Assembly (NCBI GenBank): GCA_016794525.1
Contig: JAEUJY010000148.1
Location: forward strand, 1-64,000
Origin: Myxococcales bacterium
Lineage (GTDB): Bacteria; Myxococcota_A; Polyangia; Haliangiales; Haliangiaceae
Direction of reading: 5' to 3'
Length of the DNA stretch: 64,000 nt
Shown: piece by piece, positions 1 through 64,000 of the stretch
Layout: each line of letters starts with the position of its first letter
Numbering within the stretch: the stretch's first letter is position 1
The notes under the pieces: generated by a model
Seen by the model: the letters and a program-made list of their open reading frames with translations, nothing else
Database searches by the model: none
Told to the model about the DNA's origin: nothing
Translations under genes and position numbers: made by a program

Positions 1-1
1 G

Positions 2-511
2 TTCGCCCAGAAGCAGGCCTTCGACGGGCTGCCCGAGGGGTGCGTGCACGGCGGCAAGCTCGACACGAAGTTCAAGACGCTGGCCGGGCCGATGGACGTC
101 GTCTCGGCGTACGCCACCAACGAGGACGGCAAGGGCCTGACCTACAAGGTCACGCTCGCGAACTACCAGGTCGATCCCGCCAAGCTGTGGGACCAGCCCC
201 GCGGCGGCCAGCTGCAGCTGAACCTGCGCTTCGCGAAGGTCGATCTCAAGGCGCAGGCCAAGACGCCCAAGGAGATCGTCCCGGGCGTGTACTCGATGGA
301 CACCAAGCAGGACCAGCTGGTCTACCCGTCGGTCGCCGACCGGACGTTCACCAACATCATGCTCGGCAGCATCACGCTCGAGGGCATGAAGGCCGGCGAG
401 GTCGAGCTGACCAAGCTCGGCGATGGCTGGGTGTGCGGCGAGGCGCGGATCGCCACCAAGGACTCGGCCTTCACCGGTACGTTCGCCGCGAAGATCGTGG
501 CGGCGAAGTAG
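2..511 (+). CDS. Hypothetical protein, 5' end outside window
   Basis: The reading frame is open from base 2 to the TAG at 509-511, so the true start lies upstream and only about 169 C-terminal residues are visible. The visible part is mostly polar with alternating strands, has no membrane segment and ends in a basic tail (AAKIVAAK). An internal GTG at 44 is possible as a start, but coding-like sequence (FAQKQAFDGLPEG) continues upstream of it. I do not recognise a family. A periplasmic or secreted beta-rich protein is likely from composition alone. Confidence 0.6.
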   Translation, partial: FAQKQAFDGLPEGCVHGGKLDTKFKTLAGPMDVVSAYATNEDGKGLTYKVTLANYQVDPAKLWDQPRGGQLQLNLRFAKVDLKAQAKTPKEIVPGVYSMDTKQDQLVYPSVADRTFTNIMLGSITLEGMKAGEVELTKLGDGWVCGEARIATKDSAFTGTFAAKIVAAK

Positions 512-652
512 CGCGTCGCCGCGCACGCTCGCGTGCGTGCGCACGCATGGCCAGCGGTGCGGTGGCGCGTTCACCCGGGGCTATCCCGCGGCCCACCGCC
601 AGCCACCGGCGTCGGGCCGGGGCTTGTGGGAGACTGCGCACGGGAGGATCCG

Positions 653-2752
653 ATGACGTCTCGCGTGCTGCGCATGATCGCCGTGACCTGCTGGCTGGCG
701 CTGGCCCTGGGTTGCCTGCCGAAGCCGGTGCCGTATTCGGTGCGGAAGGGTGACGACTACTTCCAGAAAGGCGACTACGAGAGCGCGCTCAAGCGGTACC
801 AGGAGGCAGCGAAGTCGGGGTCGACGCCGCTGATCGAGGGGCGGATCGCCAAGGCGCGAGGCAAGCTGGTGGAGCTCGCCCTCGTCGACGCCGAGCAGGC
901 GTTGACCGCGGGCAAGCTCGACGCGGCGATGGCGATGGTGGCGGCGATCCACGCCCGATTCCCGGCCCAGCCCGAGGTGCGGGCGTTCGCGACGCGACAC
1001 CAGCAGCGCTGGCTCGACGAGGCCGACCGCCACCGCGGCGCGGGCCGGCCGGGCCGCGCCTTCGTGCTGGCCCGACGCGCGGCGGCGGTGCTGACCTCGG
1101 ACGCGCTGGCCAAGGCCCAGGCGGGACACGGCGCCGCCTGGGCGGACGCGCTGGCCAAGGCGCTCGCCGGCGCGCCCGGGCCGGCGACCCAGGTGCTGCT
1201 GCAGGCCGCCCAGGCGGTGGCGACCCAGCGGCCGGCGCCGTGGCAGGAGGCGCGCCGCGCACGCGAGGCGCTGGTCGCCCAGCAGCGGCTGGCGGTGACG
1301 GTCGAGGGCAAGGGGGTCGCGGCGGCGGTCAAGGCCGCCGTCGACGGTGACCCCCGGTTCGCCAGCGGCGCCGGGGCCGGTCGCGAGAAGGTCGTCGCGC
1401 GCGTCACGATCGGCGCGCTGACGGGCAAGACCGACGTCACCCGCCGGACCGAGCGCCAGCAGGTCGAGCAAGGCACCCACCAGGTGCCCAACCCCAACCA
1501 CGCCGCGATCCTCGACGAGATCGCCGCGATCGAGTCGGACATCGCGTTCCAGCAGGACAACATCGCGAGCAGCACCGACCCCGCCTACGTCGAGGCGACT
1601 CGCTACCAGATCAGCGGGATGCAGGACGATCTGGCCGACCGCCGCGCCGAGCTCGCCCAGACCCCGCCGACCCTCTCCGAGCCAGCCTACGTCGACGTCG
1701 ACTACCAGGTCGAGACCCACCGGCTGATCGCGTCGCGCCCGGTGACCGTCGAGGTGCGGTTCGCCTCGGGCGGGGCGGCGATCACCCGGACCGAGACGAT
1801 CCGGGTCGAGCGCACCGACGAAGCCCACGCGGCCAACCCGCGCCTCGGCCTGGCCGCCGACCGGGTCGAGCTGCCGGCGCCGCAGGCGCTCACCGGCGAC
1901 CTCGATCAGGCGACCGCGCGGTGGTTCGCGACGGTACTCGACGAGGCGCACGCGGCGTATCGGCAGCGGTTGCTCGCGGGCGCCCGCGACCGACGCGAAG
2001 GGCTGGCGCTGTACCTGCTGCTGGCCCCGGCGCCGATCGAGGCCGCCCTCGACACCGAGCTGAGCGACGCCCTCGACATCCCCGAGCCCTCGCACCTGGC
2101 GGCCAAGCTGAGCGCCGGTCGGCCCGACGAGGTCTACGTGGTGGCAGCGACGGCCACGGCGACGCCGGGCACGCCCACCCCCGGCGCCGGCACCAAGCCC
2201 ACCCCCGGCGCCGGCACCAAGCCCACCGCCGGCGCCGGCACCAGGCCCACCGCCGGCGCCGGCACCAGGCCCACCACCGGCGTCGGCACCAAGCCGCCGG
2301 CCGGCCCAGCGTCGCCGCCCGACCCCGACGCGGCGATGCGCAGCCATGGCGGCTACGCCCTCAAGCTGACCGCGTTCTCGTTCAGCAACGGCGGCAAGGA
2401 GCGCCTGCGGGTCGATCGCGACGGCAAGCTGTACAGCCGCGGGCGGCACGTCGGCACCTGGAATACCGATGGCACCTTCGTCGCGAGCGGCCGGATCGCC
2501 CTGGCGATCGACCGCCAGGGCCGGATCTGGTTCAACGAGCGAGCGCCGGTCGAGCGCGGCAAGCTCACCAAGAGCGACGTCACGTTCACCGCGGGCGCCA
2601 CCATCGACTTCGACAGTACGGGCCACGTCGTCGCGATCGCCGGCGGCAAGCGCCGGACCTCGGCCGAGGTCATCGCGCCGGCCTCGGCCGCAGGTCAGCC
2701 GGTCGCGCTGCTGTCGGCGTATCTCGGGATGGGCGTGCTCACCTTGCGCTGA
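653..2752 (+). CDS. Lipoprotein with N-terminal TPR-like region and Pro/Thr/Gly repeat linker
   Basis: Start chosen at ATG 653 because a GGGAGG ribosome site lies just upstream (around 642) and the protein then opens with a lipoprotein signal (LALALGC, Cys near residue 22). Residues 30-60 (DDYFQKGDYESALKRYQEAAK) read as a tetratricopeptide-type helical hairpin, followed by long Ala-rich helices and a probable coiled coil near 'IAAIESDIAFQQDNI'. Around residues 508-547 there are five 8-residue repeats (GAGTKPTP type) forming an extended linker. A C-terminal beta-rich domain follows (GGYALKLTAFSFSNGGKERL...). The architecture is an anchored envelope protein with helical repeats, spacer and beta domain. 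Function is unknown. Confidence 0.75.
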   Translation: MTSRVLRMIAVTCWLALALGCLPKPVPYSVRKGDDYFQKGDYESALKRYQEAAKSGSTPLIEGRIAKARGKLVELALVDAEQALTAGKLDAAMAMVAAIHARFPAQPEVRAFATRHQQRWLDEADRHRGAGRPGRAFVLARRAAAVLTSDALAKAQAGHGAAWADALAKALAGAPGPATQVLLQAAQAVATQRPAPWQEARRAREALVAQQRLAVTVEGKGVAAAVKAAVDGDPRFASGAGAGREKVVARVTIGALTGKTDVTRRTERQQVEQGTHQVPNPNHAAILDEIAAIESDIAFQQDNIASSTDPAYVEATRYQISGMQDDLADRRAELAQTPPTLSEPAYVDVDYQVETHRLIASRPVTVEVRFASGGAAITRTETIRVERTDEAHAANPRLGLAADRVELPAPQALTGDLDQATARWFATVLDEAHAAYRQRLLAGARDRREGLALYLLLAPAPIEAALDTELSDALDIPEPSHLAAKLSAGRPDEVYVVAATATATPGTPTPGAGTKPTPGAGTKPTAGAGTRPTAGAGTRPTTGVGTKPPAGPASPPDPDAAMRSHGGYALKLTAFSFSNGGKERLRVDRDGKLYSRGRHVGTWNTDGTFVASGRIALAIDRQGRIWFNERAPVERGKLTKSDVTFTAGATIDFDSTGHVVAIAGGKRRTSAEVIAPASAAGQPVALLSAYLGMGVLTLR
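2174..2293 (+). repeat. Five tandem 24-bp repeats inside a lipoprotein gene
   Basis: Units begin at 2174, 2198, 2222, 2246 and 2270, each close to CCCACC[CG]CCGGCGCCGGCA plus CCAAG/CCAGG. Because the period is 24, copy-number change would lengthen the protein linker by 8 residues without breaking the frame. Confidence 0.9.
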
Positions 2753-2791
2753 GCCGACGACCGGATGCGCGCCGCGGGCTATCCTCGGCTC

Positions 2792-3100
2792 ATGGCCGAC
2801 GTCATGTTGTGCCCGGGCGGTGCGTGCCCGCTGCGGCAGCGCTGCTACCGCTACCGGGCCGTGCCGGACGGACGGCAGGGCCGCTTCGGCGCGGTGCCGT
2901 TCGACGAGGAGGCCGGGGCGTGCGAGCTGCTCTGGGACGTGGCGCGGCTGACGCCGACCGAGGAGGCGATCCGCACGCGGGCCTACTACCTGTGGCTGGC
3001 GGCGGGTCGGCCCGACGGCGCGGCCGAGGCGCACTGGTACGCGGCGCGGGCCCAGCTCGTCGCCGCGGCGGCGGCGCTGCTGCGCGACGATCTGCCGTGA
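2792..3100 (+). CDS. DUF2934-like small protein with N-terminal cysteine cluster
   Basis: ATG 2792 is preferred over 2765 because a TATCCT box at 2780-2785 sits 6 nt upstream, the pattern seen at many starts here. The 102-residue product begins MADVMLCPGGACPLRQRCYR: three cysteines in a C-x4-C-x5-C arrangement, possibly metal-binding. The C-terminal half (EEAIRTRAYYLWLAAGRP...AHWYAARAQL) matches what I know of the DUF2934 pattern (an Ile-R-x-R-A-Y helix, Gly, then a His-Trp helix). The role of that family is not established. It lies 39 bp after the preceding lipoprotein gene and may be transcribed separately. Confidence 0.65.
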   Translation: MADVMLCPGGACPLRQRCYRYRAVPDGRQGRFGAVPFDEEAGACELLWDVARLTPTEEAIRTRAYYLWLAAGRPDGAAEAHWYAARAQLVAAAAALLRDDLP

Positions 3101-3108
3101 CCGCTGGG

Positions 3109-3325
3109 CTACGCCGCCAGCGAACCGAGCGCGCGGTTGGTGATCTGGTGCTCGACCACGCGGCGGTCGACCGCGCAGTGCACGGCCGCGCGCTCCGCGT
3201 CATCGGGCTCCCACGCGCCGTCCGCCGGGACCGCGAGGTCGTCCCGCCATCATCCGCAACCGGCGGGCCGCCGGCCAGTCGAACGCCAGACGCCCGGCGG
3301 TCAGGCCGGGCGGTCGGTGCGTCAC
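3109..3325 (-). pseudogene. Frameshifted small gene (about 71 codons)
   Basis: From GTG 3325 the minus strand reads THRPPGLTAGRLAFDWPAARRLRMMA. One base off, from about 3250 to the TAG at 3109, it reads RDDLAVPADGAWEPDD...HQITNRALGSLAA. Both halves look like ordinary protein, but the first frame does not reach the stop and the second has a TGA just before it. The span of 217 nt is one base more than 72 codons, so a single-base indel (real or a sequencing error) near 3245-3260 explains it. I do not recognise a family. Confidence 0.35.
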
Positions 3326-3340
3326 CGTGGCGGATGGCGC

Positions 3341-5041
3341 TCAGCGCGCGGTGGTGAAGTCCAGCTTGAAGCCGGCGATGCGGCCGGTGTCGGCGTCGGC
3401 GTTGTCGACGACCTTGAGCGTCCACTTGCCCTTGCCAGCGGTCGCGCCGCCGAGCTGCGCCGGGGCGAACGTGAAGGTCTGCACCAGGTCATCGGCCGAG
3501 CCACCGACGTTGGCCGAGAGCACGGCGAGCTCGGTGCCGTCCTTGAGCAGCGAGACGCGCAGGTCGCCGCGGTAGGTGTGCTTGATGTCGACCGACGCCG
3601 ACAGCGAGGTGAAGGCGAAGGTGTCGGGGACGGTGATGTCGCTCGACGCGCCGGCCGCGGCGTTGTCCGGGATCTCGACGGCGGTGGTCGACTCGTAGGT
3701 CTTGACGTTGCCGGCGGGCGGCGGCTGCGAGGTGCTGATCGACAGGTTGATCAGCTGGCGGACCTTGGCGAGGTCGACGAACGGGTTGCGGCCGTAGCTC
3801 GAGGTCGACACGCCCTTCGGGGTCCACAGGAAGTCGGGGTGGTCGTCGACCGAGTCGGTGCAGTACTTGCCGCCGATGATCTTGCCGGTCGAGCCGAGCT
3901 CGAGGATGTAGTGGTAGGTGTCGTGGCTGGTGTAGCTGGCCATGCCGAGCGGCAGCTTCGACGCCGAGCCCTCGACCAGGTAGTCGGTGGTCAGCACGAC
4001 CTCGTACAGGCTCTTGGCCGAGGTGTTGAACTTCCAGGTCGAGCCCGACGCGCCGACGCAGGCGTTGGCGGCGGTGGCGGTGACCTTCTCCTGCTTGGAG
4101 ATCGAGTAGCCGACCAGCGGCTGGTTCCACACCTGATCCGACGCGGTGCGGTCCTCGATGACGGCCATGTCCTTGAGGCCGAGGAAGTTGGTCAGGACGA
4201 CGTGCAGCGCGCCCGGGTTGACGTCCATGCACTCGGTGTTGGCGTCGGCGCCCTCGGCGTCGTGCTCGATCGTCTCGGCGTTGCAGCGGCCGCCGAGCAT
4301 GAGCGCGTCGGTCTTGTCGTAGAGCGTGATGATCAGCGCCTTGATGTCGGCGACCTCGAAGGTCTGGCCGTTGAGCGTGACCGCGTGCTGGGGCTCGGGC
4401 TCGAGCAGCGACGCCGGGGTCCAGGCGTGGCACAGGCCCCACCAGCCCTGCGCGCCCTCGCGGTCGGACGAGTCGCACTCGTCCTTCTGGCCGTCGCCGT
4501 CGTTGTCGATGCCGTCGATCTGCTGGTACAGCGACTGGAACGACTTCATCTGCCACTTGGCCGCGGGGCCGGCGCAGGTGAAGTACTGATCCCAGTCGGC
4601 CTTGGCGGTGGCGCCGCACATCTTGGCGGGCTGGGTGGCGCAGCCGGCGGCGGCGTTGTACGCGGCGTCGTACTTCTCGAGCGGCGACTTGGTCTGCCGA
4701 TCGATCCAGCGGTTGTTGGTCGAGCCCTCGTAGGTCGGCCAGTAGGTGTCGGCCCACGCGGCCGGCAGGTTGGCCGGCGCGGTCGGGTAGCGATCCTTCC
4801 ACACCGGCTTGTCGAGCTTGCCCTGCTTGGGCAGGTCGGCGAGGCGGTAGTTCAGCGAGCGCGCGAGCTGCGCCGGATCGTTGTCGGCGTTCCAGGCGTC
4901 GCCCTTGCCACCCTCGCCCTGGGCGTCGGGGTTGTTGTCGATGTCGCCGGGCAGGTTGGCCTCGGCGTCGTCGGCGGCCTCGGTGCAGGCGCTGACGACG
5001 GGGAGCGACGCGAGCAGGCAGGCGGACAGGAGGCGCTTCAT
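3341..5041 (-). CDS. Transglutaminase-elicitor-like lipoprotein with C-terminal P/Homo B domain
   Basis: Start at ATG 5041 gives MKRLLSACLLASLPVVSAC, a lipoprotein signal; the frame is open further upstream but adds only a basic stretch. The central region has the hallmarks I know from the oomycete transglutaminase elicitor family (TGase_elicitor, GP42-like). These are GLCHAWTPASLLEPEP with the presumed catalytic Cys, VWNQPLVGY, and a YILELGSTGKIIGGKY...DDHPDFLW block. A DNDGDGQKDECD loop looks calcium-binding. The last ~100 residues (ITVPDTFAFTSLSASVDI...GDLRVSLLKDG...WTLKVVDNADADTGRI) are a proprotein-convertase P domain. Expected role: a surface or secreted Ca-dependent protein cross-linking enzyme. 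Catalysis is inferred, not shown. Confidence 0.8.
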   Translation of the reverse strand: MKRLLSACLLASLPVVSACTEAADDAEANLPGDIDNNPDAQGEGGKGDAWNADNDPAQLARSLNYRLADLPKQGKLDKPVWKDRYPTAPANLPAAWADTYWPTYEGSTNNRWIDRQTKSPLEKYDAAYNAAAGCATQPAKMCGATAKADWDQYFTCAGPAAKWQMKSFQSLYQQIDGIDNDGDGQKDECDSSDREGAQGWWGLCHAWTPASLLEPEPQHAVTLNGQTFEVADIKALIITLYDKTDALMLGGRCNAETIEHDAEGADANTECMDVNPGALHVVLTNFLGLKDMAVIEDRTASDQVWNQPLVGYSISKQEKVTATAANACVGASGSTWKFNTSAKSLYEVVLTTDYLVEGSASKLPLGMASYTSHDTYHYILELGSTGKIIGGKYCTDSVDDHPDFLWTPKGVSTSSYGRNPFVDLAKVRQLINLSISTSQPPPAGNVKTYESTTAVEIPDNAAAGASSDITVPDTFAFTSLSASVDIKHTYRGDLRVSLLKDGTELAVLSANVGGSADDLVQTFTFAPAQLGGATAGKGKWTLKVVDNADADTGRIAGFKLDFTTAR

Positions 5042-5212
5042 GCGGAGGCGTAAGAGCAGCCGGCGTGCCATCGGGCACACCCGCCGGAGCCTCGTGGTTT
5101 CGAGGTGTTAGATCACGGGACCGGCTAGTCGATCCGCCGGTGGCGCTGGGGTCGGTCGTTGCGGTCGCCGGCTGATCGAAAAGCCAGGGGGCCCCAGGTA
5201 TCGTTGCAACCT

Positions 5213-6139
5213 GTGCGTTGCACCTGGCTGTCCGCGGTGACCCTCGGGACGATCGGAGCGCTCGGGTGCGCGGGGGCCCGCCACGCCGGGCCGACGCTGG
5301 TGACGCGGGCGGCGTGCGCGCCGACCGAGCGCTGGGACGACCGGGCCTGCGTCCCCCGCCGCGCCACCGCGGCGCTGGCGGAGAGCGAAGCGGCCATCAA
5401 GGCCGCCGACACCGCGGCGGCGCTGGCGGCGCTCGATCGCGCGGCGGCCGAGCCGCTGGCCTGGGACGATCACGTGCAGATGTGGGAAGGCCGCGGCCTG
5501 GCGCGCGCGTACGAGGCGGAGGACCAGCCCACGCCGGCCACCGAGGCGGCGGCCCGGGCCGCGTTCGACCAGCTGCTGGCGATCGATCCGACCCACCACA
5601 TCTCGTGCGGCCAGAACGCCCAGGCGACCCGGCGCTTCGAGCGCACGCGCGCCGAGCTGGCCGACCGCGCGCCGCGCGCGCTGGAGATCACCTGGCCGCG
5701 CGACAGCACCGTCGGCGCCCCGGTGCCGATCGATCTGGAGGTGGTGGCGGACCCGGTGGGCGTGCTGACCAGCGCCACCGTCTACCTGCGGACGCGCGGC
5801 GAGTCGACCTGGCGCGCCGCCGACGTGCCGCTGCCAGCGCCGGGGCAACGCGCACGCATCCGGCTGCCGGCGATCGACGCCCGGGCCTCGACCGCGCTCG
5901 AGCTGTACGCGATCGCCCACGACCGCGCCGGCAACGACACGCTGGTCTGGGCCTCGGCCGCCCACCCGCGCGACGTCCCGCTGCGCTTCGATCCGCCGAC
6001 GCCGTGGTACCGGACGTGGTGGGTGTGGGCGATCGCCGGCGGCGTCGCGGCGACCGGCGCGGCGGTCACCGCCTACGCGCTGACCTGGTCGCCGAGCGAC
6101 AAGATCGGCGGCACCGTCGGGCGCGCCGTCGCGCCGTGA
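5213..6139 (+). CDS. Putative lipoprotein with C-terminal membrane segment
   Basis: GTG 5213 is chosen because a TATCGT box lies at 5199-5204 (8 nt upstream) and the product then starts RCTWLSAVTLGTIGALGC, a lipobox. The product is about 308 residues. The middle is helical and Ala-rich, then a beta region (APVPIDLEVVADPVGVLTSATVYLRTRGESTW), then one hydrophobic helix (WWVWAIAGGVAATGAAVTAYAL) about 25 residues from the end. Having both a lipid anchor and a C-terminal helix is a layout I associate with myxobacterial envelope proteins of unknown role. No enzymatic motif seen. Confidence 0.65.
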   Translation: MRCTWLSAVTLGTIGALGCAGARHAGPTLVTRAACAPTERWDDRACVPRRATAALAESEAAIKAADTAAALAALDRAAAEPLAWDDHVQMWEGRGLARAYEAEDQPTPATEAAARAAFDQLLAIDPTHHISCGQNAQATRRFERTRAELADRAPRALEITWPRDSTVGAPVPIDLEVVADPVGVLTSATVYLRTRGESTWRAADVPLPAPGQRARIRLPAIDARASTALELYAIAHDRAGNDTLVWASAAHPRDVPLRFDPPTPWYRTWWVWAIAGGVAATGAAVTAYALTWSPSDKIGGTVGRAVAP

Positions 6140-6145
6140 CCCGCG

Positions 6146-6997
6146 CTACTCGTCGAGCAGCGCGCGCTCGTCGACGGTGTGGAACCGGCCGCGCTCGTCG
6201 CGGGCGACGGTGCCGATCGCGATCGTCGGATCGTGGGTGAAGAACAGCCGGCCGCCGCGGGCCGCCAGATCGGTCAGCAGCGCCTGCTTCTCCTCGATCA
6301 GCTGCTCCGGGTAGCGGTCGTAGCCCATCGTGATCGGCACGTGGACCCACGGCCGGCCGGGGATCAGATCGGCGGCGAAGACGATCGGGCCGCCGGGCGC
6401 GTCGAGCTCGGCCAGCAGCAGCCCGGGCGTGTGACCGTCGCTGTGGTGGAAGCGGTAGCCGTCGCCCAGCGCGTCGCTGCGCGCGCCGGCGACCTTCTCG
6501 AGCCGGCCGGTGGCCTCGAGCAGCGCCGGCAGCTCGGGGATGAACGACGCGCGATCGCGGGCGTGGGGCGCCACCGCGCGATCCCAGGCGCGGGCGCCGA
6601 CCACCCACTGCGCGCGCGGGAACGCCAGCTGCGGCGGCTCGCCCTCGGCCCACGCGGTGAGCGCGCCGCCGGCGTGATCGAAGTGCAGGTGCGACAGCAC
6701 GATCACGTCGACGTCCGCGGGTTGCACGCCCAGCCGCTTGAGGTGATCGAGCAGCACGTGCCAGCCCTCGACGACGCCGTAGCGCTCGCGCATCGTCGGC
6801 GCGAAGAACGCGCCGATGCCGGTCTCGAACAGGATCGTGCGGCCGCGGTCGCGCACCAGCAGGCAGCGACACGCCAGCGGGATGCGGTTGGCGGCGTCGG
6901 GGGCGATCCACTTCTCCCACATCGCGCGCGGCGCGTTGCCGAACATGGCGCCGCCGTCGAGTCGTTGCGAGTTGCCGAGCACCGCGTGGAGCTGCAT
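6146..6997 (-). CDS. MBL-fold metallo-hydrolase
   Basis: The 283-residue protein carries the metal motif HLHFDH at residues 103-108, a later metal-ligand His in SDGHTPG, an Asp in FAADLIPG and a terminal His in FFTHDPT, so all expected zinc-site positions of the metallo-beta-lactamase superfamily are present. The N-terminus ([20 protein letters not shown]) fits the N-acyl-homoserine-lactonase/quorum-quenching-like subgroup of small-molecule hydrolases, but the substrate cannot be assigned. ATG 6997 is preferred over a start at 7138, which would run into the divergent gene. It ends only 7 bp from the convergent lipoprotein gene. Confidence 0.85.
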
Positions 6998-7037
6998 GGG
7001 CCGCAGTCTGCCACGGCCGCGGTGATATACGTCGACC

Positions 7038-8075
7038 GTGGCGACGTTCCCTGCCGGCTTCACCCCTCCCCCGCCGTCGCTGGTCCACGCCGGCGCGCTG
7101 CAGCTCGGCCGCTGGACCGGGCCGCCGGCGCGCACCAACCTGATCGACGCGCGCTACCGCCACCTGCCGCGCCCGCTGCGCAACCTGCGGCTCAAGGAGT
7201 GGCAGGCGGTGCAGGTGACGTCGCCGACCCTGTTCGTCAACGTCGCGCTGGTCAACACCAAGCTGGTGGCGCTGGTGCAGGTCAAGGCGTTCGATCGCGT
7301 CGCCGGCGTCAAGCACCTGCACGAGCGCAAGCTGCCGCCGTGGGCGTTCGCGCCCAGCCAGACGATGCTCGACTCGACGGTGGCGTTCCGCGACCGCACC
7401 AGCGCGGTGGCGTTCACCAACCAGCTCGCGCGCGGCCAGGTCGCGGTCGACGTCGACGTCGCGGCGCACGGCCACGGGCCGGCGATGCGCGGGCGGATCG
7501 AGCTGGCCACCGACCAGGGCGCGGCGCAGGTCGTCAACCTGCCGTTCACCCACGGCAGCATCTACTCGCACAAGGGGCTGTTCCCGGTGCGCGGCGAGCT
7601 GCAGATCGGCGACACCGTCCACCCGCTCGACGGCGCGGTCGGCACGCTCGACGATCACAAGGCCTACTACCCGTACGTCATGAACTACGACTGGGTCACC
7701 GCGATGTGGCGCGGCGACGACGGCGTGGCCCGCGGCTTCAACCTGACCCGCAACCAGTGCGTCGAGCCCGAGCGGTGGAACGAGAACTGCGTCTGGGTCG
7801 GCGACCAGCTGTGGTCGCTGCCGGCGGTGACGTTCACGCGCCGCGACGTCCGCGGCCCCGCCGAGGCGTGGCAGATCCGTGACGCGCAGGGCGCGGTCGA
7901 CCTGACGTTCGCGCCGACGGTGCCCGGCGACGTCGCGATGAACGTCGGCGTCGTCGAGAGCCGGTACCGCGGGCCGTTCGGCGTGTGCCGCGGGCGGCTG
8001 GCGCCGGCCGGCGGCCCGGTGGTCGAGGTGACCGATCGCTTCGGCATGGGCGAGGACTTCTGGCTGCGATGCTGA
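7038..8075 (+). CDS. DUF2804 family protein
   Basis: GTG 7038 opens a 345-residue protein with the features I recall for DUF2804: an early [22 protein letters not shown] block, a Trp/Asn-rich core ([15 protein letters not shown]), and the closing block around [15 protein letters not shown]...[13 protein letters not shown]. Members resemble lipocalin-like or hydroxyneurosporene-hydratase-type beta-barrels, but biochemical function is not known to me. The next gene starts inside its stop region (7-bp overlap), so the two are probably co-translated. Confidence 0.8.
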
Positions 8076-9919
8076 GGCCGACGGCGCTGCTGGTGGCCGC
8101 GATCGCGCTGGCCGGGTGTCCGCGACCGACGCCGCCGGCCGCGCCGCCCACGCCGGTGGCCCCGGCCGCGCCGGTGCGCCTGGCCGACGGCGACCTCGCG
8201 GTGTTCACCGCCGACGCCGACGCCGCGTACTGGTACGCCGACGGCCAGGTGTGGCGGCGGGCGTGGACCGGCGCCGCGACGGCGATCGCGCCGCTCGCCG
8301 AGCCGCCGCGAGCGCTGCACGCCTACGCGGGCCGGCTGTACGCGCTGGGCGAGGCCGCGCTGACCGAGATCGCCGATGGCGCGGCGCGCCCGATCGCCGC
8401 GGCGCTGCCGGCGTGGACCGTCGCGGCGCTCGACGCCGACGGCGCGTGGTTCGGCACCGCCAGCGGCGTCTACCGCGTGCCGCTGGGCGGCGGCGCCCCC
8501 GAGCAGCTGGCCAGCGGGCTGGGCGCGGTCGACGCGCTCGGCACCGACGGCGACGCGGTGTACGCGATCGCGCGCTCGGCCGCGGCCGACGCCGACACCT
8601 GGCGGCAGTTCCCGCAGCAGGTGATCGTGCGCGTCGGCAAGCGCGACGGCGCGGTGCGCACGCTGGCGGCGCGGCAGTACGGCGCGTTCGCCCCGCTGGT
8701 GCTGGACGGCCGCCTGTACTGGGGCAGCGCGACCTACCCGGCGGTGGCGTCGATCGAGCTGGCCACCGGGCGCCGCCGGGTCGAGCTGCGCGGCAGCGCG
8801 TCGGCCATGGTGACCGACGGCCAGCGGCTGCTGGTGGGCAGCGACGGCGAGGCGCTGGCCGAGCTCGACGGCGCGCGCCGGCTGGTGGCCGACGGCGTGC
8901 CCGGTCAGGTGCTCGACCTGCAGACCGCGCCGATGGCCGCGGCCGGCGACGGCGTGGTCGCGGTGCTGCGCGCGAGCGGCGACGGCGCGGCCGGGCTGTG
9001 GTGGCTGCCTCGCCCCGGCCGGACCGCGCACCCGGCGACCTTGATCGCGGCGGTCGATCACCCGGCGTCCCACGTCGCGGTCGACGGCGCGACGATCGCC
9101 GTCGCGTACCACACGCAGCGCGGCCGGGCGCGGCCGGGATCGCGCGCGACCCACGTCGTCCGGATCGACGCCGCTGGCCGCGAGCGCGAGCTGCTGCGCG
9201 GCGACACCGCCACCGCGCTGGCGCTGGCCGGCGCGCGGGTCGCGGTCGGCATCGATCGCGCGGTGTGGCTGATCGACGGGGCGGCGCCACCGCGCGTGGT
9301 GGCCCGCGACCTCGCCGCCGCCACCGGCGTCGCGCTGATCGGCGACGCGCTGTGGTGGGGCGACGGCAACGAGCTGTGGCACCAGCCCACCGCCGGCGGC
9401 GATCCGTCCCGGGCCTTCACCCCCGACGCGCGCGGCGCGTCGACGTCCTGGGACCGGGCGGCGATCGTGGCGGTCGACGACGCGGTGGCGTTCGGCACGC
9501 TCGGCGTCGGCGCCGACGCGATCCGCCGCTGGCGCGCGGGCCAGGTCGAGGCGCTGTACGCGCCCGACGATCCCGCGGCGCTCGGTGAGGCGCTGGTGCG
9601 CGTCGGCCCGGCGCTGGTCGCGACCACCAGCGACGGGGCGCTCGTGCGGATCCCGCTGGCTGGCGGCGCGGCCCGGCGGCTCGCGCTCGGCGACGAGGTC
9701 ACGCCGCTGCGGCTGTTCGGCGGCCGCACGCTCGCGGTGATGGCGCAGGAGCCCGACGGCGTGCGGCTGCTCGACGTCGATCTGCGCACCGGCGAGCGGC
9801 GCCGGCGGTTCGGGCTGCCGGGCAACGACGGCCTCGACGCGTTCGCGGCCAGCAGCGACGACCGCGCGATCTACGCGTTCCTCGCCCGCGCCCACTGGCT
9901 GATCGCGATCCCGCGCTGA
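8069..9919 (+). CDS. Lipoprotein, probable beta-propeller
   Basis: ATG 8069 overlaps the end of the DUF2804 gene and gives [16 protein letters not shown], a clear lipoprotein signal, followed by a Pro/Ala linker (PRPTPPAAPPTPVAPAAP). The remaining ~570 residues consist of repeated short strand blocks such as DGRLYWGSATYPAVASIELATGRR and DALWWGDGNELWHQPTAGGDPSRAF, the pattern of a six- to eight-bladed propeller (NHL/SMP-30-like). No catalytic signature. It probably acts in the periplasm as a binding or scaffold protein. The stop codon at 9917-9919 overlaps a two-hairpin element. Confidence 0.75.
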   Translation: MLRPTALLVAAIALAGCPRPTPPAAPPTPVAPAAPVRLADGDLAVFTADADAAYWYADGQVWRRAWTGAATAIAPLAEPPRALHAYAGRLYALGEAALTEIADGAARPIAAALPAWTVAALDADGAWFGTASGVYRVPLGGGAPEQLASGLGAVDALGTDGDAVYAIARSAAADADTWRQFPQQVIVRVGKRDGAVRTLAARQYGAFAPLVLDGRLYWGSATYPAVASIELATGRRRVELRGSASAMVTDGQRLLVGSDGEALAELDGARRLVADGVPGQVLDLQTAPMAAAGDGVVAVLRASGDGAAGLWWLPRPGRTAHPATLIAAVDHPASHVAVDGATIAVAYHTQRGRARPGSRATHVVRIDAAGRERELLRGDTATALALAGARVAVGIDRAVWLIDGAAPPRVVARDLAAATGVALIGDALWWGDGNELWHQPTAGGDPSRAFTPDARGASTSWDRAAIVAVDDAVAFGTLGVGADAIRRWRAGQVEALYAPDDPAALGEALVRVGPALVATTSDGALVRIPLAGGAARRLALGDEVTPLRLFGGRTLAVMAQEPDGVRLLDVDLRTGERRRRFGLPGNDGLDAFAASSDDRAIYAFLARAHWLIAIPR

Positions 9920-9955
9920 GTTGCGGGAGGCGCGTCGCCGAGCCCGCGGTCGCGG
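9918..9955 (+). repeat. Two-hairpin 3' element, truncated copy C
   Basis: Begins GAGTTGCGGGAGGCGCGTCG, the same 5' end as the copies at 14240 and 34096, right at a TGA stop. Its first hairpin is imperfect and the second half is missing; the sequence runs straight into the end of the convergent lipoprotein gene. Confidence 0.45.
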
Positions 9956-9956
9956 C

Positions 9957-10961
9957 TCACGGCTGCGGCAGGTCGGCCGCGCACGAGGTCTCGGCCCAGC
10001 GGCCGACGAACGCGCCGCCGATCGCCTCGCCCGCGCCGTCGCGGTACATGCCGTGGATCAGGCCGTGGTCGCCGGTGCCGACCAGCCAGCGGCCGCGGAA
10101 CGCGCCGTCGGCGTAGCTGCCGATCATCAGGCCGCGGAACCGCCCCTCGCCGTCGATGTACTTGCCGAAGAACGCCTGGCCGCCGTCGGCGCGCTGGCCC
10201 CAGATGCCGCGCATCCGGCCGATCGGCGCGCCGTCGCTGTCGGTGGCGACCCCTAGGAAGCGGCCGAGGCCGGGCCGCAGCGCCTGCCAGCGGCCACGGA
10301 CGAAGCCGCGGTCGCACGCGTCGTCGGCGCGCAGCGCCATCGCGGTCATGCGGTTGCCGTCGGTGCCGACGTCGCGGGTCTGGGGCCCCGCGACCAGCGC
10401 GGCCAGCGGCACCGCCGCCGAGACCGCGCCGTCGCGGCTGGTGTACGTGAGCGACACCGTCGACAGGTCGGTGGCGTCGGTCAGGACCTCGAGCACCAGC
10501 CCGTCGGCGAACGGCTGGGTCTGGGACTCGAACGCGACCGCGTCGCGCGCGGTGCGCGGCAGCACGCGATCGGTGGCGTCCTCGAAGCCGACCACCCGGC
10601 GCACCACCAGCGCGCCGCGCGAGATCGCGACGCGGCCGCTCCAGTCGTGCGGGGTGGTGGCGGCGCGGTCGGGCGGCAGCTGCCCCCACACCAGCGCGAC
10701 GCGCAGGTGGGTCGCGGCGCGGTCGGCGCGCAGCGTCGCGACCGCGGCGTCGGTGTCCATGCCGTCGGGCACCGCGTGCTCCGGCTCGAGCGTGGCGGCG
10801 GCGAACGTGGCGCTGTCGCCGAAGTCGGGCGCCTCGTCGGTGGTGTCGAGCCCGCCGTTGGCGAGCTCGAGGTCGCTGGCGATCTGGTCTTCGAGGCTGA
10901 CCGGGGCACAGCCGAGGGCGAGGGTGGTGAGGACGAGCGGGGTGAGCAGGCGAGCAGACAT
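9957..10961 (-). CDS. Lipoprotein with C-terminal Gly/Trp repeat region
   Basis: ATG 10961 has a GGAGG-type ribosome site 8 bases upstream and gives SARLLTPLVLTTLALGC (334 residues). After an acidic linker, residues ~60-230 look like a beta sandwich. The last ~110 residues contain recurring MRGIWGQ...GGQAFFGKYIDGEG-RFRG-MIGSYADGAFRGRW segments that resemble MORN-like or beta-solenoid repeats. I do not recognise a named family. It is convergent with the propeller lipoprotein and lies 37 bp from its stop. Confidence 0.75.
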   Translation of the reverse strand: MSARLLTPLVLTTLALGCAPVSLEDQIASDLELANGGLDTTDEAPDFGDSATFAAATLEPEHAVPDGMDTDAAVATLRADRAATHLRVALVWGQLPPDRAATTPHDWSGRVAISRGALVVRRVVGFEDATDRVLPRTARDAVAFESQTQPFADGLVLEVLTDATDLSTVSLTYTSRDGAVSAAVPLAALVAGPQTRDVGTDGNRMTAMALRADDACDRGFVRGRWQALRPGLGRFLGVATDSDGAPIGRMRGIWGQRADGGQAFFGKYIDGEGRFRGLMIGSYADGAFRGRWLVGTGDHGLIHGMYRDGAGEAIGGAFVGRWAETSCAADLPQP

Positions 10962-11109
10962 GGGAACCTCCGCCTCACCTCCACAGCAAGCCTCCGGCCA
11001 ACGTCGAACCTCGCGAGATGCCACGGGCCAGGCGCCGCGGTGGCACGCCGAGGTCCCGGCCCGGAGCGCGCACCGGGACGCCCGCGACCCGGCGCGGTAG
11101 CATCGCGGC

Positions 11110-13008
11110 ATGCGCCGCTGGTGGTGGATCCCGATGGTCGCGGCGGCCGTCGGCGTCACCGGCACGATCGTCGCGACGCGCGTGGTCCACGGCCGCGCAC
11201 AGGCGGCGCAGGCCCGGCAGCTCGAGCGGATCACCGAGCGCGTCGAGTTCGCGATCACCGAGCGCGCCCGGTTGCCCGCCGAGGCGCTGCAGACGGTCGG
11301 TGCGTTCGTCGCCCACGCGCCGGTGATCGACCGCGGCACCTTCGACGCGGTCGCCGCGTCGGTGGTGAAGCGCACGCCGCGGATCTACGCGATCGAGTGG
11401 GCGCCGCTGGTCCCCGACGCCCGGCGGGCCGAGGTCGAGGCCAGCGCGCGCCTCGACGGTCACGCCGACTGGACGATCCGCGAGCCGACGGCGAGCGGCA
11501 TGGTGCCGGCCGCCACCCGCCCGCGCTACCTGCCGATCCTCCACGCGTACCCCGACAACCCCGCCACCGGCTTCGACGTGCTGTCGCGCCCCGAGGCGGC
11601 GGCGGTGTTCGAGCAAGCCTGCAGCAGCGGCCAGGCCGTCTTCTCGCCGCGCTACCGGCTGATCGAGGACACCGCGGACATCGCGTCGGTGATCCTCTAC
11701 GTCCCGGTGTGGCACGGCGGCCGCGTGCCCGAGGACCCGGGCGCGCGCTGCACCACCGTCGCCGGGTGCGCGATCCTGATCTTCCGCGTCGGCGACATGC
11801 TGGGCGAGGCTCTCGAGCGGATCGATCGCGGCGAGTACGAGATCGCGGTGTTCGACGGCGAGGGCGGCCCGCTGCTGTACGAGCGGCGCACCGGCGGCGC
11901 CCAGCGCGCCAGCCGCGCCCCCCACCGCGACGTCGCGTTGCTGCTGTACGGACGCACCTGGCAGGTCCGGGTCGGGATCGCGAGCGTCGCGCCGTGGCCG
12001 ACGACGCCGCTGGCGGTCGGCGGGGGGCTCACGGTGATCGCGGTGATCGGCGCGGGTGCGGCGGCCTGGGTGTTGACGCACCGGCGTCGGCTGCGGGCGC
12101 TGACCCGGCTCGGGCAGTACCGCGTCGACGGCGAGATCGGCCGCGGCTCGATGGGCGTGGTCTACCGCGCGCAGCACCTGCTGCTGGGGCGGCCGGCCGC
12201 GCTCAAGCTCCTCGCCGGCGATCTGGTCGACGCCTCGTCGCGGGCGCGCTTCGAGCGCGAGGTGCGGCTGGCCGCCAAGCTGCAGCACCCGAGCATCGTC
12301 GCGGTCTACGATTTCGGGGTCACCGCCGAGGGCCTGTTCTTCTACGCGATGGAGCTGCTCGACGGCGTCACCGTGCGCGAGCTGGTGGCCGACGGCCCGA
12401 TCCCGGTGGCGCGCGCCGCCGCCTTCGTGCGCCAGATCGCCGAGGCGCTGCGCGAGGCCCACGACAAGCAGATCGTCCACCGCGACCTGGCGCCGGCCAA
12501 CCTGATGGTGACGGTGCGCGGCAACCAGCACGACGTCGTCAAGATCCTCGACTTTGGCCTGGTCAAGCGCATCCGCACCGTCACCGGCGACCCCGACGCC
12601 GAGGATCCGCAGTCCGAGACCGGCGTCATCATCGGCACGCCGGGCTTCATCGCGCCCGAGGTGCTGCGCGGGCGCGCCGCCGACGAGCGGGTCGACATCT
12701 ACGCGCTGGGCTGCATCTGGTACGGGCTGCTCGCGGGCCAGTTCCCGTACCGCGGCGCCACCCCCGACGCGACGATCCGCGCGCAGCTGCAGGCGGCGCC
12801 GGTGCCGCTGCGCAAGCTGGCGTCCGACGTGCCGGTCGCGCTGGCCGAGCTGATCACCGAGTGCATGCAGCCCGACCCGCGGCTGCGCCTGCGCTCGATG
12901 CGCGAGGTGCTGCAGCGGCTCGACGCGCTGGGCCTGCCGGCGTGGAGCGCCGACGACGCCCGCCGGGCGTGGAAGGCCCTGCGCCCGGCCAGCGCTACCG
13001 CTGGATGA
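11110..13008 (+). CDS. CHASE-domain receptor Ser/Thr protein kinase
   Basis: The 632-residue protein has a transmembrane helix at about 7-25 and an extracytoplasmic CHASE-like sensor at about 60-200 (IYAIEWAPLVPDARR, FDVLSRPEAAAVFEQA, LYVPVWHGG). A second helix follows at about 299-323, then a Hanks-type kinase from about 337. Kinase motifs: Gly loop GEIGRGSMGVVYRA, ATP Lys in AALKLL, DFG in KILDFGLVK and APE in GTPGFIAPEVL. The catalytic loop is HRDLAPANL, with Ala where most Ser/Thr kinases have Lys; the Asp is intact. CHASE domains usually sense small ligands upstream of histidine kinases or cyclases, so this is a less usual pairing. A TAGCAT box at 11098-11103 supports the ATG 11110 start. 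Confidence 0.9.
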   Translation: MRRWWWIPMVAAAVGVTGTIVATRVVHGRAQAAQARQLERITERVEFAITERARLPAEALQTVGAFVAHAPVIDRGTFDAVAASVVKRTPRIYAIEWAPLVPDARRAEVEASARLDGHADWTIREPTASGMVPAATRPRYLPILHAYPDNPATGFDVLSRPEAAAVFEQACSSGQAVFSPRYRLIEDTADIASVILYVPVWHGGRVPEDPGARCTTVAGCAILIFRVGDMLGEALERIDRGEYEIAVFDGEGGPLLYERRTGGAQRASRAPHRDVALLLYGRTWQVRVGIASVAPWPTTPLAVGGGLTVIAVIGAGAAAWVLTHRRRLRALTRLGQYRVDGEIGRGSMGVVYRAQHLLLGRPAALKLLAGDLVDASSRARFEREVRLAAKLQHPSIVAVYDFGVTAEGLFFYAMELLDGVTVRELVADGPIPVARAAAFVRQIAEALREAHDKQIVHRDLAPANLMVTVRGNQHDVVKILDFGLVKRIRTVTGDPDAEDPQSETGVIIGTPGFIAPEVLRGRAADERVDIYALGCIWYGLLAGQFPYRGATPDATIRAQLQAAPVPLRKLASDVPVALAELITECMQPDPRLRLRSMREVLQRLDALGLPAWSADDARRAWKALRPASATAG

Positions 13009-14035
13009 TCAGCAGCGCCGACTGCTCCCAGCCCGGCTCGGTGTGCGCGCCGCCGTCGTAGGCGCAGCCGGTGCCGAGCGTGCAGCCGGCGCAGGTCGGC
13101 GCGTCCGGGCGGCAGGTGTTCTCGTAGGCGGCCACGTCGTAGCGCACGGTCAGCGGCCCCGGCGCCGGCGCGGCGTCGGTGATCCACGGCGTCACCATCG
13201 CGCCCGGGCACCAGCCGGCGCGCGGGTACTGCCACGTGCCTTGCTGGCCGGGCACCGCCGTGGTGGCGCAGTCGGCGCGCCAGATCCGCTGGGTGTCGAC
13301 GACGTCGCCGACCGCCACCTGGTGATCGCGGGCGCAGAACTCGGCGCAGTTGTCGGCGTTGCCCTGGCCGTGGCCGGTGACCAGCGAGCGCACGCGGACC
13401 GTCGCGCCGGCGGGCACGTCGACGGTGGCAGCCACGTCGATCGGGTGCAGCGGATCGCCGTAGACCACGCGCTGCGGCGACCACAGCGGCACCACCGCGA
13501 TCGGATCGGGCGTGGGCAGCCCGCCGACGAACTCGAAGCGCGCGTCGACCAGCCAGCCGGCGCCGTTGGCGTGGCCGGGGCCGACCCAGGTGTCGATGAA
13601 CACCCGCAGCGTCTGCGGCCCCTCGAGCAGGCGCTGCAGATCGGTGACGTCGACGGTGAACTCGCCGCCGACCCGGTACGGCGTGATGAACCGCGCCAGC
13701 TCGAGCTCGCGCTCGGGCGCGGCGCCGGCGGCCGGGACCACCAGCGACAGCCGCCCGAGGCGATCCCACCAGTCGCAGCCACCGGTCGGGCAGCGCAGCC
13801 CGAGGTGCAGCGTCACCGCGCTGTAGCGCAGCCCCGGCGCCGGGAACGTGACGGCGGCGTCGACGGTGCGGCGGTTGGGATCGCCGAAGTAGACGTGCTC
13901 GCCGCTGAACCCGGTGACCGTGGTGTCGGTGCCGGCGACCACCGCGGGCGCGTCGACACCCGCCGACTGGCTGCCGCCGCACGCGAGCGCGCCGGCGAGG
14001 AGGAGGAGGAAGACCGACGAGGCGGCGCGGCGCAT
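12995..14035 (-). CDS. PNGase F-like peptide:N-glycanase lipoprotein
   Basis: The 346-residue product begins with a lipoprotein signal (SSVFLLLLAGALAC). It then shows both halves of the peptide-N-glycosidase F fold: N-terminal RCPTGGCDWWDRLGRLSL, FITPYRVGGEFTVDVTDLQRLL and FIDTWVG; C-terminal TGHGQGNADNCAEFCARDH, IWRADC and GTWQYPRAGWCPG. These blocks, including the paired cysteines and acidic residues, are what I know from PNGase F. The enzyme would remove N-linked glycans from proteins, a role consistent with predatory or scavenging growth on eukaryotic material. Its stop overlaps the end of the kinase gene convergently by 14 bp. TAGGGT on the minus strand (14041-14046) is 5 nt from the ATG. 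Confidence 0.85.
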   Translation of the reverse strand: MRRAASSVFLLLLAGALACGGSQSAGVDAPAVVAGTDTTVTGFSGEHVYFGDPNRRTVDAAVTFPAPGLRYSAVTLHLGLRCPTGGCDWWDRLGRLSLVVPAAGAAPERELELARFITPYRVGGEFTVDVTDLQRLLEGPQTLRVFIDTWVGPGHANGAGWLVDARFEFVGGLPTPDPIAVVPLWSPQRVVYGDPLHPIDVAATVDVPAGATVRVRSLVTGHGQGNADNCAEFCARDHQVAVGDVVDTQRIWRADCATTAVPGQQGTWQYPRAGWCPGAMVTPWITDAAPAPGPLTVRYDVAAYENTCRPDAPTCAGCTLGTGCAYDGGAHTEPGWEQSALLIIQR

Positions 14036-14040
14036 GCCCC

Positions 14041-14074
14041 ACCCTACCGCAGCGCGCGCGCGGCGGGGTAGCCT
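14041..14074. promoter_or_regulatory. Divergent pair of -10-like boxes
   Basis: The 46-bp gap between the PNGase-like gene (minus, ATG 14035) and alaX (plus, ATG 14082) holds TAGGGT on the minus strand (14041-14046) and TAGCCT on the plus strand (14069-14074). Each sits 5-7 nt from its start codon. There is no room for normal leaders, so both transcripts should be leaderless. Confidence 0.45.
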
Positions 14075-14081
14075 GCGCGCG

Positions 14082-15356
14082 ATGGCCACCGTCCGTCTCG
14101 ATCAGCAGGAGCCCCAGGCCCGCGAGTTCACCGCCACCGTGATCGCCCACGCCGCGTACGCGACCAAGCCGGCGGTGGTGCTCGATCGCTCGGCGTTCTA
14201 CCCCGAGGCCGGCGGCCAGCTGGGCGATCGCGGCGCGCTGAGTTGCAGGGGGCTCGTCGCCGAGCCCCCCTCGATCCCGGCGAAGCCGGGATCGAGCCTC
14301 CCCCCGCGACGCGAGACGATGCCAGAGAGCCTCGACGCGGTCGCGTACCCGGTGGTCGACGTGCAGATCGACGACGCCGGCGTGGTCCACCACCTCGTCG
14401 ACGGCGCGCTGCCGCCGGTGGGCGCGGCGGTGGCCGGCGCGATCGATCGCGCGCGGCGGCGGGTGCACATGGCGCTGCACACCGGCCAGCACCTGCTGTC
14501 GCGGGCGCTGATCGAGGCGGCGGGCGCGCCGACGGTGTCGGCGCGGCTGGGCGAGCGCGACTGCACGATCGACGTGACCCGCGACGCGGTGCCCGAGCGC
14601 GAGCTGGCCGCGGCCGAGGCGCTGGCCAACGCGGTGATCGACGACGACGTCGCGATCCGCGCGTGGTGGCCGACGCCCGACGAGCTGGCCGCGCTGCCGC
14701 TGCGCCGCGAGCCCAAGGTCGACCGCGAGGTGCGGGTGATCGCGATCGGCGACTTCGACGTGTCGCCGTGCGGCGGCACCCACTGCACGCGGTCGGCGCA
14801 GATCGGCTCGATGCGCATCCTGGGCACCGAGCGCTACAAGGGCATGACCCGGATCTACTTCGCGGCCGGCGCCCGGGCCCGCGGCCTGCTCGCCGAGCAC
14901 TCGGCGACGCTGACCGCGGTGGCGCGCGACTTCACCTGCGGCGCCGCCGACGTGCCGGCGCAGATCGACAAGCTGCGCCGCGCGCTGACCGACGCCCGCG
15001 GCGAGCTGACCGCGATGCGCGAGCGGCTGGCGGTGGCGATGGCGGCCAGCCTGGCGCCGACGCCAGGCCCGGGCGAGGTGATCGCGACCGTCGACGACGC
15101 CGCGCTGTTGCGCCCGCTGGCCGCGGCGCTGACCGCCGCCGGGCGCGACGCGCTCCTGGCCGCCACCGGCGCCGACGGCGCGCAGGTGCTGCTGGCCCGC
15201 GCCGAGGGCTCGCCGCTCGACTGCGGCGCGCTGCTCAAGCGCCTGGCCAGCGCCACCGGCGGCCGCGGCGGCGGCAAGCCGACCCACGCCGAGGGCCGCC
15301 TGCCGGCCGGCACCGACTGGCCCGCCGCGATCGCGCGCGCCCGCGACGCCGGCTAG
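14082..15356 (+). CDS. alaX: AlaX-type alanyl-tRNA editing protein with an in-frame repeat insertion
   Basis: The 424-residue protein has the AlaRS-like editing fold: RSAFYPEAGGQLGDRGAL near the N-terminus, then the zinc site HTGQHLL plus CGGTHC typical of tRNA second-additional domains. A C-terminal coiled region and a DHHA1-like end (GGRGGGKPTHAEGRLP) follow. It should deacylate Ser- or Gly-tRNA(Ala) mischarged by AlaRS. About 35 residues (SCRGLVAEPPSIPAKPG onward) separate GDRGAL from VVDVQID, where family members normally have a short turn. That stretch is encoded by a dispersed two-hairpin element (14240-14316) read through in frame. The fold probably tolerates the loop, but activity is uncertain. 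Confidence 0.88.
   Translation: MATVRLDQQEPQAREFTATVIAHAAYATKPAVVLDRSAFYPEAGGQLGDRGALSCRGLVAEPPSIPAKPGSSLPPRRETMPESLDAVAYPVVDVQIDDAGVVHHLVDGALPPVGAAVAGAIDRARRRVHMALHTGQHLLSRALIEAAGAPTVSARLGERDCTIDVTRDAVPERELAAAEALANAVIDDDVAIRAWWPTPDELAALPLRREPKVDREVRVIAIGDFDVSPCGGTHCTRSAQIGSMRILGTERYKGMTRIYFAAGARARGLLAEHSATLTAVARDFTCGAADVPAQIDKLRRALTDARGELTAMRERLAVAMAASLAPTPGPGEVIATVDDAALLRPLAAALTAAGRDALLAATGADGAQVLLARAEGSPLDCGALLKRLASATGGRGGGKPTHAEGRLPAGTDWPAAIARARDAG
14240..14316 (+). repeat. Two-hairpin element copy A, inside alaX
   Basis: Begins GAGTTGCAGG. Hairpin 1 has a perfect 9-bp stem (GGGGGCTCG/CGAGCCCCC, 248-256 with 261-269) and loop TCGC. Hairpin 2 has a perfect 11-bp stem (TCGATCCCGGC/GCCGGGATCGA, 271-281 with 285-295) and loop GAA. 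It ends with GCCTCC and GCGACGCGAGAC, as in the copies at 34096. Unlike the other copies it is not at a stop codon. Confidence 0.8.
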
Positions 15357-15360
15357 GAGG

Positions 15361-16788
15361 CTAGAGCGGCCGCCGCCGGGCCGGCGGCGCGACCACCTCG
15401 ACCCGGCGCGCGGCCCAGCGGGCGCCGAGCGGCTCGCCGATCCACGCCGACAGCTTGGTCAGCACCGCGCCGCGGTCGACCGGCGCGAGCGCGTCGATGC
15501 CGTCGACGTGGGTGCCCTGCGGCGTCTCGACCGACAGCGCGTCGGTGGCGCGGCCCAGGCGGAACTTGCCGCCGCTCCACGGATCGTACTGGCCGTAGAG
15601 GAACGCGACGTGCGCGCCCTCGGCCTGCAGCCACGCGTCGACGTCGGCCATGACCGCGGGGTCGTGGGTCGGCACCGGCACGCCCAGCGGCAGCGTCCCG
15701 ACGTAGTCGGCCTCGCGGTACTGGGTCAGGGCCGCCAGGTGCGGCGGCAGCGAGTCGCCGCGCACCCGCGCGGTGCCGGGCGAGCCGAGCTCGCGGTAGG
15801 CCTGGAAGAAGTACGCCTCGAACGCCTCGGTGTCGGCGTCGGCGCTGAAGCTGACCGGCGAGACCTGGTCGAGGAACGACCACAGCGCGTCGTCGCTCGC
15901 CGTCGTCGGCGGTACCGCGGCGCACGCGTCGACGCCGCCGTACTGCCAGAACGCCCACTCGAGGTCGAGGATCGCCGACTCGACGGCGGGGCCCAGCGCG
16001 ATCCGCGTGTACGGGCTGCCGCCGGCGTCGACCTCGGCCTGGGCCCGCGCGGTCATCGCCGCGCGGCGGTTGGTCAGCAGCTCGGTCGCGACCGCGCGCA
16101 CCGCGTCGCGGCACGCGGTCGGCATGACGCCGTCGAGGAACGGGTCGTAGCGGTGATCGGGGATCGCGAACGACAGCGGCGCGACGTAGGCCAGCGTGCC
16201 GGCGACGTCGTCGGGGTAGAAGCGGCGGTGGTAGATCGCGGTCATGCCGCCCTTGGAGCCGCCGCTCGACACCCACGGGCCGCGGTAGACGCAGCGCAGG
16301 CCGGCGATGATCGCGTGCTGATCGGCGGCCTGCTGCGCGACGGTCAGGAAGTCCCACGCCGCGCCGGCCGGCCGCGACGCGCCGAAGAAGCGGTGCTCGA
16401 TCGACGCCTGGTTGCCGTCGATGATCGCCGCCGGCTCCGACAGGTAGTCGCGCTGGTAGTCCTCGTAGCCGGTGGTGAACGCGACCGTCGGACGCGCGAG
16501 GTCGCGGTGCAGGAGCGACACCTGCTGGGTGAAGGTCGCGCCGTCGGGGTGCGCGTGGTCGACCGGCTGGGTCCACTGCAGCCGGAAGTAGCGGTAGCCC
16601 GGCGCGTGGGCGGCCGGCGCCTCGACCACGGTCACGCCGGGCAGCGCGGCGAGCTGGACCGCGACGTCGGCGTCCGACGGCGGGCCGCAGGTGACGACCG
16701 GGGCGGCGTCGACGGGATCACGCGCGACACCATCGTCGCCGCACGCGGCGACGAACGCGATCACGACCACGACCAGCGAGCGGTGCAT
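15361..16788 (-). CDS. Secreted serine aminopeptidase, S37 (PS-10)/S28-like
   Basis: The 475-residue product starts with a lipoprotein signal (SLVVVVIAFVAAC). Diagnostic blocks are YFRLQWTQPVDHAHPDG, IDGNQASIEHRFFGASRP and the nucleophile motif GGSKGGMTAIY (Ser in G-x-S-x-G form). A late DPWSGG block and a late His (TPQGTHVDG) follow, matching the tripeptidyl-aminopeptidase family of Streptomyces (S37) more closely than eukaryotic S28 enzymes. It is expected to trim N-terminal peptides outside the cytoplasm. A minus-strand TACCGT box (16795-16800) is 6 nt upstream of ATG 16788. The stop is 5 bp past the alaX stop, convergent. Confidence 0.88.
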   Translation of the reverse strand: MHRSLVVVVIAFVAACGDDGVARDPVDAAPVVTCGPPSDADVAVQLAALPGVTVVEAPAAHAPGYRYFRLQWTQPVDHAHPDGATFTQQVSLLHRDLARPTVAFTTGYEDYQRDYLSEPAAIIDGNQASIEHRFFGASRPAGAAWDFLTVAQQAADQHAIIAGLRCVYRGPWVSSGGSKGGMTAIYHRRFYPDDVAGTLAYVAPLSFAIPDHRYDPFLDGVMPTACRDAVRAVATELLTNRRAAMTARAQAEVDAGGSPYTRIALGPAVESAILDLEWAFWQYGGVDACAAVPPTTASDDALWSFLDQVSPVSFSADADTEAFEAYFFQAYRELGSPGTARVRGDSLPPHLAALTQYREADYVGTLPLGVPVPTHDPAVMADVDAWLQAEGAHVAFLYGQYDPWSGGKFRLGRATDALSVETPQGTHVDGIDALAPVDRGAVLTKLSAWIGEPLGARWAARRVEVVAPPARRRPL

Positions 16789-16859
16789 GGCCGGACGGTA
16801 GCGCGGCGCCGGCGCGCCGCCGGGTCGATGTGACGCCGGCTACGCGCGCGCCAGGCGGC

Positions 16860-18266
<1,407 letters not shown>

Positions 18267-18370
18267 CGAGCCTCCAGCCGTCGCGGCCGACGGCGTCGGG
18301 CGATGGTAGCACCGGCCGTGCGCCGGCGGCGTGCCGGTTGACCGGACACCGCTATAATGAGCGCCCCACG

Positions 18371-19048
18371 ATGTCCCGCCTCGTCCTGATCCCGGCCCTC
18401 CTCGCCGCCGCCTGCACCGACTTCGCGACCCCCAACCAGCTCGAGAAGCCGACGATCGTGGCGGTGGTGTCCGACCCGCCGATCGTCCCTCCAGGCGGGA
18501 CCGCGGCGCTGAGCGTGGTGCTGGCCGACGCCAGCGGCGTGGTGATGGCCCCGCCGAGCGCCTGGGCGCTGGTCGAGGCCTACCCCGGCGTGGCGCCGCT
18601 GGGCACGATCGCCGGCGACGCCACCGGCGCGACCTACACAGCGCCCGCCACCTTGCCCGACCGCGGCGACATCCCGCCGGTCGACACCGCCTCGGTGACG
18701 GTCGAGACCGCGTCCGGGCCCCTGACCGCGATCAAGGCGATGGCGGTGATCGACGTGGCGGCCGCCAACCCGGCGCTGACCGCCCTCGACGTCGGCGGCG
18801 CGTCGGCCCTCGACGGCGCGACGGTCACGCGCGGCGCCACCGTCGCGCTGTCGGTCACGACCGATCCGGCCACCACCGACGACACCCGCTTCGCCTGGTA
18901 CACGCCGGTCGGCGACATCAAGTACTACCAGTCGAACCCGTGCGAGCTGGCGGTCCCCACCGACGCGGTCGACGGGCCGCTGATCGTGGTGGTGCGCGAC
19001 GGCAAGGGCGGCGTGGTCTGGAAGCAGATCGCGCTGACGGTCCAGTAG
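18371..19048 (+). CDS. Putative lipoprotein, Ig-like
   Basis: ATG 18371 gives SRLVLIPALLAAACTDF, a lipoprotein signal, in a 225-residue protein made mainly of beta strands (PTIVAVVSDPPIVPPGGTAALSVVLADASG...). This is typical of one or two Ig-like domains, and a conserved-looking end reads TRFAWYTPVGDIKYYQSNPCEL. A perfect TATAAT lies at 18353-18358. The GTG start of the next gene follows the stop by 4 bp, so they are probably one transcript. Function unknown. Confidence 0.7.
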   Translation: MSRLVLIPALLAAACTDFATPNQLEKPTIVAVVSDPPIVPPGGTAALSVVLADASGVVMAPPSAWALVEAYPGVAPLGTIAGDATGATYTAPATLPDRGDIPPVDTASVTVETASGPLTAIKAMAVIDVAAANPALTALDVGGASALDGATVTRGATVALSVTTDPATTDDTRFAWYTPVGDIKYYQSNPCELAVPTDAVDGPLIVVVRDGKGGVVWKQIALTVQ

Positions 19049-19052
19049 GGCC

Positions 19053-19910
19053 GTGCCGGTCCTCGCCGAGCTGCGCGCGGGCCCGTTCACGCTGCGCGGG
19101 ATGTCGCTGGGCGGCGTCTACACGTCGATCCACGTGCCCGAGCTGGACTGCGTGTTCGACGTCGGCATCGCGCTGCGCTCGGCGTCGGCGGTCGGGACGC
19201 TGTTCCTGTCGCACGGCCACGCCGATCACGTCGGCGCGCTGACGACGTTCCTCGGCATCCGCGCGCTGCACGGCAAGAAGAGCCCGCTCAAGGTCGTGAT
19301 GCCGGCCGAGATCGTCGACGATCTGCAGGCCGGGCTGACGGCGATGGCGTCGCTGCAGCGCTGGCCGCTGGCGATCGAGCCGATCGGCCTGCGGCCGGGC
19401 GACACCTACGCGCTGCGCAAGGATCTGATCGTGCGCGCGGTGAAGACCTTCCACCCGGTGCCGTCGCTGGGGTTCCTGCTGTGCCGGCAGGTCGACAAGC
19501 TCAAGCGCGACTTCCACGACCTGCCCGGGCCCGAGATCGCCCGCCGCCGCGCCGCGGGCGAGGATCTGTTCGATCGCGCCGAGCGCGCCGAGCTGGCGTA
19601 CCTGACCGACACGCTGGTCTCGGTGATCGATCACAGCCCCGAGGTGCTGGGGGCGCGCACGCTGATCCTCGAGTCGACGTTTCTCGACGACCGCAAGTCG
19701 CGCGAGGCCGCGCGCGCCGGCTGCCACGTCCACCTCGACGAGATCGTCGAGCGCGCCGACGCGTTCGCGGCGACGCCGGCGCTGGCGTTGATGCACGTCT
19801 CGCAGCTGTACCAGCCCGGCGAGGTCGGCCCGATCCTGGACGCGCGGCTGCCGCCCGAGCTGCGGGCCAAGACGCACGTCTTCGCGCCGAGCGGGCCGTG
19901 GCCGGGGTGA
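19053..19910 (+). CDS. RNase Z-like MBL-fold hydrolase
   Basis: 285 residues from GTG 19053. The metal motif HGHADH is at residues 54-59, preceded by FDVGIALRSASAVGTLFLS. Later blocks (FHPVPSLGFLLC, LILESTFLDDRKS with the Asp/His region, ALMHVSQLYQ) match tRNase Z-type enzymes that cleave the 3' trailer of pre-tRNA. It lacks a recognisable exosite arm, so it may be a short RNase Z or a related phosphodiesterase. The gene overlaps the following Smr gene by 4 bp (GTGA), which suggests translational coupling and perhaps a shared role in nucleic-acid processing. Confidence 0.82.
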   Translation: MPVLAELRAGPFTLRGMSLGGVYTSIHVPELDCVFDVGIALRSASAVGTLFLSHGHADHVGALTTFLGIRALHGKKSPLKVVMPAEIVDDLQAGLTAMASLQRWPLAIEPIGLRPGDTYALRKDLIVRAVKTFHPVPSLGFLLCRQVDKLKRDFHDLPGPEIARRRAAGEDLFDRAERAELAYLTDTLVSVIDHSPEVLGARTLILESTFLDDRKSREAARAGCHVHLDEIVERADAFAATPALALMHVSQLYQPGEVGPILDARLPPELRAKTHVFAPSGPWPG

Positions 19911-20341
19911 TCGGGCGGATCAGGCGGTGGTGGGCGGGGACGGGGGCGGAGACGGGGGCGGAGACGGGATCCGGATCGGGCACGGGCACGGGCACGGGCA
20001 CGGGCACGGGCACGGAGACGGAGACGGAGACGGAGACGGAGACGGAGACGGAGACGGGCGCGGGGGACGAGGAGGTGGTGGCGGTGGCGGTAACGGACGA
20101 GCTCGATCTGCATCACTTCCAGCCGCGGGAGATCGGGTCGCTGGTGCCCGAGTACCTCGAGGCGGCGCAGGCGGCGGGGTTCGCGCGGGTGCGCATCGTC
20201 CATGGCAAGGGCACGGGCGTGCTGCGCGAGCGGGTGCACGCGATCCTGGGGCGCCACCCGGCGGTGGCGGCGTTCGCGCTGGCCGACGAGCGACGGGGAG
20301 GCTGGGGCGCGACGGTGGTCGAGCTGCGCCCGCGCGGATGA
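19907..20341 (+). CDS. Smr-domain protein with repeat-encoded linker
   Basis: GTG 19907 overlaps the preceding stop (GTGA). After a basic start (IGRIRRWWAG), residues ~14-45 are a low-complexity run of alternating Gly-Thr then Glu-Thr encoded by hexanucleotide repeats. Residues ~57-144 form a Smr domain: ELDLHHFQPRE (LDLHG-like motif), VRIVHGKGTGVLR (the HGxGxG loop) and GATVVELR. Smr domains nick branched or mismatched DNA or bind RNA. The GTG start is inferred from coupling; a later start just before the Smr domain is possible. Confidence 0.8.
   Translation: MIGRIRRWWAGTGAETGAETGSGSGTGTGTGTGTGTETETETETETETETGAGDEEVVAVAVTDELDLHHFQPREIGSLVPEYLEAAQAAGFARVRIVHGKGTGVLRERVHAILGRHPAVAAFALADERRGGWGATVVELRPRG
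19976..20056 (+). repeat. Hexanucleotide microsatellite (GGGCAC)n then (GGAGAC)n
   Basis: About five GGGCAC units are followed by about six GGAGAC units in the Smr gene. Unit length is a multiple of three, so slippage alters the linker by two residues per unit and keeps the frame. Confidence 0.9.
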
Positions 20342-20360
20342 GCTGCGTCGGCGCGGATGA

Positions 20361-23300
20361 TCAGCGCTGCAGGGCCTGCAGGCGGGCCTGGCAGCGCTCG
20401 CGCAGCGGCGCGCCGACGCCACCGGCCAGCACCTGCTGGTAGTGGGCGATGGCGCGGCTGCGCCGGTGCACGGCCTCGAGGCCGCGGGCGAACGCGTAGG
20501 TCCACCACGGCATGACCCACGGCGCAACCCGGCGTCGCACCGCGCGCAAGGTCGCCAGCAGCCGCATCGGCGCGCGCGTCGCGAGCCACTCGACGGCGTC
20601 ATCCTCGAAGATCAGCTCGGGGCCGCCGGCGAGCAGCGCGTCGACGCAGCGCGCGCCGAGGCGATCGGTGACGCCGGCGCGCTCGGCCAGGCGCACCGCC
20701 TGCAGCAGCGTCGCGCGCGGCACGTCGTCGCTGGCCGCGAGCAGCGGCAGCAGCGGCTCGATCAGCGACGGGCGCTGCTGCACCTCGGGCAGCGGCAGCA
20801 CCAGCGACAGCGCCAGCCCCGCCAGCGGCAGCGGCGCGAACGCGGCGCGCAGGTGCTCGAGCACAGCGTCGTGGGGGACCGTGGCCAGCCCGGCGCGGAA
20901 CGGCGCGCCGTCGGCCAGGAAGGCGTAGGCGCCGGTGAGGTCGCGCGGGCCGTCGTCGTACCAGCGCCCGGTCGCGAGCGGCCGGATCTCGCCGCGCGGG
21001 ACGACCACCGCGCCCATCTGGCGGGCCAGCTCGGCGACGAACGCCGCGACCTCTTCGGTCGTGCCGAGCCGGCCGTGGCTGTAGCAGTTGAACGTGACGA
21101 TGCCGCCCGCGTCGGTCAGGCCGATCAGGCACCGCGCGAGCACGCGGCCGTCGTCGGTGCGACCGTAGATGACGCGCTTGTTCACGTCGGCGGCGTTGAC
21201 CACGGTCGCGAAGTAGTTGATGTCCCCGGGTGACAGGCACGTGCCGTAGTGCTCGCCCATCCGCAGGACCTCGAGGGGATCGTCCTCGAGCGTGAGCGTC
21301 AGGCGGCCGACGCCGGTGCCGGCCGCGCGCGGCCCGATGCCGTCGAGCCACGGGCCGAGCTCGACGCGCGGCCCGACCCGCGCCAGCCAGCGGCGGTTCC
21401 ACGGCCGATCGCGCAGATCCCAGGGCGGCGGCCCGCTGCGCGCGATCAGGAGGTCGCGCGCGAGCCGCCGGATGTCGCCGTCGAGTCCGACCAGACCGGC
21501 GAGCGCCTTGCGGTAGCGTGGATCGAACAACCACGGCGGCGCCGCGGTCGCGAGCTCGAAGCCGTCGGCGATCGCCGCGTCGACCGCGGCGGCCAGCGCC
21601 GCGGCCCAGCGATCGAAGCGGGTCGTCGCGATCGCCAGCTCGAGCCGCGCGATCAGGCGCGCGATGCGCGCCGGCGTCGGGGTCGGTGGCGTCGCCAACC
21701 GCGCCCGCAGGTTGGCCGCGCGCCGGGCCAGCCGCTCGCCGCCGTGGCCCGCGGCGAGCCGCGCGTCGATCGCCGCTAGCTCGCGGCGCGTGGCGTCGGG
21801 CGGCGGGAAGGTCTCGGCCAGGATCGCCGCCGCGGCGTCGCCCGCGTCGAGCGCGTCGAGCACGGCGAGCGCCGGCCGGAGCGGCGCCGGGTAGCGATCG
21901 TGCGCGGCGGTCGGCCGGGGACCTGGAAGCGGCGGCAACACCGGCACCGGCAGCCGCCAGGCCTTGGCCAGGGTCAGGCGCGCCGCGGCGCGCATCAGCC
22001 GCGCGCGGTCGTCGGCGATCACCAGCGCGCGCACGATCTCGATGCCACCTGCGCCGAGCACGGCGCACGACGCGGCGGCAGCGGCGACCAGATCTTCGTC
22101 GCCGCTGCGCGCGAGCGCGGTCGCCACCGCGGTGAAGGTGGGCAGCGTCGGCCCCAGCGCGAGCGCGACGCCCACGCCCTCCTCCCACGGCAGCCCGACC
22201 GCCGTCCGCAGCACCGCCAGCCGCGCCAGCGCGCCCTCGACGTCGTCGGTCGCGGCGATGACCTCGGCCTGGCGATCGACGGCGTCGAGATCCTCGCGCC
22301 CCTCGAGCAGCAGCCGCGCCATCACCTGCCCCAGCCGGACCGCTTGCGCACGCTGCGGGAGCCGCCGCGCCGGCGTGTGGAAGTACGACCGGGCCAGCGC
22401 CTCCCCCCACAACCGCGGCCAGCCGTCGACGCCGAGCACCTCGAGCGCGCCCTCGATCAGCGCCAGCAGCCACCGCGCTCGCGGCGCGTCGACCGCATCG
22501 GTGTGCAGGTCGATCATCGCCTCGGCCCGCAGCGTGACGTTGCCGCCGTCGGGCAACCGGGCGACCAGCGCGATCAGCCCGTCGTACAGCGGCCCGGCGA
22601 GCAGCGCCCCCAGCAGGTGCGGCGACAGCGCGCCGGGTGCGCCCGCGGCGACCCGGCTGACCCGCGCGCGCAGCGTCCGCACCTCGTCCCACGACAGCGG
22701 GCGCGCGCGCTCGAGCCGCTCGCGCACCGGCGCCAGGTCGGCCCAGGTCGCGGCCCACGCGGCGGCGCACGCGTCGAGCCGCAGCACCGCCAGCGCCCGC
22801 AGCGCGCGGCGGCGCTCGTCCTCGGGGCGCGCCGCCAGCGCGGCCGCCCACGCCAGCACGATCGGCCCGAGCCGCTCGCTCGGCAGCGCGATCGAGCGCG
22901 CCGCGTCGGTGCCGGCCAGCCGCGCGCCGCACGCGTTGAACACGTCGCGCGCCTCGGTCGGCACCTCGTGCACCGCCGCGGTGCCCAGCACCGCCACCAG
23001 CGGATCGACCAGGCGGTCGCCGTCGAGCTCGGCCAGCCGCCGCAGCGCCAGCGTCACCGCGATCGGATCGGCGACGTGGCGCGCCAGCTCGGCCAGCGCC
23101 GCGCGGTGGCGATCGAGCCAGCGCAGATCGATCGCCAGCGCCGCGGGCGCCGCGACCCGCACCCAGCCGAGCGCGCCGATCGTCGGTGCCAGCGCCGGCG
23201 CCGCCTCGGCCAGCGCGGCCGCGGGCCGCGCCAGCGCCGCCGGGTGGCTGGCCGGCCACCACGGCAACCCGCGCTCGCCGTCGTGGATCGCGCGCTTGGC

Positions 23301-23621
23301 CACCGCCAGCGCCGCCTCGACGCCGGCCTGCCACGCCGCGACGTCGCCGACGACCTCGGCCAGCGCCGCGCGGTGCTCGCCGAGCAGCCGCTTGAGCGCG
23401 CGCGTGCTGGAGGCCAGCGCCGCGCGATCGACGACGTGCTGCGTCCCGGTCGCCGGATCGCGGAAGGTGACGGCGGTCGCGCGCGCGGCGATCGGCTGCG
23501 CCCCGAGCCACGGCAGCCCGGCGGTGATCAGCAGGCGCGCGCGGCCGGCGCGGGCGCCGTGGCTCGACGCGCGCGGGCGGCGCGGTGGCGCGTCGGGCGC
23601 GGCGCGATCGCGCGGGCTCAT
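20361..23621 (-). CDS. Large protein of unknown type with a conserved-looking C-terminal 'GTCLS' module
   Basis: ATG 23621 is chosen because a minus-strand TACCAT box (23630-23635) lies 8 nt upstream; the frame is open far beyond but overlaps other genes there. The 1086-residue product has no signal peptide or membrane helix. Residues ~1-760 are Ala/Leu/Arg-rich helices, probably an alpha solenoid. Near residues 780-890 there is a distinctive block: RMGEHYGTCLSPGDINYF, then VVNAADVNKRVIYGRT, ARCLIGLTDAGGIVTFN and GAVVVPRG. The single Cys and the Asn/Asp-rich turn look like an active or binding site. Helices then resume to the C-terminus. I cannot name the family. Confidence 0.7.
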   Translation of the reverse strand: MSPRDRAAPDAPPRRPRASSHGARAGRARLLITAGLPWLGAQPIAARATAVTFRDPATGTQHVVDRAALASSTRALKRLLGEHRAALAEVVGDVAAWQAGVEAALAVAKRAIHDGERGLPWWPASHPAALARPAAALAEAAPALAPTIGALGWVRVAAPAALAIDLRWLDRHRAALAELARHVADPIAVTLALRRLAELDGDRLVDPLVAVLGTAAVHEVPTEARDVFNACGARLAGTDAARSIALPSERLGPIVLAWAAALAARPEDERRRALRALAVLRLDACAAAWAATWADLAPVRERLERARPLSWDEVRTLRARVSRVAAGAPGALSPHLLGALLAGPLYDGLIALVARLPDGGNVTLRAEAMIDLHTDAVDAPRARWLLALIEGALEVLGVDGWPRLWGEALARSYFHTPARRLPQRAQAVRLGQVMARLLLEGREDLDAVDRQAEVIAATDDVEGALARLAVLRTAVGLPWEEGVGVALALGPTLPTFTAVATALARSGDEDLVAAAAASCAVLGAGGIEIVRALVIADDRARLMRAAARLTLAKAWRLPVPVLPPLPGPRPTAAHDRYPAPLRPALAVLDALDAGDAAAAILAETFPPPDATRRELAAIDARLAAGHGGERLARRAANLRARLATPPTPTPARIARLIARLELAIATTRFDRWAAALAAAVDAAIADGFELATAAPPWLFDPRYRKALAGLVGLDGDIRRLARDLLIARSGPPPWDLRDRPWNRRWLARVGPRVELGPWLDGIGPRAAGTGVGRLTLTLEDDPLEVLRMGEHYGTCLSPGDINYFATVVNAADVNKRVIYGRTDDGRVLARCLIGLTDAGGIVTFNCYSHGRLGTTEEVAAFVAELARQMGAVVVPRGEIRPLATGRWYDDGPRDLTGAYAFLADGAPFRAGLATVPHDAVLEHLRAAFAPLPLAGLALSLVLPLPEVQQRPSLIEPLLPLLAASDDVPRATLLQAVRLAERAGVTDRLGARCVDALLAGGPELIFEDDAVEWLATRAPMRLLATLRAVRRRVAPWVMPWWTYAFARGLEAVHRRSRAIAHYQQVLAGGVGAPLRERCQARLQALQR

Positions 23622-23672
23622 CGCCGGCGATGGTAGCCTTAACCTCGGCCCGCTCGCCGGGTCGATCCGGCC

Positions 23673-24821
23673 ATGACGCGCCTGACCTGGGGATCGCTGG
23701 TGTTCGCCGCGCTCGCCGCGTGCAGCGGCGGCGGCGGCCAGCCGCCCGACGCCGCGCCCGACGCGCCGGCCGTCCCCGACGCCAGCGTCGACGCCGCGCC
23801 GACGATCGTCGACACCGCGGCGGTCTACCTCGACGACTGCCAGGCCTTCAACCGGCGCTGCGAGGGCGCCGACGCCGCCGATCCGCGGTGCGGCGCGTGC
23901 CAGTACCGCGCACGCTACCGCGGCGATCAGTGCACCGCCGCGGCGCCGTGCGACGACCTGTTCCTGTACTGGTCGGCCTACGACTGCGACACGCCGGCGC
24001 TGATCGACGCGACCACCGCGCTGCTCGCGGCCTACCCCCGCACGATCATCCTGTGCGCCCAGCCGATCTACCCGGGGGAGATCCTGCCGACGTCGCTGGG
24101 CGCCCCCGAGCGCGACCAGCGCGTGGTCACCGCCGCGCTGACGCGGCTGCGCCCGGGCGGCGACCTCGGCGTGTGGTCCGGCGTCAACCTGCTGCTCGGC
24201 GGTTGCAGCATGGGCGCGACCCGCTACCCGGTGGTCGCCGCCCGCTACGCCGAGGACGCGGGCTGGCTGGGCACCGGCAAGAACGCCGCGTGCATGAGCG
24301 ACGGCGTGATCGACGTCCGCGCCCAGGACGCGTTCGTCGGCGCCGGCACCAGCCCGAGCTGCGCCACCCGGCACCGGCGGGTCGCGCACGCGTACACCCG
24401 CGCGGCGCCGACCGCGGCCCACGCCTGCAGCGCCAGCGACGGCGGCCAGTGCGCCTGCGATCCGGCCCACGCCGCGCTCGCCTATCCCGGCGACTGCGGC
24501 GACGGCGACTGCGTCGAGTTCGACTCGATCGTCACCCGCGACGCCGCCGGGCCGCGCTTCGCCGCCGGCGTGAGCGCCGCCAGCTTCGCCGTGCCGCACT
24601 GGAAGCTGGTCACCGAGGGCGAGCGCTGGCAGGACGACCTGGCCAACCGCTGCGAGCGCGACGTCGTGCCGGCGGGCCCGTTCACCGACCTGTGCGCGCT
24701 GCTCGACGCCGACCCCGCCCACGACTGCGCGGTGGTCCACGCGCCCGACGCGCCGCACTGCGGCTACTACAACGCCAACCTCGGCCCGGTGTGCCTCGAC
24801 TGGTTCGCCGCGCTGCCGTGA
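23673..24821 (+). CDS. Cys-rich lipoprotein, possibly hydrolase-like
   Basis: The 382-residue product starts with a lipoprotein signal (LTWGSLVFAALAACSGGGG) and an Asp/Ala/Pro linker. The mature part has about twenty cysteines, several in pairs (CRCEGADAADPRCGACQY-like spacing, CACDPAH, CGDGDCVEFD), suggesting a disulfide-bonded extracellular protein. VNLLLGGCSMGATRYPVV resembles an alpha/beta-hydrolase nucleophile elbow (G-x-S-x-G with an extra Cys), but an acid and a His cannot be placed with confidence. It is divergent from the 1086-residue gene, 51 bp apart. Confidence 0.7.
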   Translation: MTRLTWGSLVFAALAACSGGGGQPPDAAPDAPAVPDASVDAAPTIVDTAAVYLDDCQAFNRRCEGADAADPRCGACQYRARYRGDQCTAAAPCDDLFLYWSAYDCDTPALIDATTALLAAYPRTIILCAQPIYPGEILPTSLGAPERDQRVVTAALTRLRPGGDLGVWSGVNLLLGGCSMGATRYPVVAARYAEDAGWLGTGKNAACMSDGVIDVRAQDAFVGAGTSPSCATRHRRVAHAYTRAAPTAAHACSASDGGQCACDPAHAALAYPGDCGDGDCVEFDSIVTRDAAGPRFAAGVSAASFAVPHWKLVTEGERWQDDLANRCERDVVPAGPFTDLCALLDADPAHDCAVVHAPDAPHCGYYNANLGPVCLDWFAALP

Positions 24822-24850
24822 TCCCCGGGCCGCGCCCGGGCCCGCCGCCG

Positions 24851-25570
24851 CTAGCCGACGAACGGCGAGCGGATCGCCGGCGCGACCGCCGCGAAGCCGA
24901 CCGCGACCGCCAGCTCGACCGCCGCCGCCGCCACCGCCAGCGAGTCGGCGGCCAGCTCGCCCTCGCCCATCTCGAGCGCCAGGCCCAGCACGACCGCGAT
25001 CACCGCGGCGACGCCCAGCACCGCGAGGCCGGCGCCGCCGCTGGCGGCGACCGCGAGCGCCGCGACCACCGCGCACGCGGCGACCAGCTCGACGGCCGAC
25101 ACGCCGCGCAGCACGAACGAGCGACCGCGCGGCGGCGGCGCGACGTCGCCCAGCCGCTGCAACGCCACCGCGGCCAGCCGGCCGGCGCCGGCGGGCACGA
25201 TCACCGCGGCCCACCACGAGGCCGGCGCCGTCGACCACAGCGCGACCACCCGCAAGAGCAGCGTGCCGCCGGTGGCCAGCGGCGCCCAGCGCGTGCCGAG
25301 CCAGCGATCGAACGCGCCGGCCATGCCGCGCTCGATCACCGCCGCGCCGAACAGCACCGCGGCGACGATCGCGACGACGCCGGCGATCGCCGGGGCCACG
25401 CCGATCGCCAGCATGCCGCGGCCGCACAGCCAGGCCGCCACGCCGACGGCGACGCCGACGACCACGACGATCAGCCCCGGCCACGGCACCGGGCGCGGCT
25501 CGCTGCCCGGCCACGCCGACACCTGCGCCACCTGCGCTCGGACGCCGGCCAGGACCTCGCTCGCGGACAC
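24851..25570 (-). CDS. Multi-pass membrane protein, degenerate CobS-like
   Basis: GTG 25570 gives about 239 residues with six to seven hydrophobic helices. The order of features recalls adenosylcobinamide-GDP ribazoletransferase: a short amphipathic start, hydrophobic pairs, VVALWSTAPASWWAAVIVPAGAGRLAAVALQRLGD, and a closing LEMGEGELAADSLAVAAAAVELAV like the TGD-x-x-GA helix. But the acidic HLDGLADTADG-type catalytic stretch is absent; the equivalent position reads ERGMAGAFDRWLG. Either a CobS relative that lost activity or an unrelated membrane protein. No cobalamin genes are near. Start codon uncertain. Confidence 0.45.
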   Translation of the reverse strand: MSASEVLAGVRAQVAQVSAWPGSEPRPVPWPGLIVVVVGVAVGVAAWLCGRGMLAIGVAPAIAGVVAIVAAVLFGAAVIERGMAGAFDRWLGTRWAPLATGGTLLLRVVALWSTAPASWWAAVIVPAGAGRLAAVALQRLGDVAPPPRGRSFVLRGVSAVELVAACAVVAALAVAASGGAGLAVLGVAAVIAVVLGLALEMGEGELAADSLAVAAAAVELAVAVGFAAVAPAIRSPFVG

Positions 25571-25633
25571 ACCTTCGTATACCGCGATCGCGATCGGCGG
25601 TGGTGACCGCTCGCCGGGGTGTAGGATCGACGG

Positions 25634-26410
25634 ATGCGGGTCGCCTTGGTTGGCGCGGTCGTCGCCATGCTGGTCCTCGCGCGCGGCGGCGCCGCCGACG
25701 AGGTCACCGCTGTCTGCCTCGAGCTGCACTGCTACTGCGACGGCCCCGGCGAACCCGACACCGTGGCCTCGTGCGACACCACCTGCGAGGCGGTGTGCAG
25801 CCCGAGCGCCAAGGTCGCGCGCCGGCTCCGCCTCGCGCGCTGGTCGCGGACCAGCCAGGTCGGCCCCAGCTACACCTCGAACGACGCCGGCGGCAGCGCC
25901 ACCCCGGCCGGCGGCTCGCTCGGCGTCGCGCTCGAGGGCCGGTTCGGACGCCCGCTGGCCGGGATCCTGGTGCGGCTGGCGCTGACCTCGACGCCGATCG
26001 TCGGCGCCGCGGCCGGACTCGCGCAGGAGCGCGCGCTGGTGTTCGACTGGTTCGACGTCGGGCTCGAGCTGAGCCCGCAGGTAGCCCACGGCCGGCGGTG
26101 GTCAGTGCGCCCGACCGCGGCGGTGTGGGTGGCGTCGACCGCGCTGCTCGGCTGCGGCGGTTGCGACGACGTCGCGCGCCGGCTCGGCACCGACGACAGC
26201 TACACCGACTGGGGCTGGGCCGCGCGGCTCGGCGTCGACACGTACCTGGGCGCAAGCAAGCGGCTCGGTGTCGACGTCGCGATCGTCTACAGCGCGATGC
26301 AGGTCGGCGACCTCGACAAGTACACGGTGCTGGCCAACAACGCGACCGAGCACGTCGCGCCGACGTGGATGGTGCAGCTCGGCGTGACCGGCATGCCGGG
26401 CGGCCCGTAG
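25634..26410 (+). CDS. Secreted or outer-membrane hypothetical protein
   Basis: 258 residues with a signal peptide (RVALVGAVVAMLVLARGGAADE) and a short Cys-rich segment (VCLELHCYCDGPGEPDTVASCDTTCEAVC). Alternating hydrophobic strands separated by polar turns follow (GGSLGVALEGRFGRPLAGILVRLALTSTP, ...MVQLGVTGMPGGP), which suggests a small beta-barrel. TAGGAT at 25622-25627 is 6 nt upstream of the ATG, so the message is probably leaderless. No known family recognised. Confidence 0.7.
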   Translation: MRVALVGAVVAMLVLARGGAADEVTAVCLELHCYCDGPGEPDTVASCDTTCEAVCSPSAKVARRLRLARWSRTSQVGPSYTSNDAGGSATPAGGSLGVALEGRFGRPLAGILVRLALTSTPIVGAAAGLAQERALVFDWFDVGLELSPQVAHGRRWSVRPTAAVWVASTALLGCGGCDDVARRLGTDDSYTDWGWAARLGVDTYLGASKRLGVDVAIVYSAMQVGDLDKYTVLANNATEHVAPTWMVQLGVTGMPGGP

Positions 26411-26460
26411 CCCCGATCACGGCGCTGGTCGCCCCGCGGCGGCTCCGGTACGCTCGGCCG

Positions 26461-27681
26461 ATGCACGCGCGCGCCCTCCTCGCGGTGGTGGCCTCGACGG
26501 CGCTGGCCTGTGGCAGCAGCGGCGGCGACGGCCCCGACGGCGGCCCTGGCGACGGCGACGCCGGCGTCGACGCCGCGGGCACCCCGGCCGGCGCGGCGGT
26601 GTTCGCGCCCGACGTGCTGCACGCGATCGAGCTGACCGTCGACGCGCAGCACCTCGGCACGCTCGACGACGACGGCTCGACCGTGCGGGTGCCGGCGACG
26701 ATCACGTTCGACGGCGCGGTGATCGCGCAGGTCGGCCTGCGCAAGAAGGGCGCGTCGAGCCGGCGACCGCTGTCCGGCAAGTCCGGCTTCACGGTGAAGT
26801 TCAACGAGTTCGTACCCGGGCAGCGGCTCGACGGGCTGGAGAAGCTGACGATCGACAACGCGATCGAGGATCCGTCGCTGCTCACCGGCCACCTGTCGTA
26901 CGAGGTGTACCGACGCGCCGGGTTGCCGGCGCCGCGCACCGCCCACGCGACGCTGCGCTTCAACGGCGTCGACAAGGGGTTGTTCGTGATCGAGGAGCCG
27001 ACCAACGACGACTACCTCGCGGCGCACTTCGGCGACGGCAGCGGCAACGTCTACGAGGGCCCGTGGGACTTCCCCAAGGGCGCCGCCGCCGCCGAGCTGC
27101 GCGACGAGGTCGTCGATGGCCGATCGCGGGCCGACCTCGAGGCGCTGACCGCGGCGGTGATGGACACGCCCGACGCGCAGCTCGAGGCCACGCTCGCGCC
27201 GCTGCTCGATCTCGATCGCTTCCTCACCAACTACGCCGTCGAGATGGTCGCCGCGCTGTGGGACAATTACGCGATCGTCGCGTGGAACTTCTACCTGTAC
27301 CACCCGCCGGGCGGGAAGTTCGTGTTGCTCACCCACGGCGTCAACTGGCCGTACTGGCACGCCGACATGGATCCGTTCGACATCCACACCGATCCGTGGG
27401 GCACCGGCGGCAGCGCGCCGCCCGGCTACCTGTGCGATCGCGTCGACCGCATCCCGGCCCTGGCGGCCCGCTTCCGCGCCGAGCTGGTGCGGGTGGCGCG
27501 CGACGCGTGGGACGTGCCGACCTTGCAGGCGCGCATCGATCGCGCGGTGGCGACGATGCACTCGCGCCCGCTCACCGGCGCGTCGCTCGAGAACCTCGGC
27601 CGGTTCGAGGCCGCGGTCGCCGAGGCCCGCGCGTTCGTCACCGATCGCAAGGCGTACCTGACGACGCGGCTCGGCCTGTAG
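26461..27681 (+). CDS. CotH-like kinase lipoprotein
   Basis: ATG 26461 with a TACGCT box 6 nt upstream (26449-26454). 406 residues: lipoprotein signal ending ALAC, a Gly/Asp linker, then the CotH fold. Blocks: a strand pair VPATITFDGAVIAQVGLRKKGASS (family RxKG motif), KSGFTVKFNEF, LTIDNAIEDPSLLTGHLSYEVYRRAGLPAPRTAHATL, the core motif DKGLFVIEEPTNDDYL, and WPYWHADMDPFD in place of the usual metal-binding loop. CotH proteins phosphorylate proteins on the outside of spores or cells. In a myxobacterium an envelope or spore-coat substrate is possible. Confidence 0.85.
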   Translation: MHARALLAVVASTALACGSSGGDGPDGGPGDGDAGVDAAGTPAGAAVFAPDVLHAIELTVDAQHLGTLDDDGSTVRVPATITFDGAVIAQVGLRKKGASSRRPLSGKSGFTVKFNEFVPGQRLDGLEKLTIDNAIEDPSLLTGHLSYEVYRRAGLPAPRTAHATLRFNGVDKGLFVIEEPTNDDYLAAHFGDGSGNVYEGPWDFPKGAAAAELRDEVVDGRSRADLEALTAAVMDTPDAQLEATLAPLLDLDRFLTNYAVEMVAALWDNYAIVAWNFYLYHPPGGKFVLLTHGVNWPYWHADMDPFDIHTDPWGTGGSAPPGYLCDRVDRIPALAARFRAELVRVARDAWDVPTLQARIDRAVATMHSRPLTGASLENLGRFEAAVAEARAFVTDRKAYLTTRLGL

Positions 27682-27699
27682 GCCGGCGCCGGCGCGGCG

Positions 27700-28851
27700 T
27701 CACGGCGCGGGGATCAGCTCGACCGCGGGATCGGCCGCCAGCCCGCGCCACGTCGCGCCGGCGTCGGCGCACTGCAACGCCTCGTCGAGGAACGCGGTGG
27801 TCGCGGCCAGCAGCCGCGGGTTGGTCGCGGCCAGCGGCGCGGCGTCGCCGCCGCAGCCGTCGCGACCCAGCGTGTCGAGCACCGGCGGCACCGCGACGCC
27901 GTGGGCCTTGGCGATCGCCAGCGCGCCGCCGCGATCGGCGCCCAGCGCGCACAGATCGCTGAACGCCAGGTGGCCGGCGCCGCGCAGCCCGACGAAGCGC
28001 TTGCGCGGATCGGGCGCGTCGCGGGCCGCGTCGCGCTTCGCCGCGTACGGCACGACGCCGTCGCGGTCGCCGGCCACGACCAGGAGCGGCACCTCGGGCG
28101 CGGCGGCGCCAGCGCCGGCCAGCGACACCATCGCCGCGACGCCGGGCGCCTCGCTGGCGGTGCCCATCAGCATCGCGCCCAGCGAGTGCCCGACCAGCGC
28201 CACCCGCGGCGCCAGCTGCGGCCGCACGAACGCCAGCGGATCGCCCGGCCCCGCCGCGACCACCGCGCCCACCACCTCGGTGGCGACGCCGAGCGGGAAC
28301 TCGACGCTGCCCCCGCCCAGCGTCTCGTACAGCCCGATGCCCGGCAGGTCGGGCGCGACGACGACGTAGCCGCGGCTGGCCCAGTGCGTGGTGAGCGTGA
28401 CGCTCTGCGCGCGGAAGCTGGCCGCGCCGTGCAGGAACACGATCACCGGCAGCGGGCCGAGCGTGTCATCGACCGGGAGGTCGCGCGCGCAGGCGCACGG
28501 CAGCCACGCGTTGTCGGCGTCGGGGATCTTGGCCGCCTCGGCCGGCGGCATGCGCTCGCGCAGGTCGTACTGCACCGGGGCGACGCCGACCTCGCTGCCC
28601 GGCCGCGCCGGGTACCAGACCTCGAGCGTCAGGCCGTTCAGCGCGACGGTGCGCGCGCCGACCGGGCGATCGCCGCGCCGGTCGCGCGGCGCATCCGCGG
28701 CGCCCGGCCAGCGCGCGCCGTCGCAGCCGACGTGCGTGGTGGGCGCCGCGGCGCTGACCGCCGGCGTGGGCGCGCCGCCGGTCGGCGCGGGGCGCGGGTG
28801 CGCGCCGCACGCGCACAGCAAGAGGGCGACGGCGACGCGGGCGCGGGGCAT
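27700..28851 (-). CDS. Alpha/beta-hydrolase lipoprotein
   Basis: The 383-residue product has a lipoprotein signal (VAVALLLCAC) and a clear alpha/beta-hydrolase core: oxyanion-hole block PVIVFLHGAASFRA, VVVAPDLPGIG, nucleophile GHSLGAM, acid in VVAGDRDGVVPY and His in GAGHLAFSD. The overall plan resembles dienelactone hydrolase or PAF-acetylhydrolase-type enzymes; the substrate is unknown. Start at ATG 28851 rather than further upstream because a TACGCT box (minus, 28859-28864) is 7 nt away and the signal begins here. Convergent with the CotH-like gene, 18 bp between stops. Confidence 0.85.
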   Translation of the reverse strand: MPRARVAVALLLCACGAHPRPAPTGGAPTPAVSAAAPTTHVGCDGARWPGAADAPRDRRGDRPVGARTVALNGLTLEVWYPARPGSEVGVAPVQYDLRERMPPAEAAKIPDADNAWLPCACARDLPVDDTLGPLPVIVFLHGAASFRAQSVTLTTHWASRGYVVVAPDLPGIGLYETLGGGSVEFPLGVATEVVGAVVAAGPGDPLAFVRPQLAPRVALVGHSLGAMLMGTASEAPGVAAMVSLAGAGAAAPEVPLLVVAGDRDGVVPYAAKRDAARDAPDPRKRFVGLRGAGHLAFSDLCALGADRGGALAIAKAHGVAVPPVLDTLGRDGCGGDAAPLAATNPRLLAATTAFLDEALQCADAGATWRGLAADPAVELIPAP

Positions 28852-28976
28852 CGCGTGGAGCGTACCCGCGAATCCGCCGCCGCACCGCCGCGTGTCGATT
28901 TCGGTGAACCGCCGCGCGCCCCCGGCCACGTGTCAGGGGAGCGGCGTCGACCGCTCGCCCAACACCGGAGCCACCG

Positions 28977-29570
28977 ATGAAGCCCACGATCGCCCTCGCC
29001 CTCTCGCTGACCACCCTCGCCGCCGGCGCCTGCGCCGAGCTCGATCCCGCGACCGCCACGTCGACGGCCGACCTGGTCCCGGCCAAGTCGGCGTGCGTCG
29101 GTTGCACCGTCACCGGCCTCGAGGTCGACGCCGCCGCCTATCCGGCCGGCACCTTCCTCGACTTCGTGCCGACCGCGACCACCACCGGCTCGGCCCACGT
29201 GCTGCTGGCGCGCCAGGGCGACCCGCACGCCACCGCCAACGGCGACGGCGACGGCACCGTCATCTGGGACATCAAGGAGGTCGGGTTCGGCGGCGGGCTC
29301 GCCGCGTACGACGCCGCCGGCCGCCTGCGCTGCACGTTCGCCAGCGGCCAGCTCCGCGCCGCGACCGGCACGCTGATCTATACGGTGGCGAGTGGCGCGG
29401 TGATCCCGGCCCGGACCTCGACCGCGCGCTACCGCCAGGTCGGCGACGATCTGGTCGACGCGCGCGGCACCGTCGTCGCCACCGGCGCGCCCGGCCAGGG
29501 TGCGCTCGCCCCCGTCATGCTCGCCGAGCTGGCGGCGGTGCTCGACGGCGCCTGCGGGGCGACGCCGTAG
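28977..29570 (+). CDS. Putative lipoprotein of unknown function
   Basis: 197 residues starting KPTIALALSLTTLAAGACAEL, a lipoprotein signal. The mature part is beta-rich with two vicinal-type cysteines (ACVGCTVTGLEVD) and further single cysteines (LRCTFAS, DGACGATP) that could form disulfides. No motif points to an enzyme. A weak ribosome site (CCGGA) precedes the ATG. Its downstream gap holds a hexanucleotide repeat and then the DAHP synthase gene. Confidence 0.65.
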   Translation: MKPTIALALSLTTLAAGACAELDPATATSTADLVPAKSACVGCTVTGLEVDAAAYPAGTFLDFVPTATTTGSAHVLLARQGDPHATANGDGDGTVIWDIKEVGFGGGLAAYDAAGRLRCTFASGQLRAATGTLIYTVASGAVIPARTSTARYRQVGDDLVDARGTVVATGAPGQGALAPVMLAELAAVLDGACGATP

Positions 29571-29645
29571 CTGACGCTTCCTCACCGGCCGCCGCGGAGC
29601 GGTCGGGCGCCATTCTCCGAGGAAGATCGCGAACGCGTGCGCAGA

Positions 29646-29681
29646 CCGGGCACGGGCACGGGCACGGGCACGGGCACGGGG
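29646..29681 (+). repeat. Intergenic (GGGCAC)n microsatellite
   Basis: Five GGGCAC units in the leader region before the DAHP synthase gene. The same hexamer occurs inside the Smr gene at 19976. Confidence 0.9.
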
Positions 29682-29693
29682 CAGGTTGACTTC

Positions 29694-29730
29694 GGAACGC
29701 CTGCGGCGTTCCTCGGCAACCTGCTAGGCT
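29694..29730 (+). promoter_or_regulatory. Hairpin and -10 box before DAHP synthase
   Basis: GGAACGCC/GGCGTTCC (29694-29701 with 29705-29712, loop TGC) forms a perfect 8-bp stem. TAGGCT (29725-29730) then sits 6 nt before GTG 29737. If the -10 is used, the hairpin lies upstream of transcription as an inverted repeat around the -20 to -35 region, so it could be an operator rather than an RNA attenuator. Confidence 0.4.
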
Positions 29731-29736
29731 GCGCGC

Positions 29737-31073
<1,337 letters not shown>

Positions 31074-31077
<4 letters not shown>

Positions 31078-31826
31078 CGCTGCCGCGCTGGATGCGCTAC
31101 TACGGCGACGCGGTCGTCGTGCCGGTGGCGCTGGTGCTGGTCTACGTGACGTTCACCGTCACCTCCGACGCCACCGGCGCCGCGCGGGTGTTGGCGGCGC
31201 TGTTCATGTTCGTCGCGCTGGCGATGTGGCTGGGCTTCCGCCGGCTGCGGGTCCACGCCGCCGCCGCGCGCTACGCCGGCATCGGCGAGCCCGAGCCGCT
31301 GCTGGCGCTGGCCGACGAGGAGCTGGCGCGCCGCTGGCTGTCGACCGGCACCACCTCGCTGCAGATCTACCGCGCCATGGCGTTCAACCAGCTGGGTCGC
31401 CCCACCGACGCGCTGGCCGCGCTGAAGGCCGCCGGCGTCACGCCGGGCAAGCGCAAGTCGCGCAGCTGGCAGCTGCTGTGGGGCGCCGCCGACGTCGAGG
31501 CGCGGACCCGGCTCGGCGACGCCGTCGCCGCGCGCGCGACCTACGAGCAGGTGGTCAAGCCGTTCACGATGCTGCTGCCCGGCCGCGGCATCGAGCTGAT
31601 CGCCGCCGAGTGCGAGGCCCGGGTGCTGCTCGCCGAGGGCGACGCCGCCGGCGCCAAGGCGCTGGTGACGCCGCGGCTCAAGGACATGCGGCTGGGGCCG
31701 GGCGCGCGCGCCCAGCTCTACGCGATCCTCGCGGCGTGCGAGGCCAAGCTCGGCGACGCCGACGCCGCCGACGCCGCCAAGACCAAGGCCCTCGAGCTGG
31801 CGCCGCAGTGCGCGCTCCTGCCATGA
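31074..31826 (+). CDS. TPR-like membrane protein
   Basis: GTG 31074 overlaps the DAHP synthase stop by 4 bp; ATG 31092 is an alternative start. About 250 residues: two N-terminal hydrophobic helices (DAVVVPVALVLVYVTF and RVLAALFMFVALAMWLGF), then soluble helical repeats (LQIYRAMAFNQLGRPTDALAALKAAG, AQLYAILAACEAKLGDADAADAAKTKALEL) of the tetratricopeptide kind. Probably a membrane-tethered scaffold on the cytoplasmic side. The next gene starts inside its stop (ATGA), so expression is linked to aromatic biosynthesis, perhaps only by operon membership. Confidence 0.75.
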
Positions 31827-32638
31827 GCCGCACGATCGTCATCGGCGCCGGCTACACCGGCGCGCGGCTGGTCGCGGCGCTCACCGAGCGCGGCGACGAG
31901 GTGATCGCGACCCGCCGGCGCGCCGCGCTCGACGTGTGCGGCGTCGACCTGACGCTGCCGTCGACCCTGGCCGATCTGTTCATGGCCGGCGACCGGGTCA
32001 TCGTGACCGCGCCGCCGATCGACGCGCGCGGCAGCGGCGAGCAGGCGCTGGTGGCCGCGGCCGATCGCGCCGGCGTCGCGCGGATCGTCTACGTCTCGAC
32101 CACCGGCGTCTACGCGCCGGCGGCCGGCGCCTGGGTCGACGAGGACTTCGCGATCGCGCCGACCACCGCGGCCGGCCACGCCCGGGTCGCCGCCGAGGCC
32201 GCGATCGGCGCCGCCCGCGCGTCGACGGTCGTCGTGCGCGCGCCCGGCATCTACGGCCCCGGCCGCGGCGTGCTGGCCCGGCTGCGCGCCGGCACCTACC
32301 GCGTGATCGGCGACGGCACCACCGCGGTCAGCCGGATCCACGTCGACGATCTGGTGGCCGCGCTCCTGGCCTGCGCCGACGCCGCTGCGCCGGCCCGGGT
32401 CTACAACGTCGCCGACGACGACCCGTGCCCGTCGGGCGAGCTGGCCGACGCCGCCGCCGCCGCGCTGGCGTTGCCGCCACCCCCGCGGGTGCCGCTCGCC
32501 GAGGTCGATCCCGAGACAGCCGGCATGCTCACCGCCGATCGCCGCATCACCGCCGCGCGCCTCAAGCGCGACCTCGGATGGGCGCCGCGATACCCGAGCT
32601 GGCGCACCGCGCTGGCCGGCGGCCTGTCGTGGTGCTGA
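31823..32638 (+). CDS. NAD-dependent epimerase/dehydratase family protein
   Basis: 271 residues starting SRTIVIGAGYTGARLVAAL, a Rossmann GxGxxG dinucleotide site. Other short-chain epimerase features are VYVSTTGVYAPAAG, PTTAAGHARVAAEAAI (where the usual YxxxK is not obvious), VRAPGIYGPGRG and SRIHVDDLVAALLAC. The layout resembles YeeZ-like extended SDR proteins, several of which bind NAD(P) without a known reaction. Third gene of the DAHP synthase operon, overlapping its neighbour by 4 bp. Confidence 0.8.
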   Translation: MSRTIVIGAGYTGARLVAALTERGDEVIATRRRAALDVCGVDLTLPSTLADLFMAGDRVIVTAPPIDARGSGEQALVAAADRAGVARIVYVSTTGVYAPAAGAWVDEDFAIAPTTAAGHARVAAEAAIGAARASTVVVRAPGIYGPGRGVLARLRAGTYRVIGDGTTAVSRIHVDDLVAALLACADAAAPARVYNVADDDPCPSGELADAAAAALALPPPPRVPLAEVDPETAGMLTADRRITAARLKRDLGWAPRYPSWRTALAGGLSWC

Positions 32639-32650
32639 GCGGCCGCGCTC

Positions 32651-32834
32651 TGCATCCCACGTAGGAGATCGCCGCGACCGACGGCCTGCCCCGCGTTCCA
32701 CGTGGGAGATCGCCGCGACCTCGGCGGGCCCCCGCGTCCCACGTGGGAGATCGCCGCGACCCGCGGCGCGCCCCGCGTCCCACGTGGGAGATCGCCGCGA
32801 CCCGCGGCCCGCCCCGCGTCCACGTGGGAGACGC
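32651..32834 (+). repeat. 41-bp tandem repeats with CACGTG core, 4.5 copies
   Basis: Core CACGTGGGAGATCGCCGCGA starts at 32658 (one variant base), 32699, 32740, 32781 and 32821: period 41, 41, 41, 40. Each core sits in a CCCACGTGGG palindrome, with a ~10-base variable GC spacer. The array fills most of the 320-bp gap before the acyltransferase gene; the rest of the gap (32835-32957) shows nothing recognisable. Confidence 0.9.
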
Positions 32835-32957
32835 CACCGAGCGCCGCACGCGCACGACGACGGTGAGCGCCATCGGTGGGAACGCGGGCCGGGCCTGGGC
32901 TGCGGGTGGGTTTTCGCTGGCGATCGCCCCGGATTTCGACTACATCGGACGACGGTC

Positions 32958-34097
32958 ATGACGATGATCATGTCGGAACGGTCCGCGTCGGCGCCAGGCT
33001 CGTCCCGGCCACCGACCTCGCCCAGCCCCGCCGCGGCTCGTCCGGAACCCGGACCGATCGAAGACGTCGACATCCGGCCGTACGTCCGGCGCGACCCGTG
33101 GCACCGCAAGCTGGCCCGCCGCGCGATCACGATGCCGCTGCTGCACGTGGCGGTGCTGCTGTGGTGGGGCGTCGCGCCGGTGGCGCTGCCGGTGCTGGCG
33201 ATCGTCGACCTGCTGCGGCGCCGGCCGCTGCTGCTGGCGCGCTTCTACCTGTGCATCGGCACGATCATCTTCGGCCAGCTGTGGGGCGCGTGGCTGCTGT
33301 TCGTGATCTGGCTGGCCAGCGGCGGCGGGCTGGCGTGGCGGCGCTGCAACCGCTGGTCGCTCACCGCCGAGGCGTACTGGGCCGACTGGAACGCGCGGGT
33401 GATGGCCGCCATCTACGGCATCACCTACGACATCGAGGGCACCGAGGTGCTGCGCGACGGCCCGTCGATCCTGCTGATGCGCCACGCCTCGACCAACGAC
33501 ACGATCCTGCCGATCGGCCTGGCGAGCCACGGCCACGACGTGCGGCTGCGGATCGTGCTCAAGGCCGAGCTGCTGTGGGCGCCGATCGTCGACGCGATCG
33601 GCCACCGCATCCCGTTCGCGTTCATCCGCCGCGGCTCGGGCGACGCGACCAAGGAGCTCGAGGTGGTGCGCGCCGCGACCCCGGCCTTGCACCAGCGCGA
33701 GGCGATCATGATCTTCCCCGAGGGCACGCGGTTCTCGACCGAGCGGCGCGCGCAGATCATCGCGAAGCTGCGCGACAAGGATCCCGCGGCCGCCGCCGAG
33801 GCCGAGGCGCTGACCCACGTGCTGCCGTTCCGCACCGGCGGCACGCTGGCGCTGATGGAGGGCGCGCCCGACGCGGCGCTGGTGTTCTGCGCCCACACCG
33901 GCTACGAGGCCAGCGCGCGCCTCGACGACTTCGTCGCGGGCGGCCTGTACCGCGCGACGGTCAAGGTCAAGATGTGGCGGGTGGCGGCGGCCGACGTGCC
34001 GACCGACCCCGACGCGCGCGTCGCGTTCCTCCACGCCGAGTGGCGCAAGGTCAACGCCTGGGTCGCGCAGCACCAGGTCGTCGCCCAGCGCAACTGA
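32958..34097 (+). CDS. PlsC-type 1-acylglycerol-3-phosphate acyltransferase family protein
   Basis: ATG 32958 begins TMIMSERSAS; nearby Met codons at 32964 and 32970 are possible. 379 residues: a Pro/Ser-rich start, two or three hydrophobic helices (LLHVAVLLWWGVAPVALPVLAIV, FYLCIGTIIFGQLWGAWLLFVIWLA), then the acyltransferase core with HX4D (RHASTNDT), a FIRRGSGD block and FPEGTR. These residues are those of the glycerolipid acyltransferases that make phosphatidic acid. The large insertion rich in Glu/Ala after FPEGTRFSTERR is unusual. No ribosome site is obvious. The stop TGA at 34095-34097 overlaps a two-hairpin element. Confidence 0.85.
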   Translation: MTMIMSERSASAPGSSRPPTSPSPAAARPEPGPIEDVDIRPYVRRDPWHRKLARRAITMPLLHVAVLLWWGVAPVALPVLAIVDLLRRRPLLLARFYLCIGTIIFGQLWGAWLLFVIWLASGGGLAWRRCNRWSLTAEAYWADWNARVMAAIYGITYDIEGTEVLRDGPSILLMRHASTNDTILPIGLASHGHDVRLRIVLKAELLWAPIVDAIGHRIPFAFIRRGSGDATKELEVVRAATPALHQREAIMIFPEGTRFSTERRAQIIAKLRDKDPAAAAEAEALTHVLPFRTGGTLALMEGAPDAALVFCAHTGYEASARLDDFVAGGLYRATVKVKMWRVAAADVPTDPDARVAFLHAEWRKVNAWVAQHQVVAQRN

Positions 34098-34173
34098 GTT
34101 CCAGGAGGTGCGTCGCCGCACCTCCCTCGGCGGGGCCAGGTCTCGCCAAGCCTCCCACCAGGACGCGAGACTC
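34096..34173 (+). repeat. Two-hairpin element copy B1
   Basis: Begins GAGTTCCAGG at the acyltransferase stop codon. Hairpin 1 GGAGGTGCG/CGCACCTCC (34104-34112 with 34117-34125, loop TCGC). A weaker second hairpin (GGCGGG with CTCGCC, one G-T pair) follows. Ends GCCTCCCACCAGGACGCGAG. Confidence 0.8.
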
Positions 34174-34191
34174 CGGCGCGCCCGTTGCTCG

Positions 34192-34272
34192 TTCCTGCGA
34201 GGGCGTATCGCCACGCCCTCCCCGTCGGGTCGTGCCCCGACGGAGCTGCTCCCAAGACCTCCCAGGACGCGG
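34192..34272 (+). repeat. Two-hairpin element copy B2
   Basis: Begins GTTCCTGC. Hairpin 1 GAGGGCGT/ACGCCCTC (34199-34220, loop ATCGCC). Hairpin 2 CCGTCGGG/CCCGACGG (34222-34243). Ends GACCTCCCAGGACGCG. Tandem with B1; the stems differ in sequence but keep pairing. Confidence 0.75.
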
Positions 34273-34311
34273 GGCGCCCGGCGCGTGGATCGGGGTCGGC
34301 CACGCGGTCGG

Positions 34312-35391
34312 TCAGCGCACGGCGAGGCGCAGCACGCCCTGCTCGCGCGGGCTGTTGCCAACCATCGCGACCAGCAGCGCGTCACCCGCCGGCGACCAGG
34401 CGATCGACTCGGGGTAGCCCGCGGTGTCGAGCGACGCCGCGCGGGTGCCGTCGAGCGCGAACACGGCGACCTTGCGATCGTCGCGCAGCACGCGATCGGT
34501 GGCGCGGTAGTTGGTCCACGCGATCGCGACCTCGCGGCCGCCCGGTCGTACCCGCAGCGCGCGGACGTTGCCCGCCACCTGCCACGTCCACGCCGGCTGC
34601 CAGGCGGCGTCGCGATCGAGCACGACGACGTCGGTGCGATCCATGTCGACGAACTGGGTCGCGACCAGGTAGCGGTCGCCGGCCCAGGCCAGCGCCTGGA
34701 CGTCCCGCAGGCCCAGCGCGACGGTCACCGGCGGCGCGTCGCCCGCGGCCGGCCACACCGACAGATCGCCGCCGTCGACCGCCGCCACCGCGGTCGCCGA
34801 GGCCGCGACCTGGAACCGCCGGCCGGCGTGCTCGATCAGCACGCGCTCGGTGGGCCGCTCGGAGTCGAACGTGAGCCGCACCAGCGCGCCGGCGCGGCTG
34901 CCGGCGGTGCCGCGCTCGCGATCGCACAGGCACGTGCTGGGCGAGTCGGCGCCGTCGATGATCGCGACGTGCCCGTCGGGGCTGATCGCCGAGGCCTTGG
35001 GGCTGCCGAACCGCCCGTAGCGGTGGGCCCAGCTCCACCCGTCGAACCGCGCGGTGCCGTCGGCGGCCAGCACCCGCGCGCCGGCGATCCAGCCGCCGTC
35101 GGGCAGCGCCGCCAGCGCGCTGTCGGTGCCGCCGACCATCACCGGCATCCGGCCGACCTCGCGCGCGCCGTCGTAGATGACCAGCTCGTGGTCGACCGCG
35201 CCGATCCACCGCTTGCCGTCGTGCGCGAACGCCACCGGGACCGCCAGGCGGTCGTAGCGGGCGACCTGCTTGAGGCCACGCACCGGACGCTGGCCCGAGC
35301 CTTCCTGCGGGGTTGCGCCAACCGACGGGGCGAGCCCGCCGTCACCGCACCCGACGACCAGCACCGCCAGCGCGATCCATGACGCCTTCAT
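34312..35391 (-). CDS. Lipoprotein, probable beta-propeller
   Basis: 359 residues: lipoprotein signal (SWIALAVLVVGC), then repeated WD40-like strand blocks with a recurring SPDGHVAII / SPAGDALLVAM / DGGWIAG pattern, each likely one propeller blade. Two cysteines (TCLCDRE) are inserted in a loop. No catalytic motif. The resemblance to the 8069 protein is in plan, not sequence. It faces the acyltransferase gene convergently across the tandem two-hairpin elements. Confidence 0.75.
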   Translation of the reverse strand: MKASWIALAVLVVGCGDGGLAPSVGATPQEGSGQRPVRGLKQVARYDRLAVPVAFAHDGKRWIGAVDHELVIYDGAREVGRMPVMVGGTDSALAALPDGGWIAGARVLAADGTARFDGWSWAHRYGRFGSPKASAISPDGHVAIIDGADSPSTCLCDRERGTAGSRAGALVRLTFDSERPTERVLIEHAGRRFQVAASATAVAAVDGGDLSVWPAAGDAPPVTVALGLRDVQALAWAGDRYLVATQFVDMDRTDVVVLDRDAAWQPAWTWQVAGNVRALRVRPGGREVAIAWTNYRATDRVLRDDRKVAVFALDGTRAASLDTAGYPESIAWSPAGDALLVAMVGNSPREQGVLRLAVR

Positions 35392-35450
35392 CGTCGTCGA
35401 TCAACGCACCAGCCGGCGCGCGGGTTTACCGAGCCGCCGCAACTCGGGCG

Positions 35451-35479
35451 TTGACAGCGACCGATCGGATCCGTAGATG
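35451..35479 (+). promoter_or_regulatory. Sigma70-type promoter upstream of the EF-G paralogue
   Basis: TTGACA (35451-35456), 17-bp spacer, TAGATG (35474-35479). Perfect -35 and acceptable -10 with ideal spacing, rare in this GC-rich window. Transcription would start near 35486, giving a leader of about 280 nt before the EF-G start at 35767. Confidence 0.55.
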
Positions 35480-35497
35480 AGACGTTCGAGGTACGTC

Positions 35498-35626
35498 ATG
35501 CCGCGCCGCTTCGCCATCAACGCCACGCCCCGCCCGCGCCACGCGGGTCCGGCCGCGTGCGCGCGCGAGCTGCCGCGGCTGGGCCTGCTGATCGCGGCCT
35601 GGGCGTTCACGCCCGCCGCTGGCTAG
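35498..35626 (+). CDS. Possible 42-codon leader ORF
   Basis: ATG 35498 lies 12 nt after the predicted start point of the sigma70 promoter and 5 nt after a GAGGT ribosome site (35488-35492). It encodes PRRFAINATPRPRHAGPAA and a hydrophobic end (LGLLIAAWAFTPAAG), stopping at TAG 35626. A leader peptide controlling the downstream EF-G gene is conceivable but unproven. The remaining 140 bp to 35767 show no other gene. Confidence 0.3.
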   Translation: MPRRFAINATPRPRHAGPAACARELPRLGLLIAAWAFTPAAG

Positions 35627-35766
35627 CCCGCGGCCGATCGTCCGTCGATCGCGTCCGCGGGAGATCGCCTACCACCGTCGCACCCGCCGGGTGCGCGCCG
35701 CCGTGCGTCCGCGCGACGCACGCCTCCTTCCCTCGGACCGCGCCCGCGGTCCGCCTCGGTATCGCC

Positions 35767-37803
35767 ATGCCCAGAACTCCCCTCGACCGCATCCGCAACC
35801 TCGGCATCATCGCCCACGTCGATGCCGGCAAGACCACGCTCACCGAGCGCGTCCTGCTCTACACCGGCCGCATCCACGCCGCCGGCGAGGTCCACGACGG
35901 CACCGCCCACACCGACTCGCACCCGCTCGAGCAGGCCAAGGGCATCACCATCCTGGCCGCCGCCGTCACCTGCGACTGGCGCGACCACCGCGTCCACCTT
36001 ATCGACACGCCCGGCCACGTCGACTTCACGATCGAGGTCGAGCGGTCGCTGCGCGTCCTCGACGGCGCGGTCGTCGTGCTCGACGGCGTCGCCGGCGTCG
36101 AGCCGCAGACCGAGACGGTGTGGCGGCAGGCCGATCGCCACCGCGTGCCGCGCCTGGTGTTCGTGAACAAGCTCGACCGCGCGGGCGCCGACCCGGCGCG
36201 CTGCCTGGCCGAGCTGCGCACGCGCCTGGGCGCCACCCCGGTGGCGATCACCTGGCCGACCTACGCCGGCGACGCGCTCACCGGCGTCGTCGATCTGATC
36301 GCGCTCACCCACCTGGCCTACGACGGCACCTCCACCCCGCCGGTGGTGACGCCGCTCGATCCGGCCACGCTCTCTGACAACCTGCGCAGCTACCGCGAGC
36401 GCCTGCTCGAGGTGGCCGCCGATCACGACGACGCCATCCTGGCCGCCGTGCTCGACGGTCGCCCGGTCGACGCCGCGGCGATCCGCGCCGCGCTGCGGGC
36501 GGCGACCCTGGCCGGTCACGCGGTCCCGGTCGCCTGCGGCTCGGCGTACCGCTACGTCGGGCTCGAGCCGCTGCTCGACGCCGTCGTCGATCTGCTGCCG
36601 GCGCCGAGCGATCGGCCGCCGGTGGTGGGCGAGGACGGCGCGACCCGCGCCGCCGATCGCGCCGCGCCCCTGGCGGCGCTGGCGTTCAAGGTCGCGTTCG
36701 ACGATCACGGCCAGACCACGTTCGTGCGCGTGTACAGCGGCGTGCTCGCCAAGGGCATGGCCGTGCGCACCGCGCGCGCGGGCCGCACCGTGCGCGTCGG
36801 CCGGCTGGTCCAGCTGGTCGCCGAGCGGCGGATCGAGGTCGATCGCCTCGAGGCCGGCGAGATCGGCGCGGTGCTGGCGACGCCGCTGACCGGCGGCGAC
36901 ACGCTCAGCGATCCGGCGCGGCCGATCACGCTCGAGGCGATCACCGCCCCAGCGCCGATCGTCCACGTCGCGATCGAGCCGTCGACCCGCGACGATCGCG
37001 AGCGGCTGCCGCTCGCGCTCCAGCGGATGATCGCGGCCGATCCGTCGCTGCGGGTCACGACCGACGCCGACACCGGGCAGACCTTGCTGGCCGGCATGGG
37101 CCAGCTCCACCTCGACATCGCGGTGGAGCGCCTGGCCGGCGAGCACGGCGTCCACGTCGCCAGCGGCCGCCCGCGGGTCGCGTACCGGTCGACGCTCGCC
37201 GGCGCGGCGACGCACACCCACCGCCACGTCAAGCGGAGCGGCGGCCCCGGGCAGTTCGCGGTCGTGACGATCGCGATCGAGCCGGCGCCGCGCGACGCGG
37301 GCCTGGTCTTCACCGATCGGACCCGCGGCGGCGTCGTGCCGCGGCCGTTCGCGGCGGCGGTCGAGCGCGGCGTGCGCGACGCGATGGCCGACGGCCTGTG
37401 CGGCGGTCACCCGGTGGTCGACGTCGCGGTCGCGCTGCTCGACGGCGAGACCCACGCCGTCGACTCGAGCGAGCTCGCGTTCCAGGTGGCCGGGCGCGCG
37501 GCGTTCCACGCCGCCGCCGCCGCCGCGCAGCCGATCATGCTCGAGCCGGTCATGCGGCTCGAGGTCACCTGCGCCGACGGCGACGTCGGCGCGGTGGTCG
37601 GCGACGTCGGCCGGCGCCGCGGCACCGTGCTCGGGCTCGACGTGCGCGGCGACGCGCGCGTCGTGCGCGCCGAGCTGCCGCTGGCCGAGTCGTTCGGCTA
37701 CGCCGGCGCGCTGTCGGCGCTGACCCACGGCCGCGGGCGGTTCGTGCTCGAGCCCGCCGGCTACGCGCCGGTGCCGCCGGGCGCGCGGCTCCACGCCGCG
37801 TAG
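35767..37803 (+). CDS. fusA: Elongation factor G-like GTPase (EF-G paralogue)
   Basis: 678 residues. GTPase motifs: G1 AHVDAGKTT (residues 16-24), G3 DTPGHVDF, G4 NKLDR, G5 ACGSAYRYVG. All EF-G domains follow, including the domain II block AFKVAFDDHGQTTFVRVYSG, GMGQLHLDIAVERL and the domain IV block SGGPGQFAVVTIAI. Switch I reads HTDSHPLEQAKGITIL instead of the usual DWMEQERERGITI, so this is probably a second, divergent EF-G (EF-G2 or ribosome-recycling type) rather than the housekeeping copy, and no str operon genes flank it. It stands alone behind its own promoter and ends in a strong terminator. The symbol denotes family only. Confidence 0.88.
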   Translation: MPRTPLDRIRNLGIIAHVDAGKTTLTERVLLYTGRIHAAGEVHDGTAHTDSHPLEQAKGITILAAAVTCDWRDHRVHLIDTPGHVDFTIEVERSLRVLDGAVVVLDGVAGVEPQTETVWRQADRHRVPRLVFVNKLDRAGADPARCLAELRTRLGATPVAITWPTYAGDALTGVVDLIALTHLAYDGTSTPPVVTPLDPATLSDNLRSYRERLLEVAADHDDAILAAVLDGRPVDAAAIRAALRAATLAGHAVPVACGSAYRYVGLEPLLDAVVDLLPAPSDRPPVVGEDGATRAADRAAPLAALAFKVAFDDHGQTTFVRVYSGVLAKGMAVRTARAGRTVRVGRLVQLVAERRIEVDRLEAGEIGAVLATPLTGGDTLSDPARPITLEAITAPAPIVHVAIEPSTRDDRERLPLALQRMIAADPSLRVTTDADTGQTLLAGMGQLHLDIAVERLAGEHGVHVASGRPRVAYRSTLAGAATHTHRHVKRSGGPGQFAVVTIAIEPAPRDAGLVFTDRTRGGVVPRPFAAAVERGVRDAMADGLCGGHPVVDVAVALLDGETHAVDSSELAFQVAGRAAFHAAAAAAQPIMLEPVMRLEVTCADGDVGAVVGDVGRRRGTVLGLDVRGDARVVRAELPLAESFGYAGALSALTHGRGRFVLEPAGYAPVPPGARLHAA

Positions 37804-37817
37804 CTGCCTTCGTCCTT

Positions 37818-37857
37818 CCGGGCGCACGTCCACATGGCGTGCGCCCGGCGCATTTTC
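37818..37857 (+). terminator. Rho-independent terminator after the EF-G gene
   Basis: Perfect 11-bp stem CCGGGCGCACG/CGTGCGCCCGG (37818-37828 with 37838-37848, 9-nt loop) followed by CGCATTTTC. Confidence 0.75.
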
Positions 37858-37890
37858 GGCGACCGCCGCGCGCAGCGAACGCGGTCACGC

Positions 37891-38430
37891 TCACCGAAAC
37901 GGCGCCGCGCCGCGGCGGGGCGCGGGGCGCTCGGCGTCGAGTCGGCCCGGCCGCGTCACCAGCTGCACCAGCCGCCGCACCGCCCCCGCCACGTGGGCTG
38001 GCTCGACGGTCCGGGCGCGCTGGACGATCACCGCGCGCCCGCGCGCCACCTGCATCGCGAACAGCGGCACGGGGCTCGACGGCGCGCGGTCGGCGATCAG
38101 ATCCGCGCAGAAGCCGCGCCGGTGGCCCTCGTCCACCGGCCACGGCGGCTCGGCGAGCAGCCGCGCGGCCTGGTACGGATCGCTGGTGGTCAGCTGCCAG
38201 GTGGCGTCGGCGACCGGGGCCGCGCCGGGCTGCTCGCCGGCCAGGAGCGTCGACGCGCCGAGGCTGGCCTCGAGCCGCAGCCGCCCCAGCGTCGGCACCT
38301 CGGCGGTGAAGCGCCAGGCTGGCCGCGCGGTCGCGGCGACCACGACGTCGACGCCGTCGCGGGTCACGATCAGCGCGTCACCCTGCACCCGTGCGCCGAG
38401 CATCTCGGCCAGCTGCGCCATCGCGACCAC
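37891..38430 (-). CDS. Hypothetical protein, 179 residues
   Basis: GTG 38430 is favoured by a minus-strand TATCGT box (38436-38441) 5 nt upstream; ATG at 38421 is an alternative. The sequence (AQLAEMLGARVQGDALIVTRDGVDVVVAATARPAWRF...) is an alpha/beta mix with no signal peptide or membrane helix, ending in a basic disordered tail. No family recognised. Convergent with the EF-G gene across its terminator. Confidence 0.6.
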   Translation of the reverse strand: MVAMAQLAEMLGARVQGDALIVTRDGVDVVVAATARPAWRFTAEVPTLGRLRLEASLGASTLLAGEQPGAAPVADATWQLTTSDPYQAARLLAEPPWPVDEGHRRGFCADLIADRAPSSPVPLFAMQVARGRAVIVQRARTVEPAHVAGAVRRLVQLVTRPGRLDAERPAPRRGAAPFR

Positions 38431-38561
38431 GCCCTACGATAACCGCCGTCGCGCGCCGGGCAACCCCGGCGGGCCCGCGCGTCGCCGGTACCCCAGCGCG
38501 CCCCGTCGGCCGCGAGCGCGGTCGGGCGCGCCGCCGGGCGGCCATGCGAAGATCGCCCGCG

Positions 38562-38996
38562 ATGATCAAACACGTGGCCAGCCTCGCGCTGGCGTTGGCA
38601 GTGGTGGCGGCGGCGGGCTGCGGCGGTTCGCAGAAGTCGGGGGGCGGCAGCTCCTCCAAGCAGTCGTGCGCGACGGCCGCGGCCAACGCCGGTGCGCAGG
38701 TGCGCGCGATCGCGGCGGGCTCGCCCGATCCCGGCGACGCCGCCAAGCTCGAGCCGAACGCGGTGATCATGGAGCGCGTCATGGCCGAGCGCTGCGAGGC
38801 CGACGCGTGGTCCGCGGCCGCGATCGACTGCATCGCGACAGCCACCGCCGAGACCATGCAGTCGTGCGAGCAGTCGCTGACCCAGGAGCAGCGCGACGCC
38901 GTCGGCCAGCAGATGGAGCGCGAGATCGGCGGCGGCGGTGAGACCGAGTCCGCGCCGCCTCCGCCGCCCGACGATCCGTGCGGCGGCGGCGAGTAG
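38562..38996 (+). CDS. Small lipoprotein with conserved cysteines
   Basis: 144 residues: lipoprotein signal (HVASLALALAVVAAAGC), Gly/Ser linker, then a helical domain with cysteines at about 37, 83, 95 and 107 (SCATAAANAGAQVRAI, MAERCEADAWSAAAIDCIATA, MQSCEQSLTQEQRDAV) that could make two disulfides. A Pro/Asp/Gly tail closes it. No known family. The following ~200 bp before the cytochrome operon contain no gene that I can support and no clear promoter. Confidence 0.7.
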   Translation: MIKHVASLALALAVVAAAGCGGSQKSGGGSSSKQSCATAAANAGAQVRAIAAGSPDPGDAAKLEPNAVIMERVMAERCEADAWSAAAIDCIATATAETMQSCEQSLTQEQRDAVGQQMEREIGGGGETESAPPPPPDDPCGGGE

Positions 38997-39193
38997 CGCC
39001 ACCAGCCTGCGACGATCTGTCCTCCGCGTTGTCGCGCTGACCGCACGCGCTCGTCGACGATCCGGCAGACGCTTCGCGGTGGCGTACGGTCCTTGCGCAT
39101 CGGCGGGCGACGACCACCGCCACGCATCGAGAATCACGCGCTCGACGCGCGGCGTCGACGGGCTCGGGACTTGCAGCCGGCCAGGGCGGCTCC

Positions 39194-40030
39194 ATGGCTC
39201 AGCCGTCGCGACGCGTCTTGCCGTACATCCTGGGGCTGCTGGTGTGCCTGGCAGCGGTGGCGATGGCGCGCCGCGGGTGGAGCTTCTACGGGCTGTCGCT
39301 CGAGGACCGCGTCGAGCACCCCGACTTCCGCAAGCTGCGGCCGAGCGGGATCATCGGCATGGGCTACGGCTTCGTCGCTGCCGGCCTGGTGATCCTCAAC
39401 CTGTCGTACCTGGTGCGGCGGCTGATCGCCAGCAGCAACCGCCTCGGCTCGATGCGGGTGTGGCTCGACCTGCACGTCTTCACCGGCCTGATGGCGGCGG
39501 TGCTGGTGGTGTTCCACTCGGCGCTGCAGCTGCGCACGCCGATCGCCAAGACCAGCGCGGCCAGCCTCGCGGTGGTCGTGCTGACCGGGCTGATCGGCCG
39601 CTTCCTCTACGCGCTGACGCCGCCTGACGCCAGCCGGCTGCGGCTCGCGCTCGACGGCCTCGAGGCCGCGGCGCCCGGCGCACGGCTGCAGGCCACGGCG
39701 ATCCTCGACGGGCTGCCCGCGCCGCGCCTGCCCGCCAACGCGTCGTTGCTCCGCAGCCTGATCACGATCCCGCGCTGGCGCCGGGTCGCGTCCCAGCGGA
39801 CCAGCGCGCTGCGCGTGCTCGAGCCGCCCCGCGCCGAGGCCACGCCCGACGTGCGCGCGGCGTGGCGCGAGCTGCACAAGGCGTCGAAGGCCGAGGCCCG
39901 CGCCAGCGGCATGGCCGCGCTCCTGCGCAGCTGGCGCGGCCTGCACCGGTTCTTCGCGCTGTTGATGTTGATCGCCGTCGGCGTCCACGCCGGCATCGCC
40001 TGGCACTACGGCTACCGCTGGATCTTCTGA
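39194..40030 (+). CDS. Di-heme b-type membrane cytochrome, first gene of the multiheme operon
   Basis: 278 residues with about five hydrophobic helices. His residues occur in pairs 14 apart, H94/H108 (DLHVFTGLMAAVLVVFHSAL) and H251/H265 (LHRFFALLMLIAVGVHAG), the classic spacing for two b hemes stacked between helices, as in cytochrome b561/ferric-reductase-like proteins. A cytoplasmic or periplasmic loop of ~100 polar residues lies between. It would pass electrons across the inner membrane to the periplasmic multiheme proteins encoded next. Its TGA (40028-40030) shares a base with the next ATG, so the two are coupled. Confidence 0.82.
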   Translation: MAQPSRRVLPYILGLLVCLAAVAMARRGWSFYGLSLEDRVEHPDFRKLRPSGIIGMGYGFVAAGLVILNLSYLVRRLIASSNRLGSMRVWLDLHVFTGLMAAVLVVFHSALQLRTPIAKTSAASLAVVVLTGLIGRFLYALTPPDASRLRLALDGLEAAAPGARLQATAILDGLPAPRLPANASLLRSLITIPRWRRVASQRTSALRVLEPPRAEATPDVRAAWRELHKASKAEARASGMAALLRSWRGLHRFFALLMLIAVGVHAGIAWHYGYRWIF

Positions 40031-41839
40031 TGCCTCGCCTGCTGTTCGCTCTCGTCGTGTGCGCGCTGGTCGCGATGACCGCCGGCCGCGCCGACGCGCA
40101 GCTCCTGTCGCCGGGGCCGCTGTCGGCGGCCCACGCCAGCATCGACGGCGACGATCACTGCGGCGAGTGCCACCAGTCGGGCAAGCAGGTGGTCGCCAGC
40201 CGCTGCCTGGCCTGCCACCAGGATCTGCGCGCGCGGCTCGACGCCGGCGCCGGCCTCCACGGCCGGCAGTACAAGGGGCAGGCCTGCGAGAACTGTCGAG
40301 CACATCGGCCGCAAGGCCAAGCTGGTGCGGTGGCCGGGCGGGTCGCCCGACAAGCTCGATCACGATCTCACCGGCTGGCCGCTCGCCGGCAAGCACCAGC
40401 CGGTGGGCTGCGCCAAGTGCCACACCAAGCAGAGCCCGCTCGGCAAGACCCAGTACGTCGGCACCAAGGCGACCTGCGCGAGCTGCCACAAGGACCCGCA
40501 CGCCAACCGGTTCGGCGGCGACTGCAAGAAGTGCCACGACGAGCGCGCCTGGGGCGACTTCGCCAAGGACAAGTTCGACCACGCGCAGGCCCGCTACCCG
40601 CTGACCGGCAAGCACGTGCCGGTGCCGTGCGAGAAGTGCCACGGCACGCCGGCCACGTGGACCGGCATCGCGTTCGGCGCGTGCGACGAGTGCCACGACG
40701 ATCCGCACGCCGGCGAGTTCAAGCCCAAGGCCTGCGCCGCTTGCCACCAGACCTCGGGATGGGAGAGCGCGTCGGACCTGATGCGCGATCAGCACCCGTG
40801 GCTGTCCTTGCGCAACGGCCACGCCCGGGTCGGCTGCAAGAAGTGCCACGACCGCGGCAACGACAAGGCGCCGAGCAAGGGCAACAGCTGCGTCGACTGC
40901 CACAAGGCGGTCCACGAGGCGCCGTTCGGCAACCGCTGCGACGGCTGTCACAAGACGATCAAGTGGCTGGGGCTGCCGGAGCAGATCGGTCGCGACGCCC
41001 ACCCCAAGACCGCCTACCCGCTCGAGGGCAAGCACCAGCGGGTGAGCTGCGCGAGCTGCCACCCCAAGGACAAGCCGGCCGCGGCGCGCTACCGCCAGCT
41101 CACGTTCGATCGCTGCGGCGCGTGCCACACCGACCGCCACGCCGGCGAGTTCGCGGCGCGCGCCGCCGGCGAGTGCGCGGCCTGCCACACCGTCGGTGGG
41201 TTCGCCCCGACGACGTTCGGCCCGCCCCAGCACGCCACCACCGCGTTCGTCCTCGACGGGCGCCACGCCGCGACGCCGTGCACCGGCTGCCACACCGCGC
41301 CGCGGCCGCGGCTCGACTGGCGCCAGCCCAAGCGCGCGTGCGCCGAGTGCCACGCCAACCCGCACGGCGATCAGTTCGCCAAGGAGCTGGCGGCCGGCGG
41401 CTGCGCGAGCTGCCACGCCACCGACGACTGGCGCCAGCCGCGCATCGATCACTCGACGTGGCCGCTCACCGGCAAGCACGCGACCACCGCGTGCGCGCGC
41501 TGCCACGGCGAGACCCAGGGCGCCGAGGCCGCGGCGTTCCGCGGCGTGCCCCGCACCTGCGACGGCTGCCACGACGACGTCCACGGCGGGCAGTTCCGGC
41601 TGAGCGCGCCGGTGCGGCGGTGCGAGGACTGCCACACCACCGCGCAGTTCACGCTGCCCGGCTTCGACCACGCGGCGATGACGACCTACCGCCTCGAGGG
41701 CAAGCACGCCGCGGTGGCGTGCGCGAAGTGCCACCAGCCCAGCGAGCTGCGCAACGGCGTGACCGCGACCCGCTACCGCCTCGGCTACCGCGCGTGCAAG
41801 GACTGCCACGCCAACCCGCACCGCGAGGACGCGCGATGA
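40030..41839 (+). pseudogene. Large multiheme c-type cytochrome (about 22 hemes), frameshifted
   Basis: ATG 40030 gives a signal peptide (LLFALVVCALVAMTAGRADA), then CGECH and CLACH. At 40294-40298 the frame breaks: CENC is followed by Arg, and the following base opens the frame that continues EHIGRKAKL...DKLDHDLTGW to the TGA at 41837-41839. That second part carries 20 more CXXCH motifs in a repeated layout (GKH-x2-V-x-C-x2-CH, then CHxDPHxxxF). I count 22 intact motifs plus the broken one. The expected text CENCHVEHIGR suggests loss of 5 bases between short GTC repeats. If not a sequencing error, no full protein is made. The first frame stays open to 42765 and would fuse with the next gene's product. 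Confidence 0.85.
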
Positions 41840-42765
41840 TGGCGCGGCTCACCATCGTGCTGGCGCTGGCGATCGCGACCGCGATCGCCGTGGCCGCACC
41901 GCCGGCCGCGACGCCGCCGACGCCGCCGACGCCGCCGCCCCCCGCACCCGCACCCACCGCACCCGCGCCCGCCGCGTCCGCCCACGGCGGCCTGGTCGAC
42001 GACCTCGACTGCTCGGCGTGCCACACGCCCGACGGCTGGGCGATGAGCGCCGGCGCCGGCCGGGGCTTCGATCACGATCGCACCGGCTTCCCGCTGCGCG
42101 GCGCCCACGCCCAGCGGCCGTGCTCGAGCTGCCACCAGGGCCAGGGCACGCCGCCGTCGACCTGCGAGGGCTGCCACCGCGATCCGCACCAGCGCCGCGT
42201 CGCCGGCGCGTGCGTCGAGTGCCACACCGCGACGGCGTGGAGCGACACCGACGCGCTGGCCCGCCACCGCCGCACCCGCATGCCGCTGACCGGGCGCCAC
42301 GCGGTCATCGACTGCGTCGCGTGCCACACCCGCGGCGAGCGGTCGTGGAGCGGCGTGCCGACCGACTGCTACGCGTGCCACGCCGCCGACTACCGCGACC
42401 CCGCCACGCACCCCGATCACGACGGCGACCCCGCCGATCCGACGATCGCGCGCCTGCCGCGCACGTGCGGCCAGTGCCACCGCACCAGCGGCTGGAAGCC
42501 GGCGGTGTTCGATCCGACGATGCTGCCGTCGTCGATCGCGGCCCGCGCGGCGCAGCGCCACGACGCGGTCTTCGCGCTGTCGACCGGCCCGCACCAGGGC
42601 AGCGAGTGCGCGAGCTGCCACGTCGATCGCCTGCGGCCGCGGCGCGTGCGCTGCGACGGCTGCCACGCCACCGACACGCTGCGCGCGCAGCACCCGACCG
42701 CCGCGATCACCAGCCGGCGCGCCGCCGCGTGCCTGGCGTGCCACCCGCGCGGGAGGGCGCGGTGA
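41836..42765 (+). CDS. Decaheme c-type cytochrome, periplasmic
   Basis: ATG 41836 overlaps the previous stop (ATGA). 309 residues: signal peptide (LTIVLALAIATAIAVAA), a Pro/Thr/Ala linker, then ten CXXCH motifs (CSACH, CSSCH, CEGCH, CVECH, CVACH, CYACH, CGQCH, CASCH, CDGCH, CLACH) spread to the C-terminus. Distal His residues recur in PLTGRH and PLRGAH turns. It should be loaded with heme by the cytochrome c maturation machinery in the periplasm and act as an electron wire. It is coupled to the beta-barrel gene by a GTGA overlap at 42762. Confidence 0.9.
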   Translation: MMARLTIVLALAIATAIAVAAPPAATPPTPPTPPPPAPAPTAPAPAASAHGGLVDDLDCSACHTPDGWAMSAGAGRGFDHDRTGFPLRGAHAQRPCSSCHQGQGTPPSTCEGCHRDPHQRRVAGACVECHTATAWSDTDALARHRRTRMPLTGRHAVIDCVACHTRGERSWSGVPTDCYACHAADYRDPATHPDHDGDPADPTIARLPRTCGQCHRTSGWKPAVFDPTMLPSSIAARAAQRHDAVFALSTGPHQGSECASCHVDRLRPRRVRCDGCHATDTLRAQHPTAAITSRRAAACLACHPRGRAR

Positions 42766-44393
42766 GGACGGCCCCGCTGATCGCCGCGCTCGCGGTGACC
42801 GCGGCGCCCGCCGTCGCGCGGGCCGCGCCGATCGCCGTCACCGTGGTCGACACCGCCGGCGACGTCGCCTACGTGACGCCCGGCCGCGACGCCGGCCTCG
42901 CGCCCGGCGTGACCGTGCGCTTCGGCGATCGCGCGCTGGTCGTGGTCGACGTCACCGCCGGCACCGCGGTGCTCGCGCTGGCCGGCGCGCCGCTGCCGAT
43001 CGGGGCGAGCGGCACCGCCGACGTGACGCCCGGCGCCAGCGCCGCCGCGGTGGCGCGCATGCCGACGCCGCGGCCGCTCGACGGCTGGCGCGCGCAGTGG
43101 CCCGACGCCACCCGCCCCGCCGACGCGCAGCACCCGGCGGCGGTGCCGCTGGGCAGCGGCGGCCCGGTCGGTCGGCTGCACGCCGCGCTGACCTTGCACG
43201 GCGCCGCGGCGGTCGACGGCGCGCCGACCGCCAGCGCCGATCTGCGCGCGCGGGTGTCGTACCAGCTCCGCACCGATCGCCCGCTCAGCGTCGACGTCGA
43301 CCTCAGCGGCCGCGGCTCGCTCGACGGCCACACCGGCGCCCGCACGCCGGTGTGGGTCCACCGCGCGCAGCTGCGCTACGGCGACGCCTACGATCCGCGG
43401 CTGGCGGTGGGCCGGCTGGCGTGGGCGGCGTCGGGCGTCGGCATGCTCGACGGCGTGCGCGGCATGGCCCGCGTCGGCGCGGTCGAGCTGGCCGGCTTCG
43501 GCGGCCTGGTGCCCGATCCGCTCGACGGCCGCCCCGACACCGGCGCGACCCGCTTCGGCGCCGAGGCGAGCTACGACGCGCCGGCCGCACCGTGGCAGCC
43601 GCGCCTCGTGCTCACGCTCGCGGGCTCGACCTGGAGCGGCCAGCTCGACGAGCGGCGCGCGGCGATCACCGCCGAGGCCAGCCGCGGCGCGGTCACCGCC
43701 TCGGCGTGGGCCGACGCGCAGGCGTTCGCCGCCGCCAACCCGTGGGGCGCCGCCGCGATCGAGCTCACCGGCGCCGGCGCCGCGATCGACTGGCAGCGCC
43801 GCGGCCAGCGCGCCTCTCTCGACGTGGCGATGGCGCGCCCCGAGCGCAGCCTGCGCCTCGAGGCCGCGCTGCCCGCCGGCTGGCTGTGCTGGCGGCGCGA
43901 GGGCGACGTCGCCGCCGATCCGGCCGCCGAGCCGTGCGCCGGCGACGACGCCACGATCGGCGCCGCGGCTTCGGCCGGGCTCACCCGCGGCTCGTGGCGC
44001 GTCGACGCCAGCGTGCGCGCCAGCCGCACCACCACCGCGACCCGCTTCGACGACCTCGCCGCGGTCGCGCTCGGCGAGTACCAGCTGCGCCCCGGCCTGC
44101 GGCTCCTGGCCGGCGCCAGCGGCGGCCGCGCGGCGTTCCTCGACTGGTACGCGGTCGAGGGCGGCGTCGGCCTCGATCGCGGCCGGCGCTGGGACGCCAC
44201 CGTCCGCTACCGCCCCGAGCTGATCGCCTACGTCGGCGCGCTCGATCGCTTCGTCAGCCACGCGCTGGCGCTCGACGGTCGCTACCACGTCAACCGCGCG
44301 CTCGACGTCGCGGTCGCCGCCTCGGCCACCACCGGCGAGGATCGCGACGCGCTGGCCGTGCTCACCACCGTCGCCTGGAGGCCGCGGCCATGA
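42762..44393 (+). CDS. Outer-membrane beta-barrel of the multiheme conduit (MtrB/PioB-like role)
   Basis: GTG 42762 overlaps the decaheme gene stop. 543 residues: signal peptide (TAPLIAALAVTAAPAVARAAP), a small N-terminal beta domain (VTVVDTAGDVAYVTPGRDAGL), then ~400 residues of alternating amphipathic strands and polar turns (LTLHGAAAVDGA, RARVSYQLRTDRPLSVDVDL, ALDGRYHVNRALDVAVAASATTGEDRD). No CXXCH. Its place between periplasmic and lipid-anchored multiheme genes fits a porin that sheathes cytochromes across the outer membrane. Sequence similarity to MtrB or PioB cannot be judged here; the role is inferred from context. Confidence 0.75.
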   Translation: MRTAPLIAALAVTAAPAVARAAPIAVTVVDTAGDVAYVTPGRDAGLAPGVTVRFGDRALVVVDVTAGTAVLALAGAPLPIGASGTADVTPGASAAAVARMPTPRPLDGWRAQWPDATRPADAQHPAAVPLGSGGPVGRLHAALTLHGAAAVDGAPTASADLRARVSYQLRTDRPLSVDVDLSGRGSLDGHTGARTPVWVHRAQLRYGDAYDPRLAVGRLAWAASGVGMLDGVRGMARVGAVELAGFGGLVPDPLDGRPDTGATRFGAEASYDAPAAPWQPRLVLTLAGSTWSGQLDERRAAITAEASRGAVTASAWADAQAFAAANPWGAAAIELTGAGAAIDWQRRGQRASLDVAMARPERSLRLEAALPAGWLCWRREGDVAADPAAEPCAGDDATIGAAASAGLTRGSWRVDASVRASRTTTATRFDDLAAVALGEYQLRPGLRLLAGASGGRAAFLDWYAVEGGVGLDRGRRWDATVRYRPELIAYVGALDRFVSHALALDGRYHVNRALDVAVAASATTGEDRDALAVLTTVAWRPRP

Positions 44394-44812
44394 CGCTCAC
44401 CCGCGCGCTCGCCGTGCTCGCGTCGCTGGCGCTCGCCGCCGGCTGCCTGCGCGATCACGATCCGGCGCTGATCCAGACCGGCAGCAACGACTGCTACACC
44501 TGCCACCACAGCAACTACGTCGCGACCACCGCGCCGGCGCACACCAGCGAGCCGACGCGCTACCACCGCGCGTGCGGCGACTGCCACAAGACCAGCGCCT
44601 GGCAGCCCGCGCTCGAGGGCCCGCACGCCGGCCGCTTCCCGCGCGGCGGCGCCCACAGCGACGTCGCGTGCCTCGAGTGCCACGACCCCGAGCGCGGCCC
44701 GAGCGCCGACGGCGCCAACACGATCTGCGCGCTGTGCCACACCAGCGCCCACCACCGCGATCCCGCGAACCCCAGCGGGTGCCTGCAGTGCCACCGCGAC
44801 GGAGGTGATTGA
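44390..44812 (+). CDS. Pentaheme c-type cytochrome lipoprotein
   Basis: ATG 44390 overlaps the previous stop (ATGA). 140 residues with a lipoprotein signal (LAVLASLALAAGC) and five CXXCH motifs: CYTCH, CGDCH, CLECH, CALCH, CLQCH. The lipid anchor suggests the outer membrane, perhaps facing outward as a terminal electron carrier. It shares its layout (DNDCYxCHxxNY, then a heme every ~25 residues) with the next gene, so the two probably arose by duplication. Confidence 0.88.
   Translation: MTLTRALAVLASLALAAGCLRDHDPALIQTGSNDCYTCHHSNYVATTAPAHTSEPTRYHRACGDCHKTSAWQPALEGPHAGRFPRGGAHSDVACLECHDPERGPSADGANTICALCHTSAHHRDPANPSGCLQCHRDGGD
44801..44809 (+). promoter_or_regulatory. Strong ribosome binding site deciding the octaheme start
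   Basis: GGAGGTGAT is a near-perfect anti-16S match, 8 nt (from GGAGG) before GTG 44814. It makes the GTG at 44805, which lies inside this site, an unlikely start. Confidence 0.7.
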
Positions 44813-44813
44813 C

Positions 44814-45497
44814 GTGCGCACCCTCGTCCTCGTCCTCGTCGCCGCGCTGACGGCCGCCTGCGGCCTCGAGCGCCACGCCAACACCGACGGCATCGCCGAC
44901 AACGACTGCTACGCGTGCCACCGGGCCAACTACGAGCAGGCCAGCGATCCGGTCCACGTCGGCGTCATGCCCACCACCTGCCGCGACTGCCACTCGCAGA
45001 TCGCGTGGCGACCGGCCGGCCCGCACCCCGACGCCGCCTTCCCGATCCGCAGCGGGCCGCACGCCGCGGTCGACTGCGGCGCCTGCCACAAGGCCGCGCT
45101 CGGCCCGCCGACCGACGGCGCCAACACCGACTGCCTGACCTGCCACACCCAGGCCACGACCGCGCCGGCCCACGTCGGCGAGCCCGGGTACAGCTGGGAT
45201 CCGGCGTTCCCGCACTCGTGCCTGACGTGCCACCCGCAGGGCCTCGCCAACAAGCACCCCGAGGATCGCTTCCCGATCGCGTCGGGCCCGCACCAGATGC
45301 CGTGCGCGGACTGCCACATCCGCGCGACCGGGCCCAACACCGGCGGCATGAACACGACCTGCATCGGCTGCCACACCGGCGAGCACGCGCTCACCCGCGC
45401 CGACCGCCAGCACGACGAGGTCGGCGACTACGGCCAGCACCGCGATCCGACCAAGCCGCACTTCTGCCTCGACTGCCACCCCAACGGGCGCCACTGA
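44814..45497 (+). CDS. Octaheme c-type cytochrome lipoprotein
   Basis: Start GTG 44814 rests on the ribosome site at 44801. 227 residues: lipoprotein signal (TLVLVLVAALTAAC), then eight CXXCH motifs: CYACH, CRDCH, CGACH, CLTCH, CLTCH, CADCH, CIGCH, CLDCH. Spacing suggests an internally duplicated tetraheme unit (each half contains FPIRSGPH or FPIASGPH before a heme). Probably an outer-membrane electron carrier working with the pentaheme lipoprotein. The TGA 45495-45497 overlaps the next ATG. Confidence 0.9.
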   Translation: MRTLVLVLVAALTAACGLERHANTDGIADNDCYACHRANYEQASDPVHVGVMPTTCRDCHSQIAWRPAGPHPDAAFPIRSGPHAAVDCGACHKAALGPPTDGANTDCLTCHTQATTAPAHVGEPGYSWDPAFPHSCLTCHPQGLANKHPEDRFPIASGPHQMPCADCHIRATGPNTGGMNTTCIGCHTGEHALTRADRQHDEVGDYGQHRDPTKPHFCLDCHPNGRH

Positions 45498-46801
45498 TGA
45501 GCGGCTTCATCGTCATCGTCGCGCTGGTCGCCGCCGCCGGGGTGCCGTACCTCGCGTGGACGTGGATCGATCGCCGACGCCACGGCCGCGCCGCGCAGAT
45601 CCACGACGACATCGCCGCGCTCGGCGAGGACGCGCTGCCCAGCTCGCTGCACCCGGTGATCGATCTCGACGACTGCATCGGCTCGGGCGCCTGCGTCCGC
45701 GCCTGCCCCGAGCAAGAGATCCTGGGCATCACCGACGGCCGCGCCCGGCTGATCAACCCGCTGGCGTGCGTCGGCCACGGCGCGTGCCTGGCGGCGTGCC
45801 CGGTCGGCGCGATCAAGCTGGTGTTCGGCACCGCCACCCGCGGCGTCGAGCTGCCCAAGGTCAACGCCAGCTTCGAGACCAGCCACGCCGGGGTCTACGT
45901 CGTCGGCGAGCTCGGCGGGATGGGGCTGATCAAGAACGCGATCGCCCAGGCCCGGCAGGCCGGCGACGACATCGCCCGCGCGGGGCGCCGCGGTCGCGCC
46001 GGCGAGCTCGACGCGATCGTCGTCGGCGCGGGCCCGGCGGGCCTCGGCAGCGCGCTGGCGCTGATGGCCCACGGCCTGCGGGTGCTGGTGCTCGAGCAGT
46101 CGGCGTTCGGCGGCACGATCACCCACTACCCGCGCGCCAAGGTGGTGATGACCGGCAACCTCGAGCTGCCCGGCTACGGCACCGTGCGCCGCAAGACCAT
46201 GTCCAAGGAGGACCTGCTGGCGCTGTGGGACGACATCCGCGAGCGCACCCAGCTGCCGATCCGCGAGGGCGTGCGCGTCGACGGCCTGATCGAGGAAGGC
46301 GGCCGCTGGCGGGTCATCGGCGACGGCCTCGACGAGCCGGCCGCCAACGTCGTGCTGGCGCTGGGCCGCCGCGGCGCGCCGCGCCAGCTCGGCGTCCCCG
46401 GCGAGGATCTGCCCAAGGTCAGCTACCGCATGATCGAGCCCGCCGCGTTCGCCGGCCGCCGGGTGCTGGTCGTCGGCGGCGGCAACGCCGCGGCCGACTG
46501 CGCGCTGGGGCTGGTCGGCGTCGCCGCGTCGGTCGGCCTGTCGTACCGCCGCGCCGAGCTGGCCCGCCTGCGCGCCTCGGTGCGCGCCCGCATCGAGGCC
46601 GCGTTCGCCAGCGGCGCCATCACGCCGCACCTCGGCACCGACGTCGTGCGCATCACCGAGCACCACGTCGAGCTGCGCCGCGACCACCACGTCGAGTCGC
46701 TCGCCAACGACGACGTGATCGTCCAGATCGGCGGCACCCCGCCCAACCAGCTGCTCAAGGCCATCGGCATCGAGCTGGTCGAGAAGCGCGGCGAGGCCTG
46801 A
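45497..46801 (+). CDS. Membrane-anchored ferredoxin/FAD-NAD(P) oxidoreductase
   Basis: 434 residues. N-terminal helix (FIVIVALVAAAGVPYLAW), then two ferredoxin-like clusters at residues 60-71 (CIGSGACVRACP) and 91-102 (CVGHGACLAACP), in each of which the second Cys of the usual CxxCxxCxxxCP is replaced (Ser63, His94). An FAD site follows (VVGAGPAGLGSALAL), then an NAD(P) site (VLVVGGGNAAADCAL) and the closing block GGTPPNQLLKAIG. The plan is that of thioredoxin-reductase-like flavoproteins with an Fe-S head. As the last gene of the operon it could feed NAD(P)H electrons to the di-heme membrane protein, or take them from it. Confidence 0.88.
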   Translation: MSGFIVIVALVAAAGVPYLAWTWIDRRRHGRAAQIHDDIAALGEDALPSSLHPVIDLDDCIGSGACVRACPEQEILGITDGRARLINPLACVGHGACLAACPVGAIKLVFGTATRGVELPKVNASFETSHAGVYVVGELGGMGLIKNAIAQARQAGDDIARAGRRGRAGELDAIVVGAGPAGLGSALALMAHGLRVLVLEQSAFGGTITHYPRAKVVMTGNLELPGYGTVRRKTMSKEDLLALWDDIRERTQLPIREGVRVDGLIEEGGRWRVIGDGLDEPAANVVLALGRRGAPRQLGVPGEDLPKVSYRMIEPAAFAGRRVLVVGGGNAAADCALGLVGVAASVGLSYRRAELARLRASVRARIEAAFASGAITPHLGTDVVRITEHHVELRRDHHVESLANDDVIVQIGGTPPNQLLKAIGIELVEKRGEA

Positions 46802-46884
46802 CGCCCCCGCCCCGGTGAGGCCACGTAAGCCGGCGCGGCTTGCCAGCGCCCCTCGACGGGCGTATCCCGGTCGTGGAGGCTCCC

Positions 46885-48321
46885 ATGGCGCAGACCCGAC
46901 AGCTCCGGACCATCGACACGGTCGAGAACGAGGCGCAACGCGTCTTCAAGCTGCAGCGCGAGGCGTACCTGCGCCAGCCGTACCCGAGCTACGAGGAGCG
47001 GCTGCACCACCTGCGGACGATCGACCGGGTGCTGGTCGACAACCGCAAGGAGATCGCCGCGGCGATCAGCGCCGACTTCGGCCACCGCGCGGCCGAGGAG
47101 TCGATGATCGCCGAGCTGTTCACGTCGGTCGACGGGCTGCGCGACGCGGCCAAGCACCTGAAGAAGTGGATGGCGCCCGAGCGCCGCCACGTCTCGGCGC
47201 TGTTCGCCACCGGCCACAACCGCGTCGTGCCGATGCCCAAGGGCGTCGTCGGCATCGTCTCGCCGTGGAACTACCCGCTGTTCCTGACGATCAGCCCGCT
47301 GACCAGCGCGCTGGCCGCCGGCAACCGCGCGATGATCAAGATGGCGGCCAACTCGCAGCACCTGTGCCGGCTGCTCGCCGAGAAGCTGCGGGCCGAGCTG
47401 CCCGAGGAGGTGGTCGCGGTGCTGCCCGGCGTGCGCGGCCAGGACTTCTCGGCCCTGCCCTACGACCACCTGATCTTCACCGGCTCGGCCGACGCCGGCC
47501 GCACGGTCATGCGCGCCGCCGCCGAGAACCTGACGCCGGTCACGCTCGAGCTGGGCGGCAAGTCGCCGACGATCATCGCCGAGGACTTCGACGTCGACGA
47601 GGCCGCCGCGCGCATCCTCTACGCCAAGTTCTTGAACGCCGGCCAGACCTGCCTCGCGCCCGACTACCTGTTCGTCCCCGAGCACAAGCGCGACCAGTTC
47701 GTCGCCGCGGCGCGCCGGATCGTCCCGCAGCGCATCCCCGACGTCGCGTCGAGCCAGTACACGTCGGTGATCGACGCCAAGGCCTACCGCCGGCTGCGGG
47801 CCACGCTCGACGACGCCGCCGCCAAGGGCGCCGAGCTGGTGTCGCTGGTGCCGGGCGCGCAGTTCGACGACGGCCTGCGCAAGATCCCGCCGCACCTGGT
47901 GCTGGGCGTCACCGACGAGATGCTGATCATGCAGGAGGAGATCTTCGGGCCGCTCCTGCCGATCAAGACCTACCGCTCGCTCGACGAGGTGATCGGCTAC
48001 GTCAACGCGCGCGATCGCCCGCTCGGCCTGTACCTGTTCACCCACGACGCGGCCACCGAGGAGCGCGTGCTGCAGCAGACGATCTCCGGCGGCGTGACGA
48101 TCAACCACTGCATGCTGCACGTCGCCCAGCACGACCTGCCGTTCGGCGGCGTCGGCGCCAGCGGCATGGGCCAGTACCACGGCCGCGAGGGCTTCCTCGA
48201 GGTGTCCAAGCTGCGGCCGGTGTTCACCGCGCCCAAGCTGCCGATCCTCGACCTGTTCTACCCGCCGTACACCAAGCGCCACCGCGCCATCCTCGACTTC
48301 CTGATCCGCTGGAAGCGCTGA
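46885..48321 (+). CDS. Aldehyde dehydrogenase, coniferyl-aldehyde-dehydrogenase-like
   Basis: ATG 46885 follows a GTGGAGG ribosome site. 478 residues with standard ALDH motifs: SPWNYPLFLTISPLTSALAAGN, HLIFTGSADAGR, catalytic Glu in LELGGKSP, catalytic Cys in NAGQTCLAPDY, EEIFGPLLP, and the end block HVAQHDLPFGGVGASGMGQYHG. Overall resemblance is to the CalB/class 3 ALDH group, which oxidises aromatic or long-chain aldehydes with NAD(P), including a hydrophobic C-terminal tail. The 84-bp gap before it holds a small inverted repeat (AAGCCG/CGGCTT, 46827-46841), so it is likely outside the cytochrome operon. Confidence 0.92.
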   Translation: MAQTRQLRTIDTVENEAQRVFKLQREAYLRQPYPSYEERLHHLRTIDRVLVDNRKEIAAAISADFGHRAAEESMIAELFTSVDGLRDAAKHLKKWMAPERRHVSALFATGHNRVVPMPKGVVGIVSPWNYPLFLTISPLTSALAAGNRAMIKMAANSQHLCRLLAEKLRAELPEEVVAVLPGVRGQDFSALPYDHLIFTGSADAGRTVMRAAAENLTPVTLELGGKSPTIIAEDFDVDEAAARILYAKFLNAGQTCLAPDYLFVPEHKRDQFVAAARRIVPQRIPDVASSQYTSVIDAKAYRRLRATLDDAAAKGAELVSLVPGAQFDDGLRKIPPHLVLGVTDEMLIMQEEIFGPLLPIKTYRSLDEVIGYVNARDRPLGLYLFTHDAATEERVLQQTISGGVTINHCMLHVAQHDLPFGGVGASGMGQYHGREGFLEVSKLRPVFTAPKLPILDLFYPPYTKRHRAILDFLIRWKR

Positions 48322-48339
48322 GGCCCCGCGGCGCCGCCG

Positions 48340-48852
48340 TCAGCGCGGGCGCCGCACCAGCGTCGCGGTGCGGCGGGTCCCGCGGGCGACCAACGTCGCA
48401 CGCCCGTCGACGAGCTCGCCGCCGAGTTCGTCGCGGCCGATCGTCAGCGTCAGGTAGTCGAACCCGCCCGCTTCCACCCGGTAGGCGCCGACCCCGGCGA
48501 CCGGCGCAACACCGTCGGTCACCTCGACGACCAGCGGCATCGTCCACGCGTCGATGCAGGCCGCCGCCGACGCGATGACCGTGTGTTCGCTGCATGCCGC
48601 CGCCGGGGCGACCCAGCTCGCGTGCGCCGTCGCCGGCCGCGACCGCGCCGGCGTGATCACCACGGTGCGCGCGGCCGGCTCCCCTTCGAACCGCAGCTCC
48701 CACGTGCCGCTCACCGCCGCGGCCATGTCGCGCGCCGACGGGCCAGCAACGCCACCGTCGCCGAGCCCGAGCAGGTCGAGCCCGACCATCGGGTTCAACA
48801 GGAACGCCGCCGTCAACACCACCCCACCGATCACGAATGGCGCCTTCCGCAT
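48340..48852 (-). CDS. Membrane-anchored hypothetical protein
   Basis: ATG 48852 is chosen over 48867 because a minus-strand TACGGT (48858-48863) lies 5 nt upstream. 170 residues: one N-terminal helix (APFVIGGVVLTAAFLLNPMV), then a beta-rich domain (SGTWELRFEGEPAARTVVITP...) with two cysteines (AAACSEHTVIASAAACIDAW). The plan suggests a small periplasmic lipocalin-like or META-like domain. No family recognised. It is divergent from the DUF1415 gene. Confidence 0.6.
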   Translation of the reverse strand: MRKAPFVIGGVVLTAAFLLNPMVGLDLLGLGDGGVAGPSARDMAAAVSGTWELRFEGEPAARTVVITPARSRPATAHASWVAPAAACSEHTVIASAAACIDAWTMPLVVEVTDGVAPVAGVGAYRVEAGGFDYLTLTIGRDELGGELVDGRATLVARGTRRTATLVRRPR

Positions 48853-48857
48853 GCCCA

Positions 48858-48910
48858 ACCGTAGCAACCGGCCGGCGCGGCTGCCACCGGCGCGGCCGCG
48901 GGCGTACGAT
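48858..48910. promoter_or_regulatory. Divergent pair of -10-like boxes
   Basis: TACGGT on the minus strand (48858-48863) and TACGAT on the plus strand (48905-48910) lie 5 and 6 nt from the two divergent start codons (48852 and 48917), again leaving no leader. Confidence 0.4.
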
Positions 48911-48916
48911 CATGTG

Positions 48917-49534
48917 ATGGACCCAACGGTCGCCGAGCGCGCGCGCTACTGGGCGCGCGAGTACGTCGCGCTGGTCGCGCGCTTCGACCTGTGCCCGTGG
49001 GCGGCGGCGACCGTCGCCAAGGACGAGCTGTGGGTCGCGGCCTGCGACGAGGCCGACGTCGCCGACGCGCTGGCGCAGTTCGCCGCGTCGCCGACCGCGG
49101 TGATCGGGCTGTGCGTGCTGCCGGCGTTCGCCGGCGATCTGACCGCGCTGCGCCGGCTGCGCGGCCGGCTCAACGAGGCGCCGATCGGGCGCACGCTGGC
49201 GCTGGCCGAGTTCCACCCCGACGCGCCGCTCGATCAGACCGACGGCCAGCGGCTGATCCCGTACCTGCGCCGGACGCCGGACCCGACGATCCAGGCGGTG
49301 CGCCACGCGACCCTGGCCGGCGTCCGCAAGAACACCAGCGTCATGGATCCGGCGGCCCAGGCCGCGGTGCTGGCCGGCCAGGTCGTGCCGCCGGTGCGCG
49401 ACATCGGCGACCGCATCACCGACGCCAACTTCGCGCGCATGCAGCAGAGCGGCGCCGCGCTGGCCGCCGCCCTCGACGCGCTGATCGCCGCCCGCCGCGC
49501 CGACCCAGCAGCTCACCCCGCGCCCGCGCGGTGA
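48917..49534 (+). CDS. DUF1415 family protein
   Basis: 205 residues starting DPTVAERARYWAREYVALVARFDLCPWA. The FDLCPWA block, a central EFHPDAPL and RRTPDPTIQAVRH match what I know of DUF1415. Function is unknown. The last residues (DALIAARRADPAAHPAPAR) are encoded by the left copy of a 53-bp direct repeat whose right copy lies beyond the ATPase gene. There the same text reads DALVTARRADPAAHPARTT-stop, which is probably the original C-terminus before insertion. The stop abuts the ATPase stop. Confidence 0.85.
   Translation: MDPTVAERARYWAREYVALVARFDLCPWAAATVAKDELWVAACDEADVADALAQFAASPTAVIGLCVLPAFAGDLTALRRLRGRLNEAPIGRTLALAEFHPDAPLDQTDGQRLIPYLRRTPDPTIQAVRHATLAGVRKNTSVMDPAAQAAVLAGQVVPPVRDIGDRITDANFARMQQSGAALAAALDALIAARRADPAAHPAPAR
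49466..49518. repeat. Left 53-bp direct repeat flanking the ATPase insertion
   Basis: Matches 50967-51019 at 48 of 53 positions. Differences are at GATCG/GTCA, CC/GC and GCT/GCC positions. It lies in the 3' end of the DUF1415 gene. Confidence 0.8.
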
Positions 49535-50917
49535 CTACTCGTACAGATCGGCCAGCGTGTGCCAGCGCACCGCGGCGCCCGCCGCGGTCGGGCGCACCGC
49601 CGACCGGACGAACCCGCGGCGGACCAGCGTCGCATCGCTGTCGTTGGGAAACCGCGCGACCTTCGCGTCGAGCTCCTTGACCACGACGCCGGCCGTGGTC
49701 GCCCCCCACTTGCACTCGCCGAGATCGACGACGCTGTCGTCGCGCACCGCCACGACGTCGATCTGGACGTCGCGGTCCCAGTACTCGCCGATCTCGAACG
49801 CGGCATCGACGCCCTCACGCGCGTACAGCGTGGGCAGCGCCTCGCGGCACAGCCGCTCGAAGCAGCTCCCGAAGTACGCGTCGAGCGCGGGCCGGATCCG
49901 TCGCGTGAACGTGGCCTGGGCCCCCGGCACCGTCAACCGCGACTGGTTGGGCCCGACGAAGCGAAACCAGAACCGCAGCAGCGGATCGTCGATGACGTAG
50001 CGGACCGCGCGCTTCGGCGCGCGTCGCGTCGACATCGGCTGGCGGCGCGCGACGTAGCCGAGCTGCGTGAGCTGCTGGAGGTGGTACTGCACGTTGTGGC
50101 CGAGCCCGACCGCGGCGCCGATCTCGGTCAGGGTCAGCGGGCGCTCCGCGAGCGCCAGCAGGATCGCGTGGTAGTTCGCGACGTCGCGCAGCTCCTCGCG
50201 GAGCAAGAAGTCGGCCTCGCGGTGCAGCGGGGCGTACTCGTCGAGCAGCCCCGCGACCAGGTTCTGCTCGACCGAGCGCGCCGGGTCGAACGTCCGCAGG
50301 TACAGCGGCACGCCGCCGCAGACGAAGTACGTGCGCGCGCGGTCGGTCAACGAGTAGCCGGGGTGGAAGCGCGCGGCGTCACGGTAGCCGAGCGGCTTGA
50401 GCAGCATCTGCGCCGTGCGCCGTCCGAACAGCGGCGCCTTCTTGCCCAGCACCTCGCGCTCCATGAAGCCGACGAAGGAGCCGCAGAGGATCAGCATCAC
50501 CCGGCCCGAGTCGCGCCACCGCTGGTCCCACAGCGCCTGCAGCACCGCCGGCAGCTCGGGGGAGGTCTCGACCATCCACTGGAACTCGTCGAGGGCGAGC
50601 ACCAGCTTGGTCGGCCCGGTCCACGCAGCCTCGATCGCGAGCAGCGCGTCGCGCCAGCTCCCGGGCTGGAGCTGCGCGAGCAGCGGCACGCCCAGGGCTT
50701 CCGCGGCGACCCGGAGCAGCTCCGCGAGCATCACGTTGCCAGGCACCCGCTGGCCGGCCACGTAGATCGCCGCGGGGCGGCGTGCGAGGAACTTGCGGAT
50801 CAGCTCGGTCTTGCCAACGCGGCGGCGGCCGTAGATCGGGATGAACGCCCCGCCCGGCGCCGCGTGCGCCCGCTCGAGCAGCTCGAGCTCCTTGGTCCGT
50901 CCGACGAAGCCGTCCAT
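49535..50917 (-). CDS. Archaeal-type AAA ATPase with winged helix and DUF234/nuclease-like C-terminus
   Basis: 460 residues. Walker A GRRRVGKT (30-37), Walker B LVLALDE (105-111), sensor block MLILCGSFVGFME and GRRTAQMLLKPLGY, the layout of archaeal-type ATPases. A winged-helix domain follows at about 265-320 (LTLTEIGAAVGLGHNVQYHLQQLTQLGYV). A DUF234-like end follows (LLRFWFRFVGPN) with a PD-(D/E)XK-like core: QIDVVAV then LGECKWG. Such ATPases are common in mobile or laterally acquired DNA and their role is unsettled; a nucleic-acid-targeting or toxin-like role is possible. The gene looks less GC-rich than its neighbours, sits between direct repeats and has an AT-rich palindromic promoter. 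Confidence 0.88.
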   Translation of the reverse strand: MDGFVGRTKELELLERAHAAPGGAFIPIYGRRRVGKTELIRKFLARRPAAIYVAGQRVPGNVMLAELLRVAAEALGVPLLAQLQPGSWRDALLAIEAAWTGPTKLVLALDEFQWMVETSPELPAVLQALWDQRWRDSGRVMLILCGSFVGFMEREVLGKKAPLFGRRTAQMLLKPLGYRDAARFHPGYSLTDRARTYFVCGGVPLYLRTFDPARSVEQNLVAGLLDEYAPLHREADFLLREELRDVANYHAILLALAERPLTLTEIGAAVGLGHNVQYHLQQLTQLGYVARRQPMSTRRAPKRAVRYVIDDPLLRFWFRFVGPNQSRLTVPGAQATFTRRIRPALDAYFGSCFERLCREALPTLYAREGVDAAFEIGEYWDRDVQIDVVAVRDDSVVDLGECKWGATTAGVVVKELDAKVARFPNDSDATLVRRGFVRSAVRPTAAGAAVRWHTLADLYE

Positions 50918-50924
50918 GGCCAAG

Positions 50925-50961
50925 AGTTTATCGTTACGACAATTATTGTCGCAACAATAAA
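50925..50961 (-). promoter_or_regulatory. 35-bp near-palindromic operator over the ATPase promoter
   Basis: Positions 50927-50961 equal their own reverse complement except at two base pairs and the central base; the core CGACAATNATTGTCG is exact. On the minus strand a TTGCGA, 18-bp spacer and TAAACT (50930-50925) form a promoter whose -10 lies 7 nt from ATG 50917, so the palindrome covers the promoter. This suggests a repressor site, perhaps for the ATPase's own winged helix. Confidence 0.65.
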
Positions 50962-50966
50962 ACATG

Positions 50967-51019
50967 GCCGCCCTCGACGCGCTGGTCACCGCGCGGCGCG
51001 CCGACCCAGCAGCCCACCC
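50967..51019. repeat. Right 53-bp direct repeat flanking the ATPase insertion
   Basis: Second copy of 49466-49518 (48 of 53 identical). On the minus strand it encodes part of the C-terminus of the DUF4105 protein (ELGGLLGRRAAR and stop at 50986). Confidence 0.8.
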
Positions 51020-52173
51020 AGCTCGAACGACGTGAGGCCGTGCAGCGCGAAGGCGATCGCGATCGGGATCCACAGCGGCTGCTTGAACAGGCCGACCGCG
51101 CACAACAGCGACGCGACGATGACCATGCCCAGCCGCACCCGCGCGTACTTCGCGCGGCGGGCGGCGCCGAGGAACGGCAGCGCCAGGTCGAGCGGCAGGT
51201 ACAGGAACAGCGCCTCGTTCCAGCGGAGCGTCGGGATGGTCGAGATGATCGCCACCGTCCACAGCACCAGGCCCAGCAGGCCGGCCGGGATCGCCGCGAT
51301 CGCCAGCGCCGCGCGCTCGAAGCGGCCGGTCAGGCGCGACGCCAGGAGCGGCAGCATCAGCACCAGGCCGATCAGGATCGCGTAGGGGCGATCGGTGGGG
51401 CCGTCCTCGGGGATCGGCGGGCCGCGCCGCTCGTACAAGAGCTCGGGCTTGGCGCCGAACGCCGCCTCGACCTCGTCGCGCAGCACGAACGGGTGGAACA
51501 TCGCCTGCCACACCGTCGGCCGCTGATCGAGGTAGCGACCGAGCGCGAAGTCGGCGAACGCGATCAGCGGCGGCAGCTCGGCCAGGCCGCGCCGGCCCAT
51601 CTGCCGCAAGGTCAGCGGGAACCGGCGATCGGAGTCGACCTTGAGCTTGCCGCCCGACGCCGTGTCGATGATGTCGCGCAGCCGCGTCGTGCAGTTGTCG
51701 ACGAAGTGATCGTAGATGTACGAGCCCTTCTTGGGATCGAGGTCGCCCAGGAGCTTGGCCTCGGCGGCGCGCGCCTGCTCGGCCGTCAGCGGCAGCGACT
51801 GCCGCCAGATCGTCCGGTCCTCGCGCTTGTAGAACGCCATCATCCCCGAGAGCGGGATCGGCTCGACGAAGAACACCTGCTTGCCGCGGATGAACCGCCA
51901 CGTCAGCGTCGCGCCCGGGATCGTGAAGTCGGTGACCCCGTAGTTGAAGCAGACGGTCTCGCGCTCGGGCTCGTTGTAGTCGAGGCACAGCGCGGTGTGG
52001 CCGAACTTCTCGAAGATCAGCGCGCCGCGCCCGAACGTGTAGAGCTGCACCACCGGCGGGGTGTCGCCGGGGCGGGCCTCGACCAGGCCCATCCGGCCGT
52101 GCTGGGCCGCGGCCGGGTGCGCGCCGACCGCCAGCGCCGCGACGATCACGCCGAGGATCGCCAGCGCGCGCAT
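50986..52173 (-). CDS. DUF4105 domain membrane protein
   Basis: ATG 52173 shares a base with the stop of the preceding M16 gene (TGATG). 395 residues: signal peptide (LAILGVIVAALAVGAHPAAA), then a DUF4105-like domain (VVQLYTFGRGALIFEKFGHTALCL, VCFNYGVTDF, FFVEPIPLSGMMAFYKREDRTIW, YDHFVDNCTTRLRDIID). The FGHT His and the DNCTTR Cys resemble a papain-like NlpC/P60-type pair. Four or five helices form the C-terminal part. Probably an inner-membrane protein with a periplasmic hydrolase-like domain. Third gene of the M16 operon. Confidence 0.85.
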   Translation of the reverse strand: MRALAILGVIVAALAVGAHPAAAQHGRMGLVEARPGDTPPVVQLYTFGRGALIFEKFGHTALCLDYNEPERETVCFNYGVTDFTIPGATLTWRFIRGKQVFFVEPIPLSGMMAFYKREDRTIWRQSLPLTAEQARAAEAKLLGDLDPKKGSYIYDHFVDNCTTRLRDIIDTASGGKLKVDSDRRFPLTLRQMGRRGLAELPPLIAFADFALGRYLDQRPTVWQAMFHPFVLRDEVEAAFGAKPELLYERRGPPIPEDGPTDRPYAILIGLVLMLPLLASRLTGRFERAALAIAAIPAGLLGLVLWTVAIISTIPTLRWNEALFLYLPLDLALPFLGAARRAKYARVRLGMVIVASLLCAVGLFKQPLWIPIAIAFALHGLTSFELGGLLGRRAAR

Positions 52174-54383
52174 CACGGGGCCGGCTTCGCGAAGGCGTCG
52201 GCCGGGACGACCGGGTCGATCTCGACCTGCTCGACCCTGAGGTCCGACTGCTCGTTGCCGCCGGTCGAGACGCGGTGGTGGGCCACCTGCAGGCCGTCGA
52301 CGGTGCGGTAGTCGCTGAACGTCTCGCGGGTCTCGTTGGCGCCGTTGAGGTAGCGGGTCTGGCGCAAGAGGTGGGTCTGCTGATCGATCAGCAAGAACAC
52401 CTCGAGGTCGCCGGCCGCCATCACGTGGATGACGTCGCACAGGTCGCCGTCGACCTTGTCGACGCCCACCAGCGCCGCGGCGACGCCCTTCTCGCGGGCG
52501 TGGACCAGCACCAGCTCGGGGTCGACGAAGCGCTGCTGCTCGAGCGCCGGCAGCTGCGACGCCGGGATGTCGTCGAGGCCGCCCGGCCCGAGCTGCCAGC
52601 CCTTGTCGCCGACCACCGCGATCGCGACCTCGAACTGCTTGGCCAGGTTGATGTCCATGCGCATCTTGTCGGGCAGCACCAGCGTGCGCTTGAAGACGAC
52701 GTCGATGGTCTGGCCCTGGGCCTGCAGCGTGCCGGCCGCGGTCATCCGCAGCGCCTTGATCGACGTGATCCGCGCGCCCTTGGCGGCGATCGCGGCGTCG
52801 AGCACCTTGGCCGCGGCCGCGACCTTGGCGCCGTCGAAGGCCGGCTTGTCGCCGCCGGGCTGCGGCCCGATCGGCGCGTCGAACGCCACCCGCTGGAACG
52901 CGACGCCGGCCGCGGTGAGCTGCGGCGCGATCTTGGCGCCGTCGCCGACTAGCACCACCACGAGCTTGCTCGGGGTCAGCACGTCGGCGGCGGCCTCGGC
53001 GGCCTCGGCGCGGGTCACCTTGCCGACCAGCACCGGGTACTCGGTGACGAAGGCCTCGGACAGGCCGTGCATGTCGGCGGTCACCAGCGCCGCGGCCAGC
53101 TCGTCGGCGCCGGTCATGTGCAGCGTGTAGCTGCCGGCGACGTGGGCGATCGCCGCGGCGACCTCGTCGTCGGTCGGCCCGTCGGCCGCCATCTTGGCGA
53201 ACTCGCCCAGCACCAGCTTGAGCGTCGCGACCGTCTCCTCGGTGCGGGTGAACGTCGTCGCGACCAGCGCGCCGCGCTCGGCGTTGCGGTCGAACGCCGA
53301 CGACGCGCCGTAGGTCTTGCCGCCGGCGACCCGCACCACCTTCATCAGCCGCGACGCGAACCCGCCGGCGCCCAGCGCGTCGTTCCACACCAGGCTGGCG
53401 AAGAACCGCGGGTCGTCGTGCGCGAGGCCCAGCTGGGCGACGCGGATCTGGGTCTGGGTCAGGCCGGGCTTGTCGACCAGCCGCACCATCGCGATCGGCG
53501 CCGGCTCCTGGTAGCGCGGCCGCGGCGGGGTCTTGGCCTTCTTCCACCCGCCGAACGCGCGCGCCAGGTCGGCCTTGAGCTTGGGCAGATCGAAGTCGCC
53601 GGTGATCGCCAGCACCGCGTTGTTGGGCGCGAACCACGCCTTGTGCCAGCTGGCCAGGTCGGCCGGCTGCAGCTGGTTGACGTACGCGGCCGAGGTCACC
53701 CAGCCGCGGACGTGGCCGTCGCCCCACAGGAGGTTCTGGACGTGGGCCGCCGCGAGCGCGGCGGTGTCGTCGAGGCGGCGGCTGATGTCGGTCAGCATGA
53801 GCTGCTTGGCCTTGGCGACCTCGTCGGGCGCGAACCGCGGCGCGATGACGATCTCGGGCAGGAGCGCGAGGCAGGTCTTGGCGTCCTTGGCCAGGCTGGC
53901 GCACGTCACCCACGTCGACTCGAGCGACGCGTCGGCGGTGATCGAGCCGCCGACGAAGTCGATGGCCTTGGCGATCTGCAGCGCGGTCTTGGTCTTGGTG
54001 CCCTTGGGCAGCACGTTGGCGGTGAGCTCGGCGACGCCGATCCGCGCCAGCGGCTCCTCGGCGCGGCCGGCCTTGATCGCCAGGCGCATCGACAAGGTCG
54101 GCAGCCGGGTGTCCTTGATCGCGACGATCTGCAGGCCGTTGGGCAGCGTCCAGCGCTCGACCGGCGGCAGCTTGATCGCCGTCGGCGTCGCGGCCGGCGG
54201 CGCGGCGATCAGATCGGTGCGCGCCGACCACGGGTCCTTGGCCGCGGGGCGCGGCGGCTCGTCGGTCGGCGGGGCCTCGACGTTGGCGGTGCCGTCGCCG
54301 GGCAGGCGCGGGATGACCTCGCGCACCGGCGCGGGGCGGCAGGCGGCGAGCAGGAGCGAGACGGCGAGCAGGCGACGGATCAT
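52173..54383 (-). CDS. M16 peptidase-like subunit (non-catalytic) with LolA-like C-terminal domain
   Basis: ATG 54383 overlaps the previous stop by 4 bp. 736 residues: lipoprotein signal (LAVSLLLAAC), linker, then the M16 fold (WTLPNGLQIVAIKDTRLPTLSMRLAIKAGRAEEP). At the usual HxxEH position it reads VGVAELTANVLPKGT, so the zinc site is missing and it should act as the partner of the neighbouring active subunit. FDLPKLKADLARAFGGWKKAK and ADGPTDDEVAAAIAHVAGSYTL are typical family blocks. Residues ~520-736 form an extra beta domain (VVFKRTLVLPDKMRMDI...HVMAAGDLEVFLLIDQQTHLLRQTRYL) like LolA/LppX proteins. Confidence 0.88.
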   Translation of the reverse strand: MIRRLLAVSLLLAACRPAPVREVIPRLPGDGTANVEAPPTDEPPRPAAKDPWSARTDLIAAPPAATPTAIKLPPVERWTLPNGLQIVAIKDTRLPTLSMRLAIKAGRAEEPLARIGVAELTANVLPKGTKTKTALQIAKAIDFVGGSITADASLESTWVTCASLAKDAKTCLALLPEIVIAPRFAPDEVAKAKQLMLTDISRRLDDTAALAAAHVQNLLWGDGHVRGWVTSAAYVNQLQPADLASWHKAWFAPNNAVLAITGDFDLPKLKADLARAFGGWKKAKTPPRPRYQEPAPIAMVRLVDKPGLTQTQIRVAQLGLAHDDPRFFASLVWNDALGAGGFASRLMKVVRVAGGKTYGASSAFDRNAERGALVATTFTRTEETVATLKLVLGEFAKMAADGPTDDEVAAAIAHVAGSYTLHMTGADELAAALVTADMHGLSEAFVTEYPVLVGKVTRAEAAEAAADVLTPSKLVVVLVGDGAKIAPQLTAAGVAFQRVAFDAPIGPQPGGDKPAFDGAKVAAAAKVLDAAIAAKGARITSIKALRMTAAGTLQAQGQTIDVVFKRTLVLPDKMRMDINLAKQFEVAIAVVGDKGWQLGPGGLDDIPASQLPALEQQRFVDPELVLVHAREKGVAAALVGVDKVDGDLCDVIHVMAAGDLEVFLLIDQQTHLLRQTRYLNGANETRETFSDYRTVDGLQVAHHRVSTGGNEQSDLRVEQVEIDPVVPADAFAKPAP

Positions 54384-55810
54384 GGCGCGCTCCGCGGGGG
54401 CACCACGACGACGGTGGCGCGCTCGGGCGTGAGGTAGGTCTTGGCGACGCGGGCCAGGTCGGCGGCGGTGACGCGCTCGATGGCGTCGACGTCGCGCAAG
54501 AACTGGCCGGGGTCGCCGGTGAGGATCCACGACTGGCCGATCTGCTCGGCCAGGCCCAGCGGGCTGTCGAGGCCGAACACGAACGCGCTCAGCACCTGGT
54601 TCTTGGCCTTGCGCAGCTCGTCGGCGGCGGGCGGCTTGGCGATCAGCTTGGCCAGCTCGTCGTTGATCGCGGCCTCGATCGGCGCGGCGCCGGTGGGATC
54701 GCGGTAGACGCCGATCGCCAGGAACAGCCCGGGATCCTCGCGCACCAGGATCGGCGACGCGGCCTCGACGCCGAGCGGCTGCTTGGTCTTGGGATCGGCG
54801 GCCTTGATGCGCTGGCGCAGCCGCGCCGAGTCGCCGGCGCCCATCACCAGCGACAGCACCTGCAGCGCGTAGATGTCGTCGTGCTTGGCCGGCGGGATCT
54901 TCCAGCCGGCGAAGACGATGCCGATCTGGCCGGCGGCGACGGTGTCCTTGCGCGCGGCGGTCTGCGCCGGCTCGGGCGCGGCGGCCGCGGGGCGCGGCGG
55001 CGGCGGCGCGCCGGGGATCCCGCCGAAGCGCTTCTCGACGAGCGCCTTGACCTGGGCCAGCTCGACGGCGCCGACCACGACGACCAGCGCGTTCGACGGC
55101 TGGTAGTACGTGTCGTAGAACGTCTTGAGATCGGCGGCGGTGGTGCGGTCGAGGTCGGCGATCGCGCCGCCAGCGGTCCACGCGTACGGGTGCGTCGTGT
55201 ACGCGATCTGCAGGAAGCGGAGCAGGCCCTGGGTGATCGGGTCGTTCTCCTGCTGCCGGATCTCTTCCTTCACGACCTCGCGCTCGGTCGCGATCATGTC
55301 GTCGCGGAACAGCAGGTGGCGCATGCGCTCGGCCTCGAGCTCGAGCACGAAGTCGAGCTGCGCCGCCGGCACCATCTGCAGGTACGCGGTCGCGTCCTCG
55401 GTGGTGTGGGCGTTGACGTCACCGCCGAGCCCGCTGATGAACTCGCCGTGGGCCTCGGGGCGAACCCGCTCGGTGCCCTTGAACATCATGTGCTCGAACA
55501 TGTGGGCCGAGCCGCGACGATCGCGCGGCTCGTCCTTGCTGCCGACGTGGTACCAGACCTCGACCGCCACCACCGGCGCCGCGTCGTGGCGCATGTACGC
55601 CACCTCGAGGCCGTTCTCGAGCTTGAAGCGCTCGACGGTCGGCAGCTTGAGCGCGCCGGGCTTGGGTGGGGTCGCGGCGGGCGGCGCCGGCTTGCCGGCG
55701 GCCGGTGGCGCGGGGCGCGTGGCAGGTGGACGCGCGGGCTGCGCGATGGCGGTCGCCGGCAGCAGCAGCGCCAGCGCGGCGGCGGCGAGTCGAGTCGAGT
55801 GTCGTGCCAT
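54380..55810 (-). CDS. M16 zinc metalloprotease (active subunit)
   Basis: 476 residues with a signal peptide (LAAAALALLLPATAIAQP) and a Pro-rich linker. The inverted zinc motif HMFEH is at 103-107 (SAHMFEHMMFKGT), with the distal Glu in EREVVKEEIRQQ; other family blocks are YYQPSNALVVVVGAV and IVFAGWKIPPAKHDD. It cleaves peptides in the periplasm, most likely as a heterodimer with the next product, the usual arrangement of bacterial M16B pairs. First gene of a three-gene operon; no TAnnnT box or strong ribosome site is evident before it. Confidence 0.92.
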   Translation of the reverse strand: MARHSTRLAAAALALLLPATAIAQPARPPATRPAPPAAGKPAPPAATPPKPGALKLPTVERFKLENGLEVAYMRHDAAPVVAVEVWYHVGSKDEPRDRRGSAHMFEHMMFKGTERVRPEAHGEFISGLGGDVNAHTTEDATAYLQMVPAAQLDFVLELEAERMRHLLFRDDMIATEREVVKEEIRQQENDPITQGLLRFLQIAYTTHPYAWTAGGAIADLDRTTAADLKTFYDTYYQPSNALVVVVGAVELAQVKALVEKRFGGIPGAPPPPRPAAAAPEPAQTAARKDTVAAGQIGIVFAGWKIPPAKHDDIYALQVLSLVMGAGDSARLRQRIKAADPKTKQPLGVEAASPILVREDPGLFLAIGVYRDPTGAAPIEAAINDELAKLIAKPPAADELRKAKNQVLSAFVFGLDSPLGLAEQIGQSWILTGDPGQFLRDVDAIERVTAADLARVAKTYLTPERATVVVVPPRSAP

Positions 55811-55937
55811 GAAGGTCCTCAGCGGGGGAAGCTAGCCCGAATGATCGACCGCTGCCATCGCCGCCGGGTTGCATCTGGCCGGAACGACTGCGCTCGATGC
55901 CTTTGCCCAGGCCGCGACGCGCCGTATGGTGGAGGCC

Positions 55938-56246
55938 ATGTCGGCCGATCGCGACGCCACCGAACGCGCCCGCCTGCTGGGGTACATCGCGGGCAGCAAG
56001 CGCACCCAGCGGCAGCTGGCGATCGGCCTCGCGGTGGCGACGGTGGCGGTCGTCGTCGCGCTGGTCGTCGCGCCCCTGGTGGGCAAGCTGGCGCTGCTCG
56101 GCGTGGCGGTCGTCGGGGTCTGCGGCTTCTGGGTGACGGCCGCTCATATCTCGGACTGGCGGATGCAGATCGCCCGCCTGGATAGCCGCTCCCGCGGTCG
56201 GGCCGCCGGGTCGACGGCGGACCGCGCCCGCCCACCCGTCCAGTAG
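55938..56246 (+). CDS. Small two-helix membrane protein
   Basis: ATG 55938 follows GGAGG (55931-55935) and a TATGGT box (55925-55930). 102 residues: basic-acidic start (SADRDATERARLLGYIAGSKRTQRQ), two hydrophobic helices (LAIGLAVATVAVVVALVVAPLV and LALLGVAVVGVCGFWVTAAHI), then a basic C-terminal tail. Both ends probably face the cytoplasm. No family recognised. Confidence 0.6.
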   Translation: MSADRDATERARLLGYIAGSKRTQRQLAIGLAVATVAVVVALVVAPLVGKLALLGVAVVGVCGFWVTAAHISDWRMQIARLDSRSRGRAAGSTADRARPPVQ

Positions 56247-56343
56247 GACCCGCAGGTCCTTGTCAGCACGGGTGGAAGTCCTCGGACCACTGCAGTCCGG
56301 GGCTGGAATTCCGTTGTCAGCGGAACGGGTGCACGACGTTTTT
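56247..56343 (+). ncRNA. Candidate structured RNA or 3' UTR with three hairpins and a T-run
   Basis: Right after a stop codon come GGACC/GGTCC (56247-56260), CCTCGGAC/GTCCGGGG (around 56280-56302, one G-T pair) and TTCCG/CGGAA (56309-56325), then TTTTT (56339-56343). TTGTCAGC occurs twice (56260 and 56314), each followed by a CGGGTG. An alternative stem CGTTGT/ACGACG (56312-56338) directly before the T-run would act as a terminator. No promoter of its own is obvious, so it may be only the 3' end of the upstream message. Confidence 0.35.
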
Positions 56344-56369
56344 CTTCAATCATCCTGCTACGAAAGCTA

Positions 56370-56397
56370 CTGACAGCCACCAACAATACTGTATAAA
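56370..56397 (+). promoter_or_regulatory. Sigma70-type promoter before the conserved small gene
   Basis: CTGACA (56370-56375), 16-bp spacer, TATAAA (56392-56397) in unusually AT-rich surroundings. A second weaker set, TTGACT (56404-56409), 17 bp, CATTCT (56427-56432), follows. The leader to GTG 56545 would be about 140 nt. Confidence 0.6.
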
Positions 56398-56544
56398 TAT
56401 GTCTTGACTGAAACTTTGAGGGCGGGCATTCTTTCGTTGCAAAGCCAACGTATCTTTCACAGCGCGGGGAGGAGCCCCGCAGGAAACGAGGTCGACGTGG
56501 CCAGAGCTTCCGCCCAAGCAGCAACGAACGATGAAGGAGCACGC

Positions 56545-56739
56545 GTGCTGGACGTAACTGGAGTGAAGGTTTTCTCTGCGACCAAGGCCAAGGAGCGCGA
56601 GCTCCTCGGCGAGGTCATCACCGACTGGATGCGCACGAACCAGGATCGCGTCGACATCGTCGACAAGATCGTCACGCAGTCCTCCGACTCGGAGTTCCAC
56701 TGCCTGACCATCACGCTGTTCTACAAGCACAAGGCGTGA
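56545..56739 (+). CDS. Conserved-looking small protein, 64 residues
   Basis: GTG 56545 is chosen because GAAGGAG lies 6-7 nt upstream; GTG 56497 would add 16 residues. Product: LDVTGVKVFSATKAKERELLGEVITDWMRTNQ then DIVDKIVTQSSDSEFHCLTI and TLFYKHKA. It is compact, alpha/beta, without signal, and its codon use is less GC-biased than its neighbours, as in highly expressed genes. I recall similar small proteins in other myxobacteria, but no function. It is followed by a terminator and then rpsU. Confidence 0.65.
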   Translation: MLDVTGVKVFSATKAKERELLGEVITDWMRTNQDRVDIVDKIVTQSSDSEFHCLTITLFYKHKA

Positions 56740-56830
56740 GGCCTCGACGCGGCGGCCCTCGCGAGAGGCGCGGCCGCGACGCTCACGTGCTCCTTGGCAG
56801 CCGCGGCCGGAAATCTGGCGGCCCCGACCT

Positions 56831-56865
56831 GACGCCCTCGCACCGTGCGGGGGCGTCGGCGTTTT
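56831..56865 (+). terminator. Rho-independent terminator between the small gene and rpsU
   Basis: GACGCCC/GGGCGTC stem (56831-56837 with 56851-56857) with an inner CGCAC/GTGCG stem, then GGCGTTTTC. Confidence 0.7.
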
Positions 56866-56969
56866 CGGCCCGGGCCGTCGCGGCGACGCGATTTCGGGCC
56901 CCGATCCGAGCCCGCGGCCGGGATCCAGCTTGCTTTCGGACCCTCGATCGGATACCCCATCGCACCTCT

Positions 56970-57209
56970 ATGGAAAGCTCCTTCGGTAAGCCGGTCGAAG
57001 TCGAGGTTCGCGACAGCCTCGAGAAGGCCATGAAGATCCTCAAGCAGAAGATGTCGAAGGAAGGCATCCTGCAGGAGCTGAAGCGCCGCCGCTTCTACGA
57101 GAAGCCCTCGGTGAAGAAGAAGCGGAAGACCCGCGAGGCCCGCAAGCGGCTGCGTCGCGAGATGAAGCGCAAGCTGGGCTTCGGCACGACCGGCCCCGGC
57201 CGCATGTAA
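56970..57209 (+). CDS. rpsU: 30S ribosomal protein S21
   Basis: 79 residues starting ESSFGKPVEVEVRDSLEKAMK. KILKQKMSKEGILQELKRRRFYEKPSVKKKRKTREA is the S21 signature, with a very basic C-terminal helix (RKRLRREMKRKLGFG). S21 binds the small-subunit platform near the 3' end of 16S rRNA and helps initiation. The start at 56970 avoids the upstream terminator; a longer frame begins at 56736 but crosses it. No Shine-Dalgarno is visible. The stop is followed directly by a two-hairpin element. Confidence 0.95.
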   Translation: MESSFGKPVEVEVRDSLEKAMKILKQKMSKEGILQELKRRRFYEKPSVKKKRKTREARKRLRREMKRKLGFGTTGPGRM

Positions 57210-57212
57210 AGA

Positions 57213-57277
57213 GAGGGGCTTTCGCAAAGCCCCTCCCCCACAAGACGTGGGGCCCCCACCCGAAACGCGAGAGCGTG
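57213..57277 (+). repeat. Two-hairpin element copy E, after rpsU
   Basis: Hairpin 1 GAGGGGCTTT/AAAGCCCCTC (57213-57235, loop CGC). Hairpin 2 CCCCAC/GTGGGG (57236-57252, loop AAGAC). Then CCCACCCGAAACGCGAGAG, as in the copies at 14240 and 34096. Confidence 0.65.
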
Positions 57278-57395
57278 GCGCGTGGGGTTCGCTGTTTTTG
57301 CCCACGGTGATGTGGGCCCCCACCGAGACGCGAGAGCGTGACGCGTGGGGTTCGCTGATTCACCCACGGCAGACGTGGGGCGCGAGACTCCGATC
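57244..57395 (+). repeat. 65-bp tandem repeats, about 2.3 copies
   Basis: Units start GACGTGG at 57244, GATGTGG at 57309 and GACGTGG at 57372. Each contains GGGCCCCCAC and ACGCGAGAGCGT; inverted repeats CCCAC/GTGGG link neighbouring units. The array fills the rpsU-prmA gap. Confidence 0.8.
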
Positions 57396-57424
57396 CGCTC
57401 TGCCCAATCGAACGCGAGGCGATC

Positions 57425-58312
57425 GTGAAAGACTGGGTCGAGATCATCGTTCCGGCGGCGGCGAGTGACGTCGACGAGGTTGCGGCGTTGCTGGCGGACG
57501 CGTGCGAGCCGGCCAAGGAAGGCACGGAGGTCCGTGGCGACGAGGTGGTGATCTGGGCGCCGCTGGCGGACCAGGAGGCCATCGTGGCCGAGGTCCGGGC
57601 GGCGGTCGCGGCGTTCGCCGAGGCCGGCCTGGGCGTCGATCCGTCGACGGTCCGGGCCCAGCCGGCGCTGCCCGAGGCCGAGTGGCGCGACGCCTGGAAG
57701 CGCTACTTCCACGTCACCCGCATCAGCCCGCGCATCGTCGTGGTCCCGAGCTGGGAGACCTACGAGCCGACCGCGACCGACGTCGTGATCGCGCTCGACC
57801 CGGGCATGGCGTTCGGCACCGGCACCCACGCGTCGACGCGGCTGGTCCTCGAGGAGCTGGACCGGCTGGCGGCCGCGGGGCCGGCCCCGGCGCGGGTGCT
57901 CGACGTCGGCGCCGGCTCGGGCATCCTGGCGATCGCCGCGGTCAAGCTGTGGCCGGCGGCGACGGTGGTCGCGGTCGACAACGACCCGATCGCGGTGGCC
58001 GCGTGCGCCGAGAACGCCGGCGTCAACGCGGTCGGCGACCGCATCGCCTCGGCGGCGACGCCGGTCGGCGAGGTCGACGGCGAGTTCGACCTGGTGCTGG
58101 CCAACATCCAGGCCCACGTGCTGCGCGAGCTGCTGCCGGGCATCGCCCCGCGGGTGGCGCCGGGCGGCACGCTGGTGATGTCGGGGCTGCTGTCGCCCCA
58201 GGCCGAGGCGGTGGCCGAGGCCTACGCCGCGGTCGGGTTCACGGTCGAGGCGATCCGGCCCAGCGCGGCCGACCCGGCCTGGTCCAGCGCGGTCCTGCGC
58301 CGGCCGTCGTGA
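57425..58312 (+). CDS. prmA: Ribosomal protein L11 methyltransferase
   Basis: 295 residues from GTG 57425. N-terminal substrate-binding domain (KDWVEIIVPAAASDVDEVAALL), then the diagnostic DPGMAFGTGTHASTRL, the SAM-binding LDVGAGSGILAIAAVKL, AVDNDPIAV, and LVLANIQAHVLRELLPGI (NPPY-like NI motif). It trimethylates L11 on the large subunit. The rsmE gene starts within its stop (GTGA at 58309), so both ribosome-modifying enzymes are co-translated. The start sits just after the 65-bp repeats. Confidence 0.94.
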   Translation: MKDWVEIIVPAAASDVDEVAALLADACEPAKEGTEVRGDEVVIWAPLADQEAIVAEVRAAVAAFAEAGLGVDPSTVRAQPALPEAEWRDAWKRYFHVTRISPRIVVVPSWETYEPTATDVVIALDPGMAFGTGTHASTRLVLEELDRLAAAGPAPARVLDVGAGSGILAIAAVKLWPAATVVAVDNDPIAVAACAENAGVNAVGDRIASAATPVGEVDGEFDLVLANIQAHVLRELLPGIAPRVAPGGTLVMSGLLSPQAEAVAEAYAAVGFTVEAIRPSAADPAWSSAVLRRPS

Positions 58313-59040
58313 CCGCGCGGCTGCTGGTGGCGCCGGCGCGGCTGGCGACCGGCGAGCTCACCGTCGACGGCGACGACTACGCCTACCTGTTCCGGGTGCG
58401 GCGGCTGGCGGTCGGCGACCCGGTGGCGCTGTTCGACGGCGCGGGCCGCGAGGCCGACGCGGTGGCGGCGGCGATCGGGCCGGCCAGCGCGCGGCTGACC
58501 GTCGGCGCGGTGCGCGCCGTGGCCCGGCCGCGGCCCCGGCTGACCGTCCTGCAGGCGCTCATCAAGGGCGAGCGGATGGACTGGTGCCTCGAGAAGCTGG
58601 TCGAGGTCGGCGTCGATGCGATCGTGCCCTGCGCCTGCGCGCGCTCGGTGGTCCGCCTCGACGACGCCCGCCGGGCCAGCCGCCACCAGCGGCACCAGGC
58701 CCTGGCGGTGGCCGCGGCGCGCCAGTGCGGCCGCGCCGACGTGCCGACCATCGCCCCGGTCACCGACCTGGCGACGGCGCTGGCCGGCCTGGCCGCCGGG
58801 CGACGGCTGGTCGCCCACCCCGGCGGCGCGCCCCTGGGCGCCGGCCACGCCGCCGGCGATCACGTCGCGATCCTGGTCGGCCCGGAGGGCGGCCTGGCCC
58901 CCGAGGAGCTCGAGGCGGCCGACCGGGCCGGCTTCGAGCCGGTGTCGCTGGGGCCGACCATCCTGCGGGCCGAGACCGCGGGCCTCCTGGCGGCCGCCGC
59001 GATCCGGCTATTTGCCCCGCCCCCGGTGGGCGCCGTATAA
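58309..59040 (+). CDS. rsmE: 16S rRNA (uracil-1498-N3)-methyltransferase
   Basis: 243 residues from GTG 58309. N-terminal PUA-like part (DDYAYLFRVRRLAVGDPVALFDGAG), then the SPOUT knot: LIKGERMDWCLEKLVEVGVD, ILVGPEGGLAPEELEAA and SLGPTILRAETAGLLA, all standard RsmE blocks. CARSVVRLDDARRASRHQRHQALAVAAARQCGR is a variant of the usual SERSV...EQSGR motif. It methylates U1498 of 16S rRNA. Coupled to prmA upstream; six bp before the RDD gene. Confidence 0.94.
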   Translation: MTARLLVAPARLATGELTVDGDDYAYLFRVRRLAVGDPVALFDGAGREADAVAAAIGPASARLTVGAVRAVARPRPRLTVLQALIKGERMDWCLEKLVEVGVDAIVPCACARSVVRLDDARRASRHQRHQALAVAAARQCGRADVPTIAPVTDLATALAGLAAGRRLVAHPGGAPLGAGHAAGDHVAILVGPEGGLAPEELEAADRAGFEPVSLGPTILRAETAGLLAAAAIRLFAPPPVGAV

Positions 59041-59046
59041 GCAGTC

Positions 59047-59610
59047 ATGCCCGAACCGGAGCCCACCGTGCTCGGTCGCGACGACGTCGCCGCGCCGACG
59101 CCCGCGCCCGCCGCCGAGCGCCCGCGCCCCCGGCCCCGGCCGGCCGCGCGCACCGTCACGGTGTGCGGCTTCTGGCGGCGCCTGGCCGCCGGCCTGATCG
59201 ACGCCGCGATCATCGTGCCGGTGTCGATCGTGCTGATCGCGCTCGCCAGCGCGGTGGCCGGCATCCACCTGCCGCCCAGCCGCGTGCGCGGCCTCGACTT
59301 CTGGCTCGACCTGCTGCTGATCAGCGACCCGGCGATGCTGACCGGCATCGTGATCATGCTCGCGGTGACGCTGCTGTACCTGTACGTGTTCCAGGCCACG
59401 CTCGGGCAGACGATCGGCATGCGCGTGCTGAAGCTGCGGGTGATCGACGTCTACGGCGAGCCGCCGTCGATCGCGCGGGCCGGCCTGCGGACCGCCGGCT
59501 ACCTGGCCGGGTTGGCGACGTTGACCCTCGGGTTCTTGTGGATCGGCTTTGACGCCGAGAAGCGCGGCCTTCACGATTGGATCGCCGGGACGTACGTGAT
59601 CCGCGTGTGA
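59047..59610 (+). CDS. RDD family membrane protein
   Basis: 187 residues: a Pro/Arg-rich cytoplasmic start, then FWRRLAAGLIDAAIIVPVSIV (the Arg-Asp-type RDD entry), further helices (AMLTGIVIMLAVTLLYLYVF), GQTIGMRVLKLRVIDVYG and the closing KRGLHDWIAGTYVIR. RDD proteins are small inner-membrane proteins of mostly unknown transport-related function. It follows rsmE by 6 bp and precedes the MshEN gene by 11 bp, one likely operon. Confidence 0.88.
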   Translation: MPEPEPTVLGRDDVAAPTPAPAAERPRPRPRPAARTVTVCGFWRRLAAGLIDAAIIVPVSIVLIALASAVAGIHLPPSRVRGLDFWLDLLLISDPAMLTGIVIMLAVTLLYLYVFQATLGQTIGMRVLKLRVIDVYGEPPSIARAGLRTAGYLAGLATLTLGFLWIGFDAEKRGLHDWIAGTYVIRV

Positions 59611-59621
59611 CCGGTGTGACC

Positions 59622-62165
59622 ATGCCCTCTCGCCTGAGCTCTCTGCTGGTCCGCGACGGGCTCGTCGGCGTGAAGCGCATGGAGAAGGCGTTCCAGCGCC
59701 AGGTGATCTACGGCGGCAGCCTCGACACCACGCTGCTCGAGATGGGGCTGGTGCCGGAGGACCGGCTGACGCAGTACCTGGCGCTGACCTCGGGCCTGCC
59801 GCCGGCCAACCGCGCCGAGTGCAACGTCTTCGACGCCGCGGCGGTGCAGCGCTGCCCGCTCGACGCCGCGACCCAGTACCACGTCGTCCCGCTGACGTTC
59901 GAGAACGGCTCGCTGCGGGTGCTGGTCCACGATCCGGTCGACATGGCCGCGCTCGAGGAGCTGGCCGACGATCTCGACTGCGCGGTGCAGCCGCTGATCG
60001 TCCCCGAGTACCGCTGGCACATGGTCTTCGTCCGCACCTTCGGCGGCCAGGCCAGCGCGCGGTTCTCGACGCTGGCCCGCCAGGCCGAGGCCGCGCCGGC
60101 GGTGGCGCCGGTCGGCCGCGCGCGCACGGTGATCGTCGACGCCGCCGACGAGCGGGCCGCCGACGCCGCGCCGCCGCTGAAGCCGGTCGGGCCCGAGGCG
60201 GTGACGATGCGGCTGCAGGCGCTCACCGACGAGCAGGCCGCGGCGGTGCCGGTGCCCAGCCCGCCGCGCGAGCGCAGCGATCGCAGCGAGCGCCGGGTCA
60301 CGCAGGTCGGCGTCGTGATGCCGCCGCCGGCGCCGGTGACGATCACCGCCGAGGAGCCCGGCGCCGACGAGCCGACGCCGCCGCCGATCGTCGCCCGCCG
60401 CAAGACCGCCGAGATGGGCACGCCGACGTTGCAGGCGCACCTCGCCGAGACCGAGGCCCGCCGCCAGGAGGCCAGCGGCCGGCACTCGCCGTCGCAGTCG
60501 CCGCCGTCGCGCGGGACGCCGTCCGACGGCGTGCCGACCCGCGCGGTCGATCCGCCGAGCGTGCCGCCGGCCGCCAGCGACGACGGCCCCGTGCCGGCGG
60601 TGCGCGCGCGCGAGCTGATGGCGAACGCCACCGAGCGCGATCAGGTGTTCCACGCGCTGCTGCGCGCGCTGCGCAGCAAGGCGCGCTGGGCGGGCCTCTT
60701 GACCGTGCAGGGCGGCGCGGCGATCGGGCGCGTCGCGATGGCCGAGCCCGGCCTCGACACGGCGACGATGGCGTCGGTGCTGATCCCGCTCGACGTCGCG
60801 TCGCCGTTCCGCGCGACGATCACCGCGTGCCACCCGTACGTCGGGCCGCTGTCGATCGGCAACGCCGACCTCGACGTGATGCTGGCGCGGATGGGCGGCG
60901 TCGTGCCGCCGGCCGGCCTGCTGCTGCCGGTCGTGCTGCGCGGCCGCACCGTCGCGCTGGCGGTGGCGCACCGCGGGCCGGGCACGATGGCGCTGGCCGA
61001 GGTGACCGAGCTGTTGCCGCTGGCCGCGGCGACCGCCGACGCGCTGCAGCGGCTGATCGCGCGGACCAAGGCGGTCGGCTACCGCGCGCCCACCGCCGAT
61101 CCGGCGGCGCCCGCCGCCACCGCGCCGGTCGACATCGCGACCGTGCCCAACAAGAAAGATCCGCGGCGCACCGTCGGCTGGGCGGTGCCCACCGCCGACG
61201 CCCCCGCCGCCGCCCTCGCGCCGGATCCCGTCGAGCCGCCGCCCCCGGCCCCGCCGCCGCCGCGCCCGATCACCGCGGTGATCGCCGCGGTCGAGGGCGA
61301 CGACGAGGCCGCCGCCGCCGCCGCGCTGATCGAGGCGGTCAACCGCGCCGACGAGGCGCTGCCGCTGGTCGCGGTGCGCTTCCCCGGCCGGCTGCGGGTC
61401 GATCGCTACCGGGTCAGCGGCCGCGCGCTGCGCCCCGGTCAGTACGGCGGCTTGCTCGAGCTGGCGGTGCAGCTGGGCGTGCCCGCCGGCGAGCTGCTGC
61501 TCGAGCGGCTGGCCGATCCGCACCGCGACGTGCGGTTCTACGCCGCGGTGTGCCTGGCCCACCTGCGGCTGCGCAGCGCGGTGTACCCGCTGGTCGAGCG
61601 GCTGTTCGACTCCGACTACGGCGTGCGGGCGTGCGCGATCGAGGCGCTGGCCACCTACCCCGCCCGCGATCTCGACCTGGCGATGGTGCGCGCGCGCCAC
61701 GCGCTGCACAGCGAGGACCTCGAGCGCGTCGAGGCCGCGACCACCGCGATCGCCGAGCTGGGCGACCGCGCGGCGATCCCCGATCTGATCGACATCGTCG
61801 GCCGCGACGCGCGGCGCGGCGAGCACGCGCGGCGCGCGCTGGTGGCGCTGACCCGCGTCGATCACGCGACGTCAGAGCGGCGCTGGCGCAAGTGGTGGGA
61901 CGAGCACCGCGAGCGCCACCGCGTCGAGTGGCTGATCGACGCGCTCGGCGGCAAGGACGCGACGCTGCGGGTGGCGGCGTTCGACGACCTGCGCCGCATC
62001 ACCGGCGAGTCGCTGGGCGCGATCGACGATCTGGCCAAGCGCGATCGCTCCGAGACCCGCGAGCGCTGGGAGCGGTGGTGGCACGACTACGGCCGCCGGC
62101 GGTTCGTCCGCGACGACGACGAGCGCTTGCGCCCGACGGCGACGCTGCCGACGCGGCGCGAGTAG
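59622..62165 (+). CDS. MshEN/GspE-N domain protein with C-terminal HEAT repeats
   Basis: ATG 59622 gives 847 residues. Residues 1-140 resemble the N-terminal domain of type II secretion/type IV pilus ATPases (RLSSLLVRDGLVGVKRMEKAFQ, GSLDTTLLEMGLVPEDRLTQYLALTSGLPP), a fold that can bind cyclic di-GMP. A long disordered region rich in Pro/Ala follows, then a GAF-like segment (DQVFHALLRALRSKARWAGLLTVQGG...). From about 600 come HEAT-type helices (LLLERLADPHRDVRFYAAVCLAHL, AIPDLIDIVGRDARRGEHARRALVAL). There is no Walker motif, so it is not a secretion ATPase; a regulatory or scaffolding role linked to gliding, pili or c-di-GMP is plausible. Confidence 0.82.
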   Translation: MPSRLSSLLVRDGLVGVKRMEKAFQRQVIYGGSLDTTLLEMGLVPEDRLTQYLALTSGLPPANRAECNVFDAAAVQRCPLDAATQYHVVPLTFENGSLRVLVHDPVDMAALEELADDLDCAVQPLIVPEYRWHMVFVRTFGGQASARFSTLARQAEAAPAVAPVGRARTVIVDAADERAADAAPPLKPVGPEAVTMRLQALTDEQAAAVPVPSPPRERSDRSERRVTQVGVVMPPPAPVTITAEEPGADEPTPPPIVARRKTAEMGTPTLQAHLAETEARRQEASGRHSPSQSPPSRGTPSDGVPTRAVDPPSVPPAASDDGPVPAVRARELMANATERDQVFHALLRALRSKARWAGLLTVQGGAAIGRVAMAEPGLDTATMASVLIPLDVASPFRATITACHPYVGPLSIGNADLDVMLARMGGVVPPAGLLLPVVLRGRTVALAVAHRGPGTMALAEVTELLPLAAATADALQRLIARTKAVGYRAPTADPAAPAATAPVDIATVPNKKDPRRTVGWAVPTADAPAAALAPDPVEPPPPAPPPPRPITAVIAAVEGDDEAAAAAALIEAVNRADEALPLVAVRFPGRLRVDRYRVSGRALRPGQYGGLLELAVQLGVPAGELLLERLADPHRDVRFYAAVCLAHLRLRSAVYPLVERLFDSDYGVRACAIEALATYPARDLDLAMVRARHALHSEDLERVEAATTAIAELGDRAAIPDLIDIVGRDARRGEHARRALVALTRVDHATSERRWRKWWDEHRERHRVEWLIDALGGKDATLRVAAFDDLRRITGESLGAIDDLAKRDRSETRERWERWWHDYGRRRFVRDDDERLRPTATLPTRRE

Positions 62166-62196
62166 CGTCGCCTCGCGTCTCGGAGGGGAGGCTCGG
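62166..62196 (-). repeat. Possible degenerate two-hairpin element copy D
   Basis: On the minus strand, GCCGAGCCTCCCCTCCGAGA then CGCGAGGC matches the 3' end of the element (GCCTCCC...GACGCGAG). The hairpin part is poorly preserved. Confidence 0.25.
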
Positions 62197-62249
62197 CGGG
62201 GACCGCGCGAGTCGCGTCGGCGAGTCGCCGAGCGCAGGGCGTGCGGCCG

Positions 62250-63233
62250 CTACCGCGGCTCGACGACGGCGCACACCGGCAGCCACGAGGCGCCGCCGCG
62301 CTCGTCGCGCTGGATCACCCACAGGTCGACCAGCCGCGACGGCTCGCCGACGTCGACGGTGGGCGCCGACCACGTGCTCGAGATGACCGGCGGGTTGCCG
62401 GCGGGGTCGCGCGGGCCGCCGGTCTCGGCGCGGCTCCACGAGCCGGCGGTGGCGATCCACTGGTAGCGCAGGTTCTCGGTGAACGTGCGCGAGCCGCCCT
62501 CGAACGTCGGCACGACGTAGGTCTCGGCGGTGCCATCGAGCGGCCGCGGCGCGAACTTGACCTTGGCGCCGCTGGGCACCTTCAGCCCGAACTCCGGGGT
62601 CGTGCACGCGCCCGACGGCACCACCGCCGGCTCCTCGATGCCGTTGCCGCGATCGATCTGCGCCGCGACCTCGGTCAGGACCGGGTTGGTGTTGGCGACG
62701 CGCTCGGCCGGCAGCCGCGGCGAGAACCGCACCGCCTTGCCGAGGTCGACCACCTCGGCGCCGTCGGCGGTCGCCGCCCGCACCGCGACGTTGATGTCGA
62801 CGCCGCCGAACCCGCCGAGCGAGTCGTTCTCGATCGTCGACCGGACGATCGCGATCAGCTCGGGGCCGGCGGGGATGGTCGCGCACGCCACCTGCCCGAC
62901 CGCCTGCGCCGCGGTCACCACCACCTCGGGCGAGAGCACCAGGAACGGGCGGGTCAGGTCGTCGCAGCGCAGATCGCGCTTCGGCGGGCACACCACCATC
63001 GACCACGTCAGGTCGCGCCGCTGCGGATCGGCCGCCAGCGCGCACACCCGCACGTCGTCGAACTCGACCGCCAGCGGGTTGGCGGGGTCGACGTCGACCA
63101 CCTGCTCCGGCGGCTCGGCCATCGCCGCCAGCGGCCGCAGATCGATCACGATCGCCGGATCCTCGAACGACCCGCAGGCCGTCGCGGCCAGCGCGCCGAG
63201 CAGCGCCAGCTTCAGGTCCCCGCGGCGGCTCAC
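62250..63233 (-). CDS. Lipoprotein of unknown function, paired with a TonB receptor
   Basis: GTG 63233 overlaps the receptor stop (GTGA). 327 residues: lipoprotein signal (GDLKLALLGALAATACGS), then beta-rich sequence with several cysteines (RVCALAADPQRRDLTWSMVVCPPKRDLRCDD, SGACTTPEFGL, WLPVCAVVEPR). One part reads like an Ig-type domain (LRYQWIATAGSWSRAETGG...STWSAPTVD). Its coupling to a TonB-dependent receptor suggests a surface or periplasmic partner for the same ligand, like SusD-type pairings in role only. Confidence 0.72.
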   Translation of the reverse strand: MSRRGDLKLALLGALAATACGSFEDPAIVIDLRPLAAMAEPPEQVVDVDPANPLAVEFDDVRVCALAADPQRRDLTWSMVVCPPKRDLRCDDLTRPFLVLSPEVVVTAAQAVGQVACATIPAGPELIAIVRSTIENDSLGGFGGVDINVAVRAATADGAEVVDLGKAVRFSPRLPAERVANTNPVLTEVAAQIDRGNGIEEPAVVPSGACTTPEFGLKVPSGAKVKFAPRPLDGTAETYVVPTFEGGSRTFTENLRYQWIATAGSWSRAETGGPRDPAGNPPVISSTWSAPTVDVGEPSRLVDLWVIQRDERGGASWLPVCAVVEPR

Positions 63234-64000
63234 CACGCACCTCGCACGCCGAGGGTCGGCAGGATCGGCACGCCGGACACCGGCGCCGACTCGCGATAGC
63301 GGTAGTCCCACTGCGTGGCCTCCGGGTTGGTGGCGTTGGTGACGTTCTGCACGTCGAGGTAGACGCCCAGGCTCCACAGCTTGAACAGCCAGGTCTTCTC
63401 GGCGCGCACGTCGAGCTGCTGGAAGTACGCGCGGCGCGCGGCGCGGAAGCCGCCGCTGACCGGCACGTAGCCGCCGCCGTCGGCGTCGAGGGTGGCGCCG
63501 ACGTACGGCGTCTCGGGGCGCCCGGTCGACAGCCGCAGCCGGCCGCCGAGCTCCCAGCCGCCGCCCGGCTTCCAGCTCACGACCGCGTTGAGGTTGTGGG
63601 CCTGATCGAACGCGGTGGGCACGGTGTCGCTGTCGACGAACCGCCGCTGCACGCTGTGCGAGTACGTGTACGACAGCCAGCCGTAGACGGTGTCGCTGAT
63701 CTCGCGCTTGATCAGCGCCTCGAGGCCGTACGTGCTGCTGACGCCGGAGTTGACGACGCGCTCGGGCGTGACGACCCCGCCGTCGACCTCGGCGTCGTTG
63801 GTGAAGTGCACGAGGTCGGCGCGATCGATGTAGTAGACCTCGCCGTCGACCAGCCAGCGCCGGGTCGGGCGCCACTCGCCGCCCAGGCCGAAGTGCAGGC
63901 CGCGCTCGCTGCGCACGTCGGGGTTGCCGAACCGCGCGTCGACCGCCTCGGGCTGCGGCGGCTGGTGGAACACGCCGGCGTAGGCCTTGAGCAGCTTGGT
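63230..64000 (-). CDS. TonB-dependent receptor, C-terminal part (5' end outside window)
   Basis: The frame is open from base 64000 to the TGA at 63230-63232, so about 256 C-terminal residues are seen. They are the last strands of a TonB-dependent outer-membrane barrel: KAYAGVFHQPP, HFGLGGEWRPTRRWLVDGEVYYIDRADLV, LEALIKREISDTVYGWLSYTYSHS, FDQAHNLNAVVSWKPGGGWELGGRLRLSTGRP, and LGVYLDVQNVTNATNPE with an aromatic last residue (Trp). The plug and TonB box lie beyond the window. Ligand unknown. It is translationally coupled to the lipoprotein gene. Confidence 0.9.
   Translation of the reverse strand, partial: TKLLKAYAGVFHQPPQPEAVDARFGNPDVRSERGLHFGLGGEWRPTRRWLVDGEVYYIDRADLVHFTNDAEVDGGVVTPERVVNSGVSSTYGLEALIKREISDTVYGWLSYTYSHSVQRRFVDSDTVPTAFDQAHNLNAVVSWKPGGGWELGGRLRLSTGRPETPYVGATLDADGGGYVPVSGGFRAARRAYFQQLDVRAEKTWLFKLWSLGVYLDVQNVTNATNPEATQWDYRYRESAPVSGVPILPTLGVRGAW

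What the first reader, a model, noticed from the sequence alone, without database searches (positions are those of the whole stretch)
3341..5041. Bacterial transglutaminase-elicitor homologue fused to a P-domain
The GLCHAWTPASLLEPEP, WNQPLVGY and DDHPDFLW blocks are those I know from oomycete GP42-type transglutaminases (the Pep-13 elicitor family), here on a bacterial lipoprotein with a proprotein-convertase P domain. A surface transglutaminase in a myxobacterium could cross-link its own matrix or prey proteins.
Basis: partly seen in the sequence, partly recalled or inferred. Interest (0 to 1): 0.5.

Follow-up and report, generated by a model that had tools for sequence, protein, structure and literature searches.

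The report
Bacterial cousin of Phytophthora GP42 transglutaminase
A bacterium of the myxobacterial group carries a surface protein that is very probably a protein-cross-linking enzyme of the same unusual family as the Phytophthora elicitor protein GP42, and comparison with its relatives suggests that the oomycete enzyme is closer to those of such bacteria than to the Vibrio one named as its source.

Summary
The reading is confirmed. Window 3341-5041 (minus strand) encodes a complete 566-aa protein with a lipoprotein signal, a TGase_elicitor domain (PF16683, 198 bits) and one C-terminal P-domain (PF01483, 43.5 bits). Its AlphaFold model matches GP42 of Phytophthora sojae (3TW5) at Z 30.6 over 316 residues. 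GP42's unusual adjacent Cys-His pair is intact (C204-H205); the histidine of DDHPDFLW varies in the family and is unlikely to be catalytic. The genome holds three copies: the window's 'class B' form and two 'class A' forms with the same four-cysteine insert as GP42. A review read in passages says GP42 homologues occur only in oomycetes and Vibrio; I find matches in 103 of 377 Myxococcota genomes and 131 of 240 genomes of a second phylum (Bdellovibrionota by its named members). In a tree GP42 joins class A (100/94), and the one Vibrio sequence available falls among the Bdellovibrionota-type rows. A GP42-Vibrio pair is rejected (AU p 0.003); GP42 with that whole side is not (p 0.23). Cross-linking activity, target and calcium control are inferred, not shown.

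The parts
3341..5041 (-). CDS, 566 aa: GP42-type transglutaminase lipoprotein with P-domain
4985..5041 (-). signal peptide and lipobox (residues 1-19, VVSA-C19)
   Evidence: sequence; by eye, no signal-peptide program was run
3728..4900 (-). TGase_elicitor fold, residues 48-438 (span of the structural alignment to 3TW5)
   Evidence: Z 30.6, rmsd 2.8, 316 residues; Pfam best stretch 198-435
4490..4507 (-). DNDGDG (residues 179-184), DxDxDG motif 20 residues before the catalytic Cys; possible calcium loop
   Evidence: sequence; motif in 19 of 36 class B rows, missing in the nearest relatives L006-L010; model confidence under 50 at 191-193 and 195-201
4427..4432 (-). C204-H205, the adjacent Cys-His active-site pair
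   Evidence: Cys in 88 of 89 rows, the exception being the 3TW5 chain with Ser; His in 88 of 89; role from PMC10318531
4346..4348 (-). D232, Asp on a helix; candidate third active-site residue
   Evidence: 89 of 89 rows; helix 230-240
4217..4225 (-). D273-V-N275, candidate active-site Asp/Asn just before helix 276-289
   Evidence: N275 89 of 89, D273 87 of 89 rows; helix
4229..4285 (-). C253...C271, probable structural disulphide pair
   Evidence: both replaced in GP42 and in L010
4094..4132 (-). Pep-13-equivalent stretch VWNQPLVGYSISK (residues 304-316)
   Evidence: sequence; Pep-13 sequence from PMC9879208
3356..3604 (-). P-domain (residues 480-562)
   Evidence: structural match to furin and Kex2 chains, Z about 13-14 over about 120 residues

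Best explanation
The gene makes an envelope-anchored lipoprotein that works as a GP42-type transglutaminase. Shown: complete frame, family match, fold match to GP42, intact Cys-His pair and other conserved core residues, one P-domain, a lipobox by eye. Inferred: C204, activated by the neighbouring H205 and an Asp/Asn, attacks a protein glutamine and passes the acyl group to a lysine or other amine, so welding proteins outside the cell membrane together. The P-domain probably steadies the enzyme or holds it to its substrate. The DxDxDG loop just before the active site may bind calcium and tie activity to external calcium. It probably acts alone, on the cell's own surface matrix or on prey material at the surface; the data do not separate these two.
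For: Pfam and PDB sequence matches; fold match Z 30.6 from a model of mean pLDDT 83.7; Cys-His and other core residues kept over 89 rows; active-site description of GP42 (PMC10318531, passages); P-domain in 30 of 39 aligned members; GP42 described as a calcium-dependent transglutaminase (PMC9879208, passages).
Against: I found no assay of a myxobacterial member (searches, listings only). Papain-like folds also host proteases and deamidases (PMC10318531, passages). The loop at 191-201 next to the active site is modelled mostly under pLDDT 50. The DxDxD motif is absent from the closest relatives L006-L010 and from 17 of 36 class B rows, so a calcium role there is weak.
Confidence: 0.75

Rival explanations
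1. A papain-fold enzyme of the same family that deamidates glutamine or cuts peptide bonds outside the cell rather than cross-linking.
For: The superfamily holds proteases, amidases and deamidases besides transglutaminases (PMC10318531, passages). The active site is homologous, not assayed.
Against: Whole-domain similarity to a protein described as a transglutaminase with the same rare Cys-His arrangement.
Confidence: 0.17
2. As to role (not exclusive with the best explanation): a predation tool. Two phyla known for predators carry many diversified copies, to cross-link prey envelope proteins or stabilise captured prey.
For: 103 of 377 Myxococcota genomes and 131 of 240 genomes of the phylum of G377 match; 7 to 13 separate frames in the four genomes G377-G380 (counted by hand); variable companion domains: P-domain, PPC, ricin-type lectin in Vibrio.
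Against: No other phylum was searched with the family model, so enrichment in predators is not shown. 274 of 377 Myxococcota and 109 of 240 genomes of the other phylum had no match. No shared predation gene beside it.
Confidence: 0.4
3. A catalytically dead adhesin that keeps the fold for binding only.
For: P-domain and lipid anchor would suit a binding protein.
Against: Cys, His, D232 and N275 are kept in 36 of 36 class B rows, which a dead enzyme would not need.
Confidence: 0.05

Closest known systems
GP42 cell-wall transglutaminase of Phytophthora sojae (3TW5; source of Pep-13)
   Same: Same fold (Z 30.6), adjacent Cys-His pair, VWNQP core of Pep-13.
   Different: GP42 has a four-cysteine insert before the active site, shared with class A bacterial copies; the window has a DxDxDG stretch there, a lipid anchor and a P-domain. 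GP42 lacks the C253-C271 pair. The Pep-13 equivalent is identical at 6 of 13 positions (counted by hand).
Class A myxobacterial TGase_elicitor proteins (L052 and L053 in the same genome)
   Same: Same family and Cys-His pair; same genome.
   Different: Four-cysteine insert; L053 has a PPC domain between the two parts of its catalytic domain and further PPC copies; L052 shows the catalytic domain alone.
Vibrio owensii plasmid protein WP_233902700 (L083)
   Same: TGase_elicitor domain, 142.6 bits, with Cys-His and VWNQP.
   Different: Ricin-type lectin instead of a P-domain, neither insert; groups with Bdellovibrionota-type rows.
P-domain of furin and Kex2
   Same: Same fold for residues about 445-566 (Z about 13-14, 117-124 residues).
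   Different: Pfam finds no protease domain here; the P-domain follows a transglutaminase.

Membership tests
TGase_elicitor (PF16683) | Score over the curated cut-off | tested here: met
   198.2 bits against 25
TGase_elicitor (PF16683) | GP42 fold | tested here: met
   3TW5 first at Z 30.6, 316 residues, rmsd 2.8; the following rows, at 13.9 or less, are P-domain matches
TGase_elicitor (PF16683) | Adjacent Cys-His active-site pair | tested here: met
   C204-H205 align with S290 (replaced Cys, my inference) and H291 of 3TW5; role from PMC10318531
TGase_elicitor (PF16683) | Third active-site residue (Asp on a helix or Asn on a strand) | tested here: inconclusive
   Candidates D232, D273, N275, D297 conserved; geometry not measured, coordinates not provided
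TGase_elicitor (PF16683) | Calcium-dependent transglutaminase activity | not testable with these tools
   needs protein
P_proprotein (PF01483) | Score over cut-off and fold of the furin P-domain | tested here: met
   43.5 bits against 21; furin/Kex2 chains Z about 13-14
Bacterial lipoprotein | Signal peptide with lipobox | tested here: inconclusive
   MKRLLSACLLASLPVVSA-C reads as one by eye; no predictor was run
Pep-13 elicitor peptide | Recognition by plant receptor | not testable with these tools
   VWNQP core kept, 6 of 13 identical to Pep-13

The most novel reading that the evidence does not exclude
GP42-type transglutaminases are chiefly enzymes of the predator-rich phyla Myxococcota and Bdellovibrionota, multiplied there and fitted with different surface domains. 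The oomycete enzyme, and with it the Pep-13 elicitor, came from a myxobacterial class A gene carrying the four-cysteine insert, not from Vibrio as a review states; Vibrio took its copy from the Bdellovibrionota side. Some myxobacteria should then display Pep-13-like peptides (up to 11 of 13 identical, L020) that plants with the Pep-13 receptor could sense.
Probability: 0.45. Interest if true: 0.68.

Novelty: new variant of a known kind. Interest (0 to 1): 0.5.

Why it matters
GP42 is the source of Pep-13, a well-characterised trigger of plant immunity (PMC9879208, passages). A review (PMC4915311, passages) holds that its relatives exist only in oomycetes and some Vibrio and that oomycetes got it from Vibrio. 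The bacterial family is far wider, and the oomycete form shares a specific insert with the myxobacterial class A form. That makes the origin of the elicitor testable again, offers bacterial enzymes for asking what GP42 is for, and gives a candidate tool of bacterial predators.

Tried and rejected
Conserved neighbourhood. Six window neighbours were searched against the loci: the gene at 5159-6139 has a relative in L006 and L010, the metallo-beta-lactamase-fold gene 6146-7138 in L007, L009 and L010, and the gene at 8066-9919 a weak one (30%) in L007. All frames of 150 aa or more were then compared between loci. Sets shared by four or more loci stay within near kin, or link distant loci only through members of very large families: short-chain dehydrogenases (29-41% identity) and protein kinases (29-31% to L033). 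I take those as chance neighbours. So no operon or target clue.

Mobile element: no match in 50,697 phage records (queried with the class A copy L052), no confirmed relative in the viral contigs, one plasmid record, Vibrio.

Catalytic role of the DDHPDFLW histidine: unlikely, as it varies.

NCBIfam gave no match. No promoter-like site; the one terminator-like site is at chance level.

Tree with few outgroup rows (72 rows): the GP42-Vibrio pair was not rejected (AU p 0.20), nor GP42 with Vibrio and four Bdellovibrionota-type rows (0.136), nor class A as a clade without GP42 (0.337). Only the fuller tree (89 rows) rejects the pair.

The original GP42 structure paper is not held, so its own catalytic residue numbers and its Vibrio sequences could not be compared.

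Full report
What is there. The minus-strand frame 3341-5041 is complete and codes for 566 residues. It scores 198.2 bits to Pfam TGase_elicitor (cut-off 25) and 43.5 bits to P_proprotein (cut-off 21), and phmmer finds GP42 of Phytophthora sojae, 3TW5, at E 1.6e-44. The N-terminus reads as a lipoprotein signal ending at C19 (by eye). NCBIfam has no match at E up to 1.

Structure. An AlphaFold2 model was made from an alignment of 39 sequences: the window and 38 of the 46 loci found (L012, L013, L037, L039, L045, L047, L049, L051 left out as frame-shifted, gapped, cut by contig ends or distant). Mean pLDDT is 83.7, pTM 0.73. The best solved match is 3TW5: Foldseek E 3.1e-22, VIA-align Z 30.6, rmsd 2.8, 316 residues. 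Residues about 445-566 match the P-domains of furin and Kex2 at Z about 13-14. Residues 191-193 and 195-201, just before the active site, are below pLDDT 50.

Active site. A classification of papain-like proteins describes GP42 as exceptional: its histidine lies directly after the cysteine ('CH' motif) and interacts with an Asp on another helix or an Asn on a strand (PMC10318531, passages). By the offset between chain index and entry numbering, the Ser printed in 3TW5 is residue 290 and the next His is 291; that the Ser replaces the catalytic Cys is my inference. C204-H205 of the window align there. Over 89 rows, Cys is kept in all but the 3TW5 chain, His in 88 (L090 has Asn), D232 and N275 in 89, D273 in 87, D297 in 88. 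The histidine of DDHPDFLW is H in only 27 of 36 class B and 16 of 31 Bdellovibrionota-type rows. C253 and C271 are both replaced in GP42 and in L010, which suggests a disulphide; one Bdellovibrionota-type row lacks only C271.

Two myxobacterial classes. The genome has three copies. The window copy is class B: P-domain in 30 of the 39 aligned sequences, 35 of which are class B, two copies in L015, and a DxDxD stretch before the active site in 19 of 36 class B rows and 1 of 31 Bdellovibrionota-type rows. The script did not count the stretch in rows with four cysteines; the looser count found it in 25 of 78 sequences without and 2 (L065, L074) with them. It is missing in the window's nearest relatives L006-L010, so a calcium role is only a suggestion. 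The other two copies, L052 and L053, are class A. Class A was named by its four-cysteine insert, so its 20 of 20 rows have it by definition; GP42 has it too, and none of the 36 class B, 31 Bdellovibrionota-type and 1 Vibrio rows does. The spacing in GP42 (C-x5-C-x8-C-x10-C) is nearly that of L055 (C-x5-C-x7-C-x10-C).

Distribution. Among genomes at least 80% complete, drawn from larger groups, 103 of 377 Myxococcota genomes match at E 0.001 or better, 102 over the cut-off, and 131 of 240 genomes of the phylum of G377, 130 over the cut-off. G377 is the genome of L048, named Bacteriovoracaceae; that its phylum is Bdellovibrionota rests on that name. 14 control genomes have none. Counting separate open frames by hand gives 9 (plus one below cut-off), 7, 8 and 13 in G377-G380, genomes of 1.9-3.8 Mb. 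No other phylum was searched with the family model, so I cannot say that the family is concentrated in predators; the protein scan of 84,980 species used patterns close to the window and is not sensitive to the WMGICHGW type.

Origin of GP42. A review states that GP42 homologues are found only in oomycetes and some marine Vibrio, with transfer from Vibrio to an oomycete ancestor, citing Reiss et al. 2011 (PMC4915311, passages); another calls Pep-13 apparently unique to Phytophthora (PMC7773600, passages). Over the kept columns of the 72-row set GP42 is 45.0% identical on average to class A (40.7-50.4), 41.0% to class B (35.2-45.2), 33.0% to the four Bdellovibrionota-type rows and 33.7% to the Vibrio sequence; in blastp the twelve best hits are class A (199-269 bits) and the Vibrio protein scores 113. 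In an 89-row tree built without the insert columns, GP42 and the 20 class A rows form one side of a branch (100/94), and Vibrio lies within an 18-row set of otherwise Bdellovibrionota-type rows (100/100). The AU test rejects a GP42-Vibrio pair (p 0.003) but not GP42 with the whole Bdellovibrionota-plus-Vibrio side (p 0.234). The earlier 72-row tree gave 97/82 and its AU tests rejected none of three groupings. Rows left out: from the first tree L012, L037, L047, L051 (frame, gaps, short) and the near-copies L069, L071, L076, L078; from the second also L062, L072, L079, L080 (identical over the kept columns), L028, L029, L044, L045 (long branch or odd insert, my choice), L039, L082 (cut short), and of L087-L115 the rows L089 (motif not found) and L091 (same gene as L006); L084-L086 were not used. 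Limits: one oomycete and one Vibrio sequence, GP42 is a long branch, and the Vibrio sequences of the original paper were not available. The insert and the tree together favour a relation to Myxococcota class A; they do not prove direction or donor.

Pep-13. The VWNQP (or IWNQP) core is present in 36 of 36 class B, 19 of 20 class A and 20 of 31 Bdellovibrionota-type rows. Against Pep-13 as printed in PMC9879208 (passages), the window has 6 of 13 identical, L055 10 and L020 11 (sequences; counted by hand).

Surroundings. No operon is evident. Relatives of the neighbours 5159-6139 (plus) and 6146-7138 (minus, metallo-beta-lactamase fold, 70 bits) lie near the gene in L006 and L010, and in L007, L009 and L010 respectively. 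Links between distant loci run only through large families, short-chain dehydrogenases and protein kinases. The genome has six P-domain places in all.

Literature. Searches for transglutaminase with myxobacteria and predation (1 paper, listing seen only), with Bdellovibrio and predatory bacteria (none), with Myxococcota, Bdellovibrionota, Myxococcus, elicitor (31 papers, 15 listed; of those only one, on Streptomyces, holds 'transglutaminase') and with Phytophthora and myxobacter- (1, listing only), and the searches on GP42, Pep-13 and TGase_elicitor (listings) showed me no report of this family in these phyla. A comparative genomics paper on Bdellovibrionota contains neither 'transglutaminase' nor 'TGase' nor 'elicitor' in its main text (PMC11656739). 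A paper on mycoparasitic Pythium reports TGase_elicitor domains in some CBEL proteins (PMC7720654, passages). Only open-licence papers were searchable; protein databases very probably already list many of these proteins as TGase_elicitor.

Noticed in passing
L046-L051, G377-G380: Bacteriovoracaceae/Halobacteriovoraceae and kin carry 7 to 13 separate TGase_elicitor frames in genomes of 1.9-3.8 Mb (counted by hand): an expansion in likely bacterial predators.
   Followed up: partly
L053:5687-7861: Class A copy in the same genome with a PPC domain lying between the two parts of its catalytic domain, plus further PPC copies.
   Followed up: partly
L083:1165-3000: Vibrio owensii plasmid gene annotated only as ricin-type lectin protein is a TGase_elicitor-lectin fusion on a plasmid typed as mobilizable.
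   Followed up: partly
L090, L045: Two relatives with Cys-Asn instead of Cys-His at the active site: possibly altered or dead enzymes.
   Followed up: no
L016, L023, L030, L031, L038: A shared stretch of neighbouring genes in one class B lineage, with a TPR protein in L016 and a short-chain dehydrogenase just downstream in L030 and L038.
   Followed up: partly
L006:7798-8736, L007:7482-9488, L008:2086-3021: A protein-kinase gene just downstream of the transglutaminase in three near relatives of the window (Pfam on L006 and L007; L008 by similarity).
   Followed up: partly
window 7038-8075 (+): DUF2804 protein (114 bits) whose listed frame overlaps that of the metallo-beta-lactamase-fold gene 6146-7138 on the other strand.
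   Followed up: no
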